Source of the DNA: Planctomycetales bacterium
GTDB taxonomy: Bacteria; Planctomycetota; Planctomycetia; Planctomycetales; Planctomycetaceae
DNA length: 64,000 nt
NCBI GenBank assembly: GCA_026400835.1
Contig: JAPLOA010000087.1
Span: forward strand, 124,001-188,000
Direction: 5' to 3'
Every line of letters begins with the position of its first letter. Positions within the stretch are counted from its first letter, which is position 1. The position numbers were made by a program, and so were the translations under genes. The notes under the pieces are model-generated. The model was given only the letters and a program-made list of their open reading frames with translations. It searched no databases and was not told the origin of the DNA. Shown one piece after another: positions 1 through 64,000 of this stretch.

Positions 1-363
1 CTCGGCTGCGGAAAATATCGCATACGCAATCATGACTACGGCACAGCAGCAGGTTTGCCTCGATTGCTGGACATGGGGCAGTGTAATGATGCGTACGGAG
101 CTGTTCAGGTTGCACTTGGACTGGCTAAGGCCTTTGATTGCGGGATCAATGATCTACCGCTGTCTATTGTCCTGTCATGGTTTGAGCAAAAGGCAGTCGC
201 AGTTCTTCTGAGTCTGCTGGCACTGGGCGTAAAAGGCATTCGTCTGGGGCCTGTTCCACCAGCGTTTATTTCTCCCAATGTGTTTCGAATCCTGCAGGAA
301 AAGTTCGACCTGAAGTTGATCGAAGCGGAACCGCCGGCCGAACTTGTCATGCTTGGTTCGTAG
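1..363 (+). CDS. hcp: Hybrid cluster protein (hydroxylamine/NO reductase), C-terminal part
   Basis: The open frame enters from the left window edge and reads through to the stop at 361-363. It carries the C-terminal hallmarks of Hcp: LGCGKYR near the start, then [11 protein letters not shown] (cluster-ligand Cys in GQCND), [17 protein letters not shown] and [14 protein letters not shown]. Hcp proteins hold a 4Fe-4S or 2Fe-2S cluster plus a hybrid 4Fe-2O-2S cluster in the cytoplasm and reduce NO (and hydroxylamine in vitro), protecting against nitrosative stress. The N-terminal half and promoter lie outside the window. The next gene on the same strand, 133 bp away, is a protoglobin, which fits a shared NO/O2 response. 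Identification is by motif. Confidence 0.93.
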
Positions 364-496
364 TCGACTGCAGAGTTAACAGGACGCTGTTCCGGGAACG
401 CGACTTGATTTCCGGAGCAGTATTCTCCCTGAACCGAGACAGCTTGCATCGTGATCATTTCGCACCATCTAAGGCAGGTCACAGGAAACGTGTTCC

Positions 497-1069
497 ATGA
501 AGTTGATCGATGAAAAGCGACTGGAGTCAGACCCGGTCTATCGCTTCGAATACCTTGCGGAGTTTATTGGATTCGAATCGGCCGATGCTGACGCAGTTCA
601 GTCGGTCGCAATGTACCTTGGTCCGATGATTCCGGAGTTGGTCGAGAAGACCTACGCACGGCTTCTCGCCTACGACGCAACAGCAAGACATTTCCTGCCT
701 CGCCAATCGGGATTTGAAGGTGCTCCACCGATTGACCTGCAGACGCTCACGTCGGCCCATCCGCAGATCCAGTTTCGCAAAGAACATCTCGCGAGGTACC
801 TCAGTACACTTCTGGGTCGAACCTGTGATGCAAAACTGGTCCCTTATCTGGACATGGTCGGCAGGATTCATACGCCGCAGGCTGGCAACAAGGAAATCAA
901 TGTTCCGCTTGTTCAGATGAATGCACTAATGGGGTATCTGTCAGATACGCTCCTTGAGGCCCTGTTTGCGCTTCCTTTGGAACTTTCAGAGAAGACGATG
1001 GCCATCCGTGCTTTCAATCGTTTGCTCTGGGTACAAAATGACTTTATCAACCGCCACTATCAGTCGTGA
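497..1069 (+). CDS. Protoglobin-type heme protein
   Basis: A 190-residue protein that resembles a single protoglobin domain with no signalling domain attached. Residues about 18-60 (FEYLAEFIGF, then ADADAVQSVA and LVEKTYARLLAY) match the N-terminal helices of the protoglobin/globin-coupled sensor fold. RKEHLARYLSTLLG near residue 95 and YLDMVGRIHTP near 118-128 cover the region of the proximal heme histidine. Family members bind O2, CO or NO. A purine-rich AGGAAA lies about 10 nt before the ATG. The neighbouring hcp makes NO sensing or detoxification the most economical role, but this is inferred from context; a stand-alone globin could also supply or scavenge O2. Confidence 0.82.
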   Translation: MKLIDEKRLESDPVYRFEYLAEFIGFESADADAVQSVAMYLGPMIPELVEKTYARLLAYDATARHFLPRQSGFEGAPPIDLQTLTSAHPQIQFRKEHLARYLSTLLGRTCDAKLVPYLDMVGRIHTPQAGNKEINVPLVQMNALMGYLSDTLLEALFALPLELSEKTMAIRAFNRLLWVQNDFINRHYQS

Positions 1070-1167
1070 AAGATCACACTGCGGGCAGGAATGGGCATTC
1101 CCGAACAGCTTCCGCAATCTTTCAGACTCCGAGTGTAGATTTAAGCCGCGGGATTACGGATCGCAGT

Positions 1168-1610
1168 CTAGACGCTGAACGCCTGTCCGAACGCGGCGTT
1201 AAACTCCAGCGGCGCAATCCGCCGTCGGTCGAACCAGAGATCAAGCTTCCCTCTCAAACCTCCAGGCAGAGATTCTGCAGTCCTGCCAGCAATGCCAGAA
1301 CTCGCTGGCGCAGGAAGTCAAGGACTGCAGCTTCATCATCGCTTTTGAGCACGTACTGTTTTGAGAGCTCAGGAGCGTCCGAAAAATCAATGTCCTGAGA
1401 ACCCAGCATTGCCCCGATCCTGTTGAACCAGACTTCAGTTGTGAACGGCGGTGAGAAATCGTGTGCCCCCATCGACGCATCAACGATCACGCTGAAGCGG
1501 GGGTTCCGGTGTCGTAACCATGTCCGCTGGATCGTGGCTGTCGTTTGGCCGCGGCACCGCGATTTTCGCTTTCCCGGGCATATGAAAACGAGATTGTGAC
1601 CGAATCTCAC
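1168..1610 (-). pseudogene. Decayed gene, DUF3137-like C-terminal region
   Basis: The minus strand encodes a run that looks like the end of a conserved hypothetical family: PELSKQYVLKSDDEAAVLDFL followed by LQNLCLEV. That frame stops at 1254. The family-like ending continues in another frame from about 1258 to the stop at 1168 (LDLWFDRRRIAPLEFNAAF), so one frameshift separates the two parts. The region upstream of about 1480 has no recognisable N-terminus. I read it as a relic. The family name is a tentative recollection of the pattern YV..GDDEAAVR...L followed by R.V.P.EL, not a search result. Confidence 0.4.
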
Positions 1611-1678
1611 TGCGTCAACGGCCGCTCAATCACTGCGTTACCAACCAGTTTCCTCGACAAAGACTGAGCGGCTACTCG

Positions 1679-4540
1679 TTATCGCTTGAAATTGGGATGC
1701 TTTGGATCACCGAACGATTCCATGTACGCAAGCAGGTCCAGAATTTCGTCCTCAGTGAACGTGTTAAGAAGTCCTGTTGGCATCGGGGACGTTTTTGAAA
1801 GCTGACGCGATTCAATCTCGGACTTCTTCACGGTCACTGTCTCTGGCTGCAGTGGATTTGGGCGAAGGATAACATGGTCGTCAGTTTCTTCCGTAATGCG
1901 ACCGATGATCACTTTGCCCTCGGTCGTTTCAATGGCAGTGTTCATGTACTGCTCGGAAAGAACCTTGGATGGCTCCGTCGATGACTCCAGAATATCCTGA
2001 CGCTTAAATCGCGTGGAGACTGCGGTCAAATCCGGTCCAACGGCTCCGCCCTGGTCGCCGTAACGATGGCAGGCGATACACTGAGCGTCGTTGAAAACCT
2101 TTTTACCGCGCGCAAAATCACGTCCGCTTCCGATTTTCCCGAGCAGCGGCTGCAGATCAGCAGTCACCCATTCTTTGACCAGATCACGGGGCGGCCCCGG
2201 CACATAAGCCTGTTTGGCCGGATGCACCTTGTCGTATTCAGCCAGCACATCCGCGAGGGCAATGATCTCCTCCGGTGTCATCGTGAACTTCACTTCTTCA
2301 TGAGCATGCGCCATGAAGTTTGCGACGCTGGCACCGTTATTGAATCGAATGCCGGCCTCCTCAAACCATTGATTTACCTGAGCAGGATGTTCCGTTGAAA
2401 GCGGCTGATTCCACCACGACAAATAGGTTCTGCGAAGCTCAGGTGTCCATCCTGTTTTGACGTTACGCAGACTCACCGCGTAGGTGACCTGTTTCTCCTG
2501 TGTGGACGCGGCTTTCAACAACGCGACCGTTTTCTCCACCACATTCGGGGCGTTGAGAGCAATCAGGATTTGGCAGAGTTCCCGGTTGACCGACTGGCTT
2601 TCTGCCGGATAGAGCGGAGCAACATCTTCGATCACCTGCTTTGCGATGTCGCCGACAGGAACTCCATGCCGCGCGACAGAAACTTCGATCACTCGTAACT
2701 TGTTCAGCATTTGCTCTTCCGTCAGTTTGGCGAACGGAAACGATGTCAGCGACTTCAGGACAGCTGGCTGGGCCTCGGCAGTTCCCAGTCGAGCCAACGA
2801 AAGCAGAGCTGTAAACGCAGCGTCAGGCTGCTTTTCAGCCAGTGCCTTCGCCTGCCACTCTTCAACAGGATTCCGTTCAATGGCCATACGAGCGGCGTAG
2901 CGGATGTATCGATCCGGGCTCTTCAAATGAGGCCACGCGAATGCGACCGCCGCCGGATCCGGACTCACGTTGAATGACTCCAGCTTGTGCCGCAGGTCTC
3001 TTGCGTCGCTGCCGATTTTGTTCTGCAGTCCAGTCTCTGCAGCCGGTTCTGAAGCTTCTTCGCCGGTGTAGGTGACTCGGAACAAGCTCGCCTGAGTCCC
3101 ACGGCCGCCAATCGTGAAGTACATTGACCCGTCATCGCCGATCACTGCATCCGTCAGATTCAGCGGAGTCTTTCCGCCTTTCCCTTTCAGAGATTTGGGC
3201 GCGACGAAGTTCTCAAATGTGCCCGTATAGCTGGCTCCATCTGGCGTCAAATGAACGGCCATCAAACGACCATAGGTCCAGTCGCAAACATAAAATGCCT
3301 TCTGGTACTTCACGGGGAATTTTGCACCCGTGCCGAAGACAACACCCGTCGGACAACCGATGCCGATCGTCGTCGTTTGAGGCAAGCCGTCCGCATAATA
3401 GTCAGGCCACTTGGCGCTGCCTTCTCGGAAACCGTTATCGCCACCACGAACGGAATGAAACACATGGATTGGTCGGTACCAGGGCATTCCCCAATCCCAC
3501 TCCATATCGCTGTCGAAGCCAAACAATTCGCCGTCGGCATTGAAACCGATGTCATACGTGTTGCGCTGACCTGACGAAAACAATTCGATGTTCTGGCCAT
3601 TCAGATCCATGCGAGCCACGTAACCGCCTGGTGGTTTCGCGCCAGCGCCGAATCCGTTGCCATCTTCCATGCGCGGCAGCGCCAGATCGTCGGCATAGTT
3701 GCGATGTGGAGAACTCGCTACCAGATCATTCGGAACAGCGGTGAAGTTTCCACATACGGCGTAGAGCATGTTGTCCGGGCCAAGCACCAGTCCATGCGAT
3801 CCGTGTTCGCCGCCGCCTCCCTGCCACTCGCGAAGGAATTCGACGTCGTCGTAACTGTCGTCGCCTTTCGTGTCCCGGCAGCGATACAAAGCGAATCCGC
3901 GACTTCCGCTGCCACTGATATAGAGCGCATCGCCAACAAACAACATCCCCATGGTTTCGCTCACGGGGATATTCAGGATCTCCTGCCTGGCAACCTTGCC
4001 ATTCTCAATCGTGACGCGCGTGATGGGTTGCTTGCCCTGACCGCCCAGCAACAAACGTCCTTTGGGATCTTTCGCCATACAAATCCACGAACCGTTCGTG
4101 TTCGCGTCTGCTGCCAGAACATGCTCAATCGTAAAGCCGGGAAGCGTATCCAGAACTTCGGCGGCGTTTTCGAGGCTAACCGGCTTTGAACCGTCCGCCG
4201 GGCCATAGACCGCCTTCGTGATGACAAGCTTCCGGCCGTCCGGTGCCGCGATGTCGATGGTTCCGTTTTCGCTCGCCTCAGCCTTAAGTTTTTCGTCACC
4301 GATTTTGTATTCGACGGTCAGCTTCTTCGGAACGCCCGGAGCCGTGTCGCCGAATTTTTCGTTGCTGGCCGCGATGGACAACTTATTGTCCTTGACGGCC
4401 GCGTTGACGACGGTCGTGACGTCGGTCTTGTCTTCGGCAATCGCGGAGGCTGCGAAGAATGCGAAGAATGCGAATGCGATCGCAGTCACAAGGCCATTCC
4501 ACCGGTACGACGTGGCCAGCAAAGGCACAGTTGTTTTCAT
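1679..4540 (-). CDS. Secreted PVC-type dehydrogenase with C-terminal heme c domain
   Basis: A 953-residue protein with a signal peptide (hydrophobic run FAFFAFFAASAIAE ending near residue 36). Residues about 130-500 form a beta-propeller-like domain of the planctomycete membrane-bound dehydrogenase type (HGLVLGPDNMLYAVCGN, GFNADGELFGFDSDMEWDWG). Residues about 540-770 are alpha-helical HEAT-like. The C-terminus carries a PVC-type heme domain: CIACH near residue 837, then GGAVGPDLTAVSTRF and a terminal LLAYMESFG. Such proteins are very common in planctomycetes and are thought to oxidise sugars or sugar-derived compounds outside the cytoplasm and pass electrons to a heme; the substrate is unknown. 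An AAGAGAAG element precedes the ATG. It is a paralogue of the protein at 15604-19176 and stands alone. Confidence 0.88.
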   Translation of the reverse strand: MKTTVPLLATSYRWNGLVTAIAFAFFAFFAASAIAEDKTDVTTVVNAAVKDNKLSIAASNEKFGDTAPGVPKKLTVEYKIGDEKLKAEASENGTIDIAAPDGRKLVITKAVYGPADGSKPVSLENAAEVLDTLPGFTIEHVLAADANTNGSWICMAKDPKGRLLLGGQGKQPITRVTIENGKVARQEILNIPVSETMGMLFVGDALYISGSGSRGFALYRCRDTKGDDSYDDVEFLREWQGGGGEHGSHGLVLGPDNMLYAVCGNFTAVPNDLVASSPHRNYADDLALPRMEDGNGFGAGAKPPGGYVARMDLNGQNIELFSSGQRNTYDIGFNADGELFGFDSDMEWDWGMPWYRPIHVFHSVRGGDNGFREGSAKWPDYYADGLPQTTTIGIGCPTGVVFGTGAKFPVKYQKAFYVCDWTYGRLMAVHLTPDGASYTGTFENFVAPKSLKGKGGKTPLNLTDAVIGDDGSMYFTIGGRGTQASLFRVTYTGEEASEPAAETGLQNKIGSDARDLRHKLESFNVSPDPAAVAFAWPHLKSPDRYIRYAARMAIERNPVEEWQAKALAEKQPDAAFTALLSLARLGTAEAQPAVLKSLTSFPFAKLTEEQMLNKLRVIEVSVARHGVPVGDIAKQVIEDVAPLYPAESQSVNRELCQILIALNAPNVVEKTVALLKAASTQEKQVTYAVSLRNVKTGWTPELRRTYLSWWNQPLSTEHPAQVNQWFEEAGIRFNNGASVANFMAHAHEEVKFTMTPEEIIALADVLAEYDKVHPAKQAYVPGPPRDLVKEWVTADLQPLLGKIGSGRDFARGKKVFNDAQCIACHRYGDQGGAVGPDLTAVSTRFKRQDILESSTEPSKVLSEQYMNTAIETTEGKVIIGRITEETDDHVILRPNPLQPETVTVKKSEIESRQLSKTSPMPTGLLNTFTEDEILDLLAYMESFGDPKHPNFKR

Positions 4541-5401
4541 AATGATGCTTCTCTTGACTTTGACTTTTACGAATAATCAACGCAGAAAAATGAGTAATGT
4601 TAAGTCGCTGCGCTCTCCAGAACGCGGGATTTGGTTTGGCCCATCACACGCGGTTCGCGACCGCCTTGCCGTCGCTCCGTCATCTTCGTGCGACCGATCT
4701 TCGTGTCAGACTTCCCAGCCTTTACGCGGTGCGGGGGCAACAAAATTGGCTGCGTCGGGATGATTTGTGATCATTCCTTTTTCGCCATCATATTCCACTG
4801 GTTTGCTCGTTCCGATTGCGATGTCAACCATAACCCGGCACCAGCCAGAGCCGTTGCGTTACGTACGAATTGCCAACGATTGATGTGCCGTGGCATGATT
4901 TTTTCCGGTGGGATGTGGGGGAGGAAGTTTTGCTCGTGCTCAGCAGAGTCGAAATCAGCAGGGTAGAAAGTGTACAATCGTTGAGTTCCGTTTTCTATTG
5001 TCCAACAATACTCACCATGGCTCAGACCTCAGCTTTGTCGATCCGAAATCGAGTTGAAGCTGCCGCGATGTCATACCTGGCGATGATTGATTTCCGGCCT
5101 TACGTGTTGGCGGAATACTGAGTTCCCGAAAAGTTGAGAGCGTTCCATTTCAACCCTCAGGGCAAATGCAACTTCAGGGTAACTCGACGAGATCGAGGCT
5201 CAGGAGAACCTGTCGTGAATCCAGAATGTTTCTTCGCCAAACCGATTGTCTCTCCCCGCATTTTCACGAGTCATTCCATTAACCAGGCATTGGGACATAA
5301 GATGTAAGGGATGGAGTTTCTGTCCGCGTCAGCTAAATTTAACCTCCGTCAGGAACAGACTTCATGACCAGGCCCTCTTTTCAGCCAGAGAATTCATCCG
5401 C
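4541..5401. other. Intergenic region between divergent secreted-protein genes
   Basis: About 860 bases separating the divergent genes at 1679-4540 (minus) and 5402-7753 (plus), so promoters for both must lie here. I could not pick a convincing -35/-10 pair. The only coding trace is the minus-strand Tat-leader-like stretch at 4771-4896, listed separately. Confidence 0.6.
4771..4896 (-). pseudogene. Orphan Tat-leader-like N-terminus (relic)
   Basis: A 41-residue minus-strand reading frame beginning MPRHINRWQFVRNATALAG and continuing GLWLTSQSERA. This is the pattern of planctomycete twin-arginine leaders of Gfo/Idh/MocA oxidoreductases and similar secreted enzymes (normally RRQF with a run of Ala/Gly), with the second Arg of the pair changed to Trp. 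It stops soon after the hydrophobic segment and no enzyme domain follows in any frame. Probably the remaining 5' end of a lost gene. Confidence 0.35.
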
Positions 5402-7753
5402 ATGAAAACCAGTCTTGTTGTCATCACACTCACCGTCGTTTTTGCGGCGCACAGCTCACGCATCGTCGCTGGTGCGGAGCACGACTGGAATTTGGGGCCC
5501 ACAGGCCTGAGAGGCTGGATTCGTTGTGACAAAATGGTCACATCCGATGCCCGCGAAATTGCGATCACCGGAGTTGAGACCGGTTCCCCTGCTGACGGCG
5601 TCTTTCTTGTCGGTGACTCGATTCTTGGCGTCGGTGGCAAGCCGTTTTCCTTTGACCCACGCACCGAAATGGGCAAAGCTCTGACTCTTGCTGAATCAGA
5701 AGCGGGCCAGGGCAATCTCAGCCTGACCCGGTCGCGCGCGGGCAGCTCGGCGGAAGTTATGTTGAAGCTTCCGGTCATTGGAACTTACAGCGCCACGGCT
5801 CCCTACGATTGCCCTAAGTCCAAACGCATTCTCGAACAAGGGTGCAGAGATCTCGCCAGTCGGATGGCGGATCCTTCCTATGCAGAGCGACAGGATCCTA
5901 TCCCCCGATCGCTCAACGCCCTTGCCCTGTTAGCCAGTGGCGATCCAGGCTACCTCCCGCGGATCAAGCAGGAAACTGAGTGGGCCGCGAACTACAGCAC
6001 AGACGGAATGGCAACCTGGTACTACGGCTACGTCATGATGTTCCTTGCCGAATACAAGATCGCCACGGGCGATGATTCGGTCATGCCCGGCTTAACTCGG
6101 CTCGCGCTCGAAGCTGCTCATGGTCAAAGCGCGGTGGGTTCGTGGGGTCACGGGTTCGCTCGGCCCGACGGCCGTCTCGGCGGCTACGGGATGATGAATT
6201 CGCCCGGTTTGCCTCTGACGATCTCACTGGTGATGGCCCGTGAGGCAGGCGTGAAAGATCCGGCCCTGGACCTGGCGATCGAGCGGAGTGCCAGGTTGCT
6301 GCGATTTTACATCGGCAAAGGTGCAGTTCCCTATGGCGACCACCATCCCTGGATTGAGAACCACGAGGACAACGGGAAGTGTGGAATGGCCGCTGTGTTG
6401 TTCAACCTTATGGGTGAATCGAAAGGCGCGGAATTCTTCTCGCGCATGAGCGTTGCGTCCCACGGACCAGAGCGGGACACGGGACACACCGGCAATTTTT
6501 TCAACATCCTTTGGGCGATGCCGGGGGTTGCACAGTCCGGCCCGAATGCAACCGGAGCCTGGATGAGTGAGTTTGGAAGTTGGTACTTTGACCTCGCACG
6601 CGGTGCTGAGGGAAATTTCCTGCATCAGGGCCCGCCGGAACCTGAAGAAGACAGCTACGCGGGATGGGACAGCACCGGCGGCTATCTGCTGGCCTACGCG
6701 ATGCCGTTGAAGAAGCTATATCTCACCGGCAAACAGCCTGCAGCAGTGACGCAACTCGATGCCGCCGCCGCCCAATCACTCATCCTTGACGGTCGTGGGT
6801 GGAACAACAAAGACCGTAACAGTTTCTACGATGCGCTGAGTGACGACCAACTCCTCGAGCGGCTTGGCAACTGGTCGCCCGTCGTGCGCGAGCGAGCGGC
6901 CATGGCTTTGGGACGCCGCGAAAATGTTGCCGTTGCGACTTTGATCGAGATGCTCGATTCGCCCAGCCTCGACGCTCGTTACGGAGCCTGTCAGGGTTTG
7001 ATCTTCCTTCGCGGACGTGGTGCACCTGCCGTGGATACCCTGCAGAAAATGTTGTCGCACGAAGACCTCTGGCTTCGCATCAAAGCCGCAGAAGCGCTAT
7101 CTGCCATCGGCGCGCCGGCCACGAAGGCGGTGCCGCAATTGCTCGAACTACTGGCCCAGGTGGATAAAGAGAATGACCCGCGCGGCATGCAGCAGCGTTA
7201 TCTTTCCTTTGCTCTGTTCGACAACGACGGATTACTTGGCCGCTCACTGGAAGGTGTGGATCGCCCCGCGCTTTACAAGGCCGTGCGGGCCGGGCTGAAG
7301 AACCAGGACGGACGTGCTCGCGGCAGCATTGGTTCCGTCTATCGCCATCTTTCGCTGGAAGAGATCAAGCCGCTGCTGCCTGCCATTCACGAGGCGATCG
7401 TCCAGCCCGCGCCCAGCGGCGAGATGTTCGCCGACGGGATTCGCGTTGAAGGCCTGCGTCTTCTGTCGCAGCACCACATCGAAGAAGGCATGCACGCTCT
7501 CGTGATCTACACCCGCGATCAGAATCCATGGGCAAGCGAAGTCCGCACGCCTGAGCTCATGAAGATCCTCCTCAGCTACGGTACCCACGCCAAAGCGGTC
7601 ATTCCGGAACTGACCAGGATCGCGAACTATTTCGAGAAGGATGAGAAAGACTTCCCACCGCATCTGATGCGCATGAAAGCCAGGAACGTCCGCGAAACGA
7701 TCACTGCGATTGAAGCCTCGACCGACTCCCCGCAACTCATCGGAATTAAATAG
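5402..7753 (+). CDS. DUF6288-type secreted protein with PDZ and HEAT-like repeats
   Basis: The frame is open from 5246, but the ATG at 5402 gives a clean signal peptide (MKTSLVVITLTVVFAAHSS, cleavage near residue 24), so I start there (783 residues). A PDZ-like domain occupies about 30-125 (ITGVETGSPADGVFLVGDSI). A central alpha-helical region (about 135-500) includes ARPDGRLGGYGMMNSPGLPL and DTGHTGNFFNILWAMPG, resembling the alpha/alpha-toroid part of the DUF6288 family. The C-terminal 280 residues are HEAT-like (ALGRRENVAVATLIEMLDSP and similar). No enzymatic activity is known to me for the family. Likely extracytoplasmic; monocistronic. Confidence 0.75.
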   Translation: MKTSLVVITLTVVFAAHSSRIVAGAEHDWNLGPTGLRGWIRCDKMVTSDAREIAITGVETGSPADGVFLVGDSILGVGGKPFSFDPRTEMGKALTLAESEAGQGNLSLTRSRAGSSAEVMLKLPVIGTYSATAPYDCPKSKRILEQGCRDLASRMADPSYAERQDPIPRSLNALALLASGDPGYLPRIKQETEWAANYSTDGMATWYYGYVMMFLAEYKIATGDDSVMPGLTRLALEAAHGQSAVGSWGHGFARPDGRLGGYGMMNSPGLPLTISLVMAREAGVKDPALDLAIERSARLLRFYIGKGAVPYGDHHPWIENHEDNGKCGMAAVLFNLMGESKGAEFFSRMSVASHGPERDTGHTGNFFNILWAMPGVAQSGPNATGAWMSEFGSWYFDLARGAEGNFLHQGPPEPEEDSYAGWDSTGGYLLAYAMPLKKLYLTGKQPAAVTQLDAAAAQSLILDGRGWNNKDRNSFYDALSDDQLLERLGNWSPVVRERAAMALGRRENVAVATLIEMLDSPSLDARYGACQGLIFLRGRGAPAVDTLQKMLSHEDLWLRIKAAEALSAIGAPATKAVPQLLELLAQVDKENDPRGMQQRYLSFALFDNDGLLGRSLEGVDRPALYKAVRAGLKNQDGRARGSIGSVYRHLSLEEIKPLLPAIHEAIVQPAPSGEMFADGIRVEGLRLLSQHHIEEGMHALVIYTRDQNPWASEVRTPELMKILLSYGTHAKAVIPELTRIANYFEKDEKDFPPHLMRMKARNVRETITAIEASTDSPQLIGIK

Positions 7754-8120
7754 GGGCGAAGGAGGAAAGGTGAAGGGTCAAAAACAATGAGTACCGGCTT
7801 GCCAGCCAGAACTTTCGAGTTTGCAAAACGAATCGTGAAGCTGTGTCAGGTTTTCGACAACAACCCCGGTGTTGGTCGAACGCTGGGCTGACAGCTAATC
7901 CGTGCCTGTACCTCGACTGGAGCAAATGTCGATGAACGACGAGCAAGCCAAAGTCGCGCGGACTTTTGTTCCAGGTATTCGATCGCCTGCAAGGAACCGT
8001 GAGAAGCCCACTACTGGATCCGTCTTCTCGCGGAGACGGAGATCCTGAAAAGCGAACCAGTGAAACCAAACAGCAATGAAACAGAGCACCTTCACACACA
8101 TCACAATGAAATAGATCACA
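7754..8120. other. Intergenic region, no gene seen
   Basis: About 370 bases between two plus-strand genes. I see no coding pattern. An imperfect inverted repeat around 8017-8046 (GGATCCGTCT ... AGACGGAGATCC) is the only structure noticed. There is no clear terminator for the upstream gene. Confidence 0.5.
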
Positions 8121-9032
8121 ATGAAGTACATCGCCACATTACTCATCACGACACTCTTTGCTGCTGCCAGCGTCGAAGCGAATCCAGTGAAGGTTTTCAT
8201 CCTCGCCGGTCAATCCAACATGGAGGGCCAGGGGGTGGTGTCTATGGATGGAGAGAGGGACTACAACGGCGGCAAGGGTAACCTGCTCTGGTCGATGAAG
8301 AATTCGAAGAGCGCCGGGAAGATGAAGTGCCTCAAAGACGAAAAGGGCGAATGGGTGGTCCGGGAGGATGTGCAGATCTCATTCAAGGCTGGCGACAAGG
8401 TCCGCAGGGGCGGGCTGACTGTGGGCTACACCGGCTATGGCGGCAGCAGTCATATCGGACCTGAGCTGGGCTTCGGAATCGTGATGGGGGACTACTTGAC
8501 GGAACCGGTGCTGTTGATCAAGACGGCCTGGGGCGGTAAGAGCCTGTTCGTTGATTTCAGGCCGCCCAGTTCCGGTGGCCAGGTAGGGCCCTACTATACG
8601 AAGATGGTGGAAGAAGTGCGGGCTGCCCTGGCTGAGCTTGGAGATCAGAAATACGAAATTGCCGGATTTGTCTGGCAGCAGGGATGGAATGATATGTGTG
8701 AGAAACCAGCGATTGCTGAGTATGCACAGAATCTCGTCAACCTGGTGAAAGATCTCCGCACGGAATTCGATTCGCCGAATCTGCCGGTGGTTGTGGGCGA
8801 ACTGGGCAACGGCGGACCAGTGACGAGCGGCGATATGTTCGAATTCAGAAAGGCGCAGGAAGAAGGCACCAGACAAATCAAGAACGCCTTGTTCATCAAA
8901 ACAACTGACTTTGCTCGGCCTGCGGAACTTTCGCCCAATACAGGTCACGGACATCACTGGTTCGGCAATGCGGAGAGTTACTTTCTCATTGGCGATGCAC
9001 TTGGGGAAGGGATGAAGAAGCTGCTGAAGTAG
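8121..9032 (+). CDS. Secreted sialate O-acetylesterase-like SGNH hydrolase
   Basis: A 303-residue protein with a signal peptide (MKYIATLLITTLFAAASVEA). The mature start is FILAGQSNMEGQG, the block I motif of the sialate O-acetylesterase/carbohydrate esterase 6-like family, with Ser32 as the expected nucleophile. WGGKSL (near 138), GFVWQQGWNDM (near 188) and GHGHHWFGNAESY (near 275) give the other blocks, the last with the catalytic His region. Planctomycete genomes hold many such esterases for de-acetylating polysaccharides; the true substrate is unknown. The gene stands alone with no sulfatase or glycoside hydrolase beside it. Confidence 0.85.
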   Translation: MKYIATLLITTLFAAASVEANPVKVFILAGQSNMEGQGVVSMDGERDYNGGKGNLLWSMKNSKSAGKMKCLKDEKGEWVVREDVQISFKAGDKVRRGGLTVGYTGYGGSSHIGPELGFGIVMGDYLTEPVLLIKTAWGGKSLFVDFRPPSSGGQVGPYYTKMVEEVRAALAELGDQKYEIAGFVWQQGWNDMCEKPAIAEYAQNLVNLVKDLRTEFDSPNLPVVVGELGNGGPVTSGDMFEFRKAQEEGTRQIKNALFIKTTDFARPAELSPNTGHGHHWFGNAESYFLIGDALGEGMKKLLK

Positions 9033-9147
9033 TCGATTTCCTGTCGCCAATGGCCACGAGCATTTTTATCCGGAGAACCGTCCCGGCGAGCACCCTGATG
9101 CCGGGCTTCGCGAGCCTCCGAGTCCAGAACCCATAAAAACCAGGCAG

Positions 9148-9521
9148 AGTCAAACACGAAGAGCTTTTGCTGCATCACTCATCGCGATTGCGGCGATCGC
9201 TCTGTCGTCTATTGCCACCGTATCTGTAGCGAAAACGCTGAGCCCGCAGTCGGTCGGCATGAAGAATCTCGTGACGATCATGTCTCGATACAAGGGAACG
9301 ATGAGAACGACGGGAGTGCCGCGAATCCCATTGCGTCACTCAATGCTGCTCGGTCACATGCGCGGACGGCTCGTGGGACGACGGTCATCCTTCACGGCGG
9401 CATGTATTGCGTCGAACGCCGGTTGGAGTTCACTCATGAGGATGATGGGGGCGAGTTACGCGTCCCGCAGGTTATCCGAAGTGAGATAGATCAAATCCGC
9501 CTTCCCACTCATCGAGCATGA
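9148..9521 (+). pseudogene. Relic of a secreted parallel beta-helix protein
   Basis: A signal-peptide-like stretch (RRAFAASLIAIAAIALSS, about 9154-9207) is followed, in a different frame from about 9276, by HVSIQGNDENDGSAANPIAS and then LNAARSHARTARGTTVILHGG. That is the N-terminal pattern of right-handed parallel beta-helix/pectate-lyase-like proteins (V..NGNDANDGS...P..TL..A, then TV.L.GG.Y). The frame stops at 9519-9521 with only the first roughly 80 residues of a protein normally several hundred long. A frameshift and a truncation make it a pseudogene. Confidence 0.6.
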
Positions 9522-9576
9522 TGCCGCCGATGCAAAAGGCAAACGATGAATCCTGAAACCGAGCTGGACCTATACC

Positions 9577-9700
9577 ATGAACTCACGCTCACTTAACCGT
9601 CGCCACGTTCTCCATTCCGGCACTGCCGTGGCCCGGGGCGAGGCATACAAGCACGATGCACCAGCAAGTGGGTTTCTTCGTGAAGTTCGTTTATGTTTGA
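9577..9700 (+). repeat. Truncated Tat-leader joined to a planctomycete-type repeat segment
   Basis: At 9577 a frame begins MNSRSLNRRHVLHSGTAVA, a twin-arginine leader typical of planctomycete DUF1501/DUF1552 proteins. It runs directly into a segment reading GEAYKHDAPASGF (about 9636-9680) instead of an enzyme domain. From memory, KHDAPAS-like strings recur in small hypothetical ORFs of many planctomycete genomes, which suggests an interspersed repeat rather than a protein. The leader therefore looks cut off by a repeat insertion. The rest of 9701-10134 shows nothing coding that I can support. Confidence 0.4.
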
Positions 9701-10134
9701 TACTCACGGCAGTTTATTCGCTCGCGCCGGGTGGCACAGCCTCGATAGGATGTGTTTCCGGCGGAACATCATGTGGAAGCCATCGCGTTTGACTTAAGTG
9801 CCATGAGCCCTGCCGAAACGCGACGAAATAAGAATCGCGTGTTACAGCGTTGGCTCGTCTGCATGTTGCCAATCGCGTCATCATATCTTCAGTCCGCGAA
9901 GTTGTGATGCGGGCAGGGCGAGGGTATTGTTTCCTGACCAGATGGACTCTTCTTCGAGGGCTTTGTTGCGGCAGCCAACGCCAGCCGGTGCGATTCGATG
10001 GGGATACTGGAGGATCTCTTTTCGTTCGCGGGAAGTCCAGGATCTCGATCTGTCGTAGTCCGGTCTTTCGCGTTGCCAAACGATAAAACATCACAGAAGT
10101 TTGGATTCGTGAACGATCAGGGAGCAGGGAAACG

Positions 10135-11049
10135 ATGGTTGCCATTGGCATTGATATCGGCGGAACAAAGATCGCCATCGCAGCAGTCGGCTCGCAGGGA
10201 GAAGTTCTTGCGAGTGTTCGATTTGCCACCGAACCAAACCTCGGCTTCAAAACGGCACTCAGCAAGATGATTTCCGGCATCAACCATGTCATCAGTGATG
10301 GCGTACTGAAGGGCGAAATGCTGGATGGCATTGGGATCGGATGTGCCGGGCCTGTCGATCCCGCGCGAGGAACGATTCATAATCCCCACACGCTTCCCAC
10401 GTGGGATGACTGCGATCTTGTGTCGCCATTGGCAGAGCGATTTGCAGTCCCCGTGAGAATGGAGAACGACGCCGATGCGGCGGCTTCCGGGGAGGCTCGT
10501 TTTGGGGCCGGTCGCGGTTCAGATCCGATGGTCATGCTGACGTTCGGCACTGGGATTGGATTCGCCGCCATCGTCAAGGGGCAGATTTATCGTGGAGTCG
10601 CGGGTGAGCATCCGGAAGCCGGCCATATTCCGACAATTGCAGATGGTCCGGAATGTTATTGTGGTCTGCGTGGTTGTTTTGAAGCGATGGCTTCAGGCAC
10701 TGCGATTGATGCGGCGGGCAAAGTCTCTGGATTTGCGGATGGCCGAGCCGTCTTCGCGGCAGCGGCTGCCGGTGATTCTCTGGCATCAGGAATTCTGGAT
10801 GTTGCAGTGAATTCAACAGCCACAGCAATCTGGACGCTGGCTCACACATTTCTTCCTCAGCGATTCGTGCTGGGAGGTGGTCTGATTGACGATCATTTCG
10901 AACTCTTCGCAGCGCACGCCCGAACTGCTTTATCGCGAGCCGTCTTGTTGCCCAAAGGACGCGTCGAAGTTGTCAGGGCCAGCCTGGGAAATGATGCCGG
11001 TGTCGTTGGCGCGGCATCGTTGGTGATGAAAACCGGGAACATTGGTTGA
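10135..11049 (+). CDS. ROK-family sugar kinase (glucokinase-like)
   Basis: A 304-residue cytoplasmic kinase. The ATP-binding phosphate-1 motif GIDIGGTK is at 5-12. The catalytic Asp lies in MENDADAA (Asp112), followed by LTFGTGIGF (phosphate-2). The ROK zinc motif is complete: EAGHIP (His164) with CYCGLRGCFE (Cys174, Cys176, Cys181). No N-terminal winged-helix domain is present, so it is a kinase and not a ROK repressor. Family members phosphorylate glucose, fructose or N-acetyl sugars with ATP; the substrate cannot be read from the sequence. GGAGCAGGGA ends a few bases before the ATG. It is flanked by intergenic repeats and is probably monocistronic. Confidence 0.9.
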   Translation: MVAIGIDIGGTKIAIAAVGSQGEVLASVRFATEPNLGFKTALSKMISGINHVISDGVLKGEMLDGIGIGCAGPVDPARGTIHNPHTLPTWDDCDLVSPLAERFAVPVRMENDADAAASGEARFGAGRGSDPMVMLTFGTGIGFAAIVKGQIYRGVAGEHPEAGHIPTIADGPECYCGLRGCFEAMASGTAIDAAGKVSGFADGRAVFAAAAAGDSLASGILDVAVNSTATAIWTLAHTFLPQRFVLGGGLIDDHFELFAAHARTALSRAVLLPKGRVEVVRASLGNDAGVVGAASLVMKTGNIG

Positions 11050-11055
11050 GCTTCG

Positions 11056-11089
11056 CAGGCCGGACCGAGCGGCAGCGAGTTCCGGCCTG
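11056..11089. repeat. Short palindrome, family shared with 42738-42771
   Basis: The segment CAGGCCGGACCGAGC ... GAGTTCCGGCCTG is an imperfect inverted repeat directly after the ROK kinase stop. Nearly the same string occurs at 42738-42771 after the third tatA-like gene. Position and symmetry suggest an interspersed REP-like element or a terminator-like hairpin without a T-run. Confidence 0.6.
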
Positions 11090-11225
11090 GATCCATCAGA
11101 CTGTTGATATCTGTGCGTGGCTGCATCGCCAACATAGGTCATTGGTCGAAGTCTATTGGACCCATAACGAGAATTGGTCCACAATCGCGGTTCTCTGCGA
11201 CCTCTGACCACTTCTTTACATCGAA

Positions 11226-11840
11226 ATGCTAATGATGACCGCGAGCGCTGCCGTAAAAGCCGAACTCCTGAGCCGCGATGGTTCTCGTTGTGAGTTCTGC
11301 GGGGCTGAATCCGATCTGGAGGGCTACACGGTCGCTCCGCGCGATCAATCGGCGGTTGATTCCTGTGTGTTGCTTTGTGGAACTTGTGTCACTCAACTGC
11401 AGACTCCAGAAACTCTGGACGCGAATCACTGGCGCTGTTTGAGCGATGCGGTGTGGAACGAGAACGGTGCTGTTGAATTTCTGGCCTGGCGTGTTCTGTA
11501 GTATCTTGAAGGTCAAGCCTCGGCTGGTGAACTGCTCGAACAAATCTATCTCGACGAAGACTTGCAGGCATGAGCTTCATCGGCACCGTTGATTGCTGCA
11601 GACGATTCCTCCGACGAAGTCAGCGAAAAACCCACCGTCGACAGCAACGGCGCCGTGCGGGCCAATGGCGACGCGGTTTGCATCATCAAGGACCTGAACG
11701 TCAAAGGAACGACGTTCACAGCTAAGCGAGGAACCATTGTTCGCAACATTCGGCTGACAGGCAACCCGGAGCATGTCGAAGGTCGAGTCAACGGGACGGT
11801 CATCGTCCTGAAGACTTGTTTCCTGAAGAAGTCTACGTGA
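11226..11840 (+). pseudogene. PhnA/YjdM-family zinc-ribbon protein, two in-frame stops
   Basis: One reading frame carries a complete long-form PhnA/YjdM protein interrupted by TAG at 11499-11501 and TGA near 11571. The N-terminal part has LLSRDGSRCEFCGAES, LLCGTCVTQL and DANHWRCLSDAVWNENGAVE, with two CxxC pairs that would bind zinc. Between the stops are LLEQIYLDEDLQA. After the TGA come DSNGAVRANGDAVCIIKDL, VKGTTFTAKRGTIVRNIRL and the ending LKKST, the conserved PhnA C-terminal domain. The frame is otherwise uninterrupted, so the loss looks recent. The C-terminal half alone (11589-11840) could still be translated, as the short form of the family consists mainly of it. Confidence 0.8.
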
Positions 11841-11915
11841 CCGAGTGCAAGGTTTTGACTGTAGGTTGGACATTCCTGTCCGACGTCCTGACCACTTATT
11901 GAATCTGAGTGTTTT

Positions 11916-12004
11916 GTAGGGTGTGACAAGCGGAGCGCAGGCACACCAGCTTTGCTGCCAATTGGTGTGCCAGCGTTCGCCGCGGCGAACTTGTCACACC
12001 CTAC
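11916..12004. repeat. Interspersed palindrome with GTAGGGTGTGACAAG arms
   Basis: The outer arms GTAGGGTGTGACAAG (11916-11930) and CTTGTCACACCCTAC (11990-12004) are perfect inverted repeats. Inner arms GGCACACC and GGTGTGCC also pair, giving a long cruciform-capable element. It lies in a gene-free spot between the phnA relic and the convergent gene ending at 12115. It has the form of a non-autonomous planctomycete repeat; no transposase is present. Confidence 0.75.
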
Positions 12005-12114
12005 AGGCTATGGCATCTTGAAGCAATGCGCCGCCGTGACGTCCCGACGTGCAACGGCACTAAGTAACAGCGAAATTGAGCGACGCGCAGGAATGCCCAT
12101 CCTACGACGATGCA

Positions 12115-13971
12115 CTAGAACTTTCGCAATGTCGTGCGAGCGGACTTCTGAGTCTGACCGGCGACGTCCATTCGAGTAATCTTCCAGTGGCCTTCGCGTG
12201 GTTCGATGGTAAACACGGCATCGAATTGGTTCTGCCGTTCGTGAACATGTCCCCAGTGTTCAACAGTCCCGGACACGGTCCACGTTGACTTGTATTGAAA
12301 TCCAGGCCAAGGCACGACACTCTGCTTGCGAGCAATCGCAGCACCAGCATCGTATGCTACACTACGGATTCTCGCGATGGCTCCGCCCTGATCCCGCAAC
12401 TCCAGGCTCTGACGCAATTGCAGATAGAGATCTTCCAGCAGCTCGCCGTCTACGGTCTGAGCCAGTGCATCGTAGATTCGATCTTCGGTTCCAAAATCCA
12501 GAGAACGATAAAGCCCGGAATGGAGTGAGTTGAAAACATCTTTGGCCTGATCTGCCGACAATTCTTCCGGGCTTTTCCATGGATGGTTAATCACAACCGA
12601 AAGTGGTTTCCAGGCGAAGACAGCAACGATCAACAGCACCCCGGCGGCGGCTCGACCTACCGTCGCGGAAGTCTTCTTTAACAGAAATAGTGCAGCCGCC
12701 GCCAAAACAGCGCTGCCTGCCAACAATCGCATCATCGGCTTAGAATTATACACCGCGTCAACCGACGAAATCTGTTTGGGAAGATCTTCGGGCTTACACT
12801 TCCATGTCAGAGTATTGTCCTCTGCTGTGTTAAACCTTGAGAACTCAAACTTGCTCATCGAGTTTGGATAAGCAATGACCACGGCCGGCACTTTGGTCAT
12901 CGTTGAATAAAACGTGCTCCAGCTCTGCGAAACATCACGAATCGAATCATCGGGTGTCTTATACGTCATGATGATCCCAACGCGCCCGCTCGCCATGCTG
13001 ACCTTCTGCGCGGCAGCCTGAGCAGCGAAGTCGGAGAGATTCAGGGAGTAAAAATCGATCCGAGTAAACTCCGGGATGATTCTTGTTCCGTTGATAACAA
13101 CCGGGTTCTGATCTTTCAGCCAGTTACGGATTTGCTCGCGAATCGCATCCTGCTCGCCAATCTCAACAAATGCCGGATCCTGATGCTTGATGGGCAGAAT
13201 CGTTGCCAGTGTTGCTAACGGAATCAGAATCTCATGTCGCATCTCGACGGGTTCGATATAGATGAACGAGTAGACGCTGCTATAGCTGGTGATCCCCAGC
13301 GTGGCTTCGCGCTGTTTCTCAAACCACGAGTCCCATTCTTCGTCGGATGCGTCTTCAGCCAATTCCTGTTTCCAGTCGAAACGCACTGTGGTTGAGCCAC
13401 CGGGCAGAAGTCGTTCGGTGAAATTCAGCCCTGTACCAGCCTGATGAATATTGAGGCTCATCTCACTGGGGACGATTGAATTCGCGTCGGTGATATCCTG
13501 TTGAATCGTCAAGAACTCGGGAGGCATCGCTAACGGGACTTCGATCTCATACGTCGCAGTGTGCTGCATCATATCCGTCGCCGCGATTCCGTCGGCAGGA
13601 ATCTCAAACGGCTTCATGTCCGTAATCTGACCTTTGTAGAGTTCTCCGTTGGCATCTCGCAGCGAGATCTTTTCCAGCAGAAACTTCTTATGGTCCTCGA
13701 GGCCCTGTTTAAGATCTTCAGGAATCAGTCGATCCTGATCATTTGGCTCGAGCCCCTGAAACAGAATCAGGTCTTCGGCAAACATCTGAACTCGCAGAAT
13801 CGCTTTGCTGCGAGTCACAAACATTTGAACTTCAGTAATCGAAATCGGGTGAGCAACACCGGTCGCTTCGCAAACTCTGTTGGCCACTGTACAGAGGAGA
13901 AGAATCAATCCGGCCGCAAAAACGCTGGAAAGGATTTGGCGTGCCGACACGTTAGGTAGCGATGGGAACAC
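12115..13971 (-). CDS. Membrane protein of unknown function
   Basis: A 618-residue protein I do not recognise. An N-terminal hydrophobic segment (ILSSVFAAGLILLLCTVANRV, about 12-33) is a signal peptide or anchor. A long extracytoplasmic region of beta-rich character follows (about 35-410), then two hydrophobic segments near 413-432 (LLAGSAVLAAAALFLLKK) and 440-460 (AAGVLLIVAVFAWKPLSVV). The C-terminal 155 residues begin at LSADQAKDVFNSLHSGLYRSL and end with FTIEPREGHWKITRMDVAG. It is divergent from the PKD-domain gene at 14147, with 175 bp between. No catalytic motif is evident. Confidence 0.75.
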   Translation of the reverse strand: MFPSLPNVSARQILSSVFAAGLILLLCTVANRVCEATGVAHPISITEVQMFVTRSKAILRVQMFAEDLILFQGLEPNDQDRLIPEDLKQGLEDHKKFLLEKISLRDANGELYKGQITDMKPFEIPADGIAATDMMQHTATYEIEVPLAMPPEFLTIQQDITDANSIVPSEMSLNIHQAGTGLNFTERLLPGGSTTVRFDWKQELAEDASDEEWDSWFEKQREATLGITSYSSVYSFIYIEPVEMRHEILIPLATLATILPIKHQDPAFVEIGEQDAIREQIRNWLKDQNPVVINGTRIIPEFTRIDFYSLNLSDFAAQAAAQKVSMASGRVGIIMTYKTPDDSIRDVSQSWSTFYSTMTKVPAVVIAYPNSMSKFEFSRFNTAEDNTLTWKCKPEDLPKQISSVDAVYNSKPMMRLLAGSAVLAAAALFLLKKTSATVGRAAAGVLLIVAVFAWKPLSVVINHPWKSPEELSADQAKDVFNSLHSGLYRSLDFGTEDRIYDALAQTVDGELLEDLYLQLRQSLELRDQGGAIARIRSVAYDAGAAIARKQSVVPWPGFQYKSTWTVSGTVEHWGHVHERQNQFDAVFTIEPREGHWKITRMDVAGQTQKSARTTLRKF

Positions 13972-14146
13972 AGTTCAGAGTTCTGGTTCAAGGGGGACTT
14001 GAGTGAAAATAAGCACCATTTTGATTCGCAGCCTGGTATCAGTTACAGGGAATTGCAACCATGTCGCCACCGGGCATAGACTTTATTGCCCCGCAAAGCG
14101 CGCATTGATGGCTCAGGTTGTTTTCGTCGTTCAGGGAGATTTTTCT

Positions 14147-15217
14147 ATGCGTACACTGCTGCTTCTGATGGCGTTCATGCAGGCCGAAGGGGAATCGCCG
14201 AGACCTGATGTGGAGTATTCCATCTTTCAGTTTCCCACGAACCGGATTCCTCGTATCGATGGCGATGCCAGCGACTGGGCCATTGTGCCGGATTCTTACG
14301 CGATCGGCACGGATCAATTGGTTGATACCGTTGGAAAGCACGGAGATAAACGTGACCCTGAGAATCTGGACGTCAGCGTCAAAGTCGGCTGGGTGAAAGG
14401 TCAGAGCCATCTCTATTTTCTGTACGAAGCGTCGGATAATTACTGGGACTTTGCCAGCACCGATCTGCACAACGACATCTTTGAAGTCGTCGTTGATGGC
14501 GATCGTTCGGGAGGTCCGCTGATTCGTCAAATGCATCCGAAAGCGGCTCTTCGAGACAAGATGGAGACGCACTTTCTTTTCCACGGAGTTCATGCGCAGA
14601 ATTATCACATCTTCACGCCGGCCGAGGGAAAAGACTGGACGATGGTCTGGGGATCTCAGCCGTGGATCAAAGATTTGCCGTATGCTAACTCAGCGACTCG
14701 TTACAACTTTAAGCACGGCGAATCCGGAAAGCTGACGCTCGAATTCTTTATCACTCCGTTCGATTACGCGCCGCCAGATAAATCTCGAGCGATCGCGTCA
14801 AAGTTGGAGGAGAATCAACTGATTGATTTGTCGTGGTCGGTATTGGACTACGATAGTGATGCGGAGAAACAGTACAACGGCTTCTGGAATCTTTCGCACA
14901 AGACGACGATGTACGGAGATGCGTCAGATCTTGTTGCCTTTCGTCTGAAACCGATCGAAGCCAGTCTGCGAAAACCAGTCGAAGCCGATTGGTCGTTCAA
15001 GGTCATCAGCGTCGAAGATCGCACCGTCGCATTTCGGGATCTGTCGTGGGGCGAGATCACCACATGGCACTGGGACTTCGGTGACGGCACGACCTCGACC
15101 GATCAGCATCCGACACATAAGTACGAAAAGACCGGTGAGTTTGTCGTTGTGCTGAATGTGGACGGCCCCAAAGGAAAATCTCGTCGCTCAAAAGTCTGGG
15201 ACGTAACCCTGCCTTAG
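14147..15217 (+). CDS. Secreted protein with CBM9/DOMON-like domain and C-terminal PKD domain
   Basis: The frame is open from 14003, but the ATG at 14147 has an AGGGAGA element 8 nt upstream and starts a short leader (MRTLLLLMAFMQAEG), giving 356 residues. Residues about 25-210 (RIPRIDGDASDWAIVPDSY, VGWVKGQSHLYFLYEASDNY, HNDIFEVVVDGDRSGG) follow the CBM9-like/DOMON pattern seen in extracellular sugar-binding proteins. The last 85 residues are a PKD domain with the classic WHWDFGDGTTSTDQHPTHKY. Probably extracellular and carbohydrate-related; no catalytic residues are seen. Confidence 0.75.
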   Translation: MRTLLLLMAFMQAEGESPRPDVEYSIFQFPTNRIPRIDGDASDWAIVPDSYAIGTDQLVDTVGKHGDKRDPENLDVSVKVGWVKGQSHLYFLYEASDNYWDFASTDLHNDIFEVVVDGDRSGGPLIRQMHPKAALRDKMETHFLFHGVHAQNYHIFTPAEGKDWTMVWGSQPWIKDLPYANSATRYNFKHGESGKLTLEFFITPFDYAPPDKSRAIASKLEENQLIDLSWSVLDYDSDAEKQYNGFWNLSHKTTMYGDASDLVAFRLKPIEASLRKPVEADWSFKVISVEDRTVAFRDLSWGEITTWHWDFGDGTTSTDQHPTHKYEKTGEFVVVLNVDGPKGKSRRSKVWDVTLP

Positions 15218-15249
15218 TGCTTTGTCAGCCGTGAATTGAGGGATGGTCA

Positions 15250-15294
15250 GCGGGCGAGACGCCCGCGCTCCGGGAGCGCGGACGTCTCGTCCGC
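15250..15294. repeat. Interspersed palindrome (GCGGRCGAGACGYCCGCGCTC arms)
   Basis: Two 21-nt arms, starting GCGGGCGAGACG at 15250 and ending CTCGTCCGC at 15294, pair at about 19 of 21 positions around a four-base centre. It lies 33 bp after the PKD gene. It resembles the small palindromes scattered in planctomycete genomes and may double as a transcript-end hairpin. The remainder of 15218-15603 has no coding signal. Confidence 0.7.
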
Positions 15295-15603
15295 TACAGC
15301 TCAACTCCTCAGACGACCGTTGACGTATCACCACGATGCCGCAATCAGCGGAGGGGAAACGGTAGCGTTGTCGACCCTGCTGCTTTCAACTTCAGCTCTG
15401 ATCCTGCAACTCGAAACACTAAGTCTCAGAGATCTTGCCGGGCATTGGGGCAAGGCAGCAGGGGCCATCTCGTCGCTTGTTTTTCAACAGGCTGGAAGAC
15501 GGTCTCTGGCTTTCCTTGACGAAGCCAGTCGCAACATTCAGGCTACTGCAGTGTTTCTCCGTTCAACGTCGGTGGCTGATCCCGATGATCAGTGAGGTGT
15601 GTT

Positions 15604-18600
15604 TTGCGAAGTCATCAAAAGTATTGCTGTGGCCTGCTGGTCTTTGCCGCAAACGCCATCGTGGCAACCTTGGGCAGGGCTCAGGATTTGCCAGACGGAA
15701 CGGAAGCAGCCACAAAGCAAACGGCGGCCTTTCGAGTTCCCGCAGGAATGACTGTGGATCTGTTCGCCGCTGAGCCAAAGTTGGCTTCTCCTGTGGCCAT
15801 TGGGCTCGACGAACACAATCGAGTTTTCGTGGCAGAAGAATACCGATTTAATCTTGGAACAGAAGAGAATCGAACTCGCCCGTTTCTGCTGGAAGATGAT
15901 CTTCAATTGCAGACGACTGAAGACCGCCTCCGTATGTACGAAAAGTGGGCCACCAAATTCGAAGGCGGGATGGAGTGGTTCAAAAAAACAGCCGACCAGG
16001 TACGGCTCGTCGAAGACACTGACGGTGATGGCCGCGCGGATCGGTCGACGGTATTTGCTCCGGGATTCAATGGGACTCTGGATGGAATGGCGGCCGGTGT
16101 GATGGCGACGGATGGCGATGTGTTCTTCACCTGCATCCCCAATCTCTGGCGTCTTCGCGATACCAACGGCGATGGTGTTGCCGATGAACGCACCGTGATG
16201 CAGTCTGGCTTTGGCGTCAACGCTGGATTTCTGGGCCACGATCTGCATGGCCTATGCTGGGGCCCCGATGGGAAACTGTACTTCTCTGTCGGCGATCGCG
16301 GGTTTCATCTGAGAACTCGCGAAGGGATGACTCTGCACGGTCCTCGCAATGGTGCCATTTTTCGCTGTTTGCCCGATGGAAGCGAAATGGAAGTCGTGAT
16401 GCGTGGACTCCGGAATCCGCAGGAGATCATCTTCGACAAATACGGCAACCTATTTGCCGACGACAACAACTGCGACAAAGGAGATCACTCCCGACTGGTC
16501 TATGTCATCGAAGGCGGACACAGTGGCTGGAACATGGCGTTTCAAAGTCTGCCCGAACCGTATCTGACCGGCCCATGGCATGCCGAGAAGATGTGGCACC
16601 TGCCGGAATCGCACCCGAAAGCAGCAGGAGCAGCAGAGGTTTCTTCAGCGGCGACACCTGTCGCGACCGATGATCGGCCGGCATGGTTGCTGCCTCCGGT
16701 TGGAAAACTGGGCGCTGGGCCGTCGGGATTCACGTATTATCCGGGCACGGGCCTCGCGGAACGCTACGACCATCATTTCTTTCTATGTAACTACACGGGC
16801 AATGGCGGTATCGAATCATTCTCCATCGTGCCTCGGGGTGCCGGATTCGAGATTGTCGACGAGCATGATTTTCTGAAGCCCGTGTTCGCCACCGATTGCG
16901 AGTTCGGATACGACGGCCGACTCTATGTGTCTGATTTCGTCAATCTCATCTGGGAGGGTGGTTCATCCGGCGGACGAATTTATCGAGTGACAGACCCAGC
17001 GAATCAGTCGGCTGCGGTCGTGACGGAAACCACCAGCCTGATGCGAGCAGGTCTCAAAGGCCTGCCTCCTCAGAAGTTGTCGGAACTTCTTGGACATGCC
17101 GATCAGCGGATTCGTCAGCGAGCCCAGTTCGCTCTGGCAGCGCAGGGGGAATCGTCCACTTCGATATTCAATGAAGTGGTTTCAGCCACAAATCCACTGT
17201 TGAAGCGACTGCATGGAATCTGGGGACTGGGACAAATCGCCACTGCTGCTCATCGAACACAACTGGCTGCCTCATCACAACCGAATTCTGGCAACCCGCC
17301 TTTGTCAGGCCGAGTCATGCAGCAGACGAATATGGCAGCAGAAGCGTTAACGTTGCTGCTGAACGATGACGATTCCGAAGTCCGTGCTCAGGCACTGCGA
17401 ACTCTGGGTGATCTTCGCTATCAGCCTGCCGCCGTAGCGGTAACTGCAAAGTTGAAAGACGCGGATCCGCGAGTCCGCATGTTTGCCGCACTGGCTGTTG
17501 GTCGGATGAAGTACGCGGCGGCCTTGCCGGATGTGATTGAGCTCCTGCGGACCAATGGGCATTCAGATCCGTGGCTGCGACACGCCGGGGTGATGGCGTT
17601 GGCGGGAATCAAAGATCGCTCTGCATTGTCACGTTACGCGACCGATCAAGATCCTGTCATTCGCATGACGGTGCTGCTGACGGTTCGTAAATGGCTGCTG
17701 GAGTCACAGGAGAACTGGATTTCGACGGAGGTCGATGAGATTCCTGCGTATTCCCCCGACTCTGCAGATGTTGATTCAATCGTGGCGTTTCTGATTGATT
17801 CGGATCGTCAAGTCGTAGCGGAGGCGGCCCGAGCCATCAACGATCTGCCTCTGGAAAGTGCTACGCAGACACTGGCTGAGCTTGTGGAGAAAGAGCCTGC
17901 GCAGAAGACAGGCCTTTCGCCGCTCAGCACGATGCCGGATTCCTTGTTGCGGCGAATTGTGAACGCCAATTTTCGCCTGGGAGATGTCGTTTCTCTGCAG
18001 CGAATCCTTGTGATAGCGCAAAGTTCACTCTGTTCTTTTGCAGTTCGTCAGGAGGCACTGCAGGCGTTGATTGATTGGGCCGAACCGTCGTCTCGAGATC
18101 GCGTCACTGGCTTCTGGCGTCCTCTGACTGCTCGTGATGCCGAGATGATGAAACGTTGTCGAGAAGTGCTTGCGGATCAATTGCCAGCGTTGTTGGCTAC
18201 GACGCCGGATACACTCCAGGGGCAACTCGTGACTCTGATCGATCGTCATCAGCTTCCGATTGACGATGGTGAGTTCGCGGCGTGGGTGACTGATTCCTCG
18301 AAGAGTTCTTCTGTTCGCGTGGCTGCGTTAAGACTGCTGGCGGCCAGAGAGTCACTGGAAACTTGGGTAAGCATTGATGCTGCTTTGGTGTCTGATGTTG
18401 ATCTCCTGCGAGCCGAAGCGCGGGACTTGTTACTGAAACTGGAGCCTGATCGGGGACGAGGATTGCTGATCGAGATTGCTCAGTCAGCGGCCGCCTCGAT
18501 TCTCGAACGCCAACGTGCGATCATCGCCCTTGCAACGCTGCAGCAGGAGCAAGCCGATGCTGTGTTGCTGACTCTGGCCCGGCAACTGGCCGATGAAACA

Positions 18601-19176
18601 CTGGCTCCGGCTTTGTCTCTGGAAGTCATTGAAGCCGCGACGCTGCGAAATACAACGGAACTGAAGAGTCTTGTTGACCAGTTCAAAGCGAAGCAAAGCG
18701 GAAATGGCTTGCTGGCTCAGTATCAAGCGGCTGTCGAAGGTGGTAGCCCTGATCAAGGACGAAGTCTGTTCGTGGGACATCGCGTTGCTCAGTGCGTGCG
18801 ATGTCATAAGGTTGGCAGCACTGATGTCGGCCGTGCAGTAGTCGGCGGAAATGCAGGGCCTGATTTGAATCAGGTGGCAAAACGTCATGACCGCGCGTCG
18901 TTGTTGCAATCGCTGGTGGAGCCGAGTGCAAAAATTGCGAAGGGGTTCGAATCAGTCACAATCGTGCTTCAGTCTGGTCAGTTGGTGGCGGGGTTGATCC
19001 GCAGTGAGGAGAACGGAATGATCATGATCGAGCAGCCTGATGGCAAACTTGTGACGATCTCAGCCGACGATGTGGAAGACAGAACAACTCCGAAGTCCGC
19101 CATGCCCGAAATGCACCGCGCGTTGACTTTGCGAGAGTTGAGAGATCTGGTGGAGTATTTGTCGACGCTGCAGTAG
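15604..19176 (+). CDS. Large secreted PVC-type dehydrogenase/HEAT/heme c protein
   Basis: The frame opens at a GTG (15592), but the TTG at 15604 is better placed after AGGTGT, giving 1190 residues and a signal peptide (CCGLLVFAANAIVATLGRAQ). Residues about 35-480 form the PVC membrane-bound dehydrogenase domain (FRVPAGMTVDLFAAEPKLAS, GLDEHNRVFVAEEYRF, CWGPDGKLYFSVGDRGFHLR, GLRNPQEIIFDKYGNLFADD). About 490-1010 is a long HEAT-repeat solenoid. The C-terminus holds a heme c site, CVRCH, then GGNAGPDLNQVAKRHDRASL and RTTPKSAMPEM. Likely oxidises an unknown extracellular substrate and passes electrons to its heme. A paralogue of the 1679-4540 protein, monocistronic. Confidence 0.87.
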   Translation: MRSHQKYCCGLLVFAANAIVATLGRAQDLPDGTEAATKQTAAFRVPAGMTVDLFAAEPKLASPVAIGLDEHNRVFVAEEYRFNLGTEENRTRPFLLEDDLQLQTTEDRLRMYEKWATKFEGGMEWFKKTADQVRLVEDTDGDGRADRSTVFAPGFNGTLDGMAAGVMATDGDVFFTCIPNLWRLRDTNGDGVADERTVMQSGFGVNAGFLGHDLHGLCWGPDGKLYFSVGDRGFHLRTREGMTLHGPRNGAIFRCLPDGSEMEVVMRGLRNPQEIIFDKYGNLFADDNNCDKGDHSRLVYVIEGGHSGWNMAFQSLPEPYLTGPWHAEKMWHLPESHPKAAGAAEVSSAATPVATDDRPAWLLPPVGKLGAGPSGFTYYPGTGLAERYDHHFFLCNYTGNGGIESFSIVPRGAGFEIVDEHDFLKPVFATDCEFGYDGRLYVSDFVNLIWEGGSSGGRIYRVTDPANQSAAVVTETTSLMRAGLKGLPPQKLSELLGHADQRIRQRAQFALAAQGESSTSIFNEVVSATNPLLKRLHGIWGLGQIATAAHRTQLAASSQPNSGNPPLSGRVMQQTNMAAEALTLLLNDDDSEVRAQALRTLGDLRYQPAAVAVTAKLKDADPRVRMFAALAVGRMKYAAALPDVIELLRTNGHSDPWLRHAGVMALAGIKDRSALSRYATDQDPVIRMTVLLTVRKWLLESQENWISTEVDEIPAYSPDSADVDSIVAFLIDSDRQVVAEAARAINDLPLESATQTLAELVEKEPAQKTGLSPLSTMPDSLLRRIVNANFRLGDVVSLQRILVIAQSSLCSFAVRQEALQALIDWAEPSSRDRVTGFWRPLTARDAEMMKRCREVLADQLPALLATTPDTLQGQLVTLIDRHQLPIDDGEFAAWVTDSSKSSSVRVAALRLLAARESLETWVSIDAALVSDVDLLRAEARDLLLKLEPDRGRGLLIEIAQSAAASILERQRAIIALATLQQEQADAVLLTLARQLADETLAPALSLEVIEAATLRNTTELKSLVDQFKAKQSGNGLLAQYQAAVEGGSPDQGRSLFVGHRVAQCVRCHKVGSTDVGRAVVGGNAGPDLNQVAKRHDRASLLQSLVEPSAKIAKGFESVTIVLQSGQLVAGLIRSEENGMIMIEQPDGKLVTISADDVEDRTTPKSAMPEMHRALTLRELRDLVEYLSTLQ

Positions 19177-19222
19177 CCGCGGGCGCGTTGGATAGACAAC
19201 CGCAGCAAATGGGGGCCCAGGT

Positions 19223-19325
19223 GATTTGTGGTGCCGACTTCAGTCGGCAGACTCCACTGTCCATGGAGCAAAATGCTGGCTGAAGCCAGCACTACAAATC
19301 CAACGCCTCCGGCTGGGCGGCAAAT
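19223..19325. repeat. Double-hairpin palindrome plus half-copy of a second repeat family
   Basis: The arms GATTTGTGGTGCCGACTTCA (from 19223) and CAGCACTACAAATC (ending 19300) are inverted repeats at about 21 of 26 positions. Each arm is itself a small hairpin (GCCGACTTCAGTCGGC; GCTGGCTGAAGCCAGC). Immediately after, ACGCCTCCGGCTGGGCGGC (about 19303-19321) matches one arm of the element at 33117-33180, so two repeat families abut here. The rest of 19177-19696 is the leader region of rpsD; I could not identify a promoter with confidence. Confidence 0.7.
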
Positions 19326-19696
19326 GATTGCAGGACCTGATCTGCCCGCCAAACCTGGCGGTCTGGAGCGACTGAAAGGGCTTAGGATTGGCAAATGCCG
19401 TGTTTTTGGCAAATTTTTGATCGATGCCTGATATCCCGAGTGTGAAATCCCGGCATTTTACGCACCGACAGTGTTTCTCAATGTTGCTCATTGGCCCCGT
19501 TGTCGATACCTTTGTCCGTTTCCCGCTTCGCTTTACAGCACACAGCGGGGTTTTTCTCTGCACGCAGCCGCATGAATTGCGGTGTTTGCCTGTCGTATTC
19601 CGGACTTGGTTTCCGGAAAATTTGGTGACGGTCCTGTCGAGCGTTTCGCAGGATGGTGCAGAGTCCGATTGCAAAGTATGGGAGTTTTTCAGGGAA

Positions 19697-20305
19697 ATGG
19701 GTCGTTACACAGGTCCAAAGGGACGCATCAATCGGCGTCTGGGAATGAATGTTTACGAGAACGCCGGAGCTATCAAAGCTGCGGAACGCAAAGAGTATCC
19801 TCCTGGGATGCACAAGCGCCGCAAGAAGGACACTATCTACGGTGCCGCTCTGACCGAGAAGCAGAAGATCAAATTCTACTACGGGCTCCGAGATCGACAG
19901 TTGTTCCGCTATTTCGATATCGCGAAGCGAACAGCGGGCAATACAGGATCGACACTGTTGATTCTGTGCGAACGACGTCTGGATAATGTTATCCGACGCG
20001 CCGGGTTTACGCTGACACGCCCACAGGCTCGTCAGGGTATCGTTCACCGCCATTTCCAGTTGAACGGCAAGACCGTCAACAAGCCGGGTATCATGGTCCG
20101 TCCGGGCGATGTTGTGACGATTCGCAATCGACCAAACATTCGCAAGCTGTACAACTTCATTGGCGAGTCTGCTCCAGCCGCAAGTGCGGAATGGCTGTCA
20201 GTCGACAAGGAATTGATGAAGTGCATCGTCACGACTCTTCCAACCATCGACGACGTTATGCTCAAGGTTGAAGTCGGCAAGGTTGTTGTATTCATGTCAC
20301 GCTAG
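19697..20305 (+). CDS. rpsD: 30S ribosomal protein S4
   Basis: S4 binds 16S rRNA and nucleates small-subunit assembly. The frame is open from 19424, but homology starts at the ATG at 19697 (MGRYTGPKGRINRRLGMNVY), giving 202 residues, the normal length. The S4 RNA-binding domain is visible from about residue 92 (RRLDNVIRRAGFTLTRPQAR, then HFQLNGKTVNKPG). The protein is of the type without the N-terminal zinc-binding cysteines. It stands alone, away from rpsK and rpoA. A strong intrinsic terminator follows at 20355-20389. Confidence 0.97.
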   Translation: MGRYTGPKGRINRRLGMNVYENAGAIKAAERKEYPPGMHKRRKKDTIYGAALTEKQKIKFYYGLRDRQLFRYFDIAKRTAGNTGSTLLILCERRLDNVIRRAGFTLTRPQARQGIVHRHFQLNGKTVNKPGIMVRPGDVVTIRNRPNIRKLYNFIGESAPAASAEWLSVDKELMKCIVTTLPTIDDVMLKVEVGKVVVFMSR

Positions 20306-20354
20306 TCGACTCTCCGACACAGTTCGAAAAGGGCTGCGTCAGAAGGTACAAATC

Positions 20355-20389
20355 AAAAGGGTCGAGGACTGGTTCCTCGGCCCTTTTTT
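20355..20389 (+). terminator. Intrinsic terminator after rpsD
   Basis: The sequence AAAAGGGTCGAGG, loop ACTGGTT, then CCTCGGCCC followed by six T forms a GC-rich hairpin with a U-tract, 50 bp after the rpsD stop. The A-run before the stem could also let it work on the opposite strand. Confidence 0.9.
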
Positions 20390-20420
20390 CGTTGGTACCG
20401 CAAGCGGGCTGATTGCAAAA

Positions 20421-20488
20421 TCGTTTAACGGCAAGCCGCAGGCGTCGTCGCTGGATTTCGCCTGCGTCTGCGGCTCGCCGTTAAACGA
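20421..20488. repeat. Interspersed palindrome, TTTAACGGCAAGCCGCAGGCG family, copy 1
   Basis: Arms TCGTTTAACGGCAAGCCGCA (from 20421) and GCGGCTCGCCGTTAAACGA (ending 20488) are nearly perfect inverted repeats of about 26 nt around a short centre. A second copy lies at 33117-33180 and a half copy at 19303-19321. Size, symmetry and placement in intergenic DNA suggest a mobilised palindromic element. The remaining bases to 20938 have no gene; promoters for the cytochrome cluster should lie there. Confidence 0.8.
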
Positions 20489-20938
20489 AAACACATAATG
20501 CGTAACCGTGTCAACGCCCTGCAGGGCCTCCACTGACAAAGGCCTTTTTCGAGGGCAACCAGCAAGTGCGGCGAGCCGGCAGAATCCACATCGTGCACTT
20601 GTGTGACAGCTCGTCACGCATTCAAAAAGGCTAATGTGCGAAGCGTGCGGCGATGTGTACATATGATGCCGGGCTCTGGAATTCTGATACGCCCTCGAAC
20701 GCCAGCTGTCGCTGATTTCTGCGGCTTTGAGCCATCAAATCTTCCCTGAGATGACGGCCGACTTGACTGAGGACTCCAGTTTCCGGGATTTCTTATCGTC
20801 ATATCAGTAGCAACTCCACGATTGGCACACTCGATGCTTTGTGTCGAGCGTTGTCTGATGGCAGTGAGAACTTTGAGGCAAACTTGAAGGCGTCATCGGA
20901 GTGCAAATACTCGTCTGTTGTGACAGGTCATGTAATCA

Positions 20939-21991
20939 ATGATTTCAGCACGCAACTTTTCTTGTCTCGGGATAGCAATTGTTTGCCTGGCTGGTTGTCA
21001 AAGGGCTGAGCCGGTTCAGTGGACCGCGAGTGCTCAGACGATGAAGCTGGCCCCGGAGATCGGTGATGCGGTGACCAAAGCGGTCGTCGAGAACGCCGGC
21101 ACCGCGCTTCGCCCCAGGCTTGTCAGTGAGAAGACACCGGACTTCAAAAGAGAATTGCATCTTAAGCTTGGTCAGGACGTATATCTCAAGCGATGCGTAC
21201 AGTGTCACGGCGTGAACGGCGATGGCAACGGTCCCGTCGCCGCCAGTATGTATCCTCGTCCTCGCGACTATACTCGCGGAATCTTCAAATTCACTTCAAC
21301 GCCTTACGGAACCAAGCCGCGGCGAGAAGACCTGATGGCAACGCTGGATCGTGGCGTTGTCGGGACATCAATGCCGAACTTTCGTTTGCTGCCAAAGCAG
21401 GAGATCGAAGCAGTTGTTGATTACGTCATCGTGCTGGCTCAGCGTGGTGAGATGGAATATCAGCTGGCCATCGAAGCCGAAGCGTCAGAAGAACTGGATC
21501 CGGAATACGTTCCTGAAGTTGTGGAAGTCGTGGGCACTCGCTGGGTTGATGCGACTCATTCGCTCACTCAACCACTGACGCCGGAACCTGAGCTGACTGA
21601 AGAGCGGATTGCTCTGGGGCGTGCTGCCTTCTTGTCGAAAGGCTGCAATAAGTGTCATGGTGACGACGGTCGTGGTCACACCAAAGACAACATCGGCAAG
21701 GATTCCTGGGGATTCTCAACGCGAGCTGCAGACCTGACATCCGGAATGCTGCATGGTGGCCAGGAACCGATCGACATTTATCGCCGCATTATGAATGGGA
21801 TCAATGGCACTCCAATGCCGGGATTCAAGAGTGCTCTTGAGAGCGAGCCGGAGACGATCTGGAATCTCGTCAGCTATGTGCTCAGCGTTTCTAATCGTCG
21901 GCGTGAGGGAACTGCAATTCCGGCCGGCTTGATGAAGCCTTACAACGATCCGGTGCCTGCCGAGGCTGCCGCTGCGGGTGCAGAAGAGTAG
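20939..21991 (+). CDS. Diheme cytochrome c lipoprotein of the cbb3 oxidase cluster
   Basis: A 350-residue protein with a lipoprotein-type leader (IAIVCLAGCQ, lipid Cys near residue 20). It has two class I heme c domains: CVQCHGVNGDGNGP near residue 87 with the Met ligand in GTSMPNF, and CNKCHGDDGRGH near 236 with the Met region GTPMPGFKSALE. It is first in a same-strand run leading to CcoN and CcoO. No CcoP gene is present; this protein supplies the two hemes CcoP normally carries, so I infer that it takes the electron-entry role of CcoP or donates electrons to the oxidase from the outer face of the membrane. The C-terminal tail is Ala/Glu rich. Confidence 0.85.
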   Translation: MISARNFSCLGIAIVCLAGCQRAEPVQWTASAQTMKLAPEIGDAVTKAVVENAGTALRPRLVSEKTPDFKRELHLKLGQDVYLKRCVQCHGVNGDGNGPVAASMYPRPRDYTRGIFKFTSTPYGTKPRREDLMATLDRGVVGTSMPNFRLLPKQEIEAVVDYVIVLAQRGEMEYQLAIEAEASEELDPEYVPEVVEVVGTRWVDATHSLTQPLTPEPELTEERIALGRAAFLSKGCNKCHGDDGRGHTKDNIGKDSWGFSTRAADLTSGMLHGGQEPIDIYRRIMNGINGTPMPGFKSALESEPETIWNLVSYVLSVSNRRREGTAIPAGLMKPYNDPVPAEAAAAGAEE

Positions 21992-22083
21992 TTCTCCGGG
22001 GTACTTCCAACGACGTGAACTGGAATCGCTCCGAATTCTGAATCTGAAATCTGAAGTTTGAAATCCCACAGGCGAGTTCACTT

Positions 22084-22743
22084 ATGGCTGACCAGAGTTT
22101 CATACAAGACAAGCAGAAAACACTGGACTCACTGAAGGCACAGGTGAAGTCGCTGGAGGCGGAATTGGCTGCAAGCGACACTCCACCCGATTGGAAGCCG
22201 CAAAGCTTTTACAGCATATACTACGTGACGGTTGGCTTCGTGCTGGGTGGTTTCGCCGCGATGGTGAGCTTGCTCTTCAATGTCATCGGCTCCACGGTGG
22301 CCGGCAAGTATCCGCTGGAAATCATTCGAGTGTATCTGACATTTCCTCTCGGGGAGAAAGCCTTGCCACTGGGAAGCCAGACCGGCGCGTCACCATTTGT
22401 GATTGATGACGGCCTGATACTCGCCCTTGGCTGTTGCCTCTACATCGGCACGGGCATGGTACTTGGCAGTTTGTTTCATGCCGTGATTGCTCGCTTTGCA
22501 GAAGACAAGTCGATGGCGGTCAAGCTGATCTGGGGCACCGCTCTGGGGATAGTTGTCTGGTTCGTCAATTACTACCTGATTCTATCGTGGTTGCAGCCGT
22601 CAATGTTTGGTGGCAACTGGATCACGGACGGAAAGTATCTTCCCTGGTGGGTCGCTCTGGCAACTCACATTGTCTTCGGATGGTCGATGGCTCTCATGGA
22701 GCCGTTCGGAGCCTACGTGCCTTACAAGCGGCCGACCGACTGA
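22084..22743 (+). CDS. Four-helix membrane protein of the cbb3 cluster
   Basis: A 219-residue protein of no family I recognise. A short N-terminal coiled coil (LDSLKAQVKSLEAELA, about 13-30) is followed by four predicted membrane helices at about 45-70, 108-132, 142-166 and 187-208 (for example YYVTVGFVLGGFAAMVSLLF and WGTALGIVVWFVNYYLILSW). It lies between the diheme cytochrome and ccoN with short gaps (92 and 80 bp), so co-transcription is likely. Function in oxidase assembly or quinone access is a guess from position only. Confidence 0.75.
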   Translation: MADQSFIQDKQKTLDSLKAQVKSLEAELAASDTPPDWKPQSFYSIYYVTVGFVLGGFAAMVSLLFNVIGSTVAGKYPLEIIRVYLTFPLGEKALPLGSQTGASPFVIDDGLILALGCCLYIGTGMVLGSLFHAVIARFAEDKSMAVKLIWGTALGIVVWFVNYYLILSWLQPSMFGGNWITDGKYLPWWVALATHIVFGWSMALMEPFGAYVPYKRPTD

Positions 22744-22823
22744 GTCGAGCGGCTTGCCATGTCCGGCTGAAGCCAGACCCGCTTAACAAAAGAATCAGCA
22801 ACCTTTCTTTCGAGCAATAACTG

Positions 22824-24206
22824 ATGGCGACGCTAACGATTCCGAAAACTCAAAGCGTGTATACTCATGAAGAGCTGGTTGACGAGAAAATCATCAAGTG
22901 GTACTTCGCGGCAGCTTTGACATTCCTGACGACATCAATGCTGGCGGGGCTGCTTGTTTCATTGCAGTTGATTCGGCACAACCCATTCGCCGGGATTGAG
23001 TTATTCTCACCGGGTCGCTGGCGAATGGTGCATACCAACGCCGTAGCCTATGGCTTTCTGGCCAATGGATTTCTGGGATGTCTGCACTGGGCGATTCCAC
23101 GCCTGACACTGCAGCCGGTTCTGGATCGCCGACTTTCGTGGTTCATCTTTGCGGCCTGGCAGGCCGTTGTTGGTGCCACCGCGGCTGGCATTCTGCTCGG
23201 AGAAGCTCAGGGGCTGGAATGGGGTGAGACACCTGTGTGGGTTGACCCCGTTGCTCAGCTTGGCTTGATGCTTGTCGCACTGAATTTTGGAACGCCAATC
23301 GCCCGCATGAAGGGACCGATGTACGTCACGCTGTGGTACTTCATGGCCGCATTCATCTGGACTCCTCTGACCTATGCGATGGGCAACTTTATTCCTGAAT
23401 ACTTCGTGTCAGGAACAAGTGCCGGAGCAGTCGGCGGGCTATTCATTCATGATCTCGTCGGTTTGTTCGTAACGCCGCTCGGCTGGGGGTTGATGTACTA
23501 CTTCGTGCCCATTCTGATCAAGAAGCCGATCTGGAGTCACGGATTGTCGCTGGTCGGATTCTGGGGGCTGGCATTCTTCTATCCTCTGCAGGGGATTCAC
23601 CACTTCCTGTACACACCGATCCCAATGTTCCTGCAATACGGTGCTGTTGTCTCTACGATCGCCGTGGAGCTGGTTGTGACAACTGTGATTATCAACTTCT
23701 TTGGATCGATCTGGGGCAACTGGAGCATCGTCCGAACCAATCTGCCTGTTCGATACTTCTACACCGGAATGGTCTTCTACTTCCTGACCTGCCTGCAGTG
23801 CTCTTTCCAGGTCACGCTGACCTTCCAGAAGATTATTCACTTCAGTGACTGGGTTGTGGGGCATGCTCACATGGTCATGTTCGGTGTATTTTCGATGTGG
23901 ATCATGGGAATGATGATCTACCTGTTCCCTCGTTTGCTGAAGCGGGAATGGGCCAGTCAGTCACTGCTCGAATGGCATTTCTGGCTCTCGACGGTCGGGC
24001 TGGCTGTAATGGCTGGTGACCTGATTCTGTTGGGATTGTTTCAGGGCTGGTCCTGGGCTGCTCTGGAACCCTGGGATGCATCGACGGAGTTCTCTGTGCC
24101 GTTCTGGGCTATTCGAGCGATCGCGGGCTTGGCGATGTTTGGCGGTTTGATTGCTCTCATCACCAATATCTTCAAGACCCTGAAAGCAGCATCAGCGAAC
24201 GCCTGA
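22824..24206 (+). CDS. ccoN: cbb3-type cytochrome c oxidase subunit I
   Basis: Catalytic subunit of the high-affinity heme-copper oxidase that reduces O2 to water. The 460 residues span about 12 membrane helices. Expected metal ligands are visible: His70 (RMVHTN, low-spin heme b), His209 (FIHDLVGLF) and His259/His260 (GIHHFLYT) for CuB, His347 and His349 (GHAHMV) for the hemes. Tyr253 in FFYPLQG aligns with the cross-linked active-site Tyr of C-family oxidases. The order ccoN then ccoO fits a standard cbb3 operon start. Confidence 0.95.
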   Translation: MATLTIPKTQSVYTHEELVDEKIIKWYFAAALTFLTTSMLAGLLVSLQLIRHNPFAGIELFSPGRWRMVHTNAVAYGFLANGFLGCLHWAIPRLTLQPVLDRRLSWFIFAAWQAVVGATAAGILLGEAQGLEWGETPVWVDPVAQLGLMLVALNFGTPIARMKGPMYVTLWYFMAAFIWTPLTYAMGNFIPEYFVSGTSAGAVGGLFIHDLVGLFVTPLGWGLMYYFVPILIKKPIWSHGLSLVGFWGLAFFYPLQGIHHFLYTPIPMFLQYGAVVSTIAVELVVTTVIINFFGSIWGNWSIVRTNLPVRYFYTGMVFYFLTCLQCSFQVTLTFQKIIHFSDWVVGHAHMVMFGVFSMWIMGMMIYLFPRLLKREWASQSLLEWHFWLSTVGLAVMAGDLILLGLFQGWSWAALEPWDASTEFSVPFWAIRAIAGLAMFGGLIALITNIFKTLKAASANA

Positions 24207-24346
24207 TAAAGCAGCCAACAGCGATTCAAATCCAGAATCGGCAATCTGCAATCAAGAATCACCATTCGATCCTCTCCGAAACGGCATGTCGCGTGTTTCG
24301 GTAATTTGCTAAATGACAACGGAAACCTGAGAACTGGTAACGAACC

Positions 24347-25249
24347 ATGTTTGAAAGCAAGTCGGGAATTTTTTACATCGCGGGCATCGGTTTCTTCGTG
24401 CTCGCATTCGTTTCAAACGCTCTTGTTCCGTGGTTGATGTACAATGACATCCCGGAAAAGACCGTTGCGGAACTGATCAATCCGAATCTGAGATATCAGT
24501 TCGAAGATCTGGCTCGACGGTATCCGGAAGCGTTCGAAGCCGCCTACGGCAAACCACCGGGTGGTGACGCCGAGCATGATGTGTGGTGGAATGAAAAGTG
24601 TGGCGATGCTCTGCGGGTCGGTCACAAAATCTACGTTGGTGAGGGCTGCTGGCATTGTCACAGTCAGTTCATTCGCCCGGTCTCTAACGAAGAGCAACGC
24701 TGGGGGCCGGTGTCACGATCAGCCGAGTATCAAAATGAGCTGCAACGGCCGGTGCTGTTTGGGACGCGTCGAGTTGGTCCGGACCTTTGCCGCGAAGGCG
24801 GCCGTCGCTCCAATGACTGGCATGCGGTCCATTTCTTTAAGCCGGACAGTCTGTCTCAGGAATCTCCGATGCCGGAGTATCCGTGGTTCTTCGACGGATC
24901 CGCAGATAAACCAAATGCCAAAGGTCTGGCGATTATGACCTACGTCCAATGGCTTGGGTCATGGCAGGAAAGTTATCCGTACTATGAAGCCTATGTCCAG
25001 TCAGCTCTGCCGAAACCTGAGTCGGTGGAAGCTGACGCAGAAGCGGCTGAGGGTGAAGAAGACGCAGCCGAAGAGGGCATGGCTGAAGACGCTGAGCCTG
25101 CTGTAGAGACACCTGCTGGCGATGCGGCACCGGCCGATGATATGCCAGCAAGTGATACACCTGCCGCTGAAGCCGCGCCTGCAGCAGAGACTCCTGCGGC
25201 TGAGGGGGCCGCTCCGGCTGAAGCCACTCCTACAGAAGCTCCCAAATAG
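24347..25249 (+). CDS. ccoO: cbb3-type cytochrome c oxidase subunit II (monoheme)
   Basis: Membrane-anchored monoheme cytochrome c that passes electrons to CcoN. One N-terminal helix (about 8-30, FYIAGIGFFVLAFVSNALVP) is followed by the heme site CWHCH at 101-105 in the family context GEGCWHCHSQFIRPV, then RWGPVSRSAEY and RVGPDLCREGGRRSNDWH. The final 75 residues (about 226-300) are a low-complexity Ala/Pro/Glu/Asp/Thr tail absent from typical CcoO, probably extending into the periplasm. It sits 140 bp after ccoN; a palindrome at 25278-25335 follows. Confidence 0.93.
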   Translation: MFESKSGIFYIAGIGFFVLAFVSNALVPWLMYNDIPEKTVAELINPNLRYQFEDLARRYPEAFEAAYGKPPGGDAEHDVWWNEKCGDALRVGHKIYVGEGCWHCHSQFIRPVSNEEQRWGPVSRSAEYQNELQRPVLFGTRRVGPDLCREGGRRSNDWHAVHFFKPDSLSQESPMPEYPWFFDGSADKPNAKGLAIMTYVQWLGSWQESYPYYEAYVQSALPKPESVEADAEAAEGEEDAAEEGMAEDAEPAVETPAGDAAPADDMPASDTPAAEAAPAAETPAAEGAAPAEATPTEAPK

Positions 25250-25277
25250 TTTAAGAACGTCTGACAAAACATGCGCA

Positions 25278-25335
25278 CGTAGCCGGATTCGTGAGAATTC
25301 GGAGCGGTTTCCGAGCTCTCACGAGCTCAGCTACG
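25278..25335. repeat. Interspersed palindrome with CGTAGC arms, possible terminator
   Basis: The arms CGTAGCCGGATTCGTGAGAA (from 25278) and CTCACGAGCTCAGCTACG (ending 25335) are inverted repeats of about 26 nt with few mismatches, followed by GTTTTTTGGG. It resembles the other dispersed palindromes of this window and, because of the T-run, may attenuate transcription between ccoO and the downstream genes. Confidence 0.7.
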
Positions 25336-25447
25336 GTTTTTTGGGTACTTCGAGTAACAGAACACAACAGTGATGACAACTCGGAGGGCTGACACCCTGC
25401 CGCTCGCCGGAATGGCGGTTGCCTGAATTGATGGAAAGAGTAGTCCG

Positions 25448-25732
25448 ATGAATCGATCTGGTGCATGGACAATTACGATTGTCTTCGGCGTGATCATTCT
25501 CATCCCAAGCCTTCTGGGTTTTGCCATGAAGTTTGGTGAGCTGATTACGTTGACGAAAAATGTCAGTGACAGCGGGGGCTTCGCAATCACGCCCGTGGTC
25601 AATTACCTGCTGGCCAGCCTGGGCTTCTTCTGCCTGCTGATGTGGGCCGCTCTGAACGGCATGTTCCGCGACCTGGAGCAGCCAAAATACAATATGCTCG
25701 AAAACGAACGGGAGCTGGATCGAAATGTCTGA
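25448..25732 (+). CDS. Small two-helix membrane protein of the cbb3 cluster
   Basis: A 94-residue protein with two predicted membrane helices (about 7-27, WTITIVFGVIILIPSLLGFA, and 47-70, ITPVVNYLLASLGFFCLLMW) and a charged C-terminus. It overlaps the next gene by 8 bp, so the two are translationally linked. I do not recognise the family. By size and position it may replace CcoQ or CcoH in oxidase assembly or stability. Confidence 0.75.
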   Translation: MNRSGAWTITIVFGVIILIPSLLGFAMKFGELITLTKNVSDSGGFAITPVVNYLLASLGFFCLLMWAALNGMFRDLEQPKYNMLENERELDRNV

Positions 25733-25919
25733 TACGAAAACTTCCGGTGGTCCCGAACAGACTACGCCGGAACAGGAACATATTTACCACTATTACCGCG
25801 GCAATGAGATTCCATGGTACATCCGAGTCATCTGGCTCGGGTTCTGGATCGGCACGGTCTACTACATCATCCGGTATTTCTTTCCGGCGATGCAGGTTGA
25901 ATTGGTTCTGCCCCCATGA
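25725..25919 (+). CDS. Small single-helix protein resembling the CcoP N-terminus
   Basis: A 64-residue protein with a hydrophilic head (EQEHIYHYYRGNEIPWYIR) and one membrane helix (VIWLGFWIGTVYYIIRYFF). The pattern of an acidic/aromatic head followed by (N/D)xxPxWW-like residues and one helix is that of the N-terminal anchor of CcoP, here ending without heme domains. It overlaps its upstream neighbour by 8 bp and ccoI by 4 bp (ATGA). Inferred role: CcoP-type anchor, or a CcoQ-like stabiliser, of the oxidase. Confidence 0.72.
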   Translation: MSDTKTSGGPEQTTPEQEHIYHYYRGNEIPWYIRVIWLGFWIGTVYYIIRYFFPAMQVELVLPP

Positions 25920-28462
25920 CAAAATCGTCCCTCGCAGTTGAAGATCCAAACCACTCAGCGGCACATGGCTCCCAGGAGCCTTTGTGCTGTATCTGGTGCG
26001 GTCTTCCTGTGGCCGGAGTTCGAACACCCCCACCGTCGCCGCGAGCCCTGAATGCGGCGCCTGTGGACGCTTCCGCCAGCGACGACGTCTATTGTTGCTT
26101 TGGCTGTCGGATGGCGCACACGATCACTCAGGAACGTGGTCGAGAAGGAGCGGTTCGCTGGACGATTGTTCGGCTGGGAATCGCCATCTTCTTTTCGATG
26201 AACCTCATGGCCTTCACCATGACCATGTGGTCCCTGGATGTCTACGACGTCCAGCGCGACCCGTTTCAGGTGCAGTTGTTTGAAGTCTTTCGCTGGCTCA
26301 GCATGATCTTCAGCTTGCCCGTGCTGGGTCTGCTGGGAATTCCACTGCTACAGAATGCCATTATCAGCTGGCGACAACGCCTTTTCTCGACTGACCTGCT
26401 GATTGCGACTGGTGTCGCGGCCGCATATGTGATCTCCGTGGTGAATGTGCTGCGAGGATCAGAAACGGTTTACTTCGAGGTCGGTGCGACTGTATTAGTC
26501 ATGGTCACGCTTGGCCGCTGGTTTGAAGCCACCGGAAAACATCGAGCCACCGAAGCGCTCGATCAGCTGGCCGCGTTGCTGCCGGAATCCGTCACGCGAA
26601 ATACGCCCGAAGGCTCCGAGCAAGTCCCCTGCACCAGGATCGCCGTCGGTGATCGCCTGGAGATTCGCCCCGGAGAACGCTTCCCTGTCGATGCGATCCT
26701 TGTTCAGGGACGCACGACGGTTGATGAGCAGGTCTTCACGGGGGAAAGTGTTCCCGTAGCTCGAGTCACCGGCGATCGTCTGCTGGGCGGCACCGTGAAT
26801 CTCGAGGGTAACGTAATCATCGAGGCGACCGCAGTCTTCAAAGCCGGCTCGTTCGGGCGTTTGTTGCAGCTTCTTCAGGAAGCTCGTCTGTCGCGAGGTC
26901 ATTACCAGCGACTGGCTGATCGAGTTTCCGCGTGGTTCTTTCCTCTGATCACGGGTGTCGCTGTTCTGACGTTGATCACCCATTGGTCGGCGGGAATTGG
27001 AGTCGCCATTCAAAATGCACTGAGCGTGCTTCTGATTGCCTGCCCTTGTGCACTTGGTCTCGCCACGCCGCTTGCCGTGTGGACCGCGCTAAGTACTGCT
27101 GCGAAACATCAGGTTCTGTTCCGCAGCGGAGAAGCGATCGAACGTCTGGCGATCGTCAAATCGATCTGCTTCGATAAGACCGGAACTCTGACCACAGGCA
27201 GTCCGCAGGTTCGACATCTTTGCGTGCTCGATGATCATGACTCACGAGACATCCTGCCGCTCTGTGCAGCTCTCGCGAAAACTTCGACACATCCGTTCTC
27301 GAAAGCTGTTGTCCAGTTCGTCGCAGAATGGCCCGCTTCCAATCGCGGGGCCTGTACGGCAACCGAAGTGCGTGAATGGAACAAGACGATCGATCTGCGA
27401 GATGTACGCTCAGTTCCCGGTGGTGGCGTTGAAGCTTTCAGCGCCAATGGAAAACAATTGCGATTGGGAAGCCTGGAGTTCGCAACGGCTTCAGGTGATA
27501 TCTCGCCTCGACTGCAACTCCGGATGGCTCATGCTCTGTCCATCGCTGATCAGGAAGCGGCTTCAGTGGTCGCCGTATCGGTTGCGGCTCGGCCAGTAAT
27601 TATGTTCCTGCTGACCGAAACAATGCGGCCGGAATCTTCTGAAACCGTAAAACGCTGCATAGAGCTGGATCTTCCGGTTACCGTTCTGACCGGCGATCGT
27701 GCGGCCAAGGCCGAACAATTGCGACGCAATCTGCTCGACTGTCATGAAGTCGGCTGCCAGTGCAGCGCCGAATGTGCGACAGAGAATTCTCACGAGCATG
27801 ATCATCATCACGAGATCGTGCCGGCACCGGCTCCTGCGTCTCGATTGAAAATTGAATGCGATCTGCGACCTGAGCAGAAAGTCCGTCATCTTCGTGAGAT
27901 TCGAGAACGCTGCTCGACAGTGGCCATGGTCGGCGATGGCATCAACGATGCTCCCGCACTGGCCGTAAGTGACGTCGGTATTGCGATGGGCTGCGGAGCG
28001 GATGTCTCTCGTGACTCGGCGCAGGTGTGTTTACTGAGCAATGATCTGAGCCGAATTCCCTGGGCCGTGCAGTTGGCGCGTCGCACCACGCGAGTCATCC
28101 GGCAGAATCTTTTCTGGGCGTTCAGCTACAACTTCGCCGGGGTTGTTCTGGCCGCCTTTGGATTGCTGAATCCCGCCGTGGCAGCTGGCCTGATGATTAT
28201 CAGCAGTCTACTGGTGATTACGAACTCACTGCGACTGATGGCCGATTCACCGGACTCGGCGGCTGAACAAGACCAACCAACAACAGGCCTCATTGCGGCT
28301 CGAATGGTGTCGAGTAACGCGTTTGAAAAAGACCCCACTGGCGAAACCACGGCCGAACCGCCGCGCAGTGCTTTTCTGCCGAGTCCTCATGCAAAATTGT
28401 TTGACCCGGATTCAGACGCAACTCTGCCCGGGTCTGTGACGACGAATCCCAACCAACTCTGA
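25916..28462 (+). CDS. ccoI: Copper-translocating P1B-type ATPase of the cbb3 cluster
   Basis: An 848-residue ATPase that, as CcoI/FixI, exports Cu(I) needed to build the CuB site of cbb3 oxidase. The N-terminus has a Cys-rich metal-binding region (Cys24, Cys25, Cys28; Cys60, Cys61, Cys64) in place of a classical GMxCxxC domain. Core motifs: TGES in the actuator domain, CPCALGLATP near 376 in the transport helix, DKTGTLT near 420 with the phosphorylated Asp, and GDGINDAPAL near 673. An unusual Cys/His-rich insert (about 609-640; CHEVGCQCSAEC, then HEHDHHHE) sits before the P-domain ending. The C-terminus is Pro/Ser-rich. The start overlaps the previous gene by 4 bp. Confidence 0.92.
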   Translation: MTKSSLAVEDPNHSAAHGSQEPLCCIWCGLPVAGVRTPPPSPRALNAAPVDASASDDVYCCFGCRMAHTITQERGREGAVRWTIVRLGIAIFFSMNLMAFTMTMWSLDVYDVQRDPFQVQLFEVFRWLSMIFSLPVLGLLGIPLLQNAIISWRQRLFSTDLLIATGVAAAYVISVVNVLRGSETVYFEVGATVLVMVTLGRWFEATGKHRATEALDQLAALLPESVTRNTPEGSEQVPCTRIAVGDRLEIRPGERFPVDAILVQGRTTVDEQVFTGESVPVARVTGDRLLGGTVNLEGNVIIEATAVFKAGSFGRLLQLLQEARLSRGHYQRLADRVSAWFFPLITGVAVLTLITHWSAGIGVAIQNALSVLLIACPCALGLATPLAVWTALSTAAKHQVLFRSGEAIERLAIVKSICFDKTGTLTTGSPQVRHLCVLDDHDSRDILPLCAALAKTSTHPFSKAVVQFVAEWPASNRGACTATEVREWNKTIDLRDVRSVPGGGVEAFSANGKQLRLGSLEFATASGDISPRLQLRMAHALSIADQEAASVVAVSVAARPVIMFLLTETMRPESSETVKRCIELDLPVTVLTGDRAAKAEQLRRNLLDCHEVGCQCSAECATENSHEHDHHHEIVPAPAPASRLKIECDLRPEQKVRHLREIRERCSTVAMVGDGINDAPALAVSDVGIAMGCGADVSRDSAQVCLLSNDLSRIPWAVQLARRTTRVIRQNLFWAFSYNFAGVVLAAFGLLNPAVAAGLMIISSLLVITNSLRLMADSPDSAAEQDQPTTGLIAARMVSSNAFEKDPTGETTAEPPRSAFLPSPHAKLFDPDSDATLPGSVTTNPNQL

Positions 28463-28481
28463 TTACGCAACCGATTCTACC

Positions 28482-29222
28482 ATGTTGTCGACTCTTACCG
28501 AATTTGCACTGATCTTTGTCAGCGGCGTCCTCGGATCCGCTCACTGCATTGGCATGTGCGGAGGAATCGCGGCGACGATGAGCCTCGGGACGAAGTCCGT
28601 GGCTGGAGCGATTACGCGGCAATGCTGCTGGAGTCTGGGGAGGACGCTGACTTACATGTTCCTTGGAGTTGCCTCGGCCGCGATTGGCGCGAAGTTTCTG
28701 AGGTCCCAGGGCAATACCGTTTGGCTGCAGGCGATGTTTGCCGTCGTCGCAGGTCTGCTGCTGATTGTGCAGGGCCTGAACGCCGCTGGCTGGTTAAAGT
28801 GGAGAGTCCGTCGACGATCCAGTCTGCCTTGCGTGACCACGACAGTGTTCAGCCAGTTCTTTCGAGGTGGCTCGAATATCGCTGTCTTCATCGCGGGACT
28901 GCTGACCGGATTTCTGCCGTGTGGCCTGGTCTATAGCTTTCTGGCGTTGGCCGCGAGTTCCGGACATGTGGGCAAGGGCGTTTTGATCATGCTCTGTTTC
29001 GGACTCGGCACAATCCCCATCATGGTGATTACCGGCGCAGGTTTATCAATGGCGACCATCAACATTCGCCGCCGCCTGATCCGCATCGCCGGGATCAGTG
29101 TATTGGTCACCGGTCTGATGACGACGGCTCGTGGCATAACTTTTGCGTCGAATCTCACCAGCAAAGACACGTCAGCCGCCGCCGCTTGTCCGCTCTGCAA
29201 ACCCACAATGCGGTCAGAGTGA
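28482..29222 (+). CDS. TauE/SafE-type membrane protein (CcoI-associated)
   Basis: A 246-residue protein with six or seven membrane helices. The signature GSAHCIGMCGGIAATMSLG near residues 16-35 and AGLLTGFLPCGLVYSFLALA near 148-168 are typical of the TauE/SafE (DsbD-like/UreH-like) proteins found next to ccoI in many cbb3 operons, where they are implicated in copper delivery or oxidase maturation. It starts 20 bp after ccoI, so co-transcription is very likely. It ends with a Cys-containing tail (AAACPLCKP) that may bind metal. Confidence 0.87.
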   Translation: MLSTLTEFALIFVSGVLGSAHCIGMCGGIAATMSLGTKSVAGAITRQCCWSLGRTLTYMFLGVASAAIGAKFLRSQGNTVWLQAMFAVVAGLLLIVQGLNAAGWLKWRVRRRSSLPCVTTTVFSQFFRGGSNIAVFIAGLLTGFLPCGLVYSFLALAASSGHVGKGVLIMLCFGLGTIPIMVITGAGLSMATINIRRRLIRIAGISVLVTGLMTTARGITFASNLTSKDTSAAAACPLCKPTMRSE

Positions 29223-29347
29223 AAGAGTGGTTTGGCGAATCCGGTTGGAGTGGCGGAAGGCTGGTGACTGAGCGAGCCAGCAGAGCCAATGGCAAGCTGG
29301 CAGAAGCAGAGTTTTCAGTGTGCAGAGAATCGCCAGTCTCAGCCGGC

Positions 29348-29486
29348 GTGGACTGCGGCAGCCTGCTGCCGCTTTGGTGCAGGCAGCCTGCTGCCAAATC
29401 AGAGGTTCTGAAGGTCGTTCGAAATTAAGGCGGTTGTCCACAGCAGGCTGTGAACTCGAAACCGGCAGCAGGCTACCGCAGTCCAC
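29348..29486. repeat. Long interspersed inverted repeat with GTGGACTGCGGCAGCC arms
   Basis: The 24-nt arms at 29348-29371 and 29463-29486 (GTGGACTGCGGCAGCC... and its complement) match at 23 of 24 positions, enclosing about 90 bp with further copies of CAGCCTGCTGCC. The element occupies the gap between two convergent genes. It has the form of a MITE-like planctomycete repeat without coding capacity. Confidence 0.8.
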
Positions 29487-29491
29487 GGAAA

Positions 29492-30496
29492 TCATTCATC
29501 CCGGGACTTCTCGTTCGGCGATGAACTGGCAGGAACACCAAACACGAGTGTCAATTCCTGTTCTTCTTTCAGCTTGCGAGAACGGATCTTGATGACATCC
29601 TTAACCATCCGGGCCGCACCGGGAACCTTGACGATGATCTGAACTCGATTCTTTTCAACGTTCAGGACGCTGGAGCTGGTCAGCACCTTGATGCCTGCAT
29701 TCTCGACGGGATACCCAGCGGCGTAGGGGGCATCTTTGTCATAAGGAATCTTCTGGACGTATTTATCTGACCCACGAACTTCTCCGACCAGATCACTGAC
29801 TCGAAATTCCTTCACGTCATCCGGCAGACGGACTTCAATCACGATTGAATACACTTCTCGCGGCTTTGGGTTGGCAGGAATCGTGAACGCCGTAAAACTG
29901 CCCTTCGTGACAGCAAGTCCGGATTCAGGGACCTTCAGCAGCACTCCGCTGCCATCTTCGGTCGGATCATTCTCCTTGCTGCCGAGAATGCTCTTCCACA
30001 CATCATCCTGAGCCGCCAGCAAAGTACCGTTCTCGGAACGCTGCAGTTCTGCGGCCAACTGTTCGAGACTGCTGGTTGGCTTTTCAAACTGGTCACTGAT
30101 GTCCGCTACGAATTCAAATGATGCCTGATCACCGAGGATATCCTCGTCACCCAAAGTTGCCTGAAGTGGCGGCTGAATTTCCTCGGTGGGCAGCAACCAG
30201 TCCAGCCCCAGCCAGGGCGCGACCACAGCAACCGTCAAGAATGTCAGCAGGTGGAAAGTCGCTGAGGAAAAAAAACTGACGGCTGAGGCTGACGTCAGAG
30301 CCGCAACCACCGGCCCCATCTCTGGCTCGTCACCTTCATCAGTCGGCTCATAGATCACAACCGTCTGTGGCAGCGGCTCTTCCACATCTGATCTCGCAGC
30401 GACGTTTGCATTCGCCGACAACGTGGAAGCGGAACCACGAGAAAGCTGTGAGCTTCCTGCAGCACCGTTTCGTTCGTCTGTTAGCGAATCAGCCAC
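29492..30496 (-). CDS. Single-helix membrane protein of unknown function
   Basis: A 334-residue protein I do not recognise. The first 70 residues are Ser/Ala/Glu-rich and soluble. One hydrophobic segment (about 79-105, FHLLTFLTVAVVAPWLGLDW) anchors it, leaving a C-terminal domain outside with a beta-rich region from about 195 (SGLAVTKGSFTAFTIPANPK, YSIVIEVRLPDDVKEFRVSD, VEKNRVQIIVKVPGAARMVK). It ends in a charged tail. It may form a unit with the minus-strand lipoprotein upstream (30715-31290), although a terminator lies between them. Confidence 0.7.
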   Translation of the reverse strand: MADSLTDERNGAAGSSQLSRGSASTLSANANVAARSDVEEPLPQTVVIYEPTDEGDEPEMGPVVAALTSASAVSFFSSATFHLLTFLTVAVVAPWLGLDWLLPTEEIQPPLQATLGDEDILGDQASFEFVADISDQFEKPTSSLEQLAAELQRSENGTLLAAQDDVWKSILGSKENDPTEDGSGVLLKVPESGLAVTKGSFTAFTIPANPKPREVYSIVIEVRLPDDVKEFRVSDLVGEVRGSDKYVQKIPYDKDAPYAAGYPVENAGIKVLTSSSVLNVEKNRVQIIVKVPGAARMVKDVIKIRSRKLKEEQELTLVFGVPASSSPNEKSRDE

Positions 30497-30655
30497 CGGT
30501 AAACCTTGAATTCAGACGAATGCTCTTGAACAAATCGCGGATTTGGGGCCTCATTGAACAGAATACCGTCCCACTTGTTGTCACGCTTTCCTCCCGAATC
30601 TTATCTTCGCCGCAGATCGTCTGCGATGACTGTCAGGCAGAATTGTGACCGGCCA

Positions 30656-30688
30656 ACAAAAAAGCCCGACCTGAAAAGGCCGGGCTTA
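30656..30688 (-). terminator. Intrinsic terminator of the 30715-31290 gene
   Basis: On the minus strand AAGCCCGGCCT, loop TTTC, AGGTCGGGCTT is followed by a T-run (seen as AAAAAA on the plus strand at about 30657-30663). It sits 26 bp after the stop codon. Confidence 0.9.
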
Positions 30689-30714
30689 AGTTTACGATTG
30701 AGTTTTTCTGCTGA

Positions 30715-31290
30715 TTACTGAACGGTCGGGCCAGCACAGCGAATAAGATGGTCTTTGTCGATGTAGACCACTTCTTCTGACTGGTCAACGTGACTGAAAG
30801 GAACCGGCCAGTAGGAGCGTATGGTCTTGTCGTAGTAAATCGTGCACTTGTAGTGGCAGTGGTGAAGTCGGCAGGGGCCAACCAGTGGATACACTTTGCA
30901 TTCGTCGAGGCGATCCACGAGCGGCTCAACCACGATTCGCACGTTGTTCAGTTGAGTTTCCTGGAAGAAGGCAAACCCACCTGCCCCGTCATCAGGCAGG
31001 GCTCGAATCACCTGATCTTCGCTTGGAGGGTCGACGCAGAAGACGTCGCCTTCAACCGGATCCAGCACGGGAACCTTGTTATAGCGTTCATCCTCGTGAA
31101 GCTTGTCTTCCATCAACTGGCTGGCACGTGCTGGTACTGGAACCGCAGGAAGCGTCTTCCAGAAGAGCATCGACTCCCACATGACTCCGATGAAGCCGCC
31201 GGTCAGCGTACATCCGCTGTTCGAAAGCGTCATTAAGCAGATCGCCGTCAGCACGACCCCTCGTCGTATTTGTCTGCGAAACGTCTGCAT
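30715..31290 (-). CDS. Predicted lipoprotein of unknown function
   Basis: The frame is open to 31374, but the ATG at 31290 has AGGGAAG about 8 nt upstream and opens a lipoprotein leader (RRGVVLTAICLMTLSNSGC, lipid Cys near residue 27), giving 191 residues. The mature part contains several Cys and His residues (VYPLVGPCRLHHCHYKC) that could bind a metal, and ends in VVYIDKDHLIRCAGPTVQ. I do not recognise the family. It is followed by a terminator and is divergent from the isopropylmalate synthase-like gene. Confidence 0.68.
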   Translation of the reverse strand: MQTFRRQIRRGVVLTAICLMTLSNSGCTLTGGFIGVMWESMLFWKTLPAVPVPARASQLMEDKLHEDERYNKVPVLDPVEGDVFCVDPPSEDQVIRALPDDGAGGFAFFQETQLNNVRIVVEPLVDRLDECKVYPLVGPCRLHHCHYKCTIYYDKTIRSYWPVPFSHVDQSEEVVYIDKDHLIRCAGPTVQ

Positions 31291-31694
31291 TGAGTTCTTC
31301 CCTGAAAGTAGAGTGGGAGTTTTCATGAGTACTATCCTGCCTGTCAGATTCTGGATCGGGCTGTGCCCTGACACTTAAATCCAGACACTGAACGCCGGCG
31401 TACCAGCGTCCTTTCTGATATCGATCCGTCGTTTCCATTGACTTGTGAAAATGTTTCGATTTTGCGGATCGAGCCGGAAGAATCGATGGTAACGAAAGTC
31501 CCAATGGCACCTTCTGCCTCCTTCGAAGGCACTAAGAGGAGCCGTAAACCGGCGATATTGGCCGCTTTGGCGTTGGGGCTGGCGTCATTGATCACTTGAC
31601 GCAATGGTCGGTCGTCGCGTAAGTCTCCCGAATTTGCTGGTAACATTTTCAGGCTCGCGCGCTCATCGGCGGCCAGTTCCTTTCAGAGGCTCCC
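31291..31694. other. Divergent intergenic region
   Basis: About 400 bases between the minus-strand lipoprotein gene and the plus-strand isopropylmalate synthase-like gene. Both promoters should lie here. I saw no T-box, attenuator peptide or other leucine-responsive leader. A 100-codon minus-strand frame (31344-31646) has no recognisable features and I do not call it. Confidence 0.5.
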
Positions 31695-32930
31695 ATGGCC
31701 CAGAATCGTGCCGTCCAAAAGATTTCGGACCAGATCGCCGCGCGAGTTCGGCACGCGATTATCTCCCACCACAAACGCAGCGGCACTGTTCTCTTCAGCG
31801 ATACGACTCTTCGTGATGGGGAACAAATGCCCGGGGCCACGCTGGAGCCTCACGAAAAGCTGCGGATCGCTCGGGCTCTGGAGGAAACCGGGATTCATTC
31901 TCTTGATGCAGGGTTTCCGGCAAGCTCTGCCGCTGACGTTGAAGCCATCCGCATGATGGTCGGAGTCATTAAGAAGCCAGTTCTTACGGCATTATGCAGA
32001 ACTGTCTGTTCCGACATTGATATCGCCGCTGAAGCTCTCGACGGAAATCCTCTGCATAAGAAGGGTGTCAGTCTGTTCTGCGGGACAAGTCCGCTGCATC
32101 GAGTTCACAAGCTGAACAAAAGTCGCTCAGAGATCCTGAACATCATCTCCCGGACTGTGGGATACGCAGCGAACAAGTTTCGAATCGTCGCCTTCAGCCC
32201 GGAAGACGCCAGCCGCACGGAAGTCGATTATCTCTGCCAGTGTTACAAAGAAGCCATCGATGCCGGAGCGACCACCGTTGGTTTTCCCGACACCGTGGGA
32301 CTCCTGACGCCGCGCAAGGCCGCCGATTTTATCAAGGCGATTCAGGACGGCGTGCCGAATCTGGATCGTGCTTTGCTCGCCGTCCATTTTCATAACGATC
32401 TGGGCCTGGCCGTCGCCAACACCCTGGCCTGCATCGAAGAAGGGGCCAACGTCGTACAGTGCACTGTCAATGGAATTGGTGAGCGAGCTGGCAACGCTTC
32501 TCTGGAAGAAGTGGTCATGGCCCTGGCGATGCATGGCGATCAATATCGTCGTAAGTTTCGCATCGATACAACGAAGCTGGCTCCTTTGTGTCAGCTCGTC
32601 GCTCAACTTACCGGCGTGATGATTTCTCGCATGAAGCCCATCGGTGGGGCCAATATCTTTGCAACCGAAGCCGGAATTCATCAGGACGGTCTGCTGAAAA
32701 ACCCTGACACCTATTTGCCGTTCCGTCCCGAAGTCGTGGGCGGTGGCGAGCTGCAACTGGTTCTCGGACGACATTGCGGTCGCAAAGCCGTGGCTCATCG
32801 ATTGGCAGAGCTGGCGATTACAGCGGACGAAAAAGACGTGCTGGCGATTATGGATCTGATCAAACAACAGCCCAGGGGAGTTATCATCGACGATAATAAA
32901 CTCCGACAACTCGTGGCTCAGGTTCGGTGA
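31695..32930 (+). CDS. 2-isopropylmalate synthase-like enzyme lacking the regulatory domain
   Basis: A 411-residue enzyme of the DRE-TIM metallolyase family (isopropylmalate, homocitrate or citramalate synthase). Residues 36-44 are DTTLRDGEQ with the catalytic Arg/Asp. The metal-binding HxH is His231/His233 ([15 protein letters not shown]), followed by [20 protein letters not shown]. Typical LeuA proteins are about 510-560 residues because of a C-terminal allosteric domain. Here the protein ends soon after the communication region ([20 protein letters not shown]), so leucine inhibition through that domain is not possible. The acceptor (2-oxoisovalerate, 2-oxoglutarate or pyruvate) cannot be read with certainty; NifV/homocitrate-type lengths are similar. 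Confidence 0.85.
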
Positions 32931-33116
32931 TGCTGTTGGAAGTCACCGGGAGAACCCGCGAGTCCGCTGATCACGAATCTCAGACCGGATATTTGAGATC
33001 TCAAATATCAAATTTGAAATGTCACATTCCAAATGGAAACGGATATCAAACGCTTACATGTGAGCGATTCGGTGCCAGCCGCCGGTGTTGACCTCTTCAA
33101 GTCCTGAGCGTCTTCG

Positions 33117-33180
33117 GTTTAACGGCAAGCCGCAGGCGTAGGCGGATTCCGTCGACGACGCCTCCGGCTGGCCGCTAAAC
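33117..33180. repeat. Interspersed palindrome, TTTAACGGCAAGCCGCAGGCG family, copy 2
   Basis: Arms GTTTAACGGCAAGCCGCAGG (from 33117) and CTCCGGCTGGCCGCTAAAC (ending 33180) pair at about 19 of 23 positions. The left arm is identical over more than 20 nt to that of the element at 20421-20488. The rest of 32931-33241 has an AT-rich run (TTTGAGATCTCAAATATC) but no gene. Confidence 0.8.
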
Positions 33181-33241
33181 AATGAATTCACCCGCCTGCC
33201 AGCCGTCGTGAAAAACATCTTCTTTACCCGCTCTCAGTCGC

Positions 33242-34555
33242 TCACCGCTCCTCACTGAGCTGCCGATACTTCTCCGAGTACTTATCAAACAGCTGAGTAT
33301 GCCGGCTGGTAAGATCGACTTTCCGCCCCTGAATCCAGGCTGCTGTCACCTGCGATTCTGTTTCCAGAGGATCCCCGGTACTCACAAACAGAGTCGCATC
33401 TTTCCCGTTCTCCAACGTGCCAACTCGGTCAGCAATGCCCAGAATCTCGGCCGGATAAACCGTGACAGCTCGCATCGCATCGTTGTATGGAAGTCCGTAG
33501 GCCGCAGCGGTTGCGGCCTGATACGGCAGGTTGCGAGTATTCCATGATTCAGAACGCCCGGAGCCGGAAATACAGAACTTCACTCCTGCCTTTCGCAGTC
33601 GCTCCGGCAACGTGAAGGCCGCATCGTAGTTGTCGTGATCTCGGCGAGGATCCTTGTGGATCGCGTCAATGATCACCGGCACGTTGTATTGTTTCAGCAA
33701 CTCCGCACATGCTTCGCTGTCGTAGCCACCAAAGATGATGACTCGAACATTCTGTTCGACTCCAAAAGCTACTGCTGATTGAATCTGCGGAGCACGATCT
33801 GCGGCCACGATCAATGGGATCTTCCCGGTCACAACCGGCTGCATGGATTCCAGTCGACTGTCAAAATCCTGAATCATCGGGGATGCCGCGCGAGCCTTCC
33901 CGTACGTTCTCGCCTGCTCAAACAGAGTTCTCAGGGTCTTGAGTTCATCCGGACGACTTTCTTCCTTCTCGTCTTCTTTCGCAGACCTGGAAGAAGACTG
34001 CCGTGGGGCTCGCATCTGAGGCCAGTTGATCATCAGTCCCACGTCAGCCCGTAGCGTCATGTCTTCGTAAGTCCAGCCGTCCAGTTGCATCACCGAGGCT
34101 TTGCCGCTGACAAGTCCACCCGATGGTGCACTGACTGCGATCAGGACACCATTGGCCCGAGTCACCGGGATTAGCTCGCTGTCCGGATTCACGGCCACAT
34201 GAGCGCTGACATTGGGATTGATTGTGCCGGATTCTGCAAAGTCCAGCGTGGCTCTTGTCGACGAGATTTCTGTCAGCCCCAACTGCGAATGCGACTCGAT
34301 CATGCTCGGGTAGACATGCTGCCCTTTGAGATCAATGATTTCGGCTCCGTCCGGTGGCTTGATCTCAGCGCCGATCGCCGTGATTTTCCCCTGATCAAAG
34401 ATCAGTACACTTTTTTCGACCGGTGGCCCGGTGAGCGTATGCACAATGGCATTGATCAAAGCAATCGGCTTTTTCTGAGGTGCGCCGGGAATCTGATCTG
34501 AAGCCAATGTTGTCACGCAGCACAGCAGACAGATCAGCAGGTTGATTGATTTCAT
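33242..34555 (-). CDS. Amidohydrolase-like protein, metal ligands lost
   Basis: A 437-residue secreted protein with signal peptide MKSINLLICLLCCVTTLAS. The fold is that of imidazolonepropionase-like amidohydrolases: ALINAIVHTLTGPPVEKSVL, KITAIGAEI, then HVYPSMIESHSQLGLTEISS, and C-terminal AVTVYPAEILGIADRVGTLE with GKDATLFVSTGDPLE. The metal-binding HxH expected after the YPGxID motif reads ESHSQ, so the second His is missing, and no clear His/Asp set follows. It starts 30 bp after the larger paralogue at 34586-37945, so the two form an operon; it probably acts as a partner of the catalytic half of that protein. Confidence 0.8.
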   Translation of the reverse strand: MKSINLLICLLCCVTTLASDQIPGAPQKKPIALINAIVHTLTGPPVEKSVLIFDQGKITAIGAEIKPPDGAEIIDLKGQHVYPSMIESHSQLGLTEISSTRATLDFAESGTINPNVSAHVAVNPDSELIPVTRANGVLIAVSAPSGGLVSGKASVMQLDGWTYEDMTLRADVGLMINWPQMRAPRQSSSRSAKEDEKEESRPDELKTLRTLFEQARTYGKARAASPMIQDFDSRLESMQPVVTGKIPLIVAADRAPQIQSAVAFGVEQNVRVIIFGGYDSEACAELLKQYNVPVIIDAIHKDPRRDHDNYDAAFTLPERLRKAGVKFCISGSGRSESWNTRNLPYQAATAAAYGLPYNDAMRAVTVYPAEILGIADRVGTLENGKDATLFVSTGDPLETESQVTAAWIQGRKVDLTSRHTQLFDKYSEKYRQLSEER

Positions 34556-34585
34556 GACAAGACTCCTGAGAACAACTGGCTGACT

Positions 34586-37500
34586 CTATTCCTGTGCCTG
34601 ACTGCGCAGAGATTGCTGGTGGCGAAAGTGGTGGCAGAACTCGTCTGTTCGAGGCCAAAGTTCTGCGGGATCAGTGTCGCGTTCGCCCGCTTCGTGCATG
34701 TCTTCACCGGACTCCAGAATTTTCTGGATCAGCACGTTGCGACGTTCAAATGATTCGCGCTGCATGCGATCGTCTTCATCCCGGTGAAAGTAGCAGCGAC
34801 CATCGATCCACGTTTGTTCGCAACGACTGAAGTTTGAAAGCGGATCTCCATTCCAGATTACGAAGTCCGCTTGCTTACCAACTTCAATTGATCCTACAAG
34901 ATGATCAATCCGCAATTGCTTTGCAGGATTCAAAGTCACAAACTTCAGAGCCTCCTCACGAGGAACCCCGCCGTATTTCACTGCCTTGGCAGCTTCCTGA
35001 TTCAAATGTCGAGCCAGCTCTCCGTCGTCAGAATTGAACGACACCACAACACCCTGCTTATGCATCAGCGCGCCGGCGTGAGGAATCGCGTCGTAAACTT
35101 CGAACTTATAGGCCCACCAGTCGGAGAACGCTGATGCCATCGCGCCGGCTTTGGCCATCTCATCAGCCACCTTGTAGCCCTCCAGGATATGCTGGAACGT
35201 GCCGATAGTGATTTCATACTGTTTCAGAATCCGCAGCAGTGCCAGAATCTCGTCCTGACGATAACTGTGGCAATGGATCCAGCGATCTCCGTCCAGGATC
35301 TCTCGCAGCGCGTCAAGTTCGAGGTCTCGGCGAGGAGGCAGGCCGCGACGGCTCAGCTTCCATGCATCCATCCTGCGTGCATAATCACGAGCGGCCTCGA
35401 ACGAATCCCGATAGAGCTGTTCGACTCCCATGCGAGTCTGCGGATAGCGATTGTTGGCGTTCTCCCAGTTGCTTTGCTTTACGTTTTCGCCAAGAGCAAA
35501 CTTGACTCCCTGAGGTGCCTCGGTGAACTTCATCCCATCGCCAGTCTGGCCCCAGCGAAGTTTGATGACCTGATTCTGGCCACCAATTGGATTGGCAGAA
35601 CCGTGGAGAATGTTGGCAGTAGTCACTCCGCCTGCAAGTTGTCGGTAGATCGTGATGTCGTTCGCGTCGACAAAATCACCTACACGAACTTCGCAGGTGA
35701 TTGCTTGAGTCGCTTCATTGACGCCGCCGTCAGTCGCGGCGTGAGAATGGCAATCGATAACTCCTGGTGTGATGTGCATTCCTCGCACATCAATCACATC
35801 CGCGCCTTCGGGAATGGCAATCTCTTTGCCAACCGCAATAATCTTTCCCTCGGCAACAATCAGCGTCCCATCTTCAATGAGTCCCGCAGGCCCGCATGTC
35901 CAGAGGGTTGCATGAACAAAAGCAGTCGGACGTGGCTGTCCGGGAATCTCTTCGCGTCCAAATGCTCCCAGTGGATAATTCACGGCGAATGAAGCAGGGC
36001 CAGTGGGCTTCTCTTCTTCTTTCCTGTCACCGTCTTTCTTGCTGCTATCAGCAGAGGCTTCGGACTTTGCCTCATGGCCTTCGGATTTCTCAGAAGTGCC
36101 TTCCTCAGTAGTTTCGTTTTGTTTCTTCGGTTGCTCAACGCGAGTCGCCACAACACTCGCCGTTGCTCCATCCGGCCAAACAATAGTCCCCAGCCCCGCG
36201 GGTCGATCCTGCTGCTGAGCATCCAGTTCAGTCAGCGTGAGAGAAATCCGACTCACGCCTTCGAAGCCCCAATCCTTCGCTGCCAACGTGGCCGTCAGTG
36301 CGGTATCGCTGAGCTTCACGTCGGACAGTTTCAGTACATCCTTCTTCGTATCTTCCCCGGGATTGCCAGACTTCTCATCATTGGCTGATTCTTCTGTGAC
36401 GGAATTCTCTTCATCAGATGACTCTTCACCGGGAGACTCCGGGCTGTTGTCATCTTTCTCTTCAGACTCTTCCTTTGAATCTCGAGTCTTCTTTTTTTCT
36501 TCCTTCGGTTCCACCGGAATTGGCTCGCGTGAAACACGTCCCAGGAGTTTGCCATCGTCGTCGGTGACTTCAACAAACAGTTGTCCATCGAACTGAGGCG
36601 TCGGCTGGACATCAAGGCGATAGTAGCCTTCAGCCTCGCGAACCTTCTCAGGAAAATGTTCGAAGCGTTGCCCGGAAACCCACGTTTCCAAAACCTTAGT
36701 CTTCTTCTCGAACAAAGCACCATCAGTGATCACAAAGCTGGCCAGATGCCCCGACTGAATTGTGCCCAGTTGATCGTCCATCCCAAACAAAGCCGCCGGC
36801 GTTGTCGTCACCGCTTTCAAGGCGGATTGCGGTGAAAGCCCGCGAGCGACAGCTTTGCGAAGCGACTTCAGAAAATCTGCTTTTGATTCCAATCGCTCCG
36901 TGGTGAACGCAAAAGAGATTCCCGCCGAGTCAACTCGGGCGGGATTTTCGGGAGCGATATCCCAGTGCATCAACGACTCCAGGGTCGCATCCTGAGAAGT
37001 CTCCGAAGTACTCACGTTCGGAGCTTTGGGAAATGCCAACGGAAGGATGATCGGGCGCTTGGTTGCCGCGATCTCCGCCAGTCGACGATATTCGCGACCG
37101 TTGCCGACCACGATCAGCGACAGCCCAAACTCGGCTGCAAATTGATCGGCTCGCAAGACGAATTGCTCATTCGATGTTTTGACCATAACCGGCTGTGCAC
37201 CGTTCAACACCGGCTGCAGTGCCGCAAGAGCCTCGTTATGTTCAGGCAAGGGCAGGGTTGAATCCGCCTCGACGGCAATTCGAGCATCACGATACCACTG
37301 CGCGTCATACATCGCCTGCCGTGCCAGCGCGACGGCTCCCATGGGGCTGCCGGGATAACTATCTCGACCTCGTCGAGAAACCGTGAGATGAAGATGTTGA
37401 GCGACATTGGCAGCCAGAAGCGTCCTGTTGAGTTCTCCATCAGCGGTGGCCACAACAGCACTCGTGCCTCGAATCACACCTGCCGCTGGGGCTATCAATT

Positions 37501-37945
37501 GAGCAACAATGCCCTGCTTCCGAAGAGTCTTTCGATCTTCACTCGCAGCAAGATGCTCGGCCATGGAGATCTGGGGACTGACTTGTCCATTCCAGTACCG
37601 AGCGGTCCCAGCGAGGGGATCACCTGCCACGGAGCGTTCTGAGTAGGCATCGATGAAGCCCGGGTAAACCGTCTTGCCAGCCATCGAAATGACCTGTGCA
37701 TCCGCCGGAACTGCAACATCACCGACGGATTCGATCTTGCCGCCACGAACAACGACAGTCGCCTTCTCAAGCGTCACGTCGGGACTCACGACAACTCGCA
37801 CATCTGTCAACGCGAAGACAGATGGAGGATTACTACGAAGCGCCTCCTGGGGTGTCGATGTTTGATCGGCGGAGAGATCCGAATGAATGCCGGCCGTTGT
37901 GAAGAATCCGGCAACGCACGCCAGAACCAGTAATGCACGCTTCAT
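34586..37945 (-). CDS. Two-domain secreted amidohydrolase, N-half inactive
   Basis: An 1119-residue protein with a signal peptide (ALLVLACVAGFFTTAGIHSD). The N-terminal half (about 40-440) is amidohydrolase-like but has YPGFIDAYSERS where the HxH should be, so it is a pseudoenzyme. An acidic/Lys-rich linker occupies about 480-560 and another near 640-690. The C-terminal half (about 720-1085) is intact in appearance: ITPGVIDCHSHAATDGG with HxH, WIHCHSYRQDEILALLRI, and VVSFNSDDGELARHLN with the catalytic Asp region, then PAKQLRIDHLVGSIEVGKQA. Likely hydrolyses an unknown amide or cyclic substrate outside the cytoplasm. First gene of a two-gene operon with 33242-34555. Confidence 0.85.
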   Translation of the reverse strand: MKRALLVLACVAGFFTTAGIHSDLSADQTSTPQEALRSNPPSVFALTDVRVVVSPDVTLEKATVVVRGGKIESVGDVAVPADAQVISMAGKTVYPGFIDAYSERSVAGDPLAGTARYWNGQVSPQISMAEHLAASEDRKTLRKQGIVAQLIAPAAGVIRGTSAVVATADGELNRTLLAANVAQHLHLTVSRRGRDSYPGSPMGAVALARQAMYDAQWYRDARIAVEADSTLPLPEHNEALAALQPVLNGAQPVMVKTSNEQFVLRADQFAAEFGLSLIVVGNGREYRRLAEIAATKRPIILPLAFPKAPNVSTSETSQDATLESLMHWDIAPENPARVDSAGISFAFTTERLESKADFLKSLRKAVARGLSPQSALKAVTTTPAALFGMDDQLGTIQSGHLASFVITDGALFEKKTKVLETWVSGQRFEHFPEKVREAEGYYRLDVQPTPQFDGQLFVEVTDDDGKLLGRVSREPIPVEPKEEKKKTRDSKEESEEKDDNSPESPGEESSDEENSVTEESANDEKSGNPGEDTKKDVLKLSDVKLSDTALTATLAAKDWGFEGVSRISLTLTELDAQQQDRPAGLGTIVWPDGATASVVATRVEQPKKQNETTEEGTSEKSEGHEAKSEASADSSKKDGDRKEEEKPTGPASFAVNYPLGAFGREEIPGQPRPTAFVHATLWTCGPAGLIEDGTLIVAEGKIIAVGKEIAIPEGADVIDVRGMHITPGVIDCHSHAATDGGVNEATQAITCEVRVGDFVDANDITIYRQLAGGVTTANILHGSANPIGGQNQVIKLRWGQTGDGMKFTEAPQGVKFALGENVKQSNWENANNRYPQTRMGVEQLYRDSFEAARDYARRMDAWKLSRRGLPPRRDLELDALREILDGDRWIHCHSYRQDEILALLRILKQYEITIGTFQHILEGYKVADEMAKAGAMASAFSDWWAYKFEVYDAIPHAGALMHKQGVVVSFNSDDGELARHLNQEAAKAVKYGGVPREEALKFVTLNPAKQLRIDHLVGSIEVGKQADFVIWNGDPLSNFSRCEQTWIDGRCYFHRDEDDRMQRESFERRNVLIQKILESGEDMHEAGERDTDPAELWPRTDEFCHHFRHQQSLRSQAQE

Positions 37946-38513
37946 CGACGACCGTCCCCGCTGAGATCAATTCACCATGCCAGCTCTTCACTTCGCCCGC
38001 CTCCGCTCCGGGCGGCGTACGACAATCTTTTGCGCCCCGTAGAGCCGGCGAAGTTCGCTGTATCAAGCTATCGCGAAGGCATGCTAGCGTCACGGAAATG
38101 GCATGCAAAAGCAGGCAGAAGACAAATTCCGGGGCAAACAATCAGAATAGGTGGCCTGATTCCCGGGAAATTCATTAAGGCGTGGACAAGCGGGCAGGAT
38201 TACCAAACGTAGAAAGACAAGTTGGAAGTTTCTATCACAACCTGCGGGAAAACTGCTCTGGATGCAAAACTGACAACCGTTGTAACATCTGCAGAATCTG
38301 CCGAAGTTCCATCTCGTGCATACGTGAAGCCCCGGCAGAAAATGAATTGCCGTAAGCATCTACTATGAATGGCTTTAAACCACATTGACCAACAATCATT
38401 GATGGAGGATTCTCAGGCTGGATCGGCATTTGCTGCCGGTCAAAACTGAAGAATCACACGACGCGGCAAACGGACTTGCTGCATCCAATTGAACGCAAAC
38501 AGAGATCCAAATA
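37946..38513. other. Intergenic region between divergent genes
   Basis: About 570 bases separating the amidohydrolase operon (minus) from the gluzincin gene (plus). I see no coding trace or repeat. Promoters for both sides are expected but not identifiable by eye. Confidence 0.5.
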
Positions 38514-39893
38514 ATGAGCAGGGACGCTCGCACTTTGCGATACATCGCCGTTGTGGCCATACTGGCGGGACTCAGCCAGAGCCTTGAGGCCGCTACGTAC
38601 CAAACTGTTAACTTTGCAGTGACTTCAGATCGTCCGGAAGTCGCGGAGCAGGTTGGCAAAGCCGCGGAGCTTTATCGCCGTCAACTGGCCGTTTTCTGGC
38701 TCGGCAAACCACTGCCCAACTGGAGTCGCCCCTGCCGAATCTCAGTTCGAGAAGGTGCGTTGGGAGCCGGTGGCCAGACAACATTTCAGTTTGTGCGTGG
38801 CGAGGTCCTGAACTGGCGAATGCAGGTCCAGGGAACTCTGGAACGCATTCTGGACTCGGTGCTTCCGCACGAAGTTAATCACACGATTTTTGCCTGCCAC
38901 TTTCGTCGTCCATTACCGCGTTGGGCAGACGAAGGCGCGGCGACACTGTTTGAGCATCGCTCCGAGCAACTGAAGCAGCTAGCCTTGCTGAATGAAGTCA
39001 TTCGCAATAAGAACGAGATCATCTCACTGCGTGACCTGCTGTCCATGAAGGAGTATCCACAGGGACAGCGCCCGATGTTGACGCTTTACGCTCAGGGATA
39101 CGCACTGGCCGATTTTCTTGTGCAGCAAAAGGGACGCCACGCTTATCTTAAGTTTATTGCGGACGGTGAACGAGGAACCTGGGAAGAAGCGATTCGCGCG
39201 AACTTTGATCACGCTGGAATTGAGTCGCTCGAGAAGAACTGGCGCGGCTGGGTACTGGCTGGCATGCCCAAATTGACGCTACCCAGAGAACAAATGTTGG
39301 CAGCGAATGAGAGCGATGCGGACTCGAAGGCCCAGGCGGCGTCTCGACCAGAACTCCCCGTGTCAAAAGGATCAAAACTACCCGCGAAACCTCGGCGTGC
39401 ATCGGCCGGAGAAATCATTCGCTCCCAAAGCCCCGATACGGAAGAATTCGCGGGAGCCGACAGCAGCGATAAGGTGGCCCTCACAGCGAAGTCCGAAGAG
39501 CCCAGAACCGCAACCAGTGGTGCTCAAAAAGAGAACGTGGACCTGCGCCTGAAGCGAGACAAGAAGGCACCCATTGTGGCTCCAACGCCACGACGAGTCG
39601 AAGGTCAGCCCGCGAGTGCGAAGCCTAACGAGCCGGCCACAGAGCAGAATTCGGACCTCTTTGAGTTTCTGAGCGACTCGGAGGGGTCTGAGCCGCGAAA
39701 ACTGGAACCCACAACATCGAAGTCAACCAAGTCTGCCCGAAAAGGAAACTCCCCCGATACAGCAGGGGATTCCGACCTTGAGCGTTCCGAAGAATTCGAG
39801 TTCAGCGGCAGAAACCTCCCCAGCGAGCGAAGCGTGACGTCCGGCAGCACTCCTTCATGGGCCGGATTTCCAGGGCGAAAGAAGTCGTTCTGA
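38514..39893 (+). CDS. Secreted gluzincin-type metalloprotease-like protein with disordered tail
   Basis: A 459-residue protein with a signal peptide (AVVAILAGLSQSLEA). The zinc motif His119-Glu-Val-Asn-His123 lies in SVLPHEVNHTIFACHF, and the third ligand is expected at Glu140 in RWADEGAATLFE, as in peptidase MA-like/DUF1570-type gluzincins. The catalytic domain ends near residue 245. The remaining roughly 210 residues are Ser/Lys/Glu/Pro rich and look disordered. Probably extracytoplasmic; the substrate is unknown. Monocistronic, with a strong hairpin at 40005-40050 downstream. Confidence 0.8.
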   Translation: MSRDARTLRYIAVVAILAGLSQSLEAATYQTVNFAVTSDRPEVAEQVGKAAELYRRQLAVFWLGKPLPNWSRPCRISVREGALGAGGQTTFQFVRGEVLNWRMQVQGTLERILDSVLPHEVNHTIFACHFRRPLPRWADEGAATLFEHRSEQLKQLALLNEVIRNKNEIISLRDLLSMKEYPQGQRPMLTLYAQGYALADFLVQQKGRHAYLKFIADGERGTWEEAIRANFDHAGIESLEKNWRGWVLAGMPKLTLPREQMLAANESDADSKAQAASRPELPVSKGSKLPAKPRRASAGEIIRSQSPDTEEFAGADSSDKVALTAKSEEPRTATSGAQKENVDLRLKRDKKAPIVAPTPRRVEGQPASAKPNEPATEQNSDLFEFLSDSEGSEPRKLEPTTSKSTKSARKGNSPDTAGDSDLERSEEFEFSGRNLPSERSVTSGSTPSWAGFPGRKKSF

Positions 39894-40004
39894 CTTCAAG
39901 CAGAAAGGGCATGACCGATCAAAATTCTTTGATTCTTAATGCTCAGGGAATACCAGCTCCTCCTCCCAGCCGGTATTTCATTTCTGCGCTGGCCCACGCT
40001 CCAA

Positions 40005-40050
40005 CGGGCGAGTCATCGACACCCGCAACGATGACTCGCCCGCTTTCTTT
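40005..40050 (+). terminator. Hairpin with T-rich tail
   Basis: CGGGCGAGTCATCG, loop of about 10 nt, then CGATGACTCGCCCG is a perfect 14-bp stem followed by CTTTCTTTTC. It lies about 110 bp after the gluzincin gene and probably ends its transcript. The rest of 39894-40300 has no gene. Confidence 0.75.
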
Positions 40051-40300
40051 TCGTGTGTTCCGGAGATCTCGGCGGGAAATGCGGCGAACGGAATACAAAA
40101 TGTGGTGCGTGCGATATCCTGCCGTGTCTGACAGGCTGCTCACTGAATCATAACCTGAAGCGTCCGCGAGGAATGTCGGGCCTGAAGCACCGGCAATCTG
40201 ATCCCTCACTGACGTTTCGGGTTGTGAAAACACGAGGTTAACAGCCTGCTACCTTCAGAGACTGATCGCACGAATTCCATAGCCAACGCATTTTCGAATC

Positions 40301-41632
40301 ATGACTACGACCTGGACCCCGGATTCCTGGCAGAAACGCCCCGCACTACAGCAGCCGAACTATGACAATCCCGGCGAGCTGACCGAGGCCCTGAAGACAT
40401 TGTCGCAGTTGCCTCCGCTCGTGACAGCGTGGGAAGTCGATCGACTGCGAGGACAATTGGCGGCGGCGGGAGACGGCAATGCGTTTGTGCTTCAGGGGGG
40501 AGATTGTTCTGAGAGTTTCGATGACTGTAACTCCGGGACAATTCTGCGAAAGCTGAAAGTGCTGATCCAGATGAGCCTCGTGCTGATCTGTGGATCAAAG
40601 AAACGCATCGTGCGAGTTGGCCGAATCGCCGGCCAGTACGCGAAACCTCGTTCGGCAGACATGGAGAAACGAGGCGATATCGAATTGCCCAGCTACCGTG
40701 GCGACATCGTTAACCGTTCTGGTTTCACTCCCGCGGAACGTCGACCCGATCCTCAATTGATGCTGCGAGCGTACGAGCGATCATCGCTTACAATCAACTA
40801 TATCCGCGCCTTAAGCGAAGGCGGATTTGCGGACTTGCATCATCCGGAGAACTGGGATCTGGAGTTCGTCCGGAATACTCCAGGCTCGCGGCGTTATCAG
40901 CAGTTGCTGGAGTCTTTGAGCGATTCAATACGATTCATGGAGGCTGTCTCTCAGGGCGAACTGACGCAGTTGACGCGAGTTGATTTTTTCACATCCCACG
41001 AGGCTTTGCTGCTGTTGTTTGAGCAGGCTCTGACTCGCATGGAACGACAGCGAGGCTGGTACAACCTGGGGACTCATATGGCCTGGATTGGTGATCGCAC
41101 TCGAGCCGTCGATGGGGCTCATATTGAATACTTCCGGGGTATTCGCAATCCGATCGGCCTGAAGGTTGGCAACTCCATGGCGCCCGATGAACTGATCGAC
41201 GTGATCAGGATTCTGAATCCTGATAATGAGCCGGGGCGACTGACGTTGATTCATCGTTTTGGTGCAGAAAAAATCCGATCCAGGTTGCCTGCACTGGCGG
41301 AAGCTGTGTTGCGTTCCGGATGCAAAGTCCTGTGGAGCTGTGATCCGATGCATGGCAACGGCCAAACAGCTCGCAATGGAATCAAGACGCGTTCGTTTGA
41401 TGACATCATGTCAGAGATCATTACCGCGTTTCGCATCCACAAAGAAGTGGGCAGTCGACTTTCCGGAATCCATCTGGAACTCACCGGGGAAGACGTCACC
41501 GAGTGTATTGGTGGACCCGGAAACCTTTCCGAATCGGATCTGACACGCGATTACCGCAGCCAGGTGGATCCACGTCTCAATTACGAGCAGGCGATGGAGA
41601 TTGCGTTTCTCATTGCTGAACAGATGAGATAA
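40301..41632 (+). CDS. aroG: Class II DAHP synthase
   Basis: Catalyses condensation of phosphoenolpyruvate with erythrose 4-phosphate, the first step of the shikimate pathway. The 443 residues match the plant/actinobacterial-type (class II) enzyme from end to end: WTPDSWQKRPALQQPNYDN, FVLQGGDCSESFDDCN (metal Cys), RVGRIAGQYAKPRS, FFTSHEALLLLFEQALTR, WSCDPMHGNG (metal His) and GIHLELTGEDVTECIGGPG (metal Glu). The length is near normal for the class. Monocistronic, upstream of the tatA-like genes. Confidence 0.95.
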   Translation: MTTTWTPDSWQKRPALQQPNYDNPGELTEALKTLSQLPPLVTAWEVDRLRGQLAAAGDGNAFVLQGGDCSESFDDCNSGTILRKLKVLIQMSLVLICGSKKRIVRVGRIAGQYAKPRSADMEKRGDIELPSYRGDIVNRSGFTPAERRPDPQLMLRAYERSSLTINYIRALSEGGFADLHHPENWDLEFVRNTPGSRRYQQLLESLSDSIRFMEAVSQGELTQLTRVDFFTSHEALLLLFEQALTRMERQRGWYNLGTHMAWIGDRTRAVDGAHIEYFRGIRNPIGLKVGNSMAPDELIDVIRILNPDNEPGRLTLIHRFGAEKIRSRLPALAEAVLRSGCKVLWSCDPMHGNGQTARNGIKTRSFDDIMSEIITAFRIHKEVGSRLSGIHLELTGEDVTECIGGPGNLSESDLTRDYRSQVDPRLNYEQAMEIAFLIAEQMR

Positions 41633-41870
41633 AGCCGGTTTTTCCAACTGCGCGGGGCTTTTTCGGAGGGAAACAGGATTCCCGGCCATGATTTTGCCTC
41701 ATACCCCTGAGACTTCGCGCGTTCAGACTGGTAAGATGTTCTGTTCTGTGCGCGGCCACAACTGAGGCATTGCTTCAGGTAGATCCCGCGAACACCCGGC
41801 CTGATTTCATGCCGTGCAGAGAATAGATGACCGATGGGTTTTTGATCCTCAAATTTTCGGACGAATTCCG

Positions 41871-42077
41871 ATGAATAATCTGCTGTGGAAAATCGCTTCT
41901 CAACCAATCTTTGCCTGGGTTCCAGGCTGGATGGAAATGGCGATCGTGCTGGTGATTGTCATGCTGTTGTTCGGCAATCGACTTCCGGGGACCATGCGAT
42001 CACTCGGGCAAAGCCTGGTACAGTTCAAGAAGGGTATGAAAGAGGGCGACGAAGAGGGTTCTGACAAGCTGCAGTGA
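41871..42077 (+). CDS. TatA/B-type twin-arginine translocase subunit, copy 1
   Basis: A 68-residue protein starting at ATG 41871. One N-terminal membrane helix (PGWMEMAIVLVIVMLLFGNR) is followed by the TatA hinge LPGTMRSLGQSLVQFKKGMK and a short acidic tail. TatA forms the pore-like component of the Tat system for folded proteins. Unlike the next two copies it has a different N-terminal extension (NNLLWKIASQPIFAWV) before the helix, so it is a separate subtype. First of three tandem copies. Confidence 0.88.
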   Translation: MNNLLWKIASQPIFAWVPGWMEMAIVLVIVMLLFGNRLPGTMRSLGQSLVQFKKGMKEGDEEGSDKLQ

Positions 42078-42218
42078 GTTCCGCAGGAGGGCTCAGTTGT
42101 TCCTTTAGTGGAGCGGAGCCCATCCTGAATGCACTGGACTTGTGAATGTACGGAACGCCCTGTTTCGTTGGTCATAAGCTATGTGCAGAGGATTGACCCC
42201 TCCGAGGGAGAAATTGCG

Positions 42219-42365
42219 ATGGGATCCCTTCCGGGTGTTGGCTCCTTTGAGATTTTGATCGTGTCTGTCGCGGGTCTGCTTTTGTTTGGAAAACACCTGC
42301 CGCAGTGTGTCCGGAGTCTCAAACATTTGATTCTGGATATACGTGATGGCCTGTTCCGCTGGTAA
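42219..42365 (+). CDS. Truncated TatA-like protein, copy 2
   Basis: A 48-residue protein starting at ATG 42219, preceded by GAGGGAG. It begins MGSLPGVGSFEILIVSVAGL then LLFGKHLPQCVRSLKHLILD and ends at GLFRW. The membrane helix and LFGKxLP hinge are conserved, but the amphipathic helix has lost the FKKG pattern and the charged tail is absent. The 5' half and the leader are nearly duplicated in copy 3 (42410). It could be a decaying duplicate or a small TatE-like subunit. Confidence 0.65.
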   Translation: MGSLPGVGSFEILIVSVAGLLLFGKHLPQCVRSLKHLILDIRDGLFRW

Positions 42366-42409
42366 CGAGATATGTTTGGAGGGTTGAGCCCTCCGAGGGA
42401 GAAATTGCG

Positions 42410-42709
42410 ATGGGATTCCTTCCCGGTGTTGGCGGTTTTGAAATGGTGATCGTGGGCATTATTGCCCTGCTTCTGTTCGGCAAGAACTTGCCGTCAGTGG
42501 CGAAGAACCTGGGCAAGAGTTTTGCCGAGTTCAAAAAGGGCGTCTCTGGCTTTCAGGACGAGATCCGCAGTGCAACTCGCGAAGCCGAGAAGACGGTGAC
42601 TTATACGCCGCCAGTCAGCAAGTCGACCTCAGACGATCGCCCGAAAGTGACTGTTTCAGAAGCCTCATCAGAAGATGACTTCACTGCTCCAAAGTTTGAT
42701 CTCGGTTAG
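42410..42709 (+). CDS. tatA: TatA-type twin-arginine translocase subunit, copy 3
   Basis: A 99-residue protein with the standard TatA layout: MGFLPGVGGFEMVIVGIIAL, LLFGKNLPSVAKNLGKSFAE and FKKGVSGFQDEI, then an acidic, Ser-rich C-terminal tail. The preceding 30 bp (TTGAGCCCTCCGAGGGAG to the ATG) duplicate the leader of copy 2. A DUF1501 protein with a twin-arginine leader is encoded downstream on the other strand. No tatC is visible in the window. Confidence 0.92.
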   Translation: MGFLPGVGGFEMVIVGIIALLLFGKNLPSVAKNLGKSFAEFKKGVSGFQDEIRSATREAEKTVTYTPPVSKSTSDDRPKVTVSEASSEDDFTAPKFDLG

Positions 42710-43071
42710 TTTTACTGCCGAGTATCTTCTGTGGATTCAGGCCGGACCGAGCAGAGCGAGGTCCGGCATTGCACAGGATGCTGCTGCTCACATTGCCTGC
42801 CCTGGCCTGCAAGACACCTCCATCCATTGATGGCTGACGTTGAGGATGGAATTGGGATGAGGGTTCCTCGGTAAAGTACCCCGCGTCGTCAGAATTCTCC
42901 CGGCAGCCTCAGAACATCATCGCCTGATCGCTGGCTTCGCTTCGCCTGAACAGACAGAAGCACAAAACTCAAATTGCAGCCTTCATGGACGACCACTGGC
43001 TCCAGGCGCGTATGGAAAAAGGTGTCTGGAACTTTGAAGACACCCCTGAATCAATGGCATAGCGACCCGTG
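42710..43071. other. Intergenic region with palindrome and terminator
   Basis: About 360 bases between convergent genes. It holds the REP-like palindrome at 42738-42771 (same family as 11056-11089) and the DUF1501 terminator at 43016-43044. No gene is seen. Confidence 0.6.
43016..43044 (-). terminator. Intrinsic terminator of the DUF1501 gene
   Basis: On the minus strand GGTGTCT, loop TCAAAGTTCC, AGACACC is followed by TTTTT (43016-43020 read in reverse). It lies about 28 bp after the stop codon of the DUF1501 gene. Confidence 0.85.
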
Positions 43072-44547
43072 TCAGAACAACTCCGCGATCGGGGAACCGC
43101 CGTCCACGACAAAACGAGGTCGCCCCTGGTGATCCAGATACTGGTAGTCCTGAGGAACTCCGAAGTAGCGAAACAGCGTGGCCGCGAGATCGGCTGGAGT
43201 GACCGGCCGTTCCTTGATTGTGCCCCCGTCTTTTTCGGTAGCTCCGATTACCTGACCATGCCGCAGTCCGCCACCGGCAAGGCACATCGACATTACTTCC
43301 GGCCAATGGTTACGACCGTCCGTGCTGTCCTGAGTTCCCATTGACGGAGTTCGGCCAAATTCTCCCATCGCAATCACCATCACTTTATCCAGCAGACCGC
43401 GAGCTTCCAGATCGCTCACCAGCGTCGTGATAAGATGATCAAACAACGGCAGCAATGGCCCGAGTCCTTTGCTGATTCCGCCGTACGGAGGAATGTTGTC
43501 GCCGTGATTATCCCACGTCCCAGAGGCACCGTGATAGCTAAGGTCCAGTGTGACAAATGTTGTACCGGCTTCGACTAATCGACGCGCGATCAACGCCTGT
43601 TGGCACCAGAGATGCTTTCCGTATCGCTCCCGCGTTTCTGCATCTTCCTGTTTAAGATCAAACGCTTGACGAGCACGCTCACCTAACAGCAAATCTACCG
43701 CCTGCTGCTGATAGGTGTTTAATGCGTCCATCGAACCGTCCTGATCGAGTCCGGCTTTCATATGATCGAACTGCTTCAGCAAACTCACTCGATCATTCAA
43801 ACGATTTTCGGACAACCCTTTTGGCATCTGGAACAAGTCACCGCCCGTTGTTCGGCCCGTATCAACGCCAACATCTGTGTAGACCGGAAGTGTTGTGGCC
43901 TTATCACACAGAAACGGGTCGTACTGTTTCCCCAGATAGCCCGCAAACGCCAGATGCGAGCGTGACTTCATGAAGGCGGCAAACGGAGGCATCGCCGGAT
44001 GGTTGGCCCCGTGACTCTTGGCGATCACTGACGCCAGCGATGGATACCTGACCGCTTCCGGATTGACGCGAGGTTCCGCCGCAAGATTCGCCGTCTGGAA
44101 AACCATGTTCGGTTCATGATTACTGTGACGAGCATCCACAGACCTGATGATCGTGAACTTGTCCAGCATTGCAGCCTGCTTCGGCAAATGCTCACAAATC
44201 ACAACGCCCGGCAATTTGGTTTTCGTGACACCAAATGGACCTCGATTGACCCACGGACGATCCGGCTTACTGTCCCAGGTATCAATGTGGCTTGGACCAC
44301 CGGCCATCCATAACAGGATCACACTTTTGCCAGTCGGCCCAGAGGTTCCTGCAGCAGCCGCTTCGGCTTTGGCCTGAAGTAAACCCGGCAACGAGAGACC
44401 GGCCATTCCGGCCATCCCGGCTTTCAACATGGAACGCCGCGTATCGACATACAGCCCTTCGCGAGTTCGACCGAAAAAATCGCCGAAGGAGTGGCCTGCG
44501 TGTTGAGTCTGTACGCAGAACTTCTGCGCAATGGATTGCTCTGGCAT
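43072..44547 (-). CDS. DUF1501 family Tat-exported protein
   Basis: A 491-residue member of the DUF1501 family, abundant in planctomycetes and related to sulfatases/alkaline phosphatases. A twin-arginine leader is visible at about 37-60 (RRSMLKAGMAGMAGLSLPGL). Family landmarks: VILLWMAGGPSHIDTWDSKP, IRSVDARHSNHEPN, FVTLDLSYHGASGTWDNHGD, MVIAMGEFGRTP and GRNHWPEVMSMCLAGGG. The family activity is not established. It ends with the usual GVPQDYQYLDHQGRP and IAEL. A 31-nt piece of this gene (43195-43225) recurs exactly, inverted, at 48922-48952. It probably depends on the neighbouring Tat genes for export, as a family-level inference. Confidence 0.92.
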   Translation of the reverse strand: MPEQSIAQKFCVQTQHAGHSFGDFFGRTREGLYVDTRRSMLKAGMAGMAGLSLPGLLQAKAEAAAAGTSGPTGKSVILLWMAGGPSHIDTWDSKPDRPWVNRGPFGVTKTKLPGVVICEHLPKQAAMLDKFTIIRSVDARHSNHEPNMVFQTANLAAEPRVNPEAVRYPSLASVIAKSHGANHPAMPPFAAFMKSRSHLAFAGYLGKQYDPFLCDKATTLPVYTDVGVDTGRTTGGDLFQMPKGLSENRLNDRVSLLKQFDHMKAGLDQDGSMDALNTYQQQAVDLLLGERARQAFDLKQEDAETRERYGKHLWCQQALIARRLVEAGTTFVTLDLSYHGASGTWDNHGDNIPPYGGISKGLGPLLPLFDHLITTLVSDLEARGLLDKVMVIAMGEFGRTPSMGTQDSTDGRNHWPEVMSMCLAGGGLRHGQVIGATEKDGGTIKERPVTPADLAATLFRYFGVPQDYQYLDHQGRPRFVVDGGSPIAELF

Positions 44548-44700
44548 GAAACGTCCTCCAGAGGAGCAACGAGGTCGGTGAGGATAAGCGGCGGGCTGAT
44601 GAGAGTAACCGGATTCTGCACCATCGGCAAGCAGGATTTACCCCAAAGACCTGCCCACGGCATCAGCAAGTGAACAAAATTCCCCTGCATCCGCCATGTT

Positions 44701-45132
44701 TCAATCCAAACTTTGATCAGCCAGAGTTGCCGTCCCGATCTGGTTTCGTCGGTTAATTGGGACGTCGTCAGGAATCACGGGGATACTGATCACGCCTGGC
44801 CACGAATTTCCGCAAATCCAACCTCGACGCTTCACATATACGATTGAATGAGTTGACTGCGGCAAAGGCTCCAGATCAACCCTGTCTCCCGATTCCTTAA
44901 TGATCTGGTCCAGTGACTCTTCCCATGTGTCAACGGTAAAGACTCTTCCGTCCCGCAGCGTGAGTGTAAAGCCTGAGACAGAATCAACCTGTACCGGTGT
45001 CAGTAACGGATCGTTCTCGAACGCGCGTGGATAATGGAGCTGGATGATTCCCAGTGAACAGCAGACGAACAATCCGACCAATATCAGCATGAGGTGCCTG
45101 AACACTGGTGTGTTGACTCGGACGTTCTTCAT
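44701..45132 (-). CDS. Small membrane-anchored protein of unknown function
   Basis: A 143-residue protein with one N-terminal hydrophobic segment (HLMLILVGLFVCCSLGIIQL, about 13-32) and a soluble remainder with no motif I recognise (SGFTLTLRDGRVFTVDTWEE, HSIVYVKRRGWICGNSWPGV). It lies upstream of the DUF1501 gene on the same strand with a 153-bp gap. Coding status is supported by a plausible anchor-plus-domain layout only. Confidence 0.55.
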   Translation of the reverse strand: MKNVRVNTPVFRHLMLILVGLFVCCSLGIIQLHYPRAFENDPLLTPVQVDSVSGFTLTLRDGRVFTVDTWEESLDQIIKESGDRVDLEPLPQSTHSIVYVKRRGWICGNSWPGVISIPVIPDDVPINRRNQIGTATLADQSLD

Positions 45133-45206
45133 CGTTTACCCCCCGCCACAGCAGTATCACTCGGGGATCACGGACAAACGTGTTTTACAACACTCCCTTT
45201 ATCGTC

Positions 45207-46283
45207 TCACATCGCCTCATCGGCAATTCGTAATCGCTCGTTACGGTCGAAGGCCAGCAGAGCGGTGATAAGTTCATTCATATCGCCCGTCATGATCCGA
45301 TCCAACTTGTAGATCGTCAAATTACAGCGATGATCGGTCATGCGGTTCTGAGGAAAATTGTAGGTGCGAATTCGTTCGCTGCGGTCGCCCGACCCGACCA
45401 GCGTTCGACGCGCAGCGGCTCGCTCATTCTGCAACTTCGTGGTTTGCGCTTCCAGGATACGACTGCGAAGAACTCGCATCGCCTTCGCACGGTTCTTGTG
45501 CTGACTCTTTTCGTCCTGGCACTTCACAACGATACCGGTCGGCAAGTGAGTCAGTCGCACGGCGCTTTCAGTCTTGTTCACTTTCTGCCCGCCGGGACCA
45601 CCGGCTCGCATGGTGTCCACCTGCAGATCTTCCGGACGAATATCAATTTCGACTTCATCAGCTTCCGGCAACACCGCTACCGTCGCCGCACTTGTGTGAA
45701 CTCGGCCCTGAGTTTCCGTCTCAGGAACTCGTTGAACGCGATGCCCACCGCTTTCAAACTGCAATGCGTGAAACGCGCCGTCTCCGGTGATGGAAAACAC
45801 GACTTCCTTCAGGCCACCCAGTTCCGTCGAACTGAATTCAAGAACTTCAGTCTTCCAGTTTTTCAGCAGACAGTACGCCATGTACATGTCAAACAGATCC
45901 TTGGCGAACAACGCGGCTTCATCACCACCTGTGCCCGCGCGAACTTCCATGATACAGGCACCGCGAGTGATCGAATCGCCCGCCGTCGCCATATCTTCCA
46001 GCTCAACCGAGAGTTCATCGCGTTGAGCAATCAAAGCATTCAGTTCGGCCTTGGCATATTCACGCGATTCGTGATCGGTCTCCTCATCGACCATCATCTT
46101 TGCGGTCTCAATGTCGCCTTCCAGCGTATGAAACTTCCGTACCGCCGCAGCAATGCGAGTAAGCGAACCCAGCTCCTTCTGAATCTCCAGCATCCGCGAG
46201 ATGTTGCTGAGAACATCCGGGTCCTGCATCTGCTTTTCAAGTTCCTCGTAACGAGCGAGTTGGCGTTCAAGAACGGGAAACAT
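45207..46283 (-). CDS. prfA: Peptide chain release factor 1
   Basis: RF1 recognises UAA and UAG and triggers peptide release. The 358 residues have normal length and all hallmarks: the GGQ loop in [20 protein letters not shown] that enters the peptidyl-transferase centre, [40 protein letters not shown] with the conserved anticodon-like region between, and the ending [19 protein letters not shown]. It follows rpmE on the same strand, separated by a terminator, as in many bacteria. Confidence 0.97.
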
Positions 46284-46321
46284 TGAAGGAACCTCTGGCT
46301 AAGTAAGACGAAATCAATCCA

Positions 46322-46357
46322 AAAAGAAAGGACGTGCGCAGATGAATGCGCACGCCC
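46322..46357 (-). terminator. Intrinsic terminator between rpmE and prfA
   Basis: On the minus strand GGGCGTGCGCA, loop TTCATC, TGCGCACGTCC is followed by TTTCTTTTT. The 11-bp stem with a U-tract sits 30 bp after rpmE. Partial read-through into prfA is possible. Confidence 0.88.
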
Positions 46358-46383
46358 TGTTGCAGATTGTGAAATTGTCGTCG

Positions 46384-46650
46384 CTACTTCGCGGCTTCTT
46401 CTTTCTTGCCCCATTTGTACTTCTTCGTGAACTTCTCGACGCGACCAGCGGAGTCGACGAACTTCATCTTGCCCGTATAGAACGGGTGAGATGCAGCGCT
46501 GATTTCCACTTTCACGAGCGGATATTCTTTGCCATCATCCAACTTGATGTTCTCTTTAGAACGCATCGTGGAGTTGATGATGAACTGCGTTCCTGTCGAT
46601 GTATCCTGGAATACAACAGGACGATACTTTGGGTGGATGTCTTTTTTCAT
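46384..46650 (-). CDS. rpmE2: 50S ribosomal protein L31 type B
   Basis: An 88-residue protein matching the zinc-free (type B, C-minus) L31: [20 protein letters not shown], then [39 protein letters not shown] and a Lys-rich end. The four cysteines of type A L31 are absent, so the ribosome can keep this protein under zinc limitation. A type A copy would have to be elsewhere, or this is the only L31. Directly upstream of prfA. Confidence 0.95.
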
Positions 46651-46872
46651 CTCATTGAACTTTCAGGGGTTTCGGCGAGCTGATGACGAGTACATCAGCT
46701 ATCCGACCGAACCAAAATGCCGAGGTGAATACCATCGGCGTGACAGAATCCGGCCTTCTGGCCGGGAAACGAAGTCGCGGAGTCTAAGCCCACACGAGCA
46801 AATCGGCAAGGAAAAACGACTCCCTTGAGCCTTTGCTGCCCGGACTTTCTGTTTTGAGCACGTTACCCCGAC

Positions 46873-48408
46873 CTACCGTTCCGGCAGAATTCCGTATTTT
46901 CGCATCTTGTTATAAAGCGTAACACGGCTTATTCCAAGGTGTTTGGCCGTATTCGTACGGCTGAAACTGTTGCTCAGCAACGCTTGTTCAATGATGTCCT
47001 TCTCCGTCAGTTCGATGCGATTTTCCAAAGACTCCCCGCGTCGAACCGAGAAAAACGCTGCGACAGAAGGATCATTTCCCGGGCCCGCATGCCCTTCAAT
47101 CACATGAGACGGCAATGTGTCGGGCATCATACGACCGTCATGACTGTAAATAACAGCACTGCGAATCGCATTCTCCATCTCACGCACATTACCCGGCCAC
47201 GGATATCTCAACAGGCAGTCCAGAAACTCCGGAGTGATCTCTACAACATCAATCCCCAGGTTCGAGGCATGCTGGTGAACAAAAAACCGAGCCAATGGCT
47301 CAATATCCGGCAGTCGCTTACGCAACGGCGGCAGAGTAAAGCTGAGCGTATTCAGTCGATAGTAAAGGTCTGGACGAAAGCGGCCCGACTCCACCAGCGG
47401 CTGCAGTTGCAGGTTGCTCGCGGCGATGACTCTTGCTTTCACATGAAGCGTTTTGTTCGAGCCGACTGGTTCGAACTCTCCCTTCTCAATGACTCGCAGC
47501 AATTTGACCTGCTGATCCGGAGTCAGGACGTCGATTTCGTCCAGCAGAATCGTACCGCTTCCGGCGACGAGAAACTTACCGTCTTTGTCAGCATGAGCAC
47601 TGGTAAACGCACCTTTCACATGACCGAATAATTCACTTTCGATCAACTCACCAGGCAACGCTCCGCACGCCACATGCAGAAACGGTTCATTGTGCCGAGT
47701 TGAATGTTCATGAATCAGACTGGCAAGGTGAGTCTTGCCAGCTCCGGTTTCTCCGATAAGCAGAATGGTGACATTATGCCGAGCAGCCACTTCGAGTCGC
47801 TTCAGCATGATTCGAAGCTCAGGAGTTCGCGTGCGAAACTTCTCCGCCATAAGTCCGGGCACGGAATCGACAACTTCACTGCAATTACGCGAATCGTCTG
47901 ACGCATTGATTCGAGCAGACTGTTGTCGCGAAATCTGCGGCAGAGGTTCTTTCATTCCCTGCAACAAAGCTGCTGGTTTCTGAGTTTGATATTGATCGAC
48001 CACAGCTTCGTTCTCTAGCACCGAATCAGCAGCAGGCTTCTCCGGGCGAAGTATCGACTCTACCAATTCATGGTAATTCTCGTCATGGTTTGTTATCGCA
48101 ATCATGCGGGTGGAGTGCAGAATTTCCTCCGGCAATGAGTCGTAGGTTAACTGCCCGGGAACTATGACAAGCACACAGTCAACAGATTTTACGTTACTGA
48201 TTATCGCGTACGTTCGAGCCAGTTGCTGCGGAGAAGCAGAGCGAACATCGAACACGACAATGTCAGGCCGATGCAGTTGAATCATCTGCGCGGCTTCTGG
48301 CAGAGAATAACACTCCATCAGTCGGCACTGGCCAGCCATCTGGCTTCCGACATTTCGCAGGAATCCAGGAGACGCACTAGAGATCAATGCAACTTCCAAC
48401 GCCTTCAT
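46873..48408 (-). CDS. Sigma-54-dependent activator with receiver-like N-terminus
   Basis: The frame is open to 48450, but the ATG at 48408 begins the family-like MKALEVALISSASPGFL (511 residues). Residues 1-120 resemble a response-regulator receiver (PDIVVFDVRSA near the phospho-Asp position, VLVIVPGQ) but lack the acidic pair and the clear Lys. The AAA+ domain has Walker A GETGAGKT (219-226), Walker B GTILLDEID (284-292) and the sigma-54 contact loop as GAFTSA instead of GAFTGA (266-271). A Fis-type HTH ends the protein (TNTAKHLGISRVTLYNKMRK). Target genes are unknown; no -24/-12 site was seen close by. Confidence 0.9.
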   Translation of the reverse strand: MKALEVALISSASPGFLRNVGSQMAGQCRLMECYSLPEAAQMIQLHRPDIVVFDVRSASPQQLARTYAIISNVKSVDCVLVIVPGQLTYDSLPEEILHSTRMIAITNHDENYHELVESILRPEKPAADSVLENEAVVDQYQTQKPAALLQGMKEPLPQISRQQSARINASDDSRNCSEVVDSVPGLMAEKFRTRTPELRIMLKRLEVAARHNVTILLIGETGAGKTHLASLIHEHSTRHNEPFLHVACGALPGELIESELFGHVKGAFTSAHADKDGKFLVAGSGTILLDEIDVLTPDQQVKLLRVIEKGEFEPVGSNKTLHVKARVIAASNLQLQPLVESGRFRPDLYYRLNTLSFTLPPLRKRLPDIEPLARFFVHQHASNLGIDVVEITPEFLDCLLRYPWPGNVREMENAIRSAVIYSHDGRMMPDTLPSHVIEGHAGPGNDPSVAAFFSVRRGESLENRIELTEKDIIEQALLSNSFSRTNTAKHLGISRVTLYNKMRKYGILPER

Positions 48409-49429
48409 CACGGCACCTCGAATCTTGTTCACGTAGCATTTCGGCATCACGGCGCGGGCCGGATTCCTCTTCTGGACTACAGAACAAAAACAATGCCATT
48501 AAGCGCGCAAGAGCAAAAATGTCTAAAACAGGCCGATTTACGTGTCAGCAAAGATTTACACGTTGGTGAGAAGACATCACATGTTGCTATTCGTCAACAT
48601 CGCGACAGCAGTTATCGGTAAACGACACCAACAGCAACCGAATAATCCAGATGATAACTCACGATGCCACGACCGTCTGATGTCGTCATTGGCGTCATTC
48701 GAAACACAATGAAATGAGCCGGTTAACCTTTCTGAAGCCCGGCGACTTCGCTGCATCATGGCCGCCGATTGATTGGATGCCAACGGCCACGACTCGGCAA
48801 GAGTTACTCCAGAAATATTCATCAGATGAAACACAGGTGTCAGATGCAACGTAACTGTTCACAGCCCGATATAAAGAGCAGTAATGAGTCTCGAGGCGTG
48901 CGGCTGACCAAAAAAAGTCGTGGGCACAATCAAGGAACGGCCGGTCACTCCACCCGTTCGACCAACATCAAAGAACGCTCGAGCCGCAGGACCACTCTGT
49001 CCCACGCCACCTGCGGGATGCAATCCGGTTTGATGATCACCCCGTCGCCCATCCACGAAATTTGATCAATTCGTCATGCTCAGCGAAGATCAGTCGGTGA
49101 ACCGTTACGGCGACACCACGACTCATTAAAAATGAATCAACGAAACCACAACCTTAACACGAGGCCGAACACTCACATGGTCAGCCGAAACGAAGAATAA
49201 CTTCCACTAAGACTCATACAGAAATCCATGTTTTTCGTTTGGATTCGCGTGGATCAGCACTTAGGATGCGGGACGTACTGGCTGGATTTTATGCACCCCA
49301 ACGAGATGGTCGCAGGCGGCGGATTTCATGAACTGCTTCTGAATTACGTGAAGCAATTGAGAATATCCAACCATTCGGTTCTTTTGATCTCTTAAACGGT
49401 TTGACGACGTCATTCCATCGGGAAACCTT
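48409..49429. other. Long gene-poor region with DUF1501 remnant
   Basis: About 1 kb without a supportable gene. It contains the 31-nt DUF1501 fragment at 48922-48952 and several short ORFs with no family-like features. It separates the sigma-54 activator from the TIGR03032-like pseudogene. Confidence 0.55.
48900..48960 (+). pseudogene. Fragment of a DUF1501 gene
   Basis: Positions 48922-48952 are identical over 31 nt to the coding strand of the DUF1501 gene at 43225-43195, in the same sense as a plus-strand gene. The matching frame reads GTIKERPVTP, the conserved motif near the DUF1501 C-terminus. Flanking sequence no longer matches, and the frame soon stops (49031-49033). Confidence 0.6.
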
Positions 49430-50120
49430 TGTTTGCTGGAACCACCGTTCAACTCGTCTGCCGCGCACCTTTCTGCATCAAAGCCATGGCTCAATGCAAT
49501 TGACTCGTGTGGTTTCCGGAACGGGCAGCAGCACTGCGGTCTTACGTTTACCACCTATCAAACCGGTAAGCTGTTTCTCGTCGGCCTGAAGTTCGCCCGC
49601 GGAGTGGGGACTCCCGTCAGCGACGTGGACCAAACGCTTTCGAACTTTGAGCGGACTTACAACCATCGCATGGAAATATCAGCGTCGCCGGACGGGCGGA
49701 GGATTTGCGGTCTGGGACAATCTCCGACCAGCGCGGTTCCCTATCGGGCTGTCGAAGAGACCGCGACCGACGGAGGCGAAATGCAGCATCTACCAGATGG
49801 GGCGGGACGCGGCTACGACGTGACCTGCATTCCGCGAGCCAGTTATACGACGGGGCCCATCGACGTGCACACATGGTGGTCGATGCCGATGGCCGCGTCG
49901 TGTTCGTCAACACGATATTCGGCTGTCCGGCAACGTTCCGGGAGCGAGCGAACTTCAAGCCGTTTCGGCGTCCACCGTTGTTGAGTGCTCTGGCTCCGGA
50001 GAATCGCTGTCACTTGAATGGCTTGGCCATGCATGACGGTCGGCCAGCGTTTGTGAAGGTTGTTAGCCGTTATCTGCCACTACTTCCACCTTCAAGTGCG
50101 TTCCACGAACTATCAAACTG
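49430..50120 (+). pseudogene. TIGR03032-like gene, frameshifted
   Basis: Family-like blocks are spread over two frames. In the first (from 49433) are FTTYQTGKLFLVGLK, NFERTYNHRMEISASPDGRR and YDVTCIPRASYTTGPIDVH. Near 49868 the match shifts frame and continues with MVVDADGRVVFVNTIFGCPA, then PLLSALAPENRCHLNGLAMH and DGRPAFVKVVSR. These are the conserved segments of the TIGR03032 family (T.Y..GKL.L.G; PR...TGDIDIHD; DRCHLNGLAM..GRP.YVT). At least one frameshift and loss of the N-terminal start make it a pseudogene. It ends about 50 bp before the large RTX-like gene. Confidence 0.7.
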
Positions 50121-50168
50121 ACAAGTCCGCATTATCCCCCGCGCCAAACGTTCCTGAAATATTTCACC

Positions 50169-53100
50169 ATGCAACTCACGAAATGGCTTAGCCAGATTCT
50201 GTCTCAAAACGCATCGTGGCGACTCCGTAAATTGCGCAATGTGACTCGGCGTCGTGAAAAAGGGGTGGTTCACGAGCAAGGGATACTGGAGTGCCTGGAA
50301 GCGAGGATCCTGTTGACGTTTGGCTCTCCGGCATTCACATCCAGCGCCAGCCACAATGTGGCAGAGAACACGACGGCCGTGGCTACAGTCACAGCGACTG
50401 ATGCCGACCTGCAATCCCAGACGGTGTCGTTCGCGATCACTGGAGGAGCCGACTCGGCCCAATTCTCCATCACCAGCGGCGGCGTGCTCACATTCGTTGC
50501 GGCACCGAACTTCGAAATTCCGACCGATACTGATGCGAACAACACCTACGACGTCGAGGTGACAGCGTCGGACAGTGGTACACCGGTGTTGACCACGGTC
50601 CAGAACGTCACAGTCACGGTCAGTGACGTCAACGAGCTTCTGACGTTGATCAGCGGTAGCACAGGCTCTATTGCCGAAAATGAAGCTGTTAGCTCTGTGA
50701 CCTACACAGCCGTTGCCGTCGACCCAGATACAACATCTCCGAATAACAACATCACCTATAACATTAAACCTGGCGTGGATGATGCGGCGTTTGTGACAAT
50801 CAATGAAACAACCGGCGCCGTGACACTGCTCGCACCAGCGGACTTTGAATCGAAGTCCAGCTACTTGTTTACCGTGATGGCTACGGATGGCGGCTCGCCA
50901 GCTCTCAGTGCTGAACAGGTCGTAACAGTGAACGTCCTCAATCAGCCAGAAGGGACGGTCGAAAATGACGCGTTTGTTTTGACATACTCGAGCACCAGCG
51001 TGGCGATCACCGTGGCCACCAATGGAGCTGCGACAACCAGTCTGGGTACGTTCCCGCTGGATGCACCACTAACGCTGTTCGGTCTCGGCGGAACTGATTC
51101 GGTACGAGTTGTTGGAACCGGCATTGCAGACACCCTTACCGTGAGCAATACCAGCCTGACGGTGAACGGGGCCAGTTTGATTCTCACCAGCATCGAAAAC
51201 CGTACTCTGGCCGGTATGGCCGGAAGCGACATCTACCAGTTCGACGCCGATGCGTCTCTGGGGCTGTTCAGGCTGGATGAAGCGGGGGGCAGCATAGAGG
51301 GTGAAGCGGGTGGCGGCACAGACACAATCGACTTGTCGCTCACAACCACAGCAAACATAAATCTGTCACTCAATCTGGGCACCGGTGCGGCTCAGGTTGT
51401 GCATGCGAATCTAAGCCTGAACCTGGGATCCTCCACCACGTTTGAAAATATCGTGGGTGGCTCGGGCAATGACACGCTGACGGGCAACTTTTTGGCGAAT
51501 ACGCTGACGGGTGGCGCCGGGAACGACACGCTGACCGGTGGCAGCGGTGATGATTCTCTGGTTGGCGGATTGGGAGATGACACCTATGTGTTTGCGACTG
51601 CAAATGCGGCGGAAGCGGAGTTGGAGAAGAAGTATCAAGCCTGGGTGGCAACGCTGACGCCCGCCCAGCAAGCATGGGAGGGGACATTGCAGGCGGAGCT
51701 TGGCAGCTTCTATCTGCCGATTCACAAGCGTGAGAAGGTGGCCGGGGAGTCCAACGCCTGGGATTTCGTCGAAGACGATCCAGCGTTGCCGCGAGTCCTT
51801 CTCATTGGTGATTCGGTCTCACGCGCCTACACGCAAGCGGTCCGAGAAGAGCTTACGGGAATCGCCAATGTCCATCGAGCTCCGGCCAACTGCGGGCCAA
51901 CCTCCTACGGGGTGGAAAAGATTGACACATGGTTGGGCGACGGCACTTGGGACGTGATCCACTTCAATTTCGGAATCCATGATCGCGAGACACCGCTGGC
52001 GGATTACGTCACTCGTCTTGAGCAGCTTGTCGAACGAATGCAGCAGACCGGTTCGCAGCTGGTTTGGGCGAGCACAACACCGATTCCTGACGTTCCTGGC
52101 ACGTATTCCGCCGAATCGATTGTTCAACGCAACACAGCAGCCGCTAACTTGATGCAAGAGCATGGAGTCGCCATTGATGATTTATTCACAGCCATCACGC
52201 CACATCTGGCCGAATGGCAAAACCCGAATGATGTTCACTTCTCTGAGCCGGGAAATGAATTTCTCGGTAAGCAGGTGGCAACGTTTCTCAAATCAATGAT
52301 TCCGAATCAGGCATTGAAATTGAATGCTACCAGTGTGTCTGAAGAAATCCCTGGTGGCTCGGGCAACGAAACGCTGACGGGTGTCAGTGGTGGTGATTCT
52401 CTGGTTCGAGGACTCAGAGTGGACACCGATGCGTCTATGGTGGAAGCGGACACCGTGACAGAGGCCGCGAATGAGGGGACGGATTCGCTTTCGTTCAGCT
52501 CACTGACGACGGATGTGATCGTCAGTCTGGGGACAACGGCCGTTCAGACAGTACATTCCAATCGCACACTGAAATTGAATGCGATCGACGCAATTGAGAA
52601 CATCGAGGGTGGCTTGGGAAACGACACAGTGACGGGCAACTCGCTGGCTAATACGCTGACGGGGAATGCTGGGAGCGACGTGCTGTCAGGTGGCAGCGGT
52701 GATGATTCTCTCGTTGGCGGATTGGGAGATGACACCTATGTGTTTCGGACCGCAACGACGGCTGAAGCCGACACAGTAGCGGAAGCGGCGAATGCGGGCA
52801 CGGACAGGCTTTCGTTCAGCTCACTGACGACGGATGTCATGCTCAGTCTGGAGACATCGATTGTGCAGACGGTGCATGCGAATCGGTCACTGAAATTGAA
52901 TGCTGGCAGTGTGTTTGAAGAGATCGTCGGTGGCTCCGGCAACGATACGCTCACGGGCAACTTGCTGGCGAACACGCTGACGGGGAATGCCGGAAACGAC
53001 ACGCTGGCCGGTGGCAGCGGTAATGATTCTCTGGTTGGTGGATCAGGAGATGACAACTATGAGTTTCGGACCACAACGACGGTTGAAGCCGACACAGTTG

Positions 53101-54002
53101 CGGAAGCCGCGAATGCGGGCTCAGACAGGCTTTCGTTCAGTTCACTGACGACCGATGTTATGCTCAGCCTGGAGACATCGATTGTGCAGACGGTGCATGC
53201 GAATCGGTCACTGAAATTGAATGCTGGCAGTGTGTTTGAAGAGATCGTCGGTGGCTCCGGCAACGATACGCTGACCGGGAACTTGCTGGCGAATACGCTG
53301 ACGGGGAATGCCGGCAACGATACACTGATCGGTGTTAGCGGTGATGATTCTCTCGTTGGCGGATTGGGAGATGACAACTATGTGTTTCGGACCACAACGA
53401 CGGTTGAAGCCGACACAGTAGCGGAAGCGGCGAATGCGGGCACGGATACGCTTTGGTTCAGCTCACTGACGACGGATGTGATCCTCAGTCTGGAGACAAC
53501 GGCCGTTCAGACGGTGCATGCCAATCGCACGCTGAAATTGAATACCACCGATGCGTTTGAGAATATCGTCGGTGGCTCAGGCAATGACTCGCTGACGGGA
53601 AACTTGCTGGCCAACATCCTCGTAGGTAATGCAGGTGGCGATACTCTGAGCGGCGGTGGAGGTCGTGACATTTTGATAGGTGGTCCTGGGCTTGATACGT
53701 TGAACGGCGGAGAGGACGAAGACATCCTGATTGCCGGCCGCACGACGAGCGATGCTGTGTTCAGCAAACTGAATCTTCTGCTTGCAGAATGGGTGTCCGT
53801 GAATTCTTACACCACACGAATCAGCAATCTACGATCCAGCGTAGGGGCTCCTGCAGTTTCCCTGAAAGCGAAAGTCAACGTGCTGAACGACGCGGGAGAA
53901 GACGACTCCCTGGTCGGCGGCAACGGAACCGACTGGTACTTCCGAGCCCTCGATGACGTGGTCACGGGGTTAGTCACTGGCGAAATCATGGACATCTTGT
54001 AA
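50169..54002 (+). CDS. Giant cadherin/RTX-like surface protein with embedded SGNH hydrolase
   Basis: A 1277-residue protein. Residues about 38-51 (GILECLEARILLTF) match the planctomycete extracellular N-terminal motif (LExRxLLS). Two cadherin-like domains follow (about 52-156 and 157-258; NVAENTTAVATVTATDADL, FEIPTDTDANNTYDVEVTAS). RTX-like Gly/Asp nonapeptides (GGSGNDTLTG, GGLGDDTY) occur from about 425. At about 480-715 the array is interrupted by a complete SGNH hydrolase: VLLIGDSVSRAYT with Ser549, WDVIHFNFGIHD, and NPNDVHFSEPGNEF with His690. The array then resumes as repeats with a 321-bp period. Calcium binding by the repeats and extracellular location follow from the families; the substrate of the hydrolase is unknown. 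Confidence 0.85.
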   Translation: MQLTKWLSQILSQNASWRLRKLRNVTRRREKGVVHEQGILECLEARILLTFGSPAFTSSASHNVAENTTAVATVTATDADLQSQTVSFAITGGADSAQFSITSGGVLTFVAAPNFEIPTDTDANNTYDVEVTASDSGTPVLTTVQNVTVTVSDVNELLTLISGSTGSIAENEAVSSVTYTAVAVDPDTTSPNNNITYNIKPGVDDAAFVTINETTGAVTLLAPADFESKSSYLFTVMATDGGSPALSAEQVVTVNVLNQPEGTVENDAFVLTYSSTSVAITVATNGAATTSLGTFPLDAPLTLFGLGGTDSVRVVGTGIADTLTVSNTSLTVNGASLILTSIENRTLAGMAGSDIYQFDADASLGLFRLDEAGGSIEGEAGGGTDTIDLSLTTTANINLSLNLGTGAAQVVHANLSLNLGSSTTFENIVGGSGNDTLTGNFLANTLTGGAGNDTLTGGSGDDSLVGGLGDDTYVFATANAAEAELEKKYQAWVATLTPAQQAWEGTLQAELGSFYLPIHKREKVAGESNAWDFVEDDPALPRVLLIGDSVSRAYTQAVREELTGIANVHRAPANCGPTSYGVEKIDTWLGDGTWDVIHFNFGIHDRETPLADYVTRLEQLVERMQQTGSQLVWASTTPIPDVPGTYSAESIVQRNTAAANLMQEHGVAIDDLFTAITPHLAEWQNPNDVHFSEPGNEFLGKQVATFLKSMIPNQALKLNATSVSEEIPGGSGNETLTGVSGGDSLVRGLRVDTDASMVEADTVTEAANEGTDSLSFSSLTTDVIVSLGTTAVQTVHSNRTLKLNAIDAIENIEGGLGNDTVTGNSLANTLTGNAGSDVLSGGSGDDSLVGGLGDDTYVFRTATTAEADTVAEAANAGTDRLSFSSLTTDVMLSLETSIVQTVHANRSLKLNAGSVFEEIVGGSGNDTLTGNLLANTLTGNAGNDTLAGGSGNDSLVGGSGDDNYEFRTTTTVEADTVAEAANAGSDRLSFSSLTTDVMLSLETSIVQTVHANRSLKLNAGSVFEEIVGGSGNDTLTGNLLANTLTGNAGNDTLIGVSGDDSLVGGLGDDNYVFRTTTTVEADTVAEAANAGTDTLWFSSLTTDVILSLETTAVQTVHANRTLKLNTTDAFENIVGGSGNDSLTGNLLANILVGNAGGDTLSGGGGRDILIGGPGLDTLNGGEDEDILIAGRTTSDAVFSKLNLLLAEWVSVNSYTTRISNLRSSVGAPAVSLKAKVNVLNDAGEDDSLVGGNGTDWYFRALDDVVTGLVTGEIMDIL
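52422..53690. repeat. Tandem 321-bp (107-residue) repeat array
   Basis: Equivalent GAC codons of the GDD(T/N)Y motif lie at 52731, 53052 and 53373, exactly 321 bp apart, with a divergent unit of 309 bp before them (52422). Units share long identical stretches, for example the segment encoding SLETSIVQTVHANRSLKLNA in two successive copies. Near identity at DNA level indicates recent expansion or gene conversion. Confidence 0.9.
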
Positions 54003-54461
54003 CCATGGAATTTGCCAGCGGACGGATAGATCGATTCCAGTTTGAATAATGTAGTACCCGCAGTGCTGGAAGTAGTATCGGCACTCGTGTTCGCTAAATC
54101 GATTGAGGACGTAACTACAGAGCTCCCAGAAAAGTTGTTGTTTGCCAGCGACCACACGGGACTTTCCCAATCAACCGCGAACCCGTCTCCGAACGACCGT
54201 AACGCCACGTCATATTGGTTTTGGCCAACGTTTCATCGATAAAGACAACGCTGGACGGATCGATCAGTTCTTGGGAATCACGCCACTCGATGCGTATCTT
54301 TGCGACATCAGGACGATCCTGCCTATGAGCAATTCCCCGGGAGATCCTTCAAATACCTTAGTCCCCGGAAGGATGCTCAGTCGCTTTCGTCCTGGTCTCT
54401 ACTGCATGCCCTCCGCCGACAGCAGACAGCAGACAGAAACCTCGCCACAGGATGAATGCAC
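54003..54461. other. Intergenic region, nothing recognised
   Basis: About 460 bases after the giant protein gene. No terminator, repeat or coding feature was found that I can support. Confidence 0.5.
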
Positions 54462-54689
54462 ATGGCCCGCGAATTCACTCGGCAAGACAACGCTGTTTTG
54501 CACCGCACGCCAGCATGGCACGGCCTCGGCGTTGTGGTCCAGAATGCTCAAAATCCGATGGAGGCCCTGAAGACCGCCGGGCTCGAATGGAATGTCGAAC
54601 AATGGCCGTTGCCTGCCACCAATAGCGAAACCCGCCTCATGATTGATGACCAGCGGAACCTCCGGATGCCGTCTACTTCAACACCTTGA
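54462..54689 (+). pseudogene. N-terminal remnant of a DUF932 (phage/plasmid-like) protein
   Basis: The frame from ATG 54462 reads MAREFTRQDNAVLHRTPAWH, then GLGVVVQNAQNPMEALKTAG and LEWNVEQWPLPATN, the start pattern of DUF932/TIGR03299 phage/plasmid-like proteins (TP.WH.LG..V..A.....AL..AGLDW.V...PL). It stops after 75 residues where the family has 250-350, and no continuation is seen in other frames. Probably a trace of a former mobile element or phage. Confidence 0.65.
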
Positions 54690-54867
54690 TGATTGTAATC
54701 CAGGACAATGAACAAGAAAGAACTGCGCCCGTGGATCAATGAAACAAAGTTGTCAGGAACCGGATACGCCATTTCTGTTGAAAATGGTTCCTCTGACCCC
54801 TTTTTGTGACCTTCGACCCTTTTGTGACCTTGGGAAGTGGTGAGCAGCGTGCCGCGTTGTTCAGTCT

Positions 54868-56085
54868 TCAGACGACGGAATGTTGATCGGCGGGATTCCA
54901 TTTGGCGGTGAACGGTTTGTAGTCGGTGATCTCAACGGCTCCGTCATTCATCAGCCGATAACGAATCCCTCGCCAGTTGACCTCCTTCATACGGAATGAT
55001 TCCAGAACTCCCAAGACAAGCACCCAGTGAGTGAGCACCATGCCGGGACACCATGCCAGGAGCTTCAGTGGTGTCATCCACTGGACTGGTTCGCCCCGTT
55101 GATTCAGCGTTTTTCGCAGGAATACTTCCTGAACGCCAGCCCCGGCTGCCAGAAGCATCCAGTAGGAAAAAAGAACTGCAACAGCAAGGCCGCCCAGACG
55201 CGGCTCACCAATGGCGAACGCGAACAGCGAAAGCCCCGCCAGCAGCAAATGCAGAAACAACAGCGTCAGGACATGAACCTGAACGGATTGGACCGTATGC
55301 GAGGCGGTATAGCGGACGACCGCCATCTGTCGTGTCACCCAGGTATGGAACTGTCGCAGGGAAATGCTTTCTCGATTCACCATCAGAAGACTGGGGACCA
55401 GTCGAAATCGCTTCTGGTGCTGGTTCAGACAACGATGGAGCGTCGCGTCAACGGACATCGCTGACTGCCAGGCGTCCAGCAAGCCGATCTCATCAATTGT
55501 CGTTCTCTTCATGGCCATAGTGCCCGCCCATGGAGCTCCCTGATTCCACATCTCCCTCATGAATCCGGCATTCCAGAAGTATCGAACCATGCTCCCCATC
55601 CGGGAGTCGGGAGGCAAATACCAGCGATTGCCTCCCGTCACGTCCGCCCTTCCATCCACAATCGGACTCGCAAGATCACGCAGCCAGTTTGCATGAGGCA
55701 CGACGTCACCGTCAATGAACGCCAGAAGCTTCACATCCTCGTCCAGCCCCTTGACCGCCTGAATCAGCGAACTGCATTTCAAGCTGCAACCGCTGGCTGG
55801 ATTCTTCAGGATGGCCATTCGCATGCGTGAAGACTTTTTCAGGGCCGGTGCGACGTCCCTGAGAACCGGATCGTGCTCGCTGTCGACAACCAGCTGAATC
55901 ACAAAATCAGGATAGTTCTGTTCCAGCAAGGCATGAAACGTCTCCGGAAGACGAGGATCGGGGCCACGCAAAGCCAGCACAACAGCAGCTTTGGGCAGAG
56001 TCGAGTCGGCTGCACTCGGAGACGTGGATTCTCTCCGGAGATAGCGGAAGAGAACCGGCGTCCCACTCTGGTATCTCAGCCGCAT
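54868..56085 (-). CDS. Family 2 glycosyltransferase, membrane-bound
   Basis: A 405-residue protein with the GT2/ceramide-glucosyltransferase-like layout. VVLALRGPDPRLPETFHALL starts the GT-A domain near residue 34. The DxD-type nucleotide-sugar site is LLAFIDGDVVPHANWL (about 118-133), followed by GGNRWYLPPDSRMG, WAGTMAMKRTTIDEIGLLD and SVDATLHRCLNQ. The RQFHTWVTRQMAVVRY region corresponds to the (Q/R)xxRW motif. Three hydrophobic helices occupy about 268-370. The first 30 residues overlap the upstream methyltransferase frame by 179 bp, so the true start may be downstream. Substrate unknown (lipid or exopolysaccharide). Confidence 0.85.
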   Translation of the reverse strand: MRLRYQSGTPVLFRYLRRESTSPSAADSTLPKAAVVLALRGPDPRLPETFHALLEQNYPDFVIQLVVDSEHDPVLRDVAPALKKSSRMRMAILKNPASGCSLKCSSLIQAVKGLDEDVKLLAFIDGDVVPHANWLRDLASPIVDGRADVTGGNRWYLPPDSRMGSMVRYFWNAGFMREMWNQGAPWAGTMAMKRTTIDEIGLLDAWQSAMSVDATLHRCLNQHQKRFRLVPSLLMVNRESISLRQFHTWVTRQMAVVRYTASHTVQSVQVHVLTLLFLHLLLAGLSLFAFAIGEPRLGGLAVAVLFSYWMLLAAGAGVQEVFLRKTLNQRGEPVQWMTPLKLLAWCPGMVLTHWVLVLGVLESFRMKEVNWRGIRYRLMNDGAVEITDYKPFTAKWNPADQHSVV

Positions 56086-56743
56086 GAGAGCGAAGCGAAA
56101 ACTGCAGCCGCGACGATGACAGCGGATGACGCAGATTCGCGAGCTTCAGGTACCACGAACTTACAGCATCAAAGACCAGGTCCGATCCGGGAAACGAAAC
56201 GCTGAGTCGCTTCATGAACTCTCGAATCTGTTCTTTCGAGAAAAAGTAGAAAACGCCCTCGGCAATAAAGAGTGGCGGCACATCACACTTTTCACGGATC
56301 GCTTCAATCCATGCATCATCGAGCATGGAACCGCCAACCATCGTTCGATTTCCGGTCGCACGTAGAAATCGACTGCGCAAGCTAATGACTTCCGGGAGGT
56401 CAACCTCCAGCCAATGGGGCACCTTTGCACCAATCCGACTGCAACGGGTGTCCAGTCCGGGACCAAACTCGACCACATTCCGCCGGGGGGAAGATTGCTT
56501 TAAAATCCCGGACACCAGCTGATCCATGACACACGCCCGAATGCAGAAGTTTTCGACCTCCACCCGTTTTTTGCGAAAGCATTCGAAGTCATAGTCCAGC
56601 GAGGCGACGATTCGGGAAGCCTCGGGATCATGGATTATTGGATTTGCGTGCCGCTGCTCAGCCGCACGCGCCCACAGTGGGATCAGTAGCGTTTCTGGAA
56701 CACCGCCCAGCCCTGGCACAATTTGTTCACCTACTGCTGACAT
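55907..56743 (-). CDS. LCM-type class I SAM-dependent methyltransferase, abnormal C-terminus
   Basis: ATG 56743 has GGAGAG just upstream and is chosen over the earlier frame start (278 residues). It resembles the leucine carboxyl methyltransferase/polyketide O-methyltransferase family: ETLLIPLWARAAEQRHANPI, FECFRKKRVEVENFCIRACV, NVVEFGPGLDTRCSRIG (SAM-binding), WLEVDLPEVISLRSRFL and FIAEGVFYFFSKEQIREFMK, then FDAVSSWYLKLANLRHP. After that the sequence no longer looks like the family (normally a further 40-60 residues) and overlaps the glycosyltransferase by 179 bp. A frameshift or fusion in the overlap is likely. Confidence 0.78.
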   Translation of the reverse strand: MSAVGEQIVPGLGGVPETLLIPLWARAAEQRHANPIIHDPEASRIVASLDYDFECFRKKRVEVENFCIRACVMDQLVSGILKQSSPRRNVVEFGPGLDTRCSRIGAKVPHWLEVDLPEVISLRSRFLRATGNRTMVGGSMLDDAWIEAIREKCDVPPLFIAEGVFYFFSKEQIREFMKRLSVSFPGSDLVFDAVSSWYLKLANLRHPLSSSRLQFSLRSHAAEIPEWDAGSLPLSPERIHVSECSRLDSAQSCCCAGFAWPRSSSSGDVSCLAGTELS

Positions 56744-56997
56744 GGTCTCTCCACTCCAGGTCTTTTTGCGGACGAGGCTAAACCCGGTCTCCAATCGAAG
56801 CAACTCTCATGATGCGAGGTTTCTGTCGCATGAACACCATTCGCAAAAAGAATCCGACTGTATGAATTCTCCGGATGAATTGGACTCGGAAGGGGACTCT
56901 CCGCCAAGAACTCCACCTTACTGGAGACGCATTCGGCGCTTCCTGCCGATCTAATTGCCGATCGGCATTTTCTGCAGGCAGCATCAGGAGGTCACAG

Positions 56998-57726
56998 GTG
57001 CAGAGACATCCTACCCACGGACGATGTAGCGTCATGGCTGCGTTTGCGTTGAGTCTGCCGATCATGCTGTGCAGCGCTGGCTGTGCAACCGTCCATTCGT
57101 CTCCGCTGGCCAACAGGATTTCCCTGGAGCCTGAGTTGACTGAAAATGTCAGCGTGATCTTTGTCGAAGCGACACCGGATCTTGGAAATTGGGGAAAGCT
57201 TCCGCAGATCGCGGGATACTTTCGCCGAAGTTCCGTGGAGAGCTTCTATTTTGATCCGGACGTTCACGGTGACGCTCAGGCCCTCGCTTCATGGATTCGT
57301 CATGAAAGAGTCGACCGCGGACGGCGCGTGCTTCTGATCGGATGGAGCTACGGATTAGTTCAGGCGCTGGATGCACTCAAATGCCTTGAATCCAAGAACG
57401 TTTGCGTGGATACACTCGTTTCCGTTGACTGCTTCTGGTTGAACTATCATCGTGGTGAGCAACTGCAGCCAAAGAATGCGGATCGGATCGTGCTGATCTA
57501 TCGTGACTGTGCTCAACTTCCGACCGGGTTTCTGTGCCCCGTCGTTCATCGGATTAAGACCTGCAACCATCTTGCGGTGCCCGGACATGCAAGGACGATG
57601 GATGTGCTATTCCGAGAAACAATCCGCCTCCGTCAGATCTCCGGCAATCCCGGGCCACCGGATATTCCTGCAACTCCTCAGGAAAACGAAATCAGCTTTC
57701 CTGACCTGACGCTTGTTGTGCGTTGA
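56998..57726 (+). CDS. Lipoprotein with alpha/beta-hydrolase fold
   Basis: The frame is open from 56875. The GTG at 56998 has AGGAGG 6 nt upstream, a far better ribosome site than the ATG at 57034. This gives a lipoprotein leader (VMAAFALSLPIMLCSAGCAT, lipid Cys near residue 30) and 242 residues. A nucleophile elbow GWSYG is present near residue 116 (VLLIGWSYGLVQALDAL), with a possible Asp in VSVDCFWLNYH and His in TCNHLAVPGHARTM. Thioesterase- or lipase-like; the substrate is unknown. It is divergent from the methyltransferase (254-bp gap). Confidence 0.72.
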   Translation: MQRHPTHGRCSVMAAFALSLPIMLCSAGCATVHSSPLANRISLEPELTENVSVIFVEATPDLGNWGKLPQIAGYFRRSSVESFYFDPDVHGDAQALASWIRHERVDRGRRVLLIGWSYGLVQALDALKCLESKNVCVDTLVSVDCFWLNYHRGEQLQPKNADRIVLIYRDCAQLPTGFLCPVVHRIKTCNHLAVPGHARTMDVLFRETIRLRQISGNPGPPDIPATPQENEISFPDLTLVVR

Positions 57727-58039
57727 GGGATTGGATCACACGAGAAAAGCTGCCCACAACAGGAAGGAGGCGGAAGCAACCGGGCCATTCATTGCTGACG
57801 GTTGATGCACAGCAGCCGCTCCAGCCCACATGTCTCATCAGGCGAGGCTCCATGATCCGACGCTTGCCCGGTTCATTTCGCAGGGTCCACTGAGGGGCTT
57901 TGCTGGTGAAGGGATTTTGTTTCGCAACGTCAGCAAGAGTGCTCTGGCGTACCAATCTCAGTGGAAACATCTACCATGGATGGCCCCTACTGTCAGAAAC
58001 TATTCGGACAAGAATCGACGCTAAACGTACTGCGAATCG
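57727..58039. repeat. Diverged direct repeat, left copy
   Basis: Between about 57793 and 57990 lies a segment (CTGCTGAC-like start, ATGATCC, TTCATTT, GCAGGRTCCACTG, TTGCTGGTGA, GTGCTCTG, ATCTACSATGG landmarks) that aligns in the same order and orientation with 62995-63187, at roughly two-thirds identity by eye. It lies just outside the sigma-54 activator. No function is apparent; read on the minus strand both contain TxRNExxxSWIxE-like coding traces. Confidence 0.6.
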
Positions 58040-59590
58040 CTATTCTTCGACACACCCCGCGCGATCAACTTTGGCGCGAACTGTCCGTCGGTCCAGCTGA
58101 AGCAGTTTGGCTGCTTTCTCGAAGCTCTTTGTCTGACCATAGGCAATCCGGCAGTACTCGGACAATAGCTCGTCGGCAGTCAGACTGAGTGCCTGAAGTC
58201 GGTCGATCAGACGCTCGACTTCTGGCGAATACTTCCGGGCAGAAACAGCAGCACGGCTTCGAGCTGGTTCGTAGGACCCGTGGATCAGAATATTGCGAAC
58301 ACATTGTTCAAGCTCGCGAATGTTTCCCGGCCATTGATAGGTCTCTGGCAGGTTGCGGCTTAGCCAATGAACCACCTCCTTCGTTAACAACTCCTGTTCG
58401 CCAGCCGCAACGCGTCCTGCAATGTGAGTTACGATGTCCTGAAGAACGTCAGGGTTATCCTCGACCTGTGACACCAGGGATGGAGTCTCAATGACGTCCG
58501 AGCAAAGTCGATAGTACAAGTCTTCACGAAACGTGCCTGCTTCAATTTCGTGCTGAAGGTCTCGATTTGTGGCGGCGATAATCTTCCCTTCGAAGTTTCT
58601 TACTCGAGTTTCCCCGAGCCGCTGAAACTGACGATTCTGCAAGACGCGAAGCAGCTTCACCTGAATTGTTGCGTCCAGTTCGCCAATCTCATCCAGAAGA
58701 ATGGCTCCGTGTTCTCCGCAGGCCTCCAGCCATCCAGCCCGCGCACCTGCAGCACCAGTGAAGGCGCCTTTGGCATGGCCAAAAAGCTCTGACTCAACCA
58801 GGCTCCTGGACATCGCAGAGATGTTAACTCCGAAGTAGCACTCGGCAGAAGAAACTGCGAACGCGTTTTTTTTGGGATCAAACGGAACGTATCGCGACAT
58901 TCCAATGGCCTGTGCCACCAGGTCTTTACCACTCCCACTGGGTCCCGTGACAAGAGTCGTTACCTGATGCAGGCTCCGATACAAGCCGCGGCGGTATCGC
59001 CGAAGGTCATGCGTGAAGATGGACTGCCAGATTCTGGCTCGAAGTTTGGCTGCTGGTGAGGACTGTCCGATCACGCAATGAAAGATGTGGAAGAACGCGC
59101 GATAGATCTGATGAAAGATCTCAAACAGGTGCAGCTTCAGCATGTGCGACGGCAATTGCAGGCCTGGCAGCTGTAACCAATATTCAAACTGTGTTGAATG
59201 CCACTTCCATGTCGCCTGCTCTGCTCCCGTATGACTGGCTAACTCTGGCAACCGTTTCCCCCAAACATCCAACTGCTCATAGAAGAGGATGTACAGAACC
59301 AGATCATCGTACAGACGCAGTTGTTCGTCTCCGACAGCAGGCCTTTGCAGCAGCTTGCTTCTCAAGACTTCGGCAACTCTTCGCGCGCGATCCAGAATCA
59401 GGACAAGGTTACTGCGCCGCTGGGTCATCTGCTCTGTGGTGAAGCCCCAGTACGCATGTGGCTCGGCAACGAAGGAGTCGCCAAGTGCCGCCCTCTCGAG
59501 TTCAAGTCGCTCCGGGAGAAACGGATTGCAGTTGCTCAATTCGCTGACCGCTCGAACAAAGGCCAGATCCTCTGCAGGAATGAATCCCAT
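58040..59590 (-). CDS. Sigma-54-dependent activator, divergent from VIT/vWA gene
   Basis: A 516-residue bacterial enhancer-binding protein. Residues 1-200 form a helical N-terminal region with no recognisable receiver, GAF or PAS domain. The AAA+ domain follows: Walker A GPSGSGKD (216-223), intact sigma-54 contact loop GAFTGA (275-280), Walker B GAILLDEIGE (295-304), FREDLYYRL, and RWxGNIRELE-type sensor II as YQWPGNIRELEQCV. The C-terminal HTH is Fis-like (SFEKAAKLLQLDRRTVRAKV). Divergent arrangement, intact GAFTGA and a -24/-12 promoter before the neighbouring gene suggest it activates that gene, with an input signal sensed by the novel N-terminus or by a partner. Confidence 0.9.
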   Translation of the reverse strand: MGFIPAEDLAFVRAVSELSNCNPFLPERLELERAALGDSFVAEPHAYWGFTTEQMTQRRSNLVLILDRARRVAEVLRSKLLQRPAVGDEQLRLYDDLVLYILFYEQLDVWGKRLPELASHTGAEQATWKWHSTQFEYWLQLPGLQLPSHMLKLHLFEIFHQIYRAFFHIFHCVIGQSSPAAKLRARIWQSIFTHDLRRYRRGLYRSLHQVTTLVTGPSGSGKDLVAQAIGMSRYVPFDPKKNAFAVSSAECYFGVNISAMSRSLVESELFGHAKGAFTGAAGARAGWLEACGEHGAILLDEIGELDATIQVKLLRVLQNRQFQRLGETRVRNFEGKIIAATNRDLQHEIEAGTFREDLYYRLCSDVIETPSLVSQVEDNPDVLQDIVTHIAGRVAAGEQELLTKEVVHWLSRNLPETYQWPGNIRELEQCVRNILIHGSYEPARSRAAVSARKYSPEVERLIDRLQALSLTADELLSEYCRIAYGQTKSFEKAAKLLQLDRRTVRAKVDRAGCVEE

Positions 59591-59644
59591 CGCTGACTCT
59601 CACCGTCTACAGGCACACAGGCATCGCCGGAAAACAGCATTCAA

Positions 59645-59661
59645 TGTACACCAAGTGGACA
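59645..59661. promoter_or_regulatory. Candidate activator-binding palindrome
   Basis: TGTaCAC-CAA-GTGgACA is an inverted repeat with one mismatched base in each 7-nt arm. It lies about 100 bp upstream of the -24 element and 55 bp upstream of the activator start, a suitable position for a sigma-54 enhancer site. Inference from position and symmetry. Confidence 0.45.
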
Positions 59662-59760
59662 TCCAATGCACGCCACGAAATCTGCAGCAGGCATCAGCAA
59701 TTCAGAAGGAACGTCCGCAAAATTAATCCAGTCAATCACTTACGGAGATCCACCAGTTTC

Positions 59761-59776
59761 TGGCACTCGACTTGCC
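59761..59776 (+). promoter_or_regulatory. Sigma-54 (-24/-12) promoter of the VIT/vWA gene
   Basis: TGGCACTCGACTTGCC matches the RpoN consensus TGGCAC-N5-TTGC at every invariant position with the correct spacing. It ends 51 bp before the ATG at 59828, and the divergent gene encodes a sigma-54 activator. Confidence 0.85.
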
Positions 59777-59827
59777 TTATCCGTTTTCGTTCCCAGCTCT
59801 TTAAAACATCTCACTGAGGAGAAGACG

Positions 59828-62020
59828 ATGACGGTTCCTGCATTCAGACATTTCAGACTCTTATCAATGGCCATTCTGGTGGGAGCCTGCTGGCACATTC
59901 AGTCAGCACAAAGTGAAGCTTCGGGGCTTCTGATTGCTGACGGTGGGCTAGGCGGGGCCCTTGAGATCAAGGAGCACGATGTCTCGGTCGTGATCAACAA
60001 TGGAATTGCAGTTACCGAGGTCCGGCAGATCTTTCACAACACCGAACAGCGAATTGTCGAGGCTCTTTACACGTTTCCAGTCCCCGCCGGAGCAAGTGTC
60101 AGCAACTTCAGCATGATCATCAACGGCAAGGAGATGATCGGTGAAGTGGTTGAAAAGAAGCGAGCCCGACAGATTTACGAAAGCTACAAGACCGTCAAAC
60201 GTGACCCGGGCTTGCTGGAGCAGGTGGACTACAAGACATTTGAGTTGCGGATCTTCCCGATTCCCGCCGGAGCGGATCAGCATATCAAAGTCACATACTG
60301 TCAGCAGCTGGACTTCGATCACAACAATGCCACATGGGTTTACCCACTGTCGACGACGACTCGAAAGGACATCAATCAGAAGACAACAGGGAAGTTTTCT
60401 CTGACCGTGGATATCAAAAGCGAGATCCCGATCACCAAGCTAGTCAGTCCGTCTCATGAACAAGACTTCGCGATCACCAGTTACACCCCAAACTATACGC
60501 GGGCCAGCCTCGAAGTTCAAAAGGGCGACCTGAGCCGAGATGTGGTGATCGCCTTTGATACAGAGCGAGCTCGGACGGGCGTTGATATGATCGCATCGAA
60601 ACAACAAGGTGAAGATGGCTATTTTCTGATGACGGTCACCGCTGGAAAAGAGCTGGAAGAATACGGAGCAGGGATGGACTATGTCTTCGTGATGGATATT
60701 TCCGGCAGCATGAGCAACGATGGTAAACTGACACAATCTCGTAACACCATCGATTCGTTTGTGACGACGCTTGGAACAGAGGACCGCTTTGAGATCATCA
60801 CTTTCAACAACGCCCCGCAGATGCACTTCGGGCAGATGACAGTCGTCAGTGATCAGTCTCGAAAATCAGCAGAGGATTTCCTGAGTTCGCAGCGAGCCAA
60901 GGGCGGAACATCTCTCCGTCCGGCGGTCACAACAGCCTACAAATACAAGGACGGAGATCGCCCGCTCAACGTGGTCGTTCTTTCTGACGGCATGACGGAG
61001 ACCAATGAACAGTCCGAACTGCTAAGGCTCATCGCTGACGCTCCTTCCGGAACTCGAGTCTTCTGCGTTGGCATCGGGAATGACGTGAATCGCCCTTTGC
61101 TCAAACAACTCGCCGAGGGTGCTGGAGGGCTGGCCGCATTCGTGTCTCAGCAGGATGATTTCGCACGCCAGGCTCAGGCATTTCGACGGAAGCTGATGCG
61201 TCCGGTCGCCACGGGTGTTCGCATTCAAGTGAATGGTATCGAGACCAGCGATGTGACGCCCGACGCTCTGCCGGATCTCTTCTACGGTGCCCCATTGAGA
61301 CTCTCCGGGCGATACAAGAACTCCGGGGACGCAACGATCACGATTGAAGCCGATGTCATGGGACAGCCGATCAGCCAGACGGTGCAGGTCAAGTTTCCAG
61401 AGGTTGAAGATAAGAATCCTGAGATCGAACGAGTGTGGGCGTTTCAGCAGGTTGAACAACTGATGGCCGACATCCGCAAGAACGGCGAGTCTTCGGCAGC
61501 AGTTGCGAAGATCATCAGCCTGTGCGAGGGATACTCGATTGTTGGTGAGTATGCGTCATTCATTGTTCTTGAGAATGACGCCGAATACGGTCGTTGGGCC
61601 ATCGCTCGGCGAAATGCGATTCGCGTAACGCGAGATGACAAGGCACGACTCCAGCTTCAACAGCAGCTTCAACTCCTGAGGGATTCCGCATTGGCTCAAT
61701 CGGGCCCAGCGGCGCCCGAGAATGTTGCCGCCTCTGAATCCACGCAGCAGGATCTTTCGCAGACTGTTCCAGCGTCGGCAGCAAGTCCCGCTTCTGTGAG
61801 TCCGGCCATTGCCCCGGTTCAAACGACTCCGACGGATCTGAACTGGGCACCGTCATCAGTTCCTTCGGCCAGTCCGTCTTCCAGTGGGGGCGGAGGAAAC
61901 GGCGGAGGAGCGATCGACCCGATCACCGGACTGTTCGCCGCGGGGCTTGCCGCGTCTGCGATACTCAACCGGAAACGACGGACAGCAACGCCACACGGGC
62001 AATCTTCGAAAAGCTCCTGA
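59828..62020 (+). CDS. Secreted VIT and von Willebrand A domain protein with C-terminal sorting-type tail
   Basis: The frame is open from 59666, but ATG 59828 follows GAGGAGA and the sigma-54 promoter and gives a signal peptide (LLSMAILVGACWHIQSAQSE), 730 residues. VIT domain about 35-165 (VINNGIAVTEVRQIFHNTEQ, ALYTFPVPAGASVSNFSM, VVEKKRARQIYESYK). vWA domain about 280-455 with MIDAS motif DISGSMS at 290-296 and SDGMTETNE later. A Pro/Ala/Ser-rich linker follows. The end is tripartite: GGGGNGGG (687-694), hydrophobic IDPITGLFAAGLAASAIL (696-713), RKRR (715-718). This layout is that of GlyGly-CTERM-like sorting signals. The next gene is a rhomboid protease of rhombosortase type. Confidence 0.9.
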   Translation: MTVPAFRHFRLLSMAILVGACWHIQSAQSEASGLLIADGGLGGALEIKEHDVSVVINNGIAVTEVRQIFHNTEQRIVEALYTFPVPAGASVSNFSMIINGKEMIGEVVEKKRARQIYESYKTVKRDPGLLEQVDYKTFELRIFPIPAGADQHIKVTYCQQLDFDHNNATWVYPLSTTTRKDINQKTTGKFSLTVDIKSEIPITKLVSPSHEQDFAITSYTPNYTRASLEVQKGDLSRDVVIAFDTERARTGVDMIASKQQGEDGYFLMTVTAGKELEEYGAGMDYVFVMDISGSMSNDGKLTQSRNTIDSFVTTLGTEDRFEIITFNNAPQMHFGQMTVVSDQSRKSAEDFLSSQRAKGGTSLRPAVTTAYKYKDGDRPLNVVVLSDGMTETNEQSELLRLIADAPSGTRVFCVGIGNDVNRPLLKQLAEGAGGLAAFVSQQDDFARQAQAFRRKLMRPVATGVRIQVNGIETSDVTPDALPDLFYGAPLRLSGRYKNSGDATITIEADVMGQPISQTVQVKFPEVEDKNPEIERVWAFQQVEQLMADIRKNGESSAAVAKIISLCEGYSIVGEYASFIVLENDAEYGRWAIARRNAIRVTRDDKARLQLQQQLQLLRDSALAQSGPAAPENVAASESTQQDLSQTVPASAASPASVSPAIAPVQTTPTDLNWAPSSVPSASPSSSGGGGNGGGAIDPITGLFAAGLAASAILNRKRRTATPHGQSSKSS

Positions 62021-62148
62021 GCTTCCGCCATCGCGAAGATGGTGATCGAACGAAAGCAGGTTGCCGAATTGACGTTCGACAACCTGCCTTCTGTCCTGCG
62101 GCTCAAACAAGATCGAACAACGACGCATTATTGATCAGGGTCAATGCC

Positions 62149-62790
62149 ATGCAGATCAGTTCCCTGTTAGTGAAAACACCAATCACAATGTTGATTTCTG
62201 TATTCGTCATCATCGCGCATATGGCTGGCGAGTTCTCTTCTCCGCTGACGATTGACTTCAGAAGCAGCACGTTCGGCGATTCCTATCGTGTTTGCACGTG
62301 TCATCTGCTGCACTGGTCGTCGAACCACCTGCTGTGGGATCTGGCGATGTTCACAACGCTGGGAGCCATTGCCGAAGTGAACATGTCGCGACATTATCGA
62401 TGGACTCTGTTTCTGTCGGCCTTGCTGATACCGACAGGCGTCATGCTGCGTCATCCTGAGATGGAAACCTACCGAGGCCTCAGCGGCATCGATACGGCTC
62501 TCTTCGGACTCATCGTCGCTGATCTGCTCGCCCGCCGACTCGTTGAACACAACTGGAAGTCGGCCTTCTGGTTCACCTTGCTGCTCGTTGGTCTACTGGC
62601 AAAGATGTTGGCAGAAACACTTGCCGGGACGAACATCTTTGTCAGCGACACATCATTCGTTCCCGTACCGATTGCCCATCTCATCGGCGCCGTGATTGGC
62701 CTGATGATTGGTTTCGGAAGTTACATAATGCCCCCGAGAAAGTGCTATGCTCTCGAGAATCCAGAAATGAGCATTGTGCTTGAATCATAA
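62149..62790 (+). CDS. Rhombosortase-like rhomboid family intramembrane serine protease
   Basis: ATG 62149 is preferred to the TTG at 62131 because AGGGT lies 7 nt upstream; 213 residues. Six membrane helices give the bare rhomboid core. In helix 2 are CHLLHWSSNHLLWDLAMF (His55, His60). The catalytic Ser is Ser112 in YRGLSGIDTALFGLIVA (helix 4), and the catalytic His is His177 in PIAHLIGAVIGLMIGFG (helix 6). Compact size, H..NHL.WD, GLSG and AHL.GA positions fit rhombosortases, which cut GlyGly-CTERM tails, better than housekeeping GlpG-type rhomboids (GASG). It starts 128 bp after the VIT/vWA gene, whose tail looks like such a substrate. Pairing is an inference. Confidence 0.78.
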   Translation: MQISSLLVKTPITMLISVFVIIAHMAGEFSSPLTIDFRSSTFGDSYRVCTCHLLHWSSNHLLWDLAMFTTLGAIAEVNMSRHYRWTLFLSALLIPTGVMLRHPEMETYRGLSGIDTALFGLIVADLLARRLVEHNWKSAFWFTLLLVGLLAKMLAETLAGTNIFVSDTSFVPVPIAHLIGAVIGLMIGFGSYIMPPRKCYALENPEMSIVLES

Positions 62791-63673
62791 GTGGAGATTA
62801 CATTTAACATACCACGACAATACGCGATCTGTGGGCAATGAACCAAACCAGCTCCGGGGTGGTTGGCAACGCCGCGGGCGATGCCGTCGGTCAGACGGGA
62901 TTCGGTGCCCACACGAACAGCCTCTGGCGAACGCAAAGTTCACAACGTCCGGTTGATTTAACGATGGCGTCAACTCAACCTCGCAATCCATCCACTGCTG
63001 ACAGTTGACACACTGGAGTTGCCTCATTCCGCATATTCCACCGGGCGAAGTTCTATGATCCAACTCCTTGCCGTTTCATTTTGCAGGATCCACTGGTATT
63101 CTCTGCTGGTGACGCGAAAGTCTATCAGTACGTTCGTATCGGTGCTCTGATTCACTGATCCAGGTGAAGCAATCTACGATGGCTGGCCCCCGTGTCTTGC
63201 ACTGCGATGCGGCTGTTGGCACCAATCCGGCCGGGCGGGTCATGTGCCGACCAATGTAGCCATCTCGCTCCGCGAGATGAGCCTTGTGCGGTGCAGGTGG
63301 CACAGCCAAAACCAGCTGCCATTTTCAAATAACGTTGATGAAATTGTGCTGAAGATCGGCCCCGAGTTTCCTTCTCAATGTGCTGACTGCAAGGGCACGT
63401 CTCGACGGAGCGAAATCGCTATTTGGGAAACGGTTTAACCGTTGATGATTGGTTTTTACTGGGTGGCACTTCCACGAAGAGGGAGTGTGCCGCAGGCACA
63501 AGAAGCCTCTGTCAGGACTCACTTCTGAAAGCCAGCTTGCGGCGATAGTTCATCTCGCAAAATTCTGTTTCCTGTTGATCTGCAACAGAGCCTACCCGAG
63601 GCTGTGCCACCAAGCGTCGCTTTCGGCAGGAACATCTGCAAACGCTTCAAGTTGCAATCGGGCCCATCCAAAT
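62791..63673. repeat. Gene-free region with diverged repeats
   Basis: About 880 bases without a supportable gene. Positions about 62995-63187 are the right copy of the repeat at 57793-57990. ATCTCGCtccGCGAGAT at 63262-63278 is a perfect short palindrome. Minus-strand coding traces such as RVGTESRLTDGIARGVANHP (about 62830-62915) and TRPAGLVPTAASQCKTRGPA resemble repeated non-genic ORF strings of planctomycete genomes (from memory, unverified). Confidence 0.5.
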
Positions 63674-64000
63674 TCAGAACGCCGAAAGATCGATACCGGG
63701 GTATGGGCATATGCCATATTTTTCATACGTCGGGTCGACGACAATTCTCTTGAGTTCACCGTCGGAATTCCAGTGCCATGAATCTTCCCATCCTGGAGCG
63801 TAAAGATCTACCTGGCAAAGTTGAACTTCCGTTATGGACCGTACAAAGACATAGCACATTGCATTGAGATTGAACTCCCAAAAAGCTCCAAGACTGTCAC
63901 TCGGCGGTCGTTGAATATTCTCAAATCGCAGCATCCAGACCTTCATGTCAGAAAAGATCTTCCACTGTTGATCATTTGGGAATGCACTCCGTTCGAATGA
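63674..64000 (-). CDS. Hypothetical protein, N-terminus beyond the window
   Basis: The minus-strand frame is open to the right edge. The internal ATG at 63946 gives 90 residues, but 18 more codons (SFERSAFPNDQQWKIFSD) continue to 64000 without a stop, so the gene probably starts outside. Visible sequence is rich in aromatic residues (MLRFENIQRPPSDSLGAFWE, YAPGWEDSWHWNSDGELKRI) and ends VDPTYEKYGICPYPGIDLSA. No family recognised; amino-acid composition is protein-like. Confidence 0.55.
   Translation of the reverse strand, partial: SFERSAFPNDQQWKIFSDMKVWMLRFENIQRPPSDSLGAFWEFNLNAMCYVFVRSITEVQLCQVDLYAPGWEDSWHWNSDGELKRIVVDPTYEKYGICPYPGIDLSAF

Follow-up and report, generated by a model that had tools for sequence, protein, structure and literature searches.

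Does a rhomboid protease in this planctomycete genome serve as the sorting enzyme of a single surface protein, under sigma-54 control? The question is raised by three neighboring genes in the window, that is, the whole 64-kb stretch of DNA that was analyzed. Profile matches and translations place there, as a first-pass annotation had described, the gene of a sigma-54 activator (bEBP), the divergent gene of a secreted VIT/vWA protein and, behind the latter, a rhomboid gene. We consider it likely that these genes make up a dedicated C-terminal sorting module that is switched by sigma-54 and includes cleaving and anchoring steps that we infer. Genome comparison supports the pairing, the tail, the enzyme family, and the promoter and enhancer anatomy, and by the same comparison the three-gene unit is common to many related bacteria; DNA binding, cotranscription, cleavage, lipid attachment and surface display are what we infer for the module.

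The VIT/vWA protein and its C-terminal tail

The VIT/vWA protein (59828-62020, plus strand, as are all features of this protein; 730 aa) matches PF08487 (106.6 bits), PF13768 (74 bits) and TIGR03788 (262 bits). A Sec signal peptide with cleavage near QSEA/SG was predicted by eye at 59828-59920, followed by the VIT domain (59966-60298; PF08487) and a vWA domain (60683-61141; PF13768) in which the MIDAS motif DISGS was recognized by eye. In lineage A, the sequence A[SA]G[LM]LIADGG directly follows the signal peptide. The start codon is most likely ATG 59828, replacing ATG 59666: it is preceded by GAGGAG and followed by the signal peptide, and the upstream ATG is an unlikely start because the promoter-like element described below falls between the two.

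The predicted sorting tail (61886-61981; alignments A2 and A6) consists of GGGGNGGG, a hydrophobic segment with AIDPITG, and RKRR; the C-terminus reads GGGGNGGG-AIDPITGLFAAGLAASAI-LN-RKRR, followed by 12 residues. The GlyGly-CTERM layout of Gly motif, TM segment and C-terminal basic cluster, which the first-pass annotation had recognized as a Gly-rich run, a hydrophobic helix and RKRR, is present in the window protein, and the Gly, hydrophobic and basic parts are kept in all 69 assessable relatives from the best 80 of 151 loci, a count that leaves out one VIT gene with masked letters (L169) and one represented by a short piece only (L191). The 12 residues past RKRR lie outside the range of 0-5 found for GlyGly-CTERM in the available text of PMC3237569. 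The window tail matches neither the GlyGly-CTERM model TIGR03501 nor its variant TIGR03867, which rules out recovery of this tail by the standard GlyGly model, and TIGR03501 has no match at E<=1 anywhere in the window genome. At the same threshold, 41 of 70 tails match TIGR03867 (best E-value, 2.4e-5) and two match TIGR03501 (best, 0.032).

A tail profile was searched against 16 genomes, with 150 of a larger number of candidates scored in seven of them and all 105 candidates scored in the window genome. All 17 matches at E<=1e-3 are VIT proteins paired with a rhombosortase, and one genome (G073) contains two such pairs; none of the 13 VIT paralogues without a neighboring rhombosortase bears the tail. 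This genome-wide search, which had been recommended in the first-pass annotation, agrees with the one-to-one version of a rhomboid-based system put forward there.

The rhomboid and its active site

The rhomboid gene (62149-62790, plus strand) most likely starts at ATG 62149, replacing TTG 62131, and from this codon lies 128 bp past the VIT stop. It encodes a rhombosortase-type protein of 213 aa with six TM helices in the structural model. In the HMM search proposed earlier, this protein scored over the cut-off of the rhombosortase family TIGR03902 (85.6-87.4 bits vs the NCBI cut-off of 84, a margin of 1.6-3.4 bits) and far below that of the GlpG model TIGR04239 (27.1-27.7 bits vs 250), the opposite of the GlpG grouping that had been named as evidence against a sorting enzyme. 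All 68 aligned homologues match TIGR03902 at E<=1e-5. Because three more rhomboids of the window genome match the same model with 34-46 bits, other rhomboids exist separately in this genome.

At E<=0.001, every one of the 32 PDB matches of the AF2 model (pLDDT 92.4) is to GlpG. The Ser-His dyad expected of rhomboids is present, with GxSG in TM4 and His in TM6, where the model helices begin at 112 and 174: Ser112 (codon 62482-62484, plus strand; YRGLSGIDTALF, with GLSG) aligns to GlpG Ser201, and His177 (codon 62677-62679, plus strand) was assigned by HMM alignment to GlpG. The two rhombosortase motifs given in the available text of PMC3237569, AHxxGxxxG in TM6 and WRxxS/T in L1, appear in the window enzyme as AHLIGAVIG and, with Tyr for Trp, as YRVCT; the family consensus of the L1 motif is WRxxT.

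The same text places a His at Ser+4 in "virtually all rhombosortases". This hallmark is absent from the window enzyme, which has Asp115 at Ser+3 and Thr116 at Ser+4, a contrast that rests on the 2011 text; a plasmid search yielded no proteobacterial rhombosortases for comparison, and the PDB search gave GlpG only. In the two sets that are free of motif selection, Ser+4 is Ser or Thr in 16 of 16 rows of alignment A1 and, among the 18 of 30 phylum loci where the motif was read (two of them also in A1), Ser or Thr in 17 and Cys in one, with no His; Asp at Ser+3 is missing in three of these 18 (L101, L106 and L111). Alignment A5 shows Ser112 and His177 in every one of its 68 homologues; the invariance of Ser112, Asp115 and their neighbors is imposed there in part, because the motifs used to retrieve the 80 loci contained YRGLSG-x-D-[ST] or HW..H..[WL]D, and of these loci only those with Asp at +3 (75 of 80) were passed on to A5. 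Lys152 and Glu156 are likewise invariant in the 68 aligned sequences.

Conservation of the gene pair

The VIT/vWA gene lies upstream of the rhomboid gene in 71 of the 80 loci fetched with the rhomboid alone (the best 80 of 151); of the other nine, eight begin at a contig edge, and in the ninth the tail is still present. Cultured planctomycetes with the pair include Rhodopirellula rubra (L165) and Stieleria tagensis (L181). The 30 phylum loci comprise 26 with a VIT gene, three with TIGR04179 instead, and one at a contig edge. This synteny survey had been suggested with absence of the pair from relatives as the adverse outcome; the pair is instead widely conserved. A close VIT orthologue (at least 53% identity) occurs in 13 family genomes, each of which also has a TIGR03902 match among the 18 best, and the 15 lower-scoring family loci fetched (L019-L033) show no VIT match within up to 1.5 kb of flanking sequence. 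VIT and rhombosortase co-diverge (Mantel r 0.54-0.85; 0 of 999 permutations), with species relatedness not controlled for. As judged by length and range of the contigs, loci are shared between the named and the unnamed locus sets, which hence are not independent (among them L114/G138, L116/G073, L117/G081, L118/G047, L120/G079, L126/G409, L143/G143, L145/G113, L157/G137 and L180/G133). On these counts, the pairing is more than chance. Between the VIT and rhomboid genes, no RNA structure stood out (z -1.54; matched by 15 of 200 shuffles).

Activator, promoter and putative enhancer

The activator gene (58040-59590, minus strand), divergent to the VIT/vWA gene as previously described, encodes a distinct all-helical N-terminal domain (residues 1-205), an AAA+ domain (PF00158, 157 bits) with GAFTGA intact by eye, and a C-terminal DRRTV region. 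Within the N-domain, NPF..R...E..ALG is conserved in the family alignments A3 and A4; the N-domain of the window member matched no Pfam family, and its AF2 model (pLDDT 83.9) has no PDB match at E<=0.001. The window genome encodes rpoN (372 bits vs cut-off 277).

A -24/-12 sigma-54 promoter-like element, CTGGCACTCGACTTGCC, is located at 59760-59776 (plus strand; 11 of 13 consensus positions). It follows by 104-126 bp three overlapping copies of the palindrome TGTACATTNAATGTACA (59634, 59645 and 59656; 12 of 16 matches each), spaced 11 bp apart, which form a putative, unstranded enhancer at 59634-59672 and are the only sites with at least 12 of 16 matches within the window. PF00158 with GAFTGA, together with a target carrying a -24/-12 element and putative upstream sites, is the configuration of a sigma-54 enhancer-binding protein. 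The element and the palindromes recur beside the activator in relatives, which supports by comparison the sigma-54 control proposed earlier. Palindromes with at least 12 of 16 matches occur in 28 of the 35 VIT loci that have the activator, against 3 of 29 that do not, and, in another count, in 28 of 36 with it, 4 of 34 without it and 42 of 2000 random windows, which may overlap true sites; loci later scored are among the regions from which the palindrome was derived, with no held-out set. Promoters with at least 11 of 13 matches occur in 20 of 36 loci with the activator, 4 of 29 without it and 41 of 1600 random windows. Among the 35 activator-bearing loci, seven lack such a palindrome and 16 such a promoter. 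No wider regulon is claimed, because the palindrome with at most three mismatches occurs at nine places in the window genome vs five for a reversed control, and the window's own sites carry four mismatches.

Of the 57 loci where at least 1.8 kb upstream of VIT is available, 23 have no activator there. As an exclusive partner of sorting it is ruled out, with no VIT match in 17 of 20 fetched activator regions. Among the 17 regions examined from 24 activator genomes without an enzyme match, VIT adjoins the activator in two (G406 and G166). Members of the activator family also adjoin genes other than VIT.

Proposed mechanism and alternatives

In the proposed mechanism, the activator would bind the phased palindrome array and, via sigma-54, turn on the VIT/vWA gene and probably also the rhombosortase gene behind it. 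Sec would export the VIT/vWA protein, whose tail would keep it in the inner membrane, with the glycines outside, the basic residues inside, and a conserved IDP as the likely helix breaker in the short hydrophobic helix. The rhomboid, with its SG-x-D-[ST] active-site motif, would then cut near the Gly-rich/IDP junction using Ser112 and His177. By analogy with Vibrio RssP, a lipid-type amine would probably be attached to the new Gly C-terminus, and the vWA domain would thereby be displayed on the cell surface. The rhomboid thus probably acts on the tail of that one adhesion-type protein, fixing it on the surface. Type II secretin models have matches in 16 of 16 genomes, over the cut-off in four and below it in the window genome. 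Against this reading count the secretin scores of the window genome, the tail's mismatch to the GlyGly-CTERM models and its 12 trailing residues, the missing His at Ser+4, the narrow margin on TIGR03902, and the loci that lack the activator, the palindrome or the promoter.

Rhomboids often shed ectodomains, which counts for a different outcome: hydrolysis without lipid attachment would release the VIT/vWA ectodomain on demand as a soluble periplasmic or secreted protein. We regard such release as unlikely, if conceivable. The departure of the active site from classical rhombosortases at Ser+4 fits it, and because of this difference a modification of the V. cholerae RssP type cannot be assumed; against it speak the family match, which is to rhombosortase and not GlpG, and the tripartite tail with its conserved Gly run, as in the surface-retained GlyGly-CTERM proteins described in the available portions of PMC6219818 and PMC13393428. 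It is extremely improbable that the rhomboid is a GlpG-like quality-control or regulatory protease, with an incidental place behind the VIT gene, given the pair in 71 of 80 loci (best 80 of 151), the co-divergence, the GlpG-model score of 27.7 bits vs 250, and the three other rhomboids with 34-46 bits on TIGR03902, even though in the absence of rhombosortase V. cholerae GlpG can also cut a GlyGly protein (PMC11389362, available text). A GlpG-type enzyme is ruled out on the model scores, and Thr116 stands where the GlpG type has Tyr or Phe at Ser+4.

Very improbable, too, is a tail that is a membrane anchor only, with the rhomboid homologue as the non-proteolytic partner of a VIT/vWA protein that works in the inner membrane: Asp64 at the position of the GlpG oxyanion Asn154 favors this, and the 68 of 68 invariance of Ser112 and His177, in a set mostly picked with a Ser-containing motif, opposes it. 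We further doubt that the VIT-paired rhomboids of planctomycetes and relatives are a rhombosortase class of their own, with a chemistry altered by Asp at Ser+3, by Asp for Asn154, and by Ser/Thr where His/Tyr otherwise stacks on the catalytic His. Such an enzyme, which also has Lys152 and Glu156, could be a Ser-His-Asp-type or transpeptidation-tuned intramembrane protease that recognizes GGGA-IDP and is switched by sigma-54 only when one adhesion-type protein needs display. This is less likely because Thr at Ser+4 is also found in the enzymes paired with rhombotarget lipoproteins, which is not the case for Asp at +3.

Relationship to known sorting systems

The preferred reading, a dedicated sorting module, has precedent: this kind of pair has been known since Haft and Varghese 2011, whose Table 3 includes adjacent single-target rhombosortase pairs from Rhodopirellula baltica SH 1 and Opitutus terrae, and who describe VIT/vWA proteins with GlyGly, PEP-CTERM or LPXTG tails, the Figure 3C legend placing such proteins among the GlyGly ones (PMC3237569, available text). 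The pair analyzed here shares with those the TIGR03902 family, the adjacency of enzyme and one target, the tripartite tail and VIT/vWA among the targets, but differs in Ser/Thr instead of His at Ser+4, Asp at +3, IDP after the glycines, and 12 residues past the basic cluster; a term search of the main text of that paper did not find sigma-54. The first-pass statement that one rhombosortase usually serves many substrates was therefore incomplete, given these adjacent single-target pairs and the dedicated target family TIGR04179. The latter, the rhombotarget lipoprotein, is likewise a single target, its gene lying immediately ahead of that of a planctomycete rhombosortase (L107, L108 and L112) with Thr instead of His at Ser+4, but it is a lipoprotein (open frame of 316-327 aa) and not a VIT/vWA protein, and Ser+3 is Ala or Gly in its three enzymes, with Asp in none.

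In V. cholerae, RssP cuts a Gly motif at the C-terminal TM tail of VesB, as proposed here (PMC6219818, PMC11389362 and PMC13393428, available portions), but this single enzyme serves six GlyGly proteins, of which four are named or putative proteases; the rhombosortase bench work that we encountered is this Vibrio case (PMC13393428, available text). The marine proteobacterial VIT/vWA target TIGR03788 also has its own sorting enzyme, which unlike here is a sortase, with an LPXTG tail; the window protein scores 262.4 bits against this model, below the cut-off of 551.65, and has no LPXTG. In the PEP-CTERM/EpsH exosortase system with PrsK-PrsR, sorting-tag targets similarly carry -24/-12 elements and an upstream activator motif, but the enzyme is unrelated, the targets are many, and the activator has a receiver domain where the one here has an unstudied helical N-domain (PMC1569441, available text).

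As far as the literature was searched, four features look new: the sigma-54 anatomy of the VIT/rhombosortase unit, the breadth and strictness of VIT pairing, the GGGA-IDP tail missed by the standard model, and an enzyme type in which Asp occupies Ser+3 and Ser/Thr stands in for His at Ser+4. The tail and active-site motifs are usable for annotation. As a compact unit of one enzyme and one substrate that brings its switch along, the module could be transferred complete to a laboratory host, where the workings of the cut and of the attachment could be studied. It also points to an unstudied family of sigma-54 activators whose DNA site is readable, and shows VIT/vWA proteins captured by rhombosortases in several phyla, going by the titles of the sequence records.

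Enzyme Family and Active Site

The rhomboid encoded at 62149-62790 (plus strand) of the window was predicted in the first-pass annotation to be a rhombosortase, and profile search bore this out: it scores 85.6-87.4 bits on the rhombosortase model TIGR03902 (cut-off 84) and does not group with GlpG (27.7 bits on that model, cut-off 250). The window genome (7.58 Mb, 112 contigs), judging by its closest named relatives probably that of a planctomycete, encodes three further rhomboids, which score 34-46 bits on TIGR03902; all 68 aligned enzyme sequences match this model at E<=1e-5. The AlphaFold2 model has six helices in a rhomboid fold (mean pLDDT 92.4), and each of its 32 PDB matches at E<=0.001 is GlpG. 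In the profile alignment to GlpG, Ser112 corresponds to Ser201, Thr116 to Tyr205, Asp115 to Val204, and Asp64 to Asn154 (GlpG numbering).

Four positions past the catalytic serine (Ser+4), where virtually all rhombosortases are reported to carry His (PMC3237569), Ser or Thr is present in all 16 sequences drawn from the TIGR03902 search, and among profile-found phylum loci with a readable motif (18 of 30), 17 have Ser/Thr and one has Cys. Asp occupies Ser+3 in 16/16 and 15/18 of these sequences, respectively. The three planctomycete rhombosortases adjoining a rhombotarget lipoprotein have Thr at Ser+4 and Ala or Gly at Ser+3. The missing His is thus shared with enzymes outside the VIT pairs, whereas Asp at Ser+3 appears to be peculiar to the VIT-paired ones. 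In two of these three (loci L107 and L108), the catalytic Ser is directly followed by Ala (GLSA, not GLSG).

Pairing of the Enzyme with the VIT/vWA Gene

Across the family, TIGR03902 was matched above the cut-off in 12 of 150 genomes (13 matches), with a VIT gene directly upstream in 11 of the 13, in agreement with the proposed synteny. In genomes G137 and G138, the enzyme and the VIT gene lie on separate contigs, each at most ~300 bp from a contig end; matches slightly below the cut-off in G113, G079, and G047 are VIT-paired as well, and none of the next 15 fetched loci by TIGR03902 rank (L019-L033) has a VIT match. At the phylum level, the enzyme was detected at E<=1e-15 in 35 of 392 genomes, and 25 of the 30 loci read for neighbours contain VIT within the flank. 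In L104 (also L220), one small gene separates VIT from the enzyme; the L096 locus lies at the edge of its contig. The three other loci, L107, L108, and L112, have no VIT match in the gene directly upstream of the rhombosortase; that gene instead encodes a rhombotarget lipoprotein (L107:2034-3014, minus; L108:521-1501, plus; L112:2034-2981, minus; 212-307 bits on TIGR04179, whose cut-off is 150), which carries a Gly/hydrophobic/Arg tail of its own.

The same arrangement recurs in named genomes searched with the rhomboid alone, where VIT is upstream in 71 of 80 loci (the best 80 of 151). Eight of the remaining nine start at most ~300 bp from a contig end; the ninth, L159, retains the GGGGGG-AIDP...RRRR tail and lacks the body of the protein. 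This contig (L159:840-2638) carries the activator, only the tail end of VIT, and the rhombosortase; the truncation represents either a deletion or an assembly fault. Between the VIT stop and the estimated start of the rhomboid lie ~126 bp at the median and ~700 at most (69 measured loci). By record title, most of the loci are planctomycete, with others in Verrucomicrobia or Opitutaceae, Lentisphaerae, and Kiritimatiellota; a few bins labelled Paceibacterota, Nealsonbacteria, Elusimicrobia, and Proteobacteria, which may be misnamed, also carry the locus.

Genome G073 encodes two VIT-rhombosortase pairs of different lineages (L070, L072); each pair has an enzyme and a tail type of its own. In two genomes with the second VIT lineage, a secretin-domain gene (L068:2214-3878, minus, a PF00263 match; the other near G094:C18:39912-40475) lies just 5' of the VIT gene and could possibly provide an outer-membrane exit route.

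The one paper found, among the matches listed, that joins rhombosortase, planctomycetes, and vWA is that of Haft and Varghese (2011). That paper (PMC3237569) describes dedicated pairs, the two partners being separated by no more than one gene in 16 of 21 single-target genomes, and names R. baltica SH 1 as well as O. terrae among them; it also describes VIT/vWA proteins bearing GlyGly, PEP-CTERM, or LPXTG tails. The window unit belongs to the same kind. Neither the sigma-54 control nor the Asp variant is described among the matches listed in the literature searched, which included few subscription papers.

Proposed Sorting Tail

The last 60 residues contain paired glycines, a hydrophobic stretch, and basic positions in all 69 assessable paired VIT proteins (2 of 71 were dropped), and Asp-Pro follows two residues past the Gly run in 53 of the 69. 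The tail is absent from 13 complete-ended VIT/vWA paralogues (27-31% identical; 4 of the set of 17 were cut at the ends) without a rhombosortase match in the flank. The suggested one-to-one relationship was supported by a tail profile run on 16 module genomes: all 17 matches at E<=1e-3 are paired VIT proteins. Because the profile was built from paired VIT tails, the result means that no further tails of this type are there, without extending to every possible substrate. The only genome with two matches, G073, holds two enzymes.

Activator and Probable Sigma-54 Control

The activator (58040-59590, minus) is encoded divergently from the secreted VIT/vWA protein (59828-62020, plus), and the rhomboid completes the unit of three genes. 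The longest VIT reading frame starts at 59666, which is unlikely to be the true start; ATG 59828 is likelier because a promoter-like element falls between the two positions and, by eye, this ATG has both a Shine-Dalgarno-like sequence before it and a signal peptide after it. A hairpin (GCAGGTTG...CAACCTGC) is located between the VIT and rhomboid genes (62021-62148); overall folding of this region is not unusual compared with shuffles (z -1.54).

An activator match above 150 bits was found in 36 of the 80 named loci (best 80 of 151), divergent to the pair in every one, and in 34 of the 57 loci whose sequence reaches 1.8 kb or more 5' of VIT. In the phylum, 44 of 392 genomes encode the activator, 20 of them among the 35 enzyme genomes (expected ~4; hypergeometric 1.2e-12, a statistic that ignores relatedness). 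Gibbs search of 52 activator-upstream regions (17 taken from one separately fetched set) yielded a palindrome written as TGTACATTNAATGTACA. Sites at >=12/16 are present in 28/35 activator-bearing VIT loci, 3/29 VIT loci that lack the activator, and 23/1280 shuffled sequences; the corresponding counts for a -24/-12 site at >=11/13 are 19/35, 5/29, and 6/1280. In the 21 activator loci with both palindrome (>=12) and promoter (>=10), the two are separated by 95-102 bp (11 loci), 114-127 bp (9), or 170 bp (1). The window contains three palindrome copies 11 bp apart (59634, 59645, 59656), the sole sites of such quality, and a -24/-12 element (59760-59776) 104-126 bp past them. Together with rpoN, found in the window genome, these recurring elements beside the activator support the predicted sigma-54 control. 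A wider palindrome regulon was looked for in the window genome and none could be shown.

No Pfam family was detected in the N-terminal helical domain of the window activator, Pfam search of 20 family members gave one weak match, in one member, and no PDB fold matched the domain at E<=0.001. This looks like a family of unstudied sigma-54 activators with a new N-terminal domain. The family, with its upstream palindrome, also adjoins VIT-less genes in many planctomycetes (L204-L223). Elsewhere in the window, a second sigma-54 activator (46873-48450, minus) has a conventional Fis-type helix-turn-helix, and a 1277-aa protein (50169-54002, plus) matching cadherin, RTX calcium-binding, and GDSL-lipase-like domains is likely another surface or secreted protein.

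History of the Unit and Proposed Mechanism

Tree distances correlate between VIT and rhomboid (0.54, 60 loci), VIT and activator (0.61, 33 loci), and rhomboid and activator (0.85, 33 loci), with 0/999 permutations in each case. Identity between the window VIT protein and that of G073, a genome from a different genus, is 88%. Among members of the window's genus, it is 94% in G138 (part only), 84% in G081, and 62-63% in G113, G133, and G143, and 5 of the 11 sampled genomes of this genus have no match. This patchiness suggests that the unit may have moved between lineages.

Under the best reading, the VIT/vWA protein would be exported by Sec and held back by its tail, which Ser112-His177 would cut near the Gly/IDP junction; the cut protein may then be joined to a lipid-type amine, by analogy with the attachment proposed for VesB (PMC6219818), and, once attached, would be displayed.
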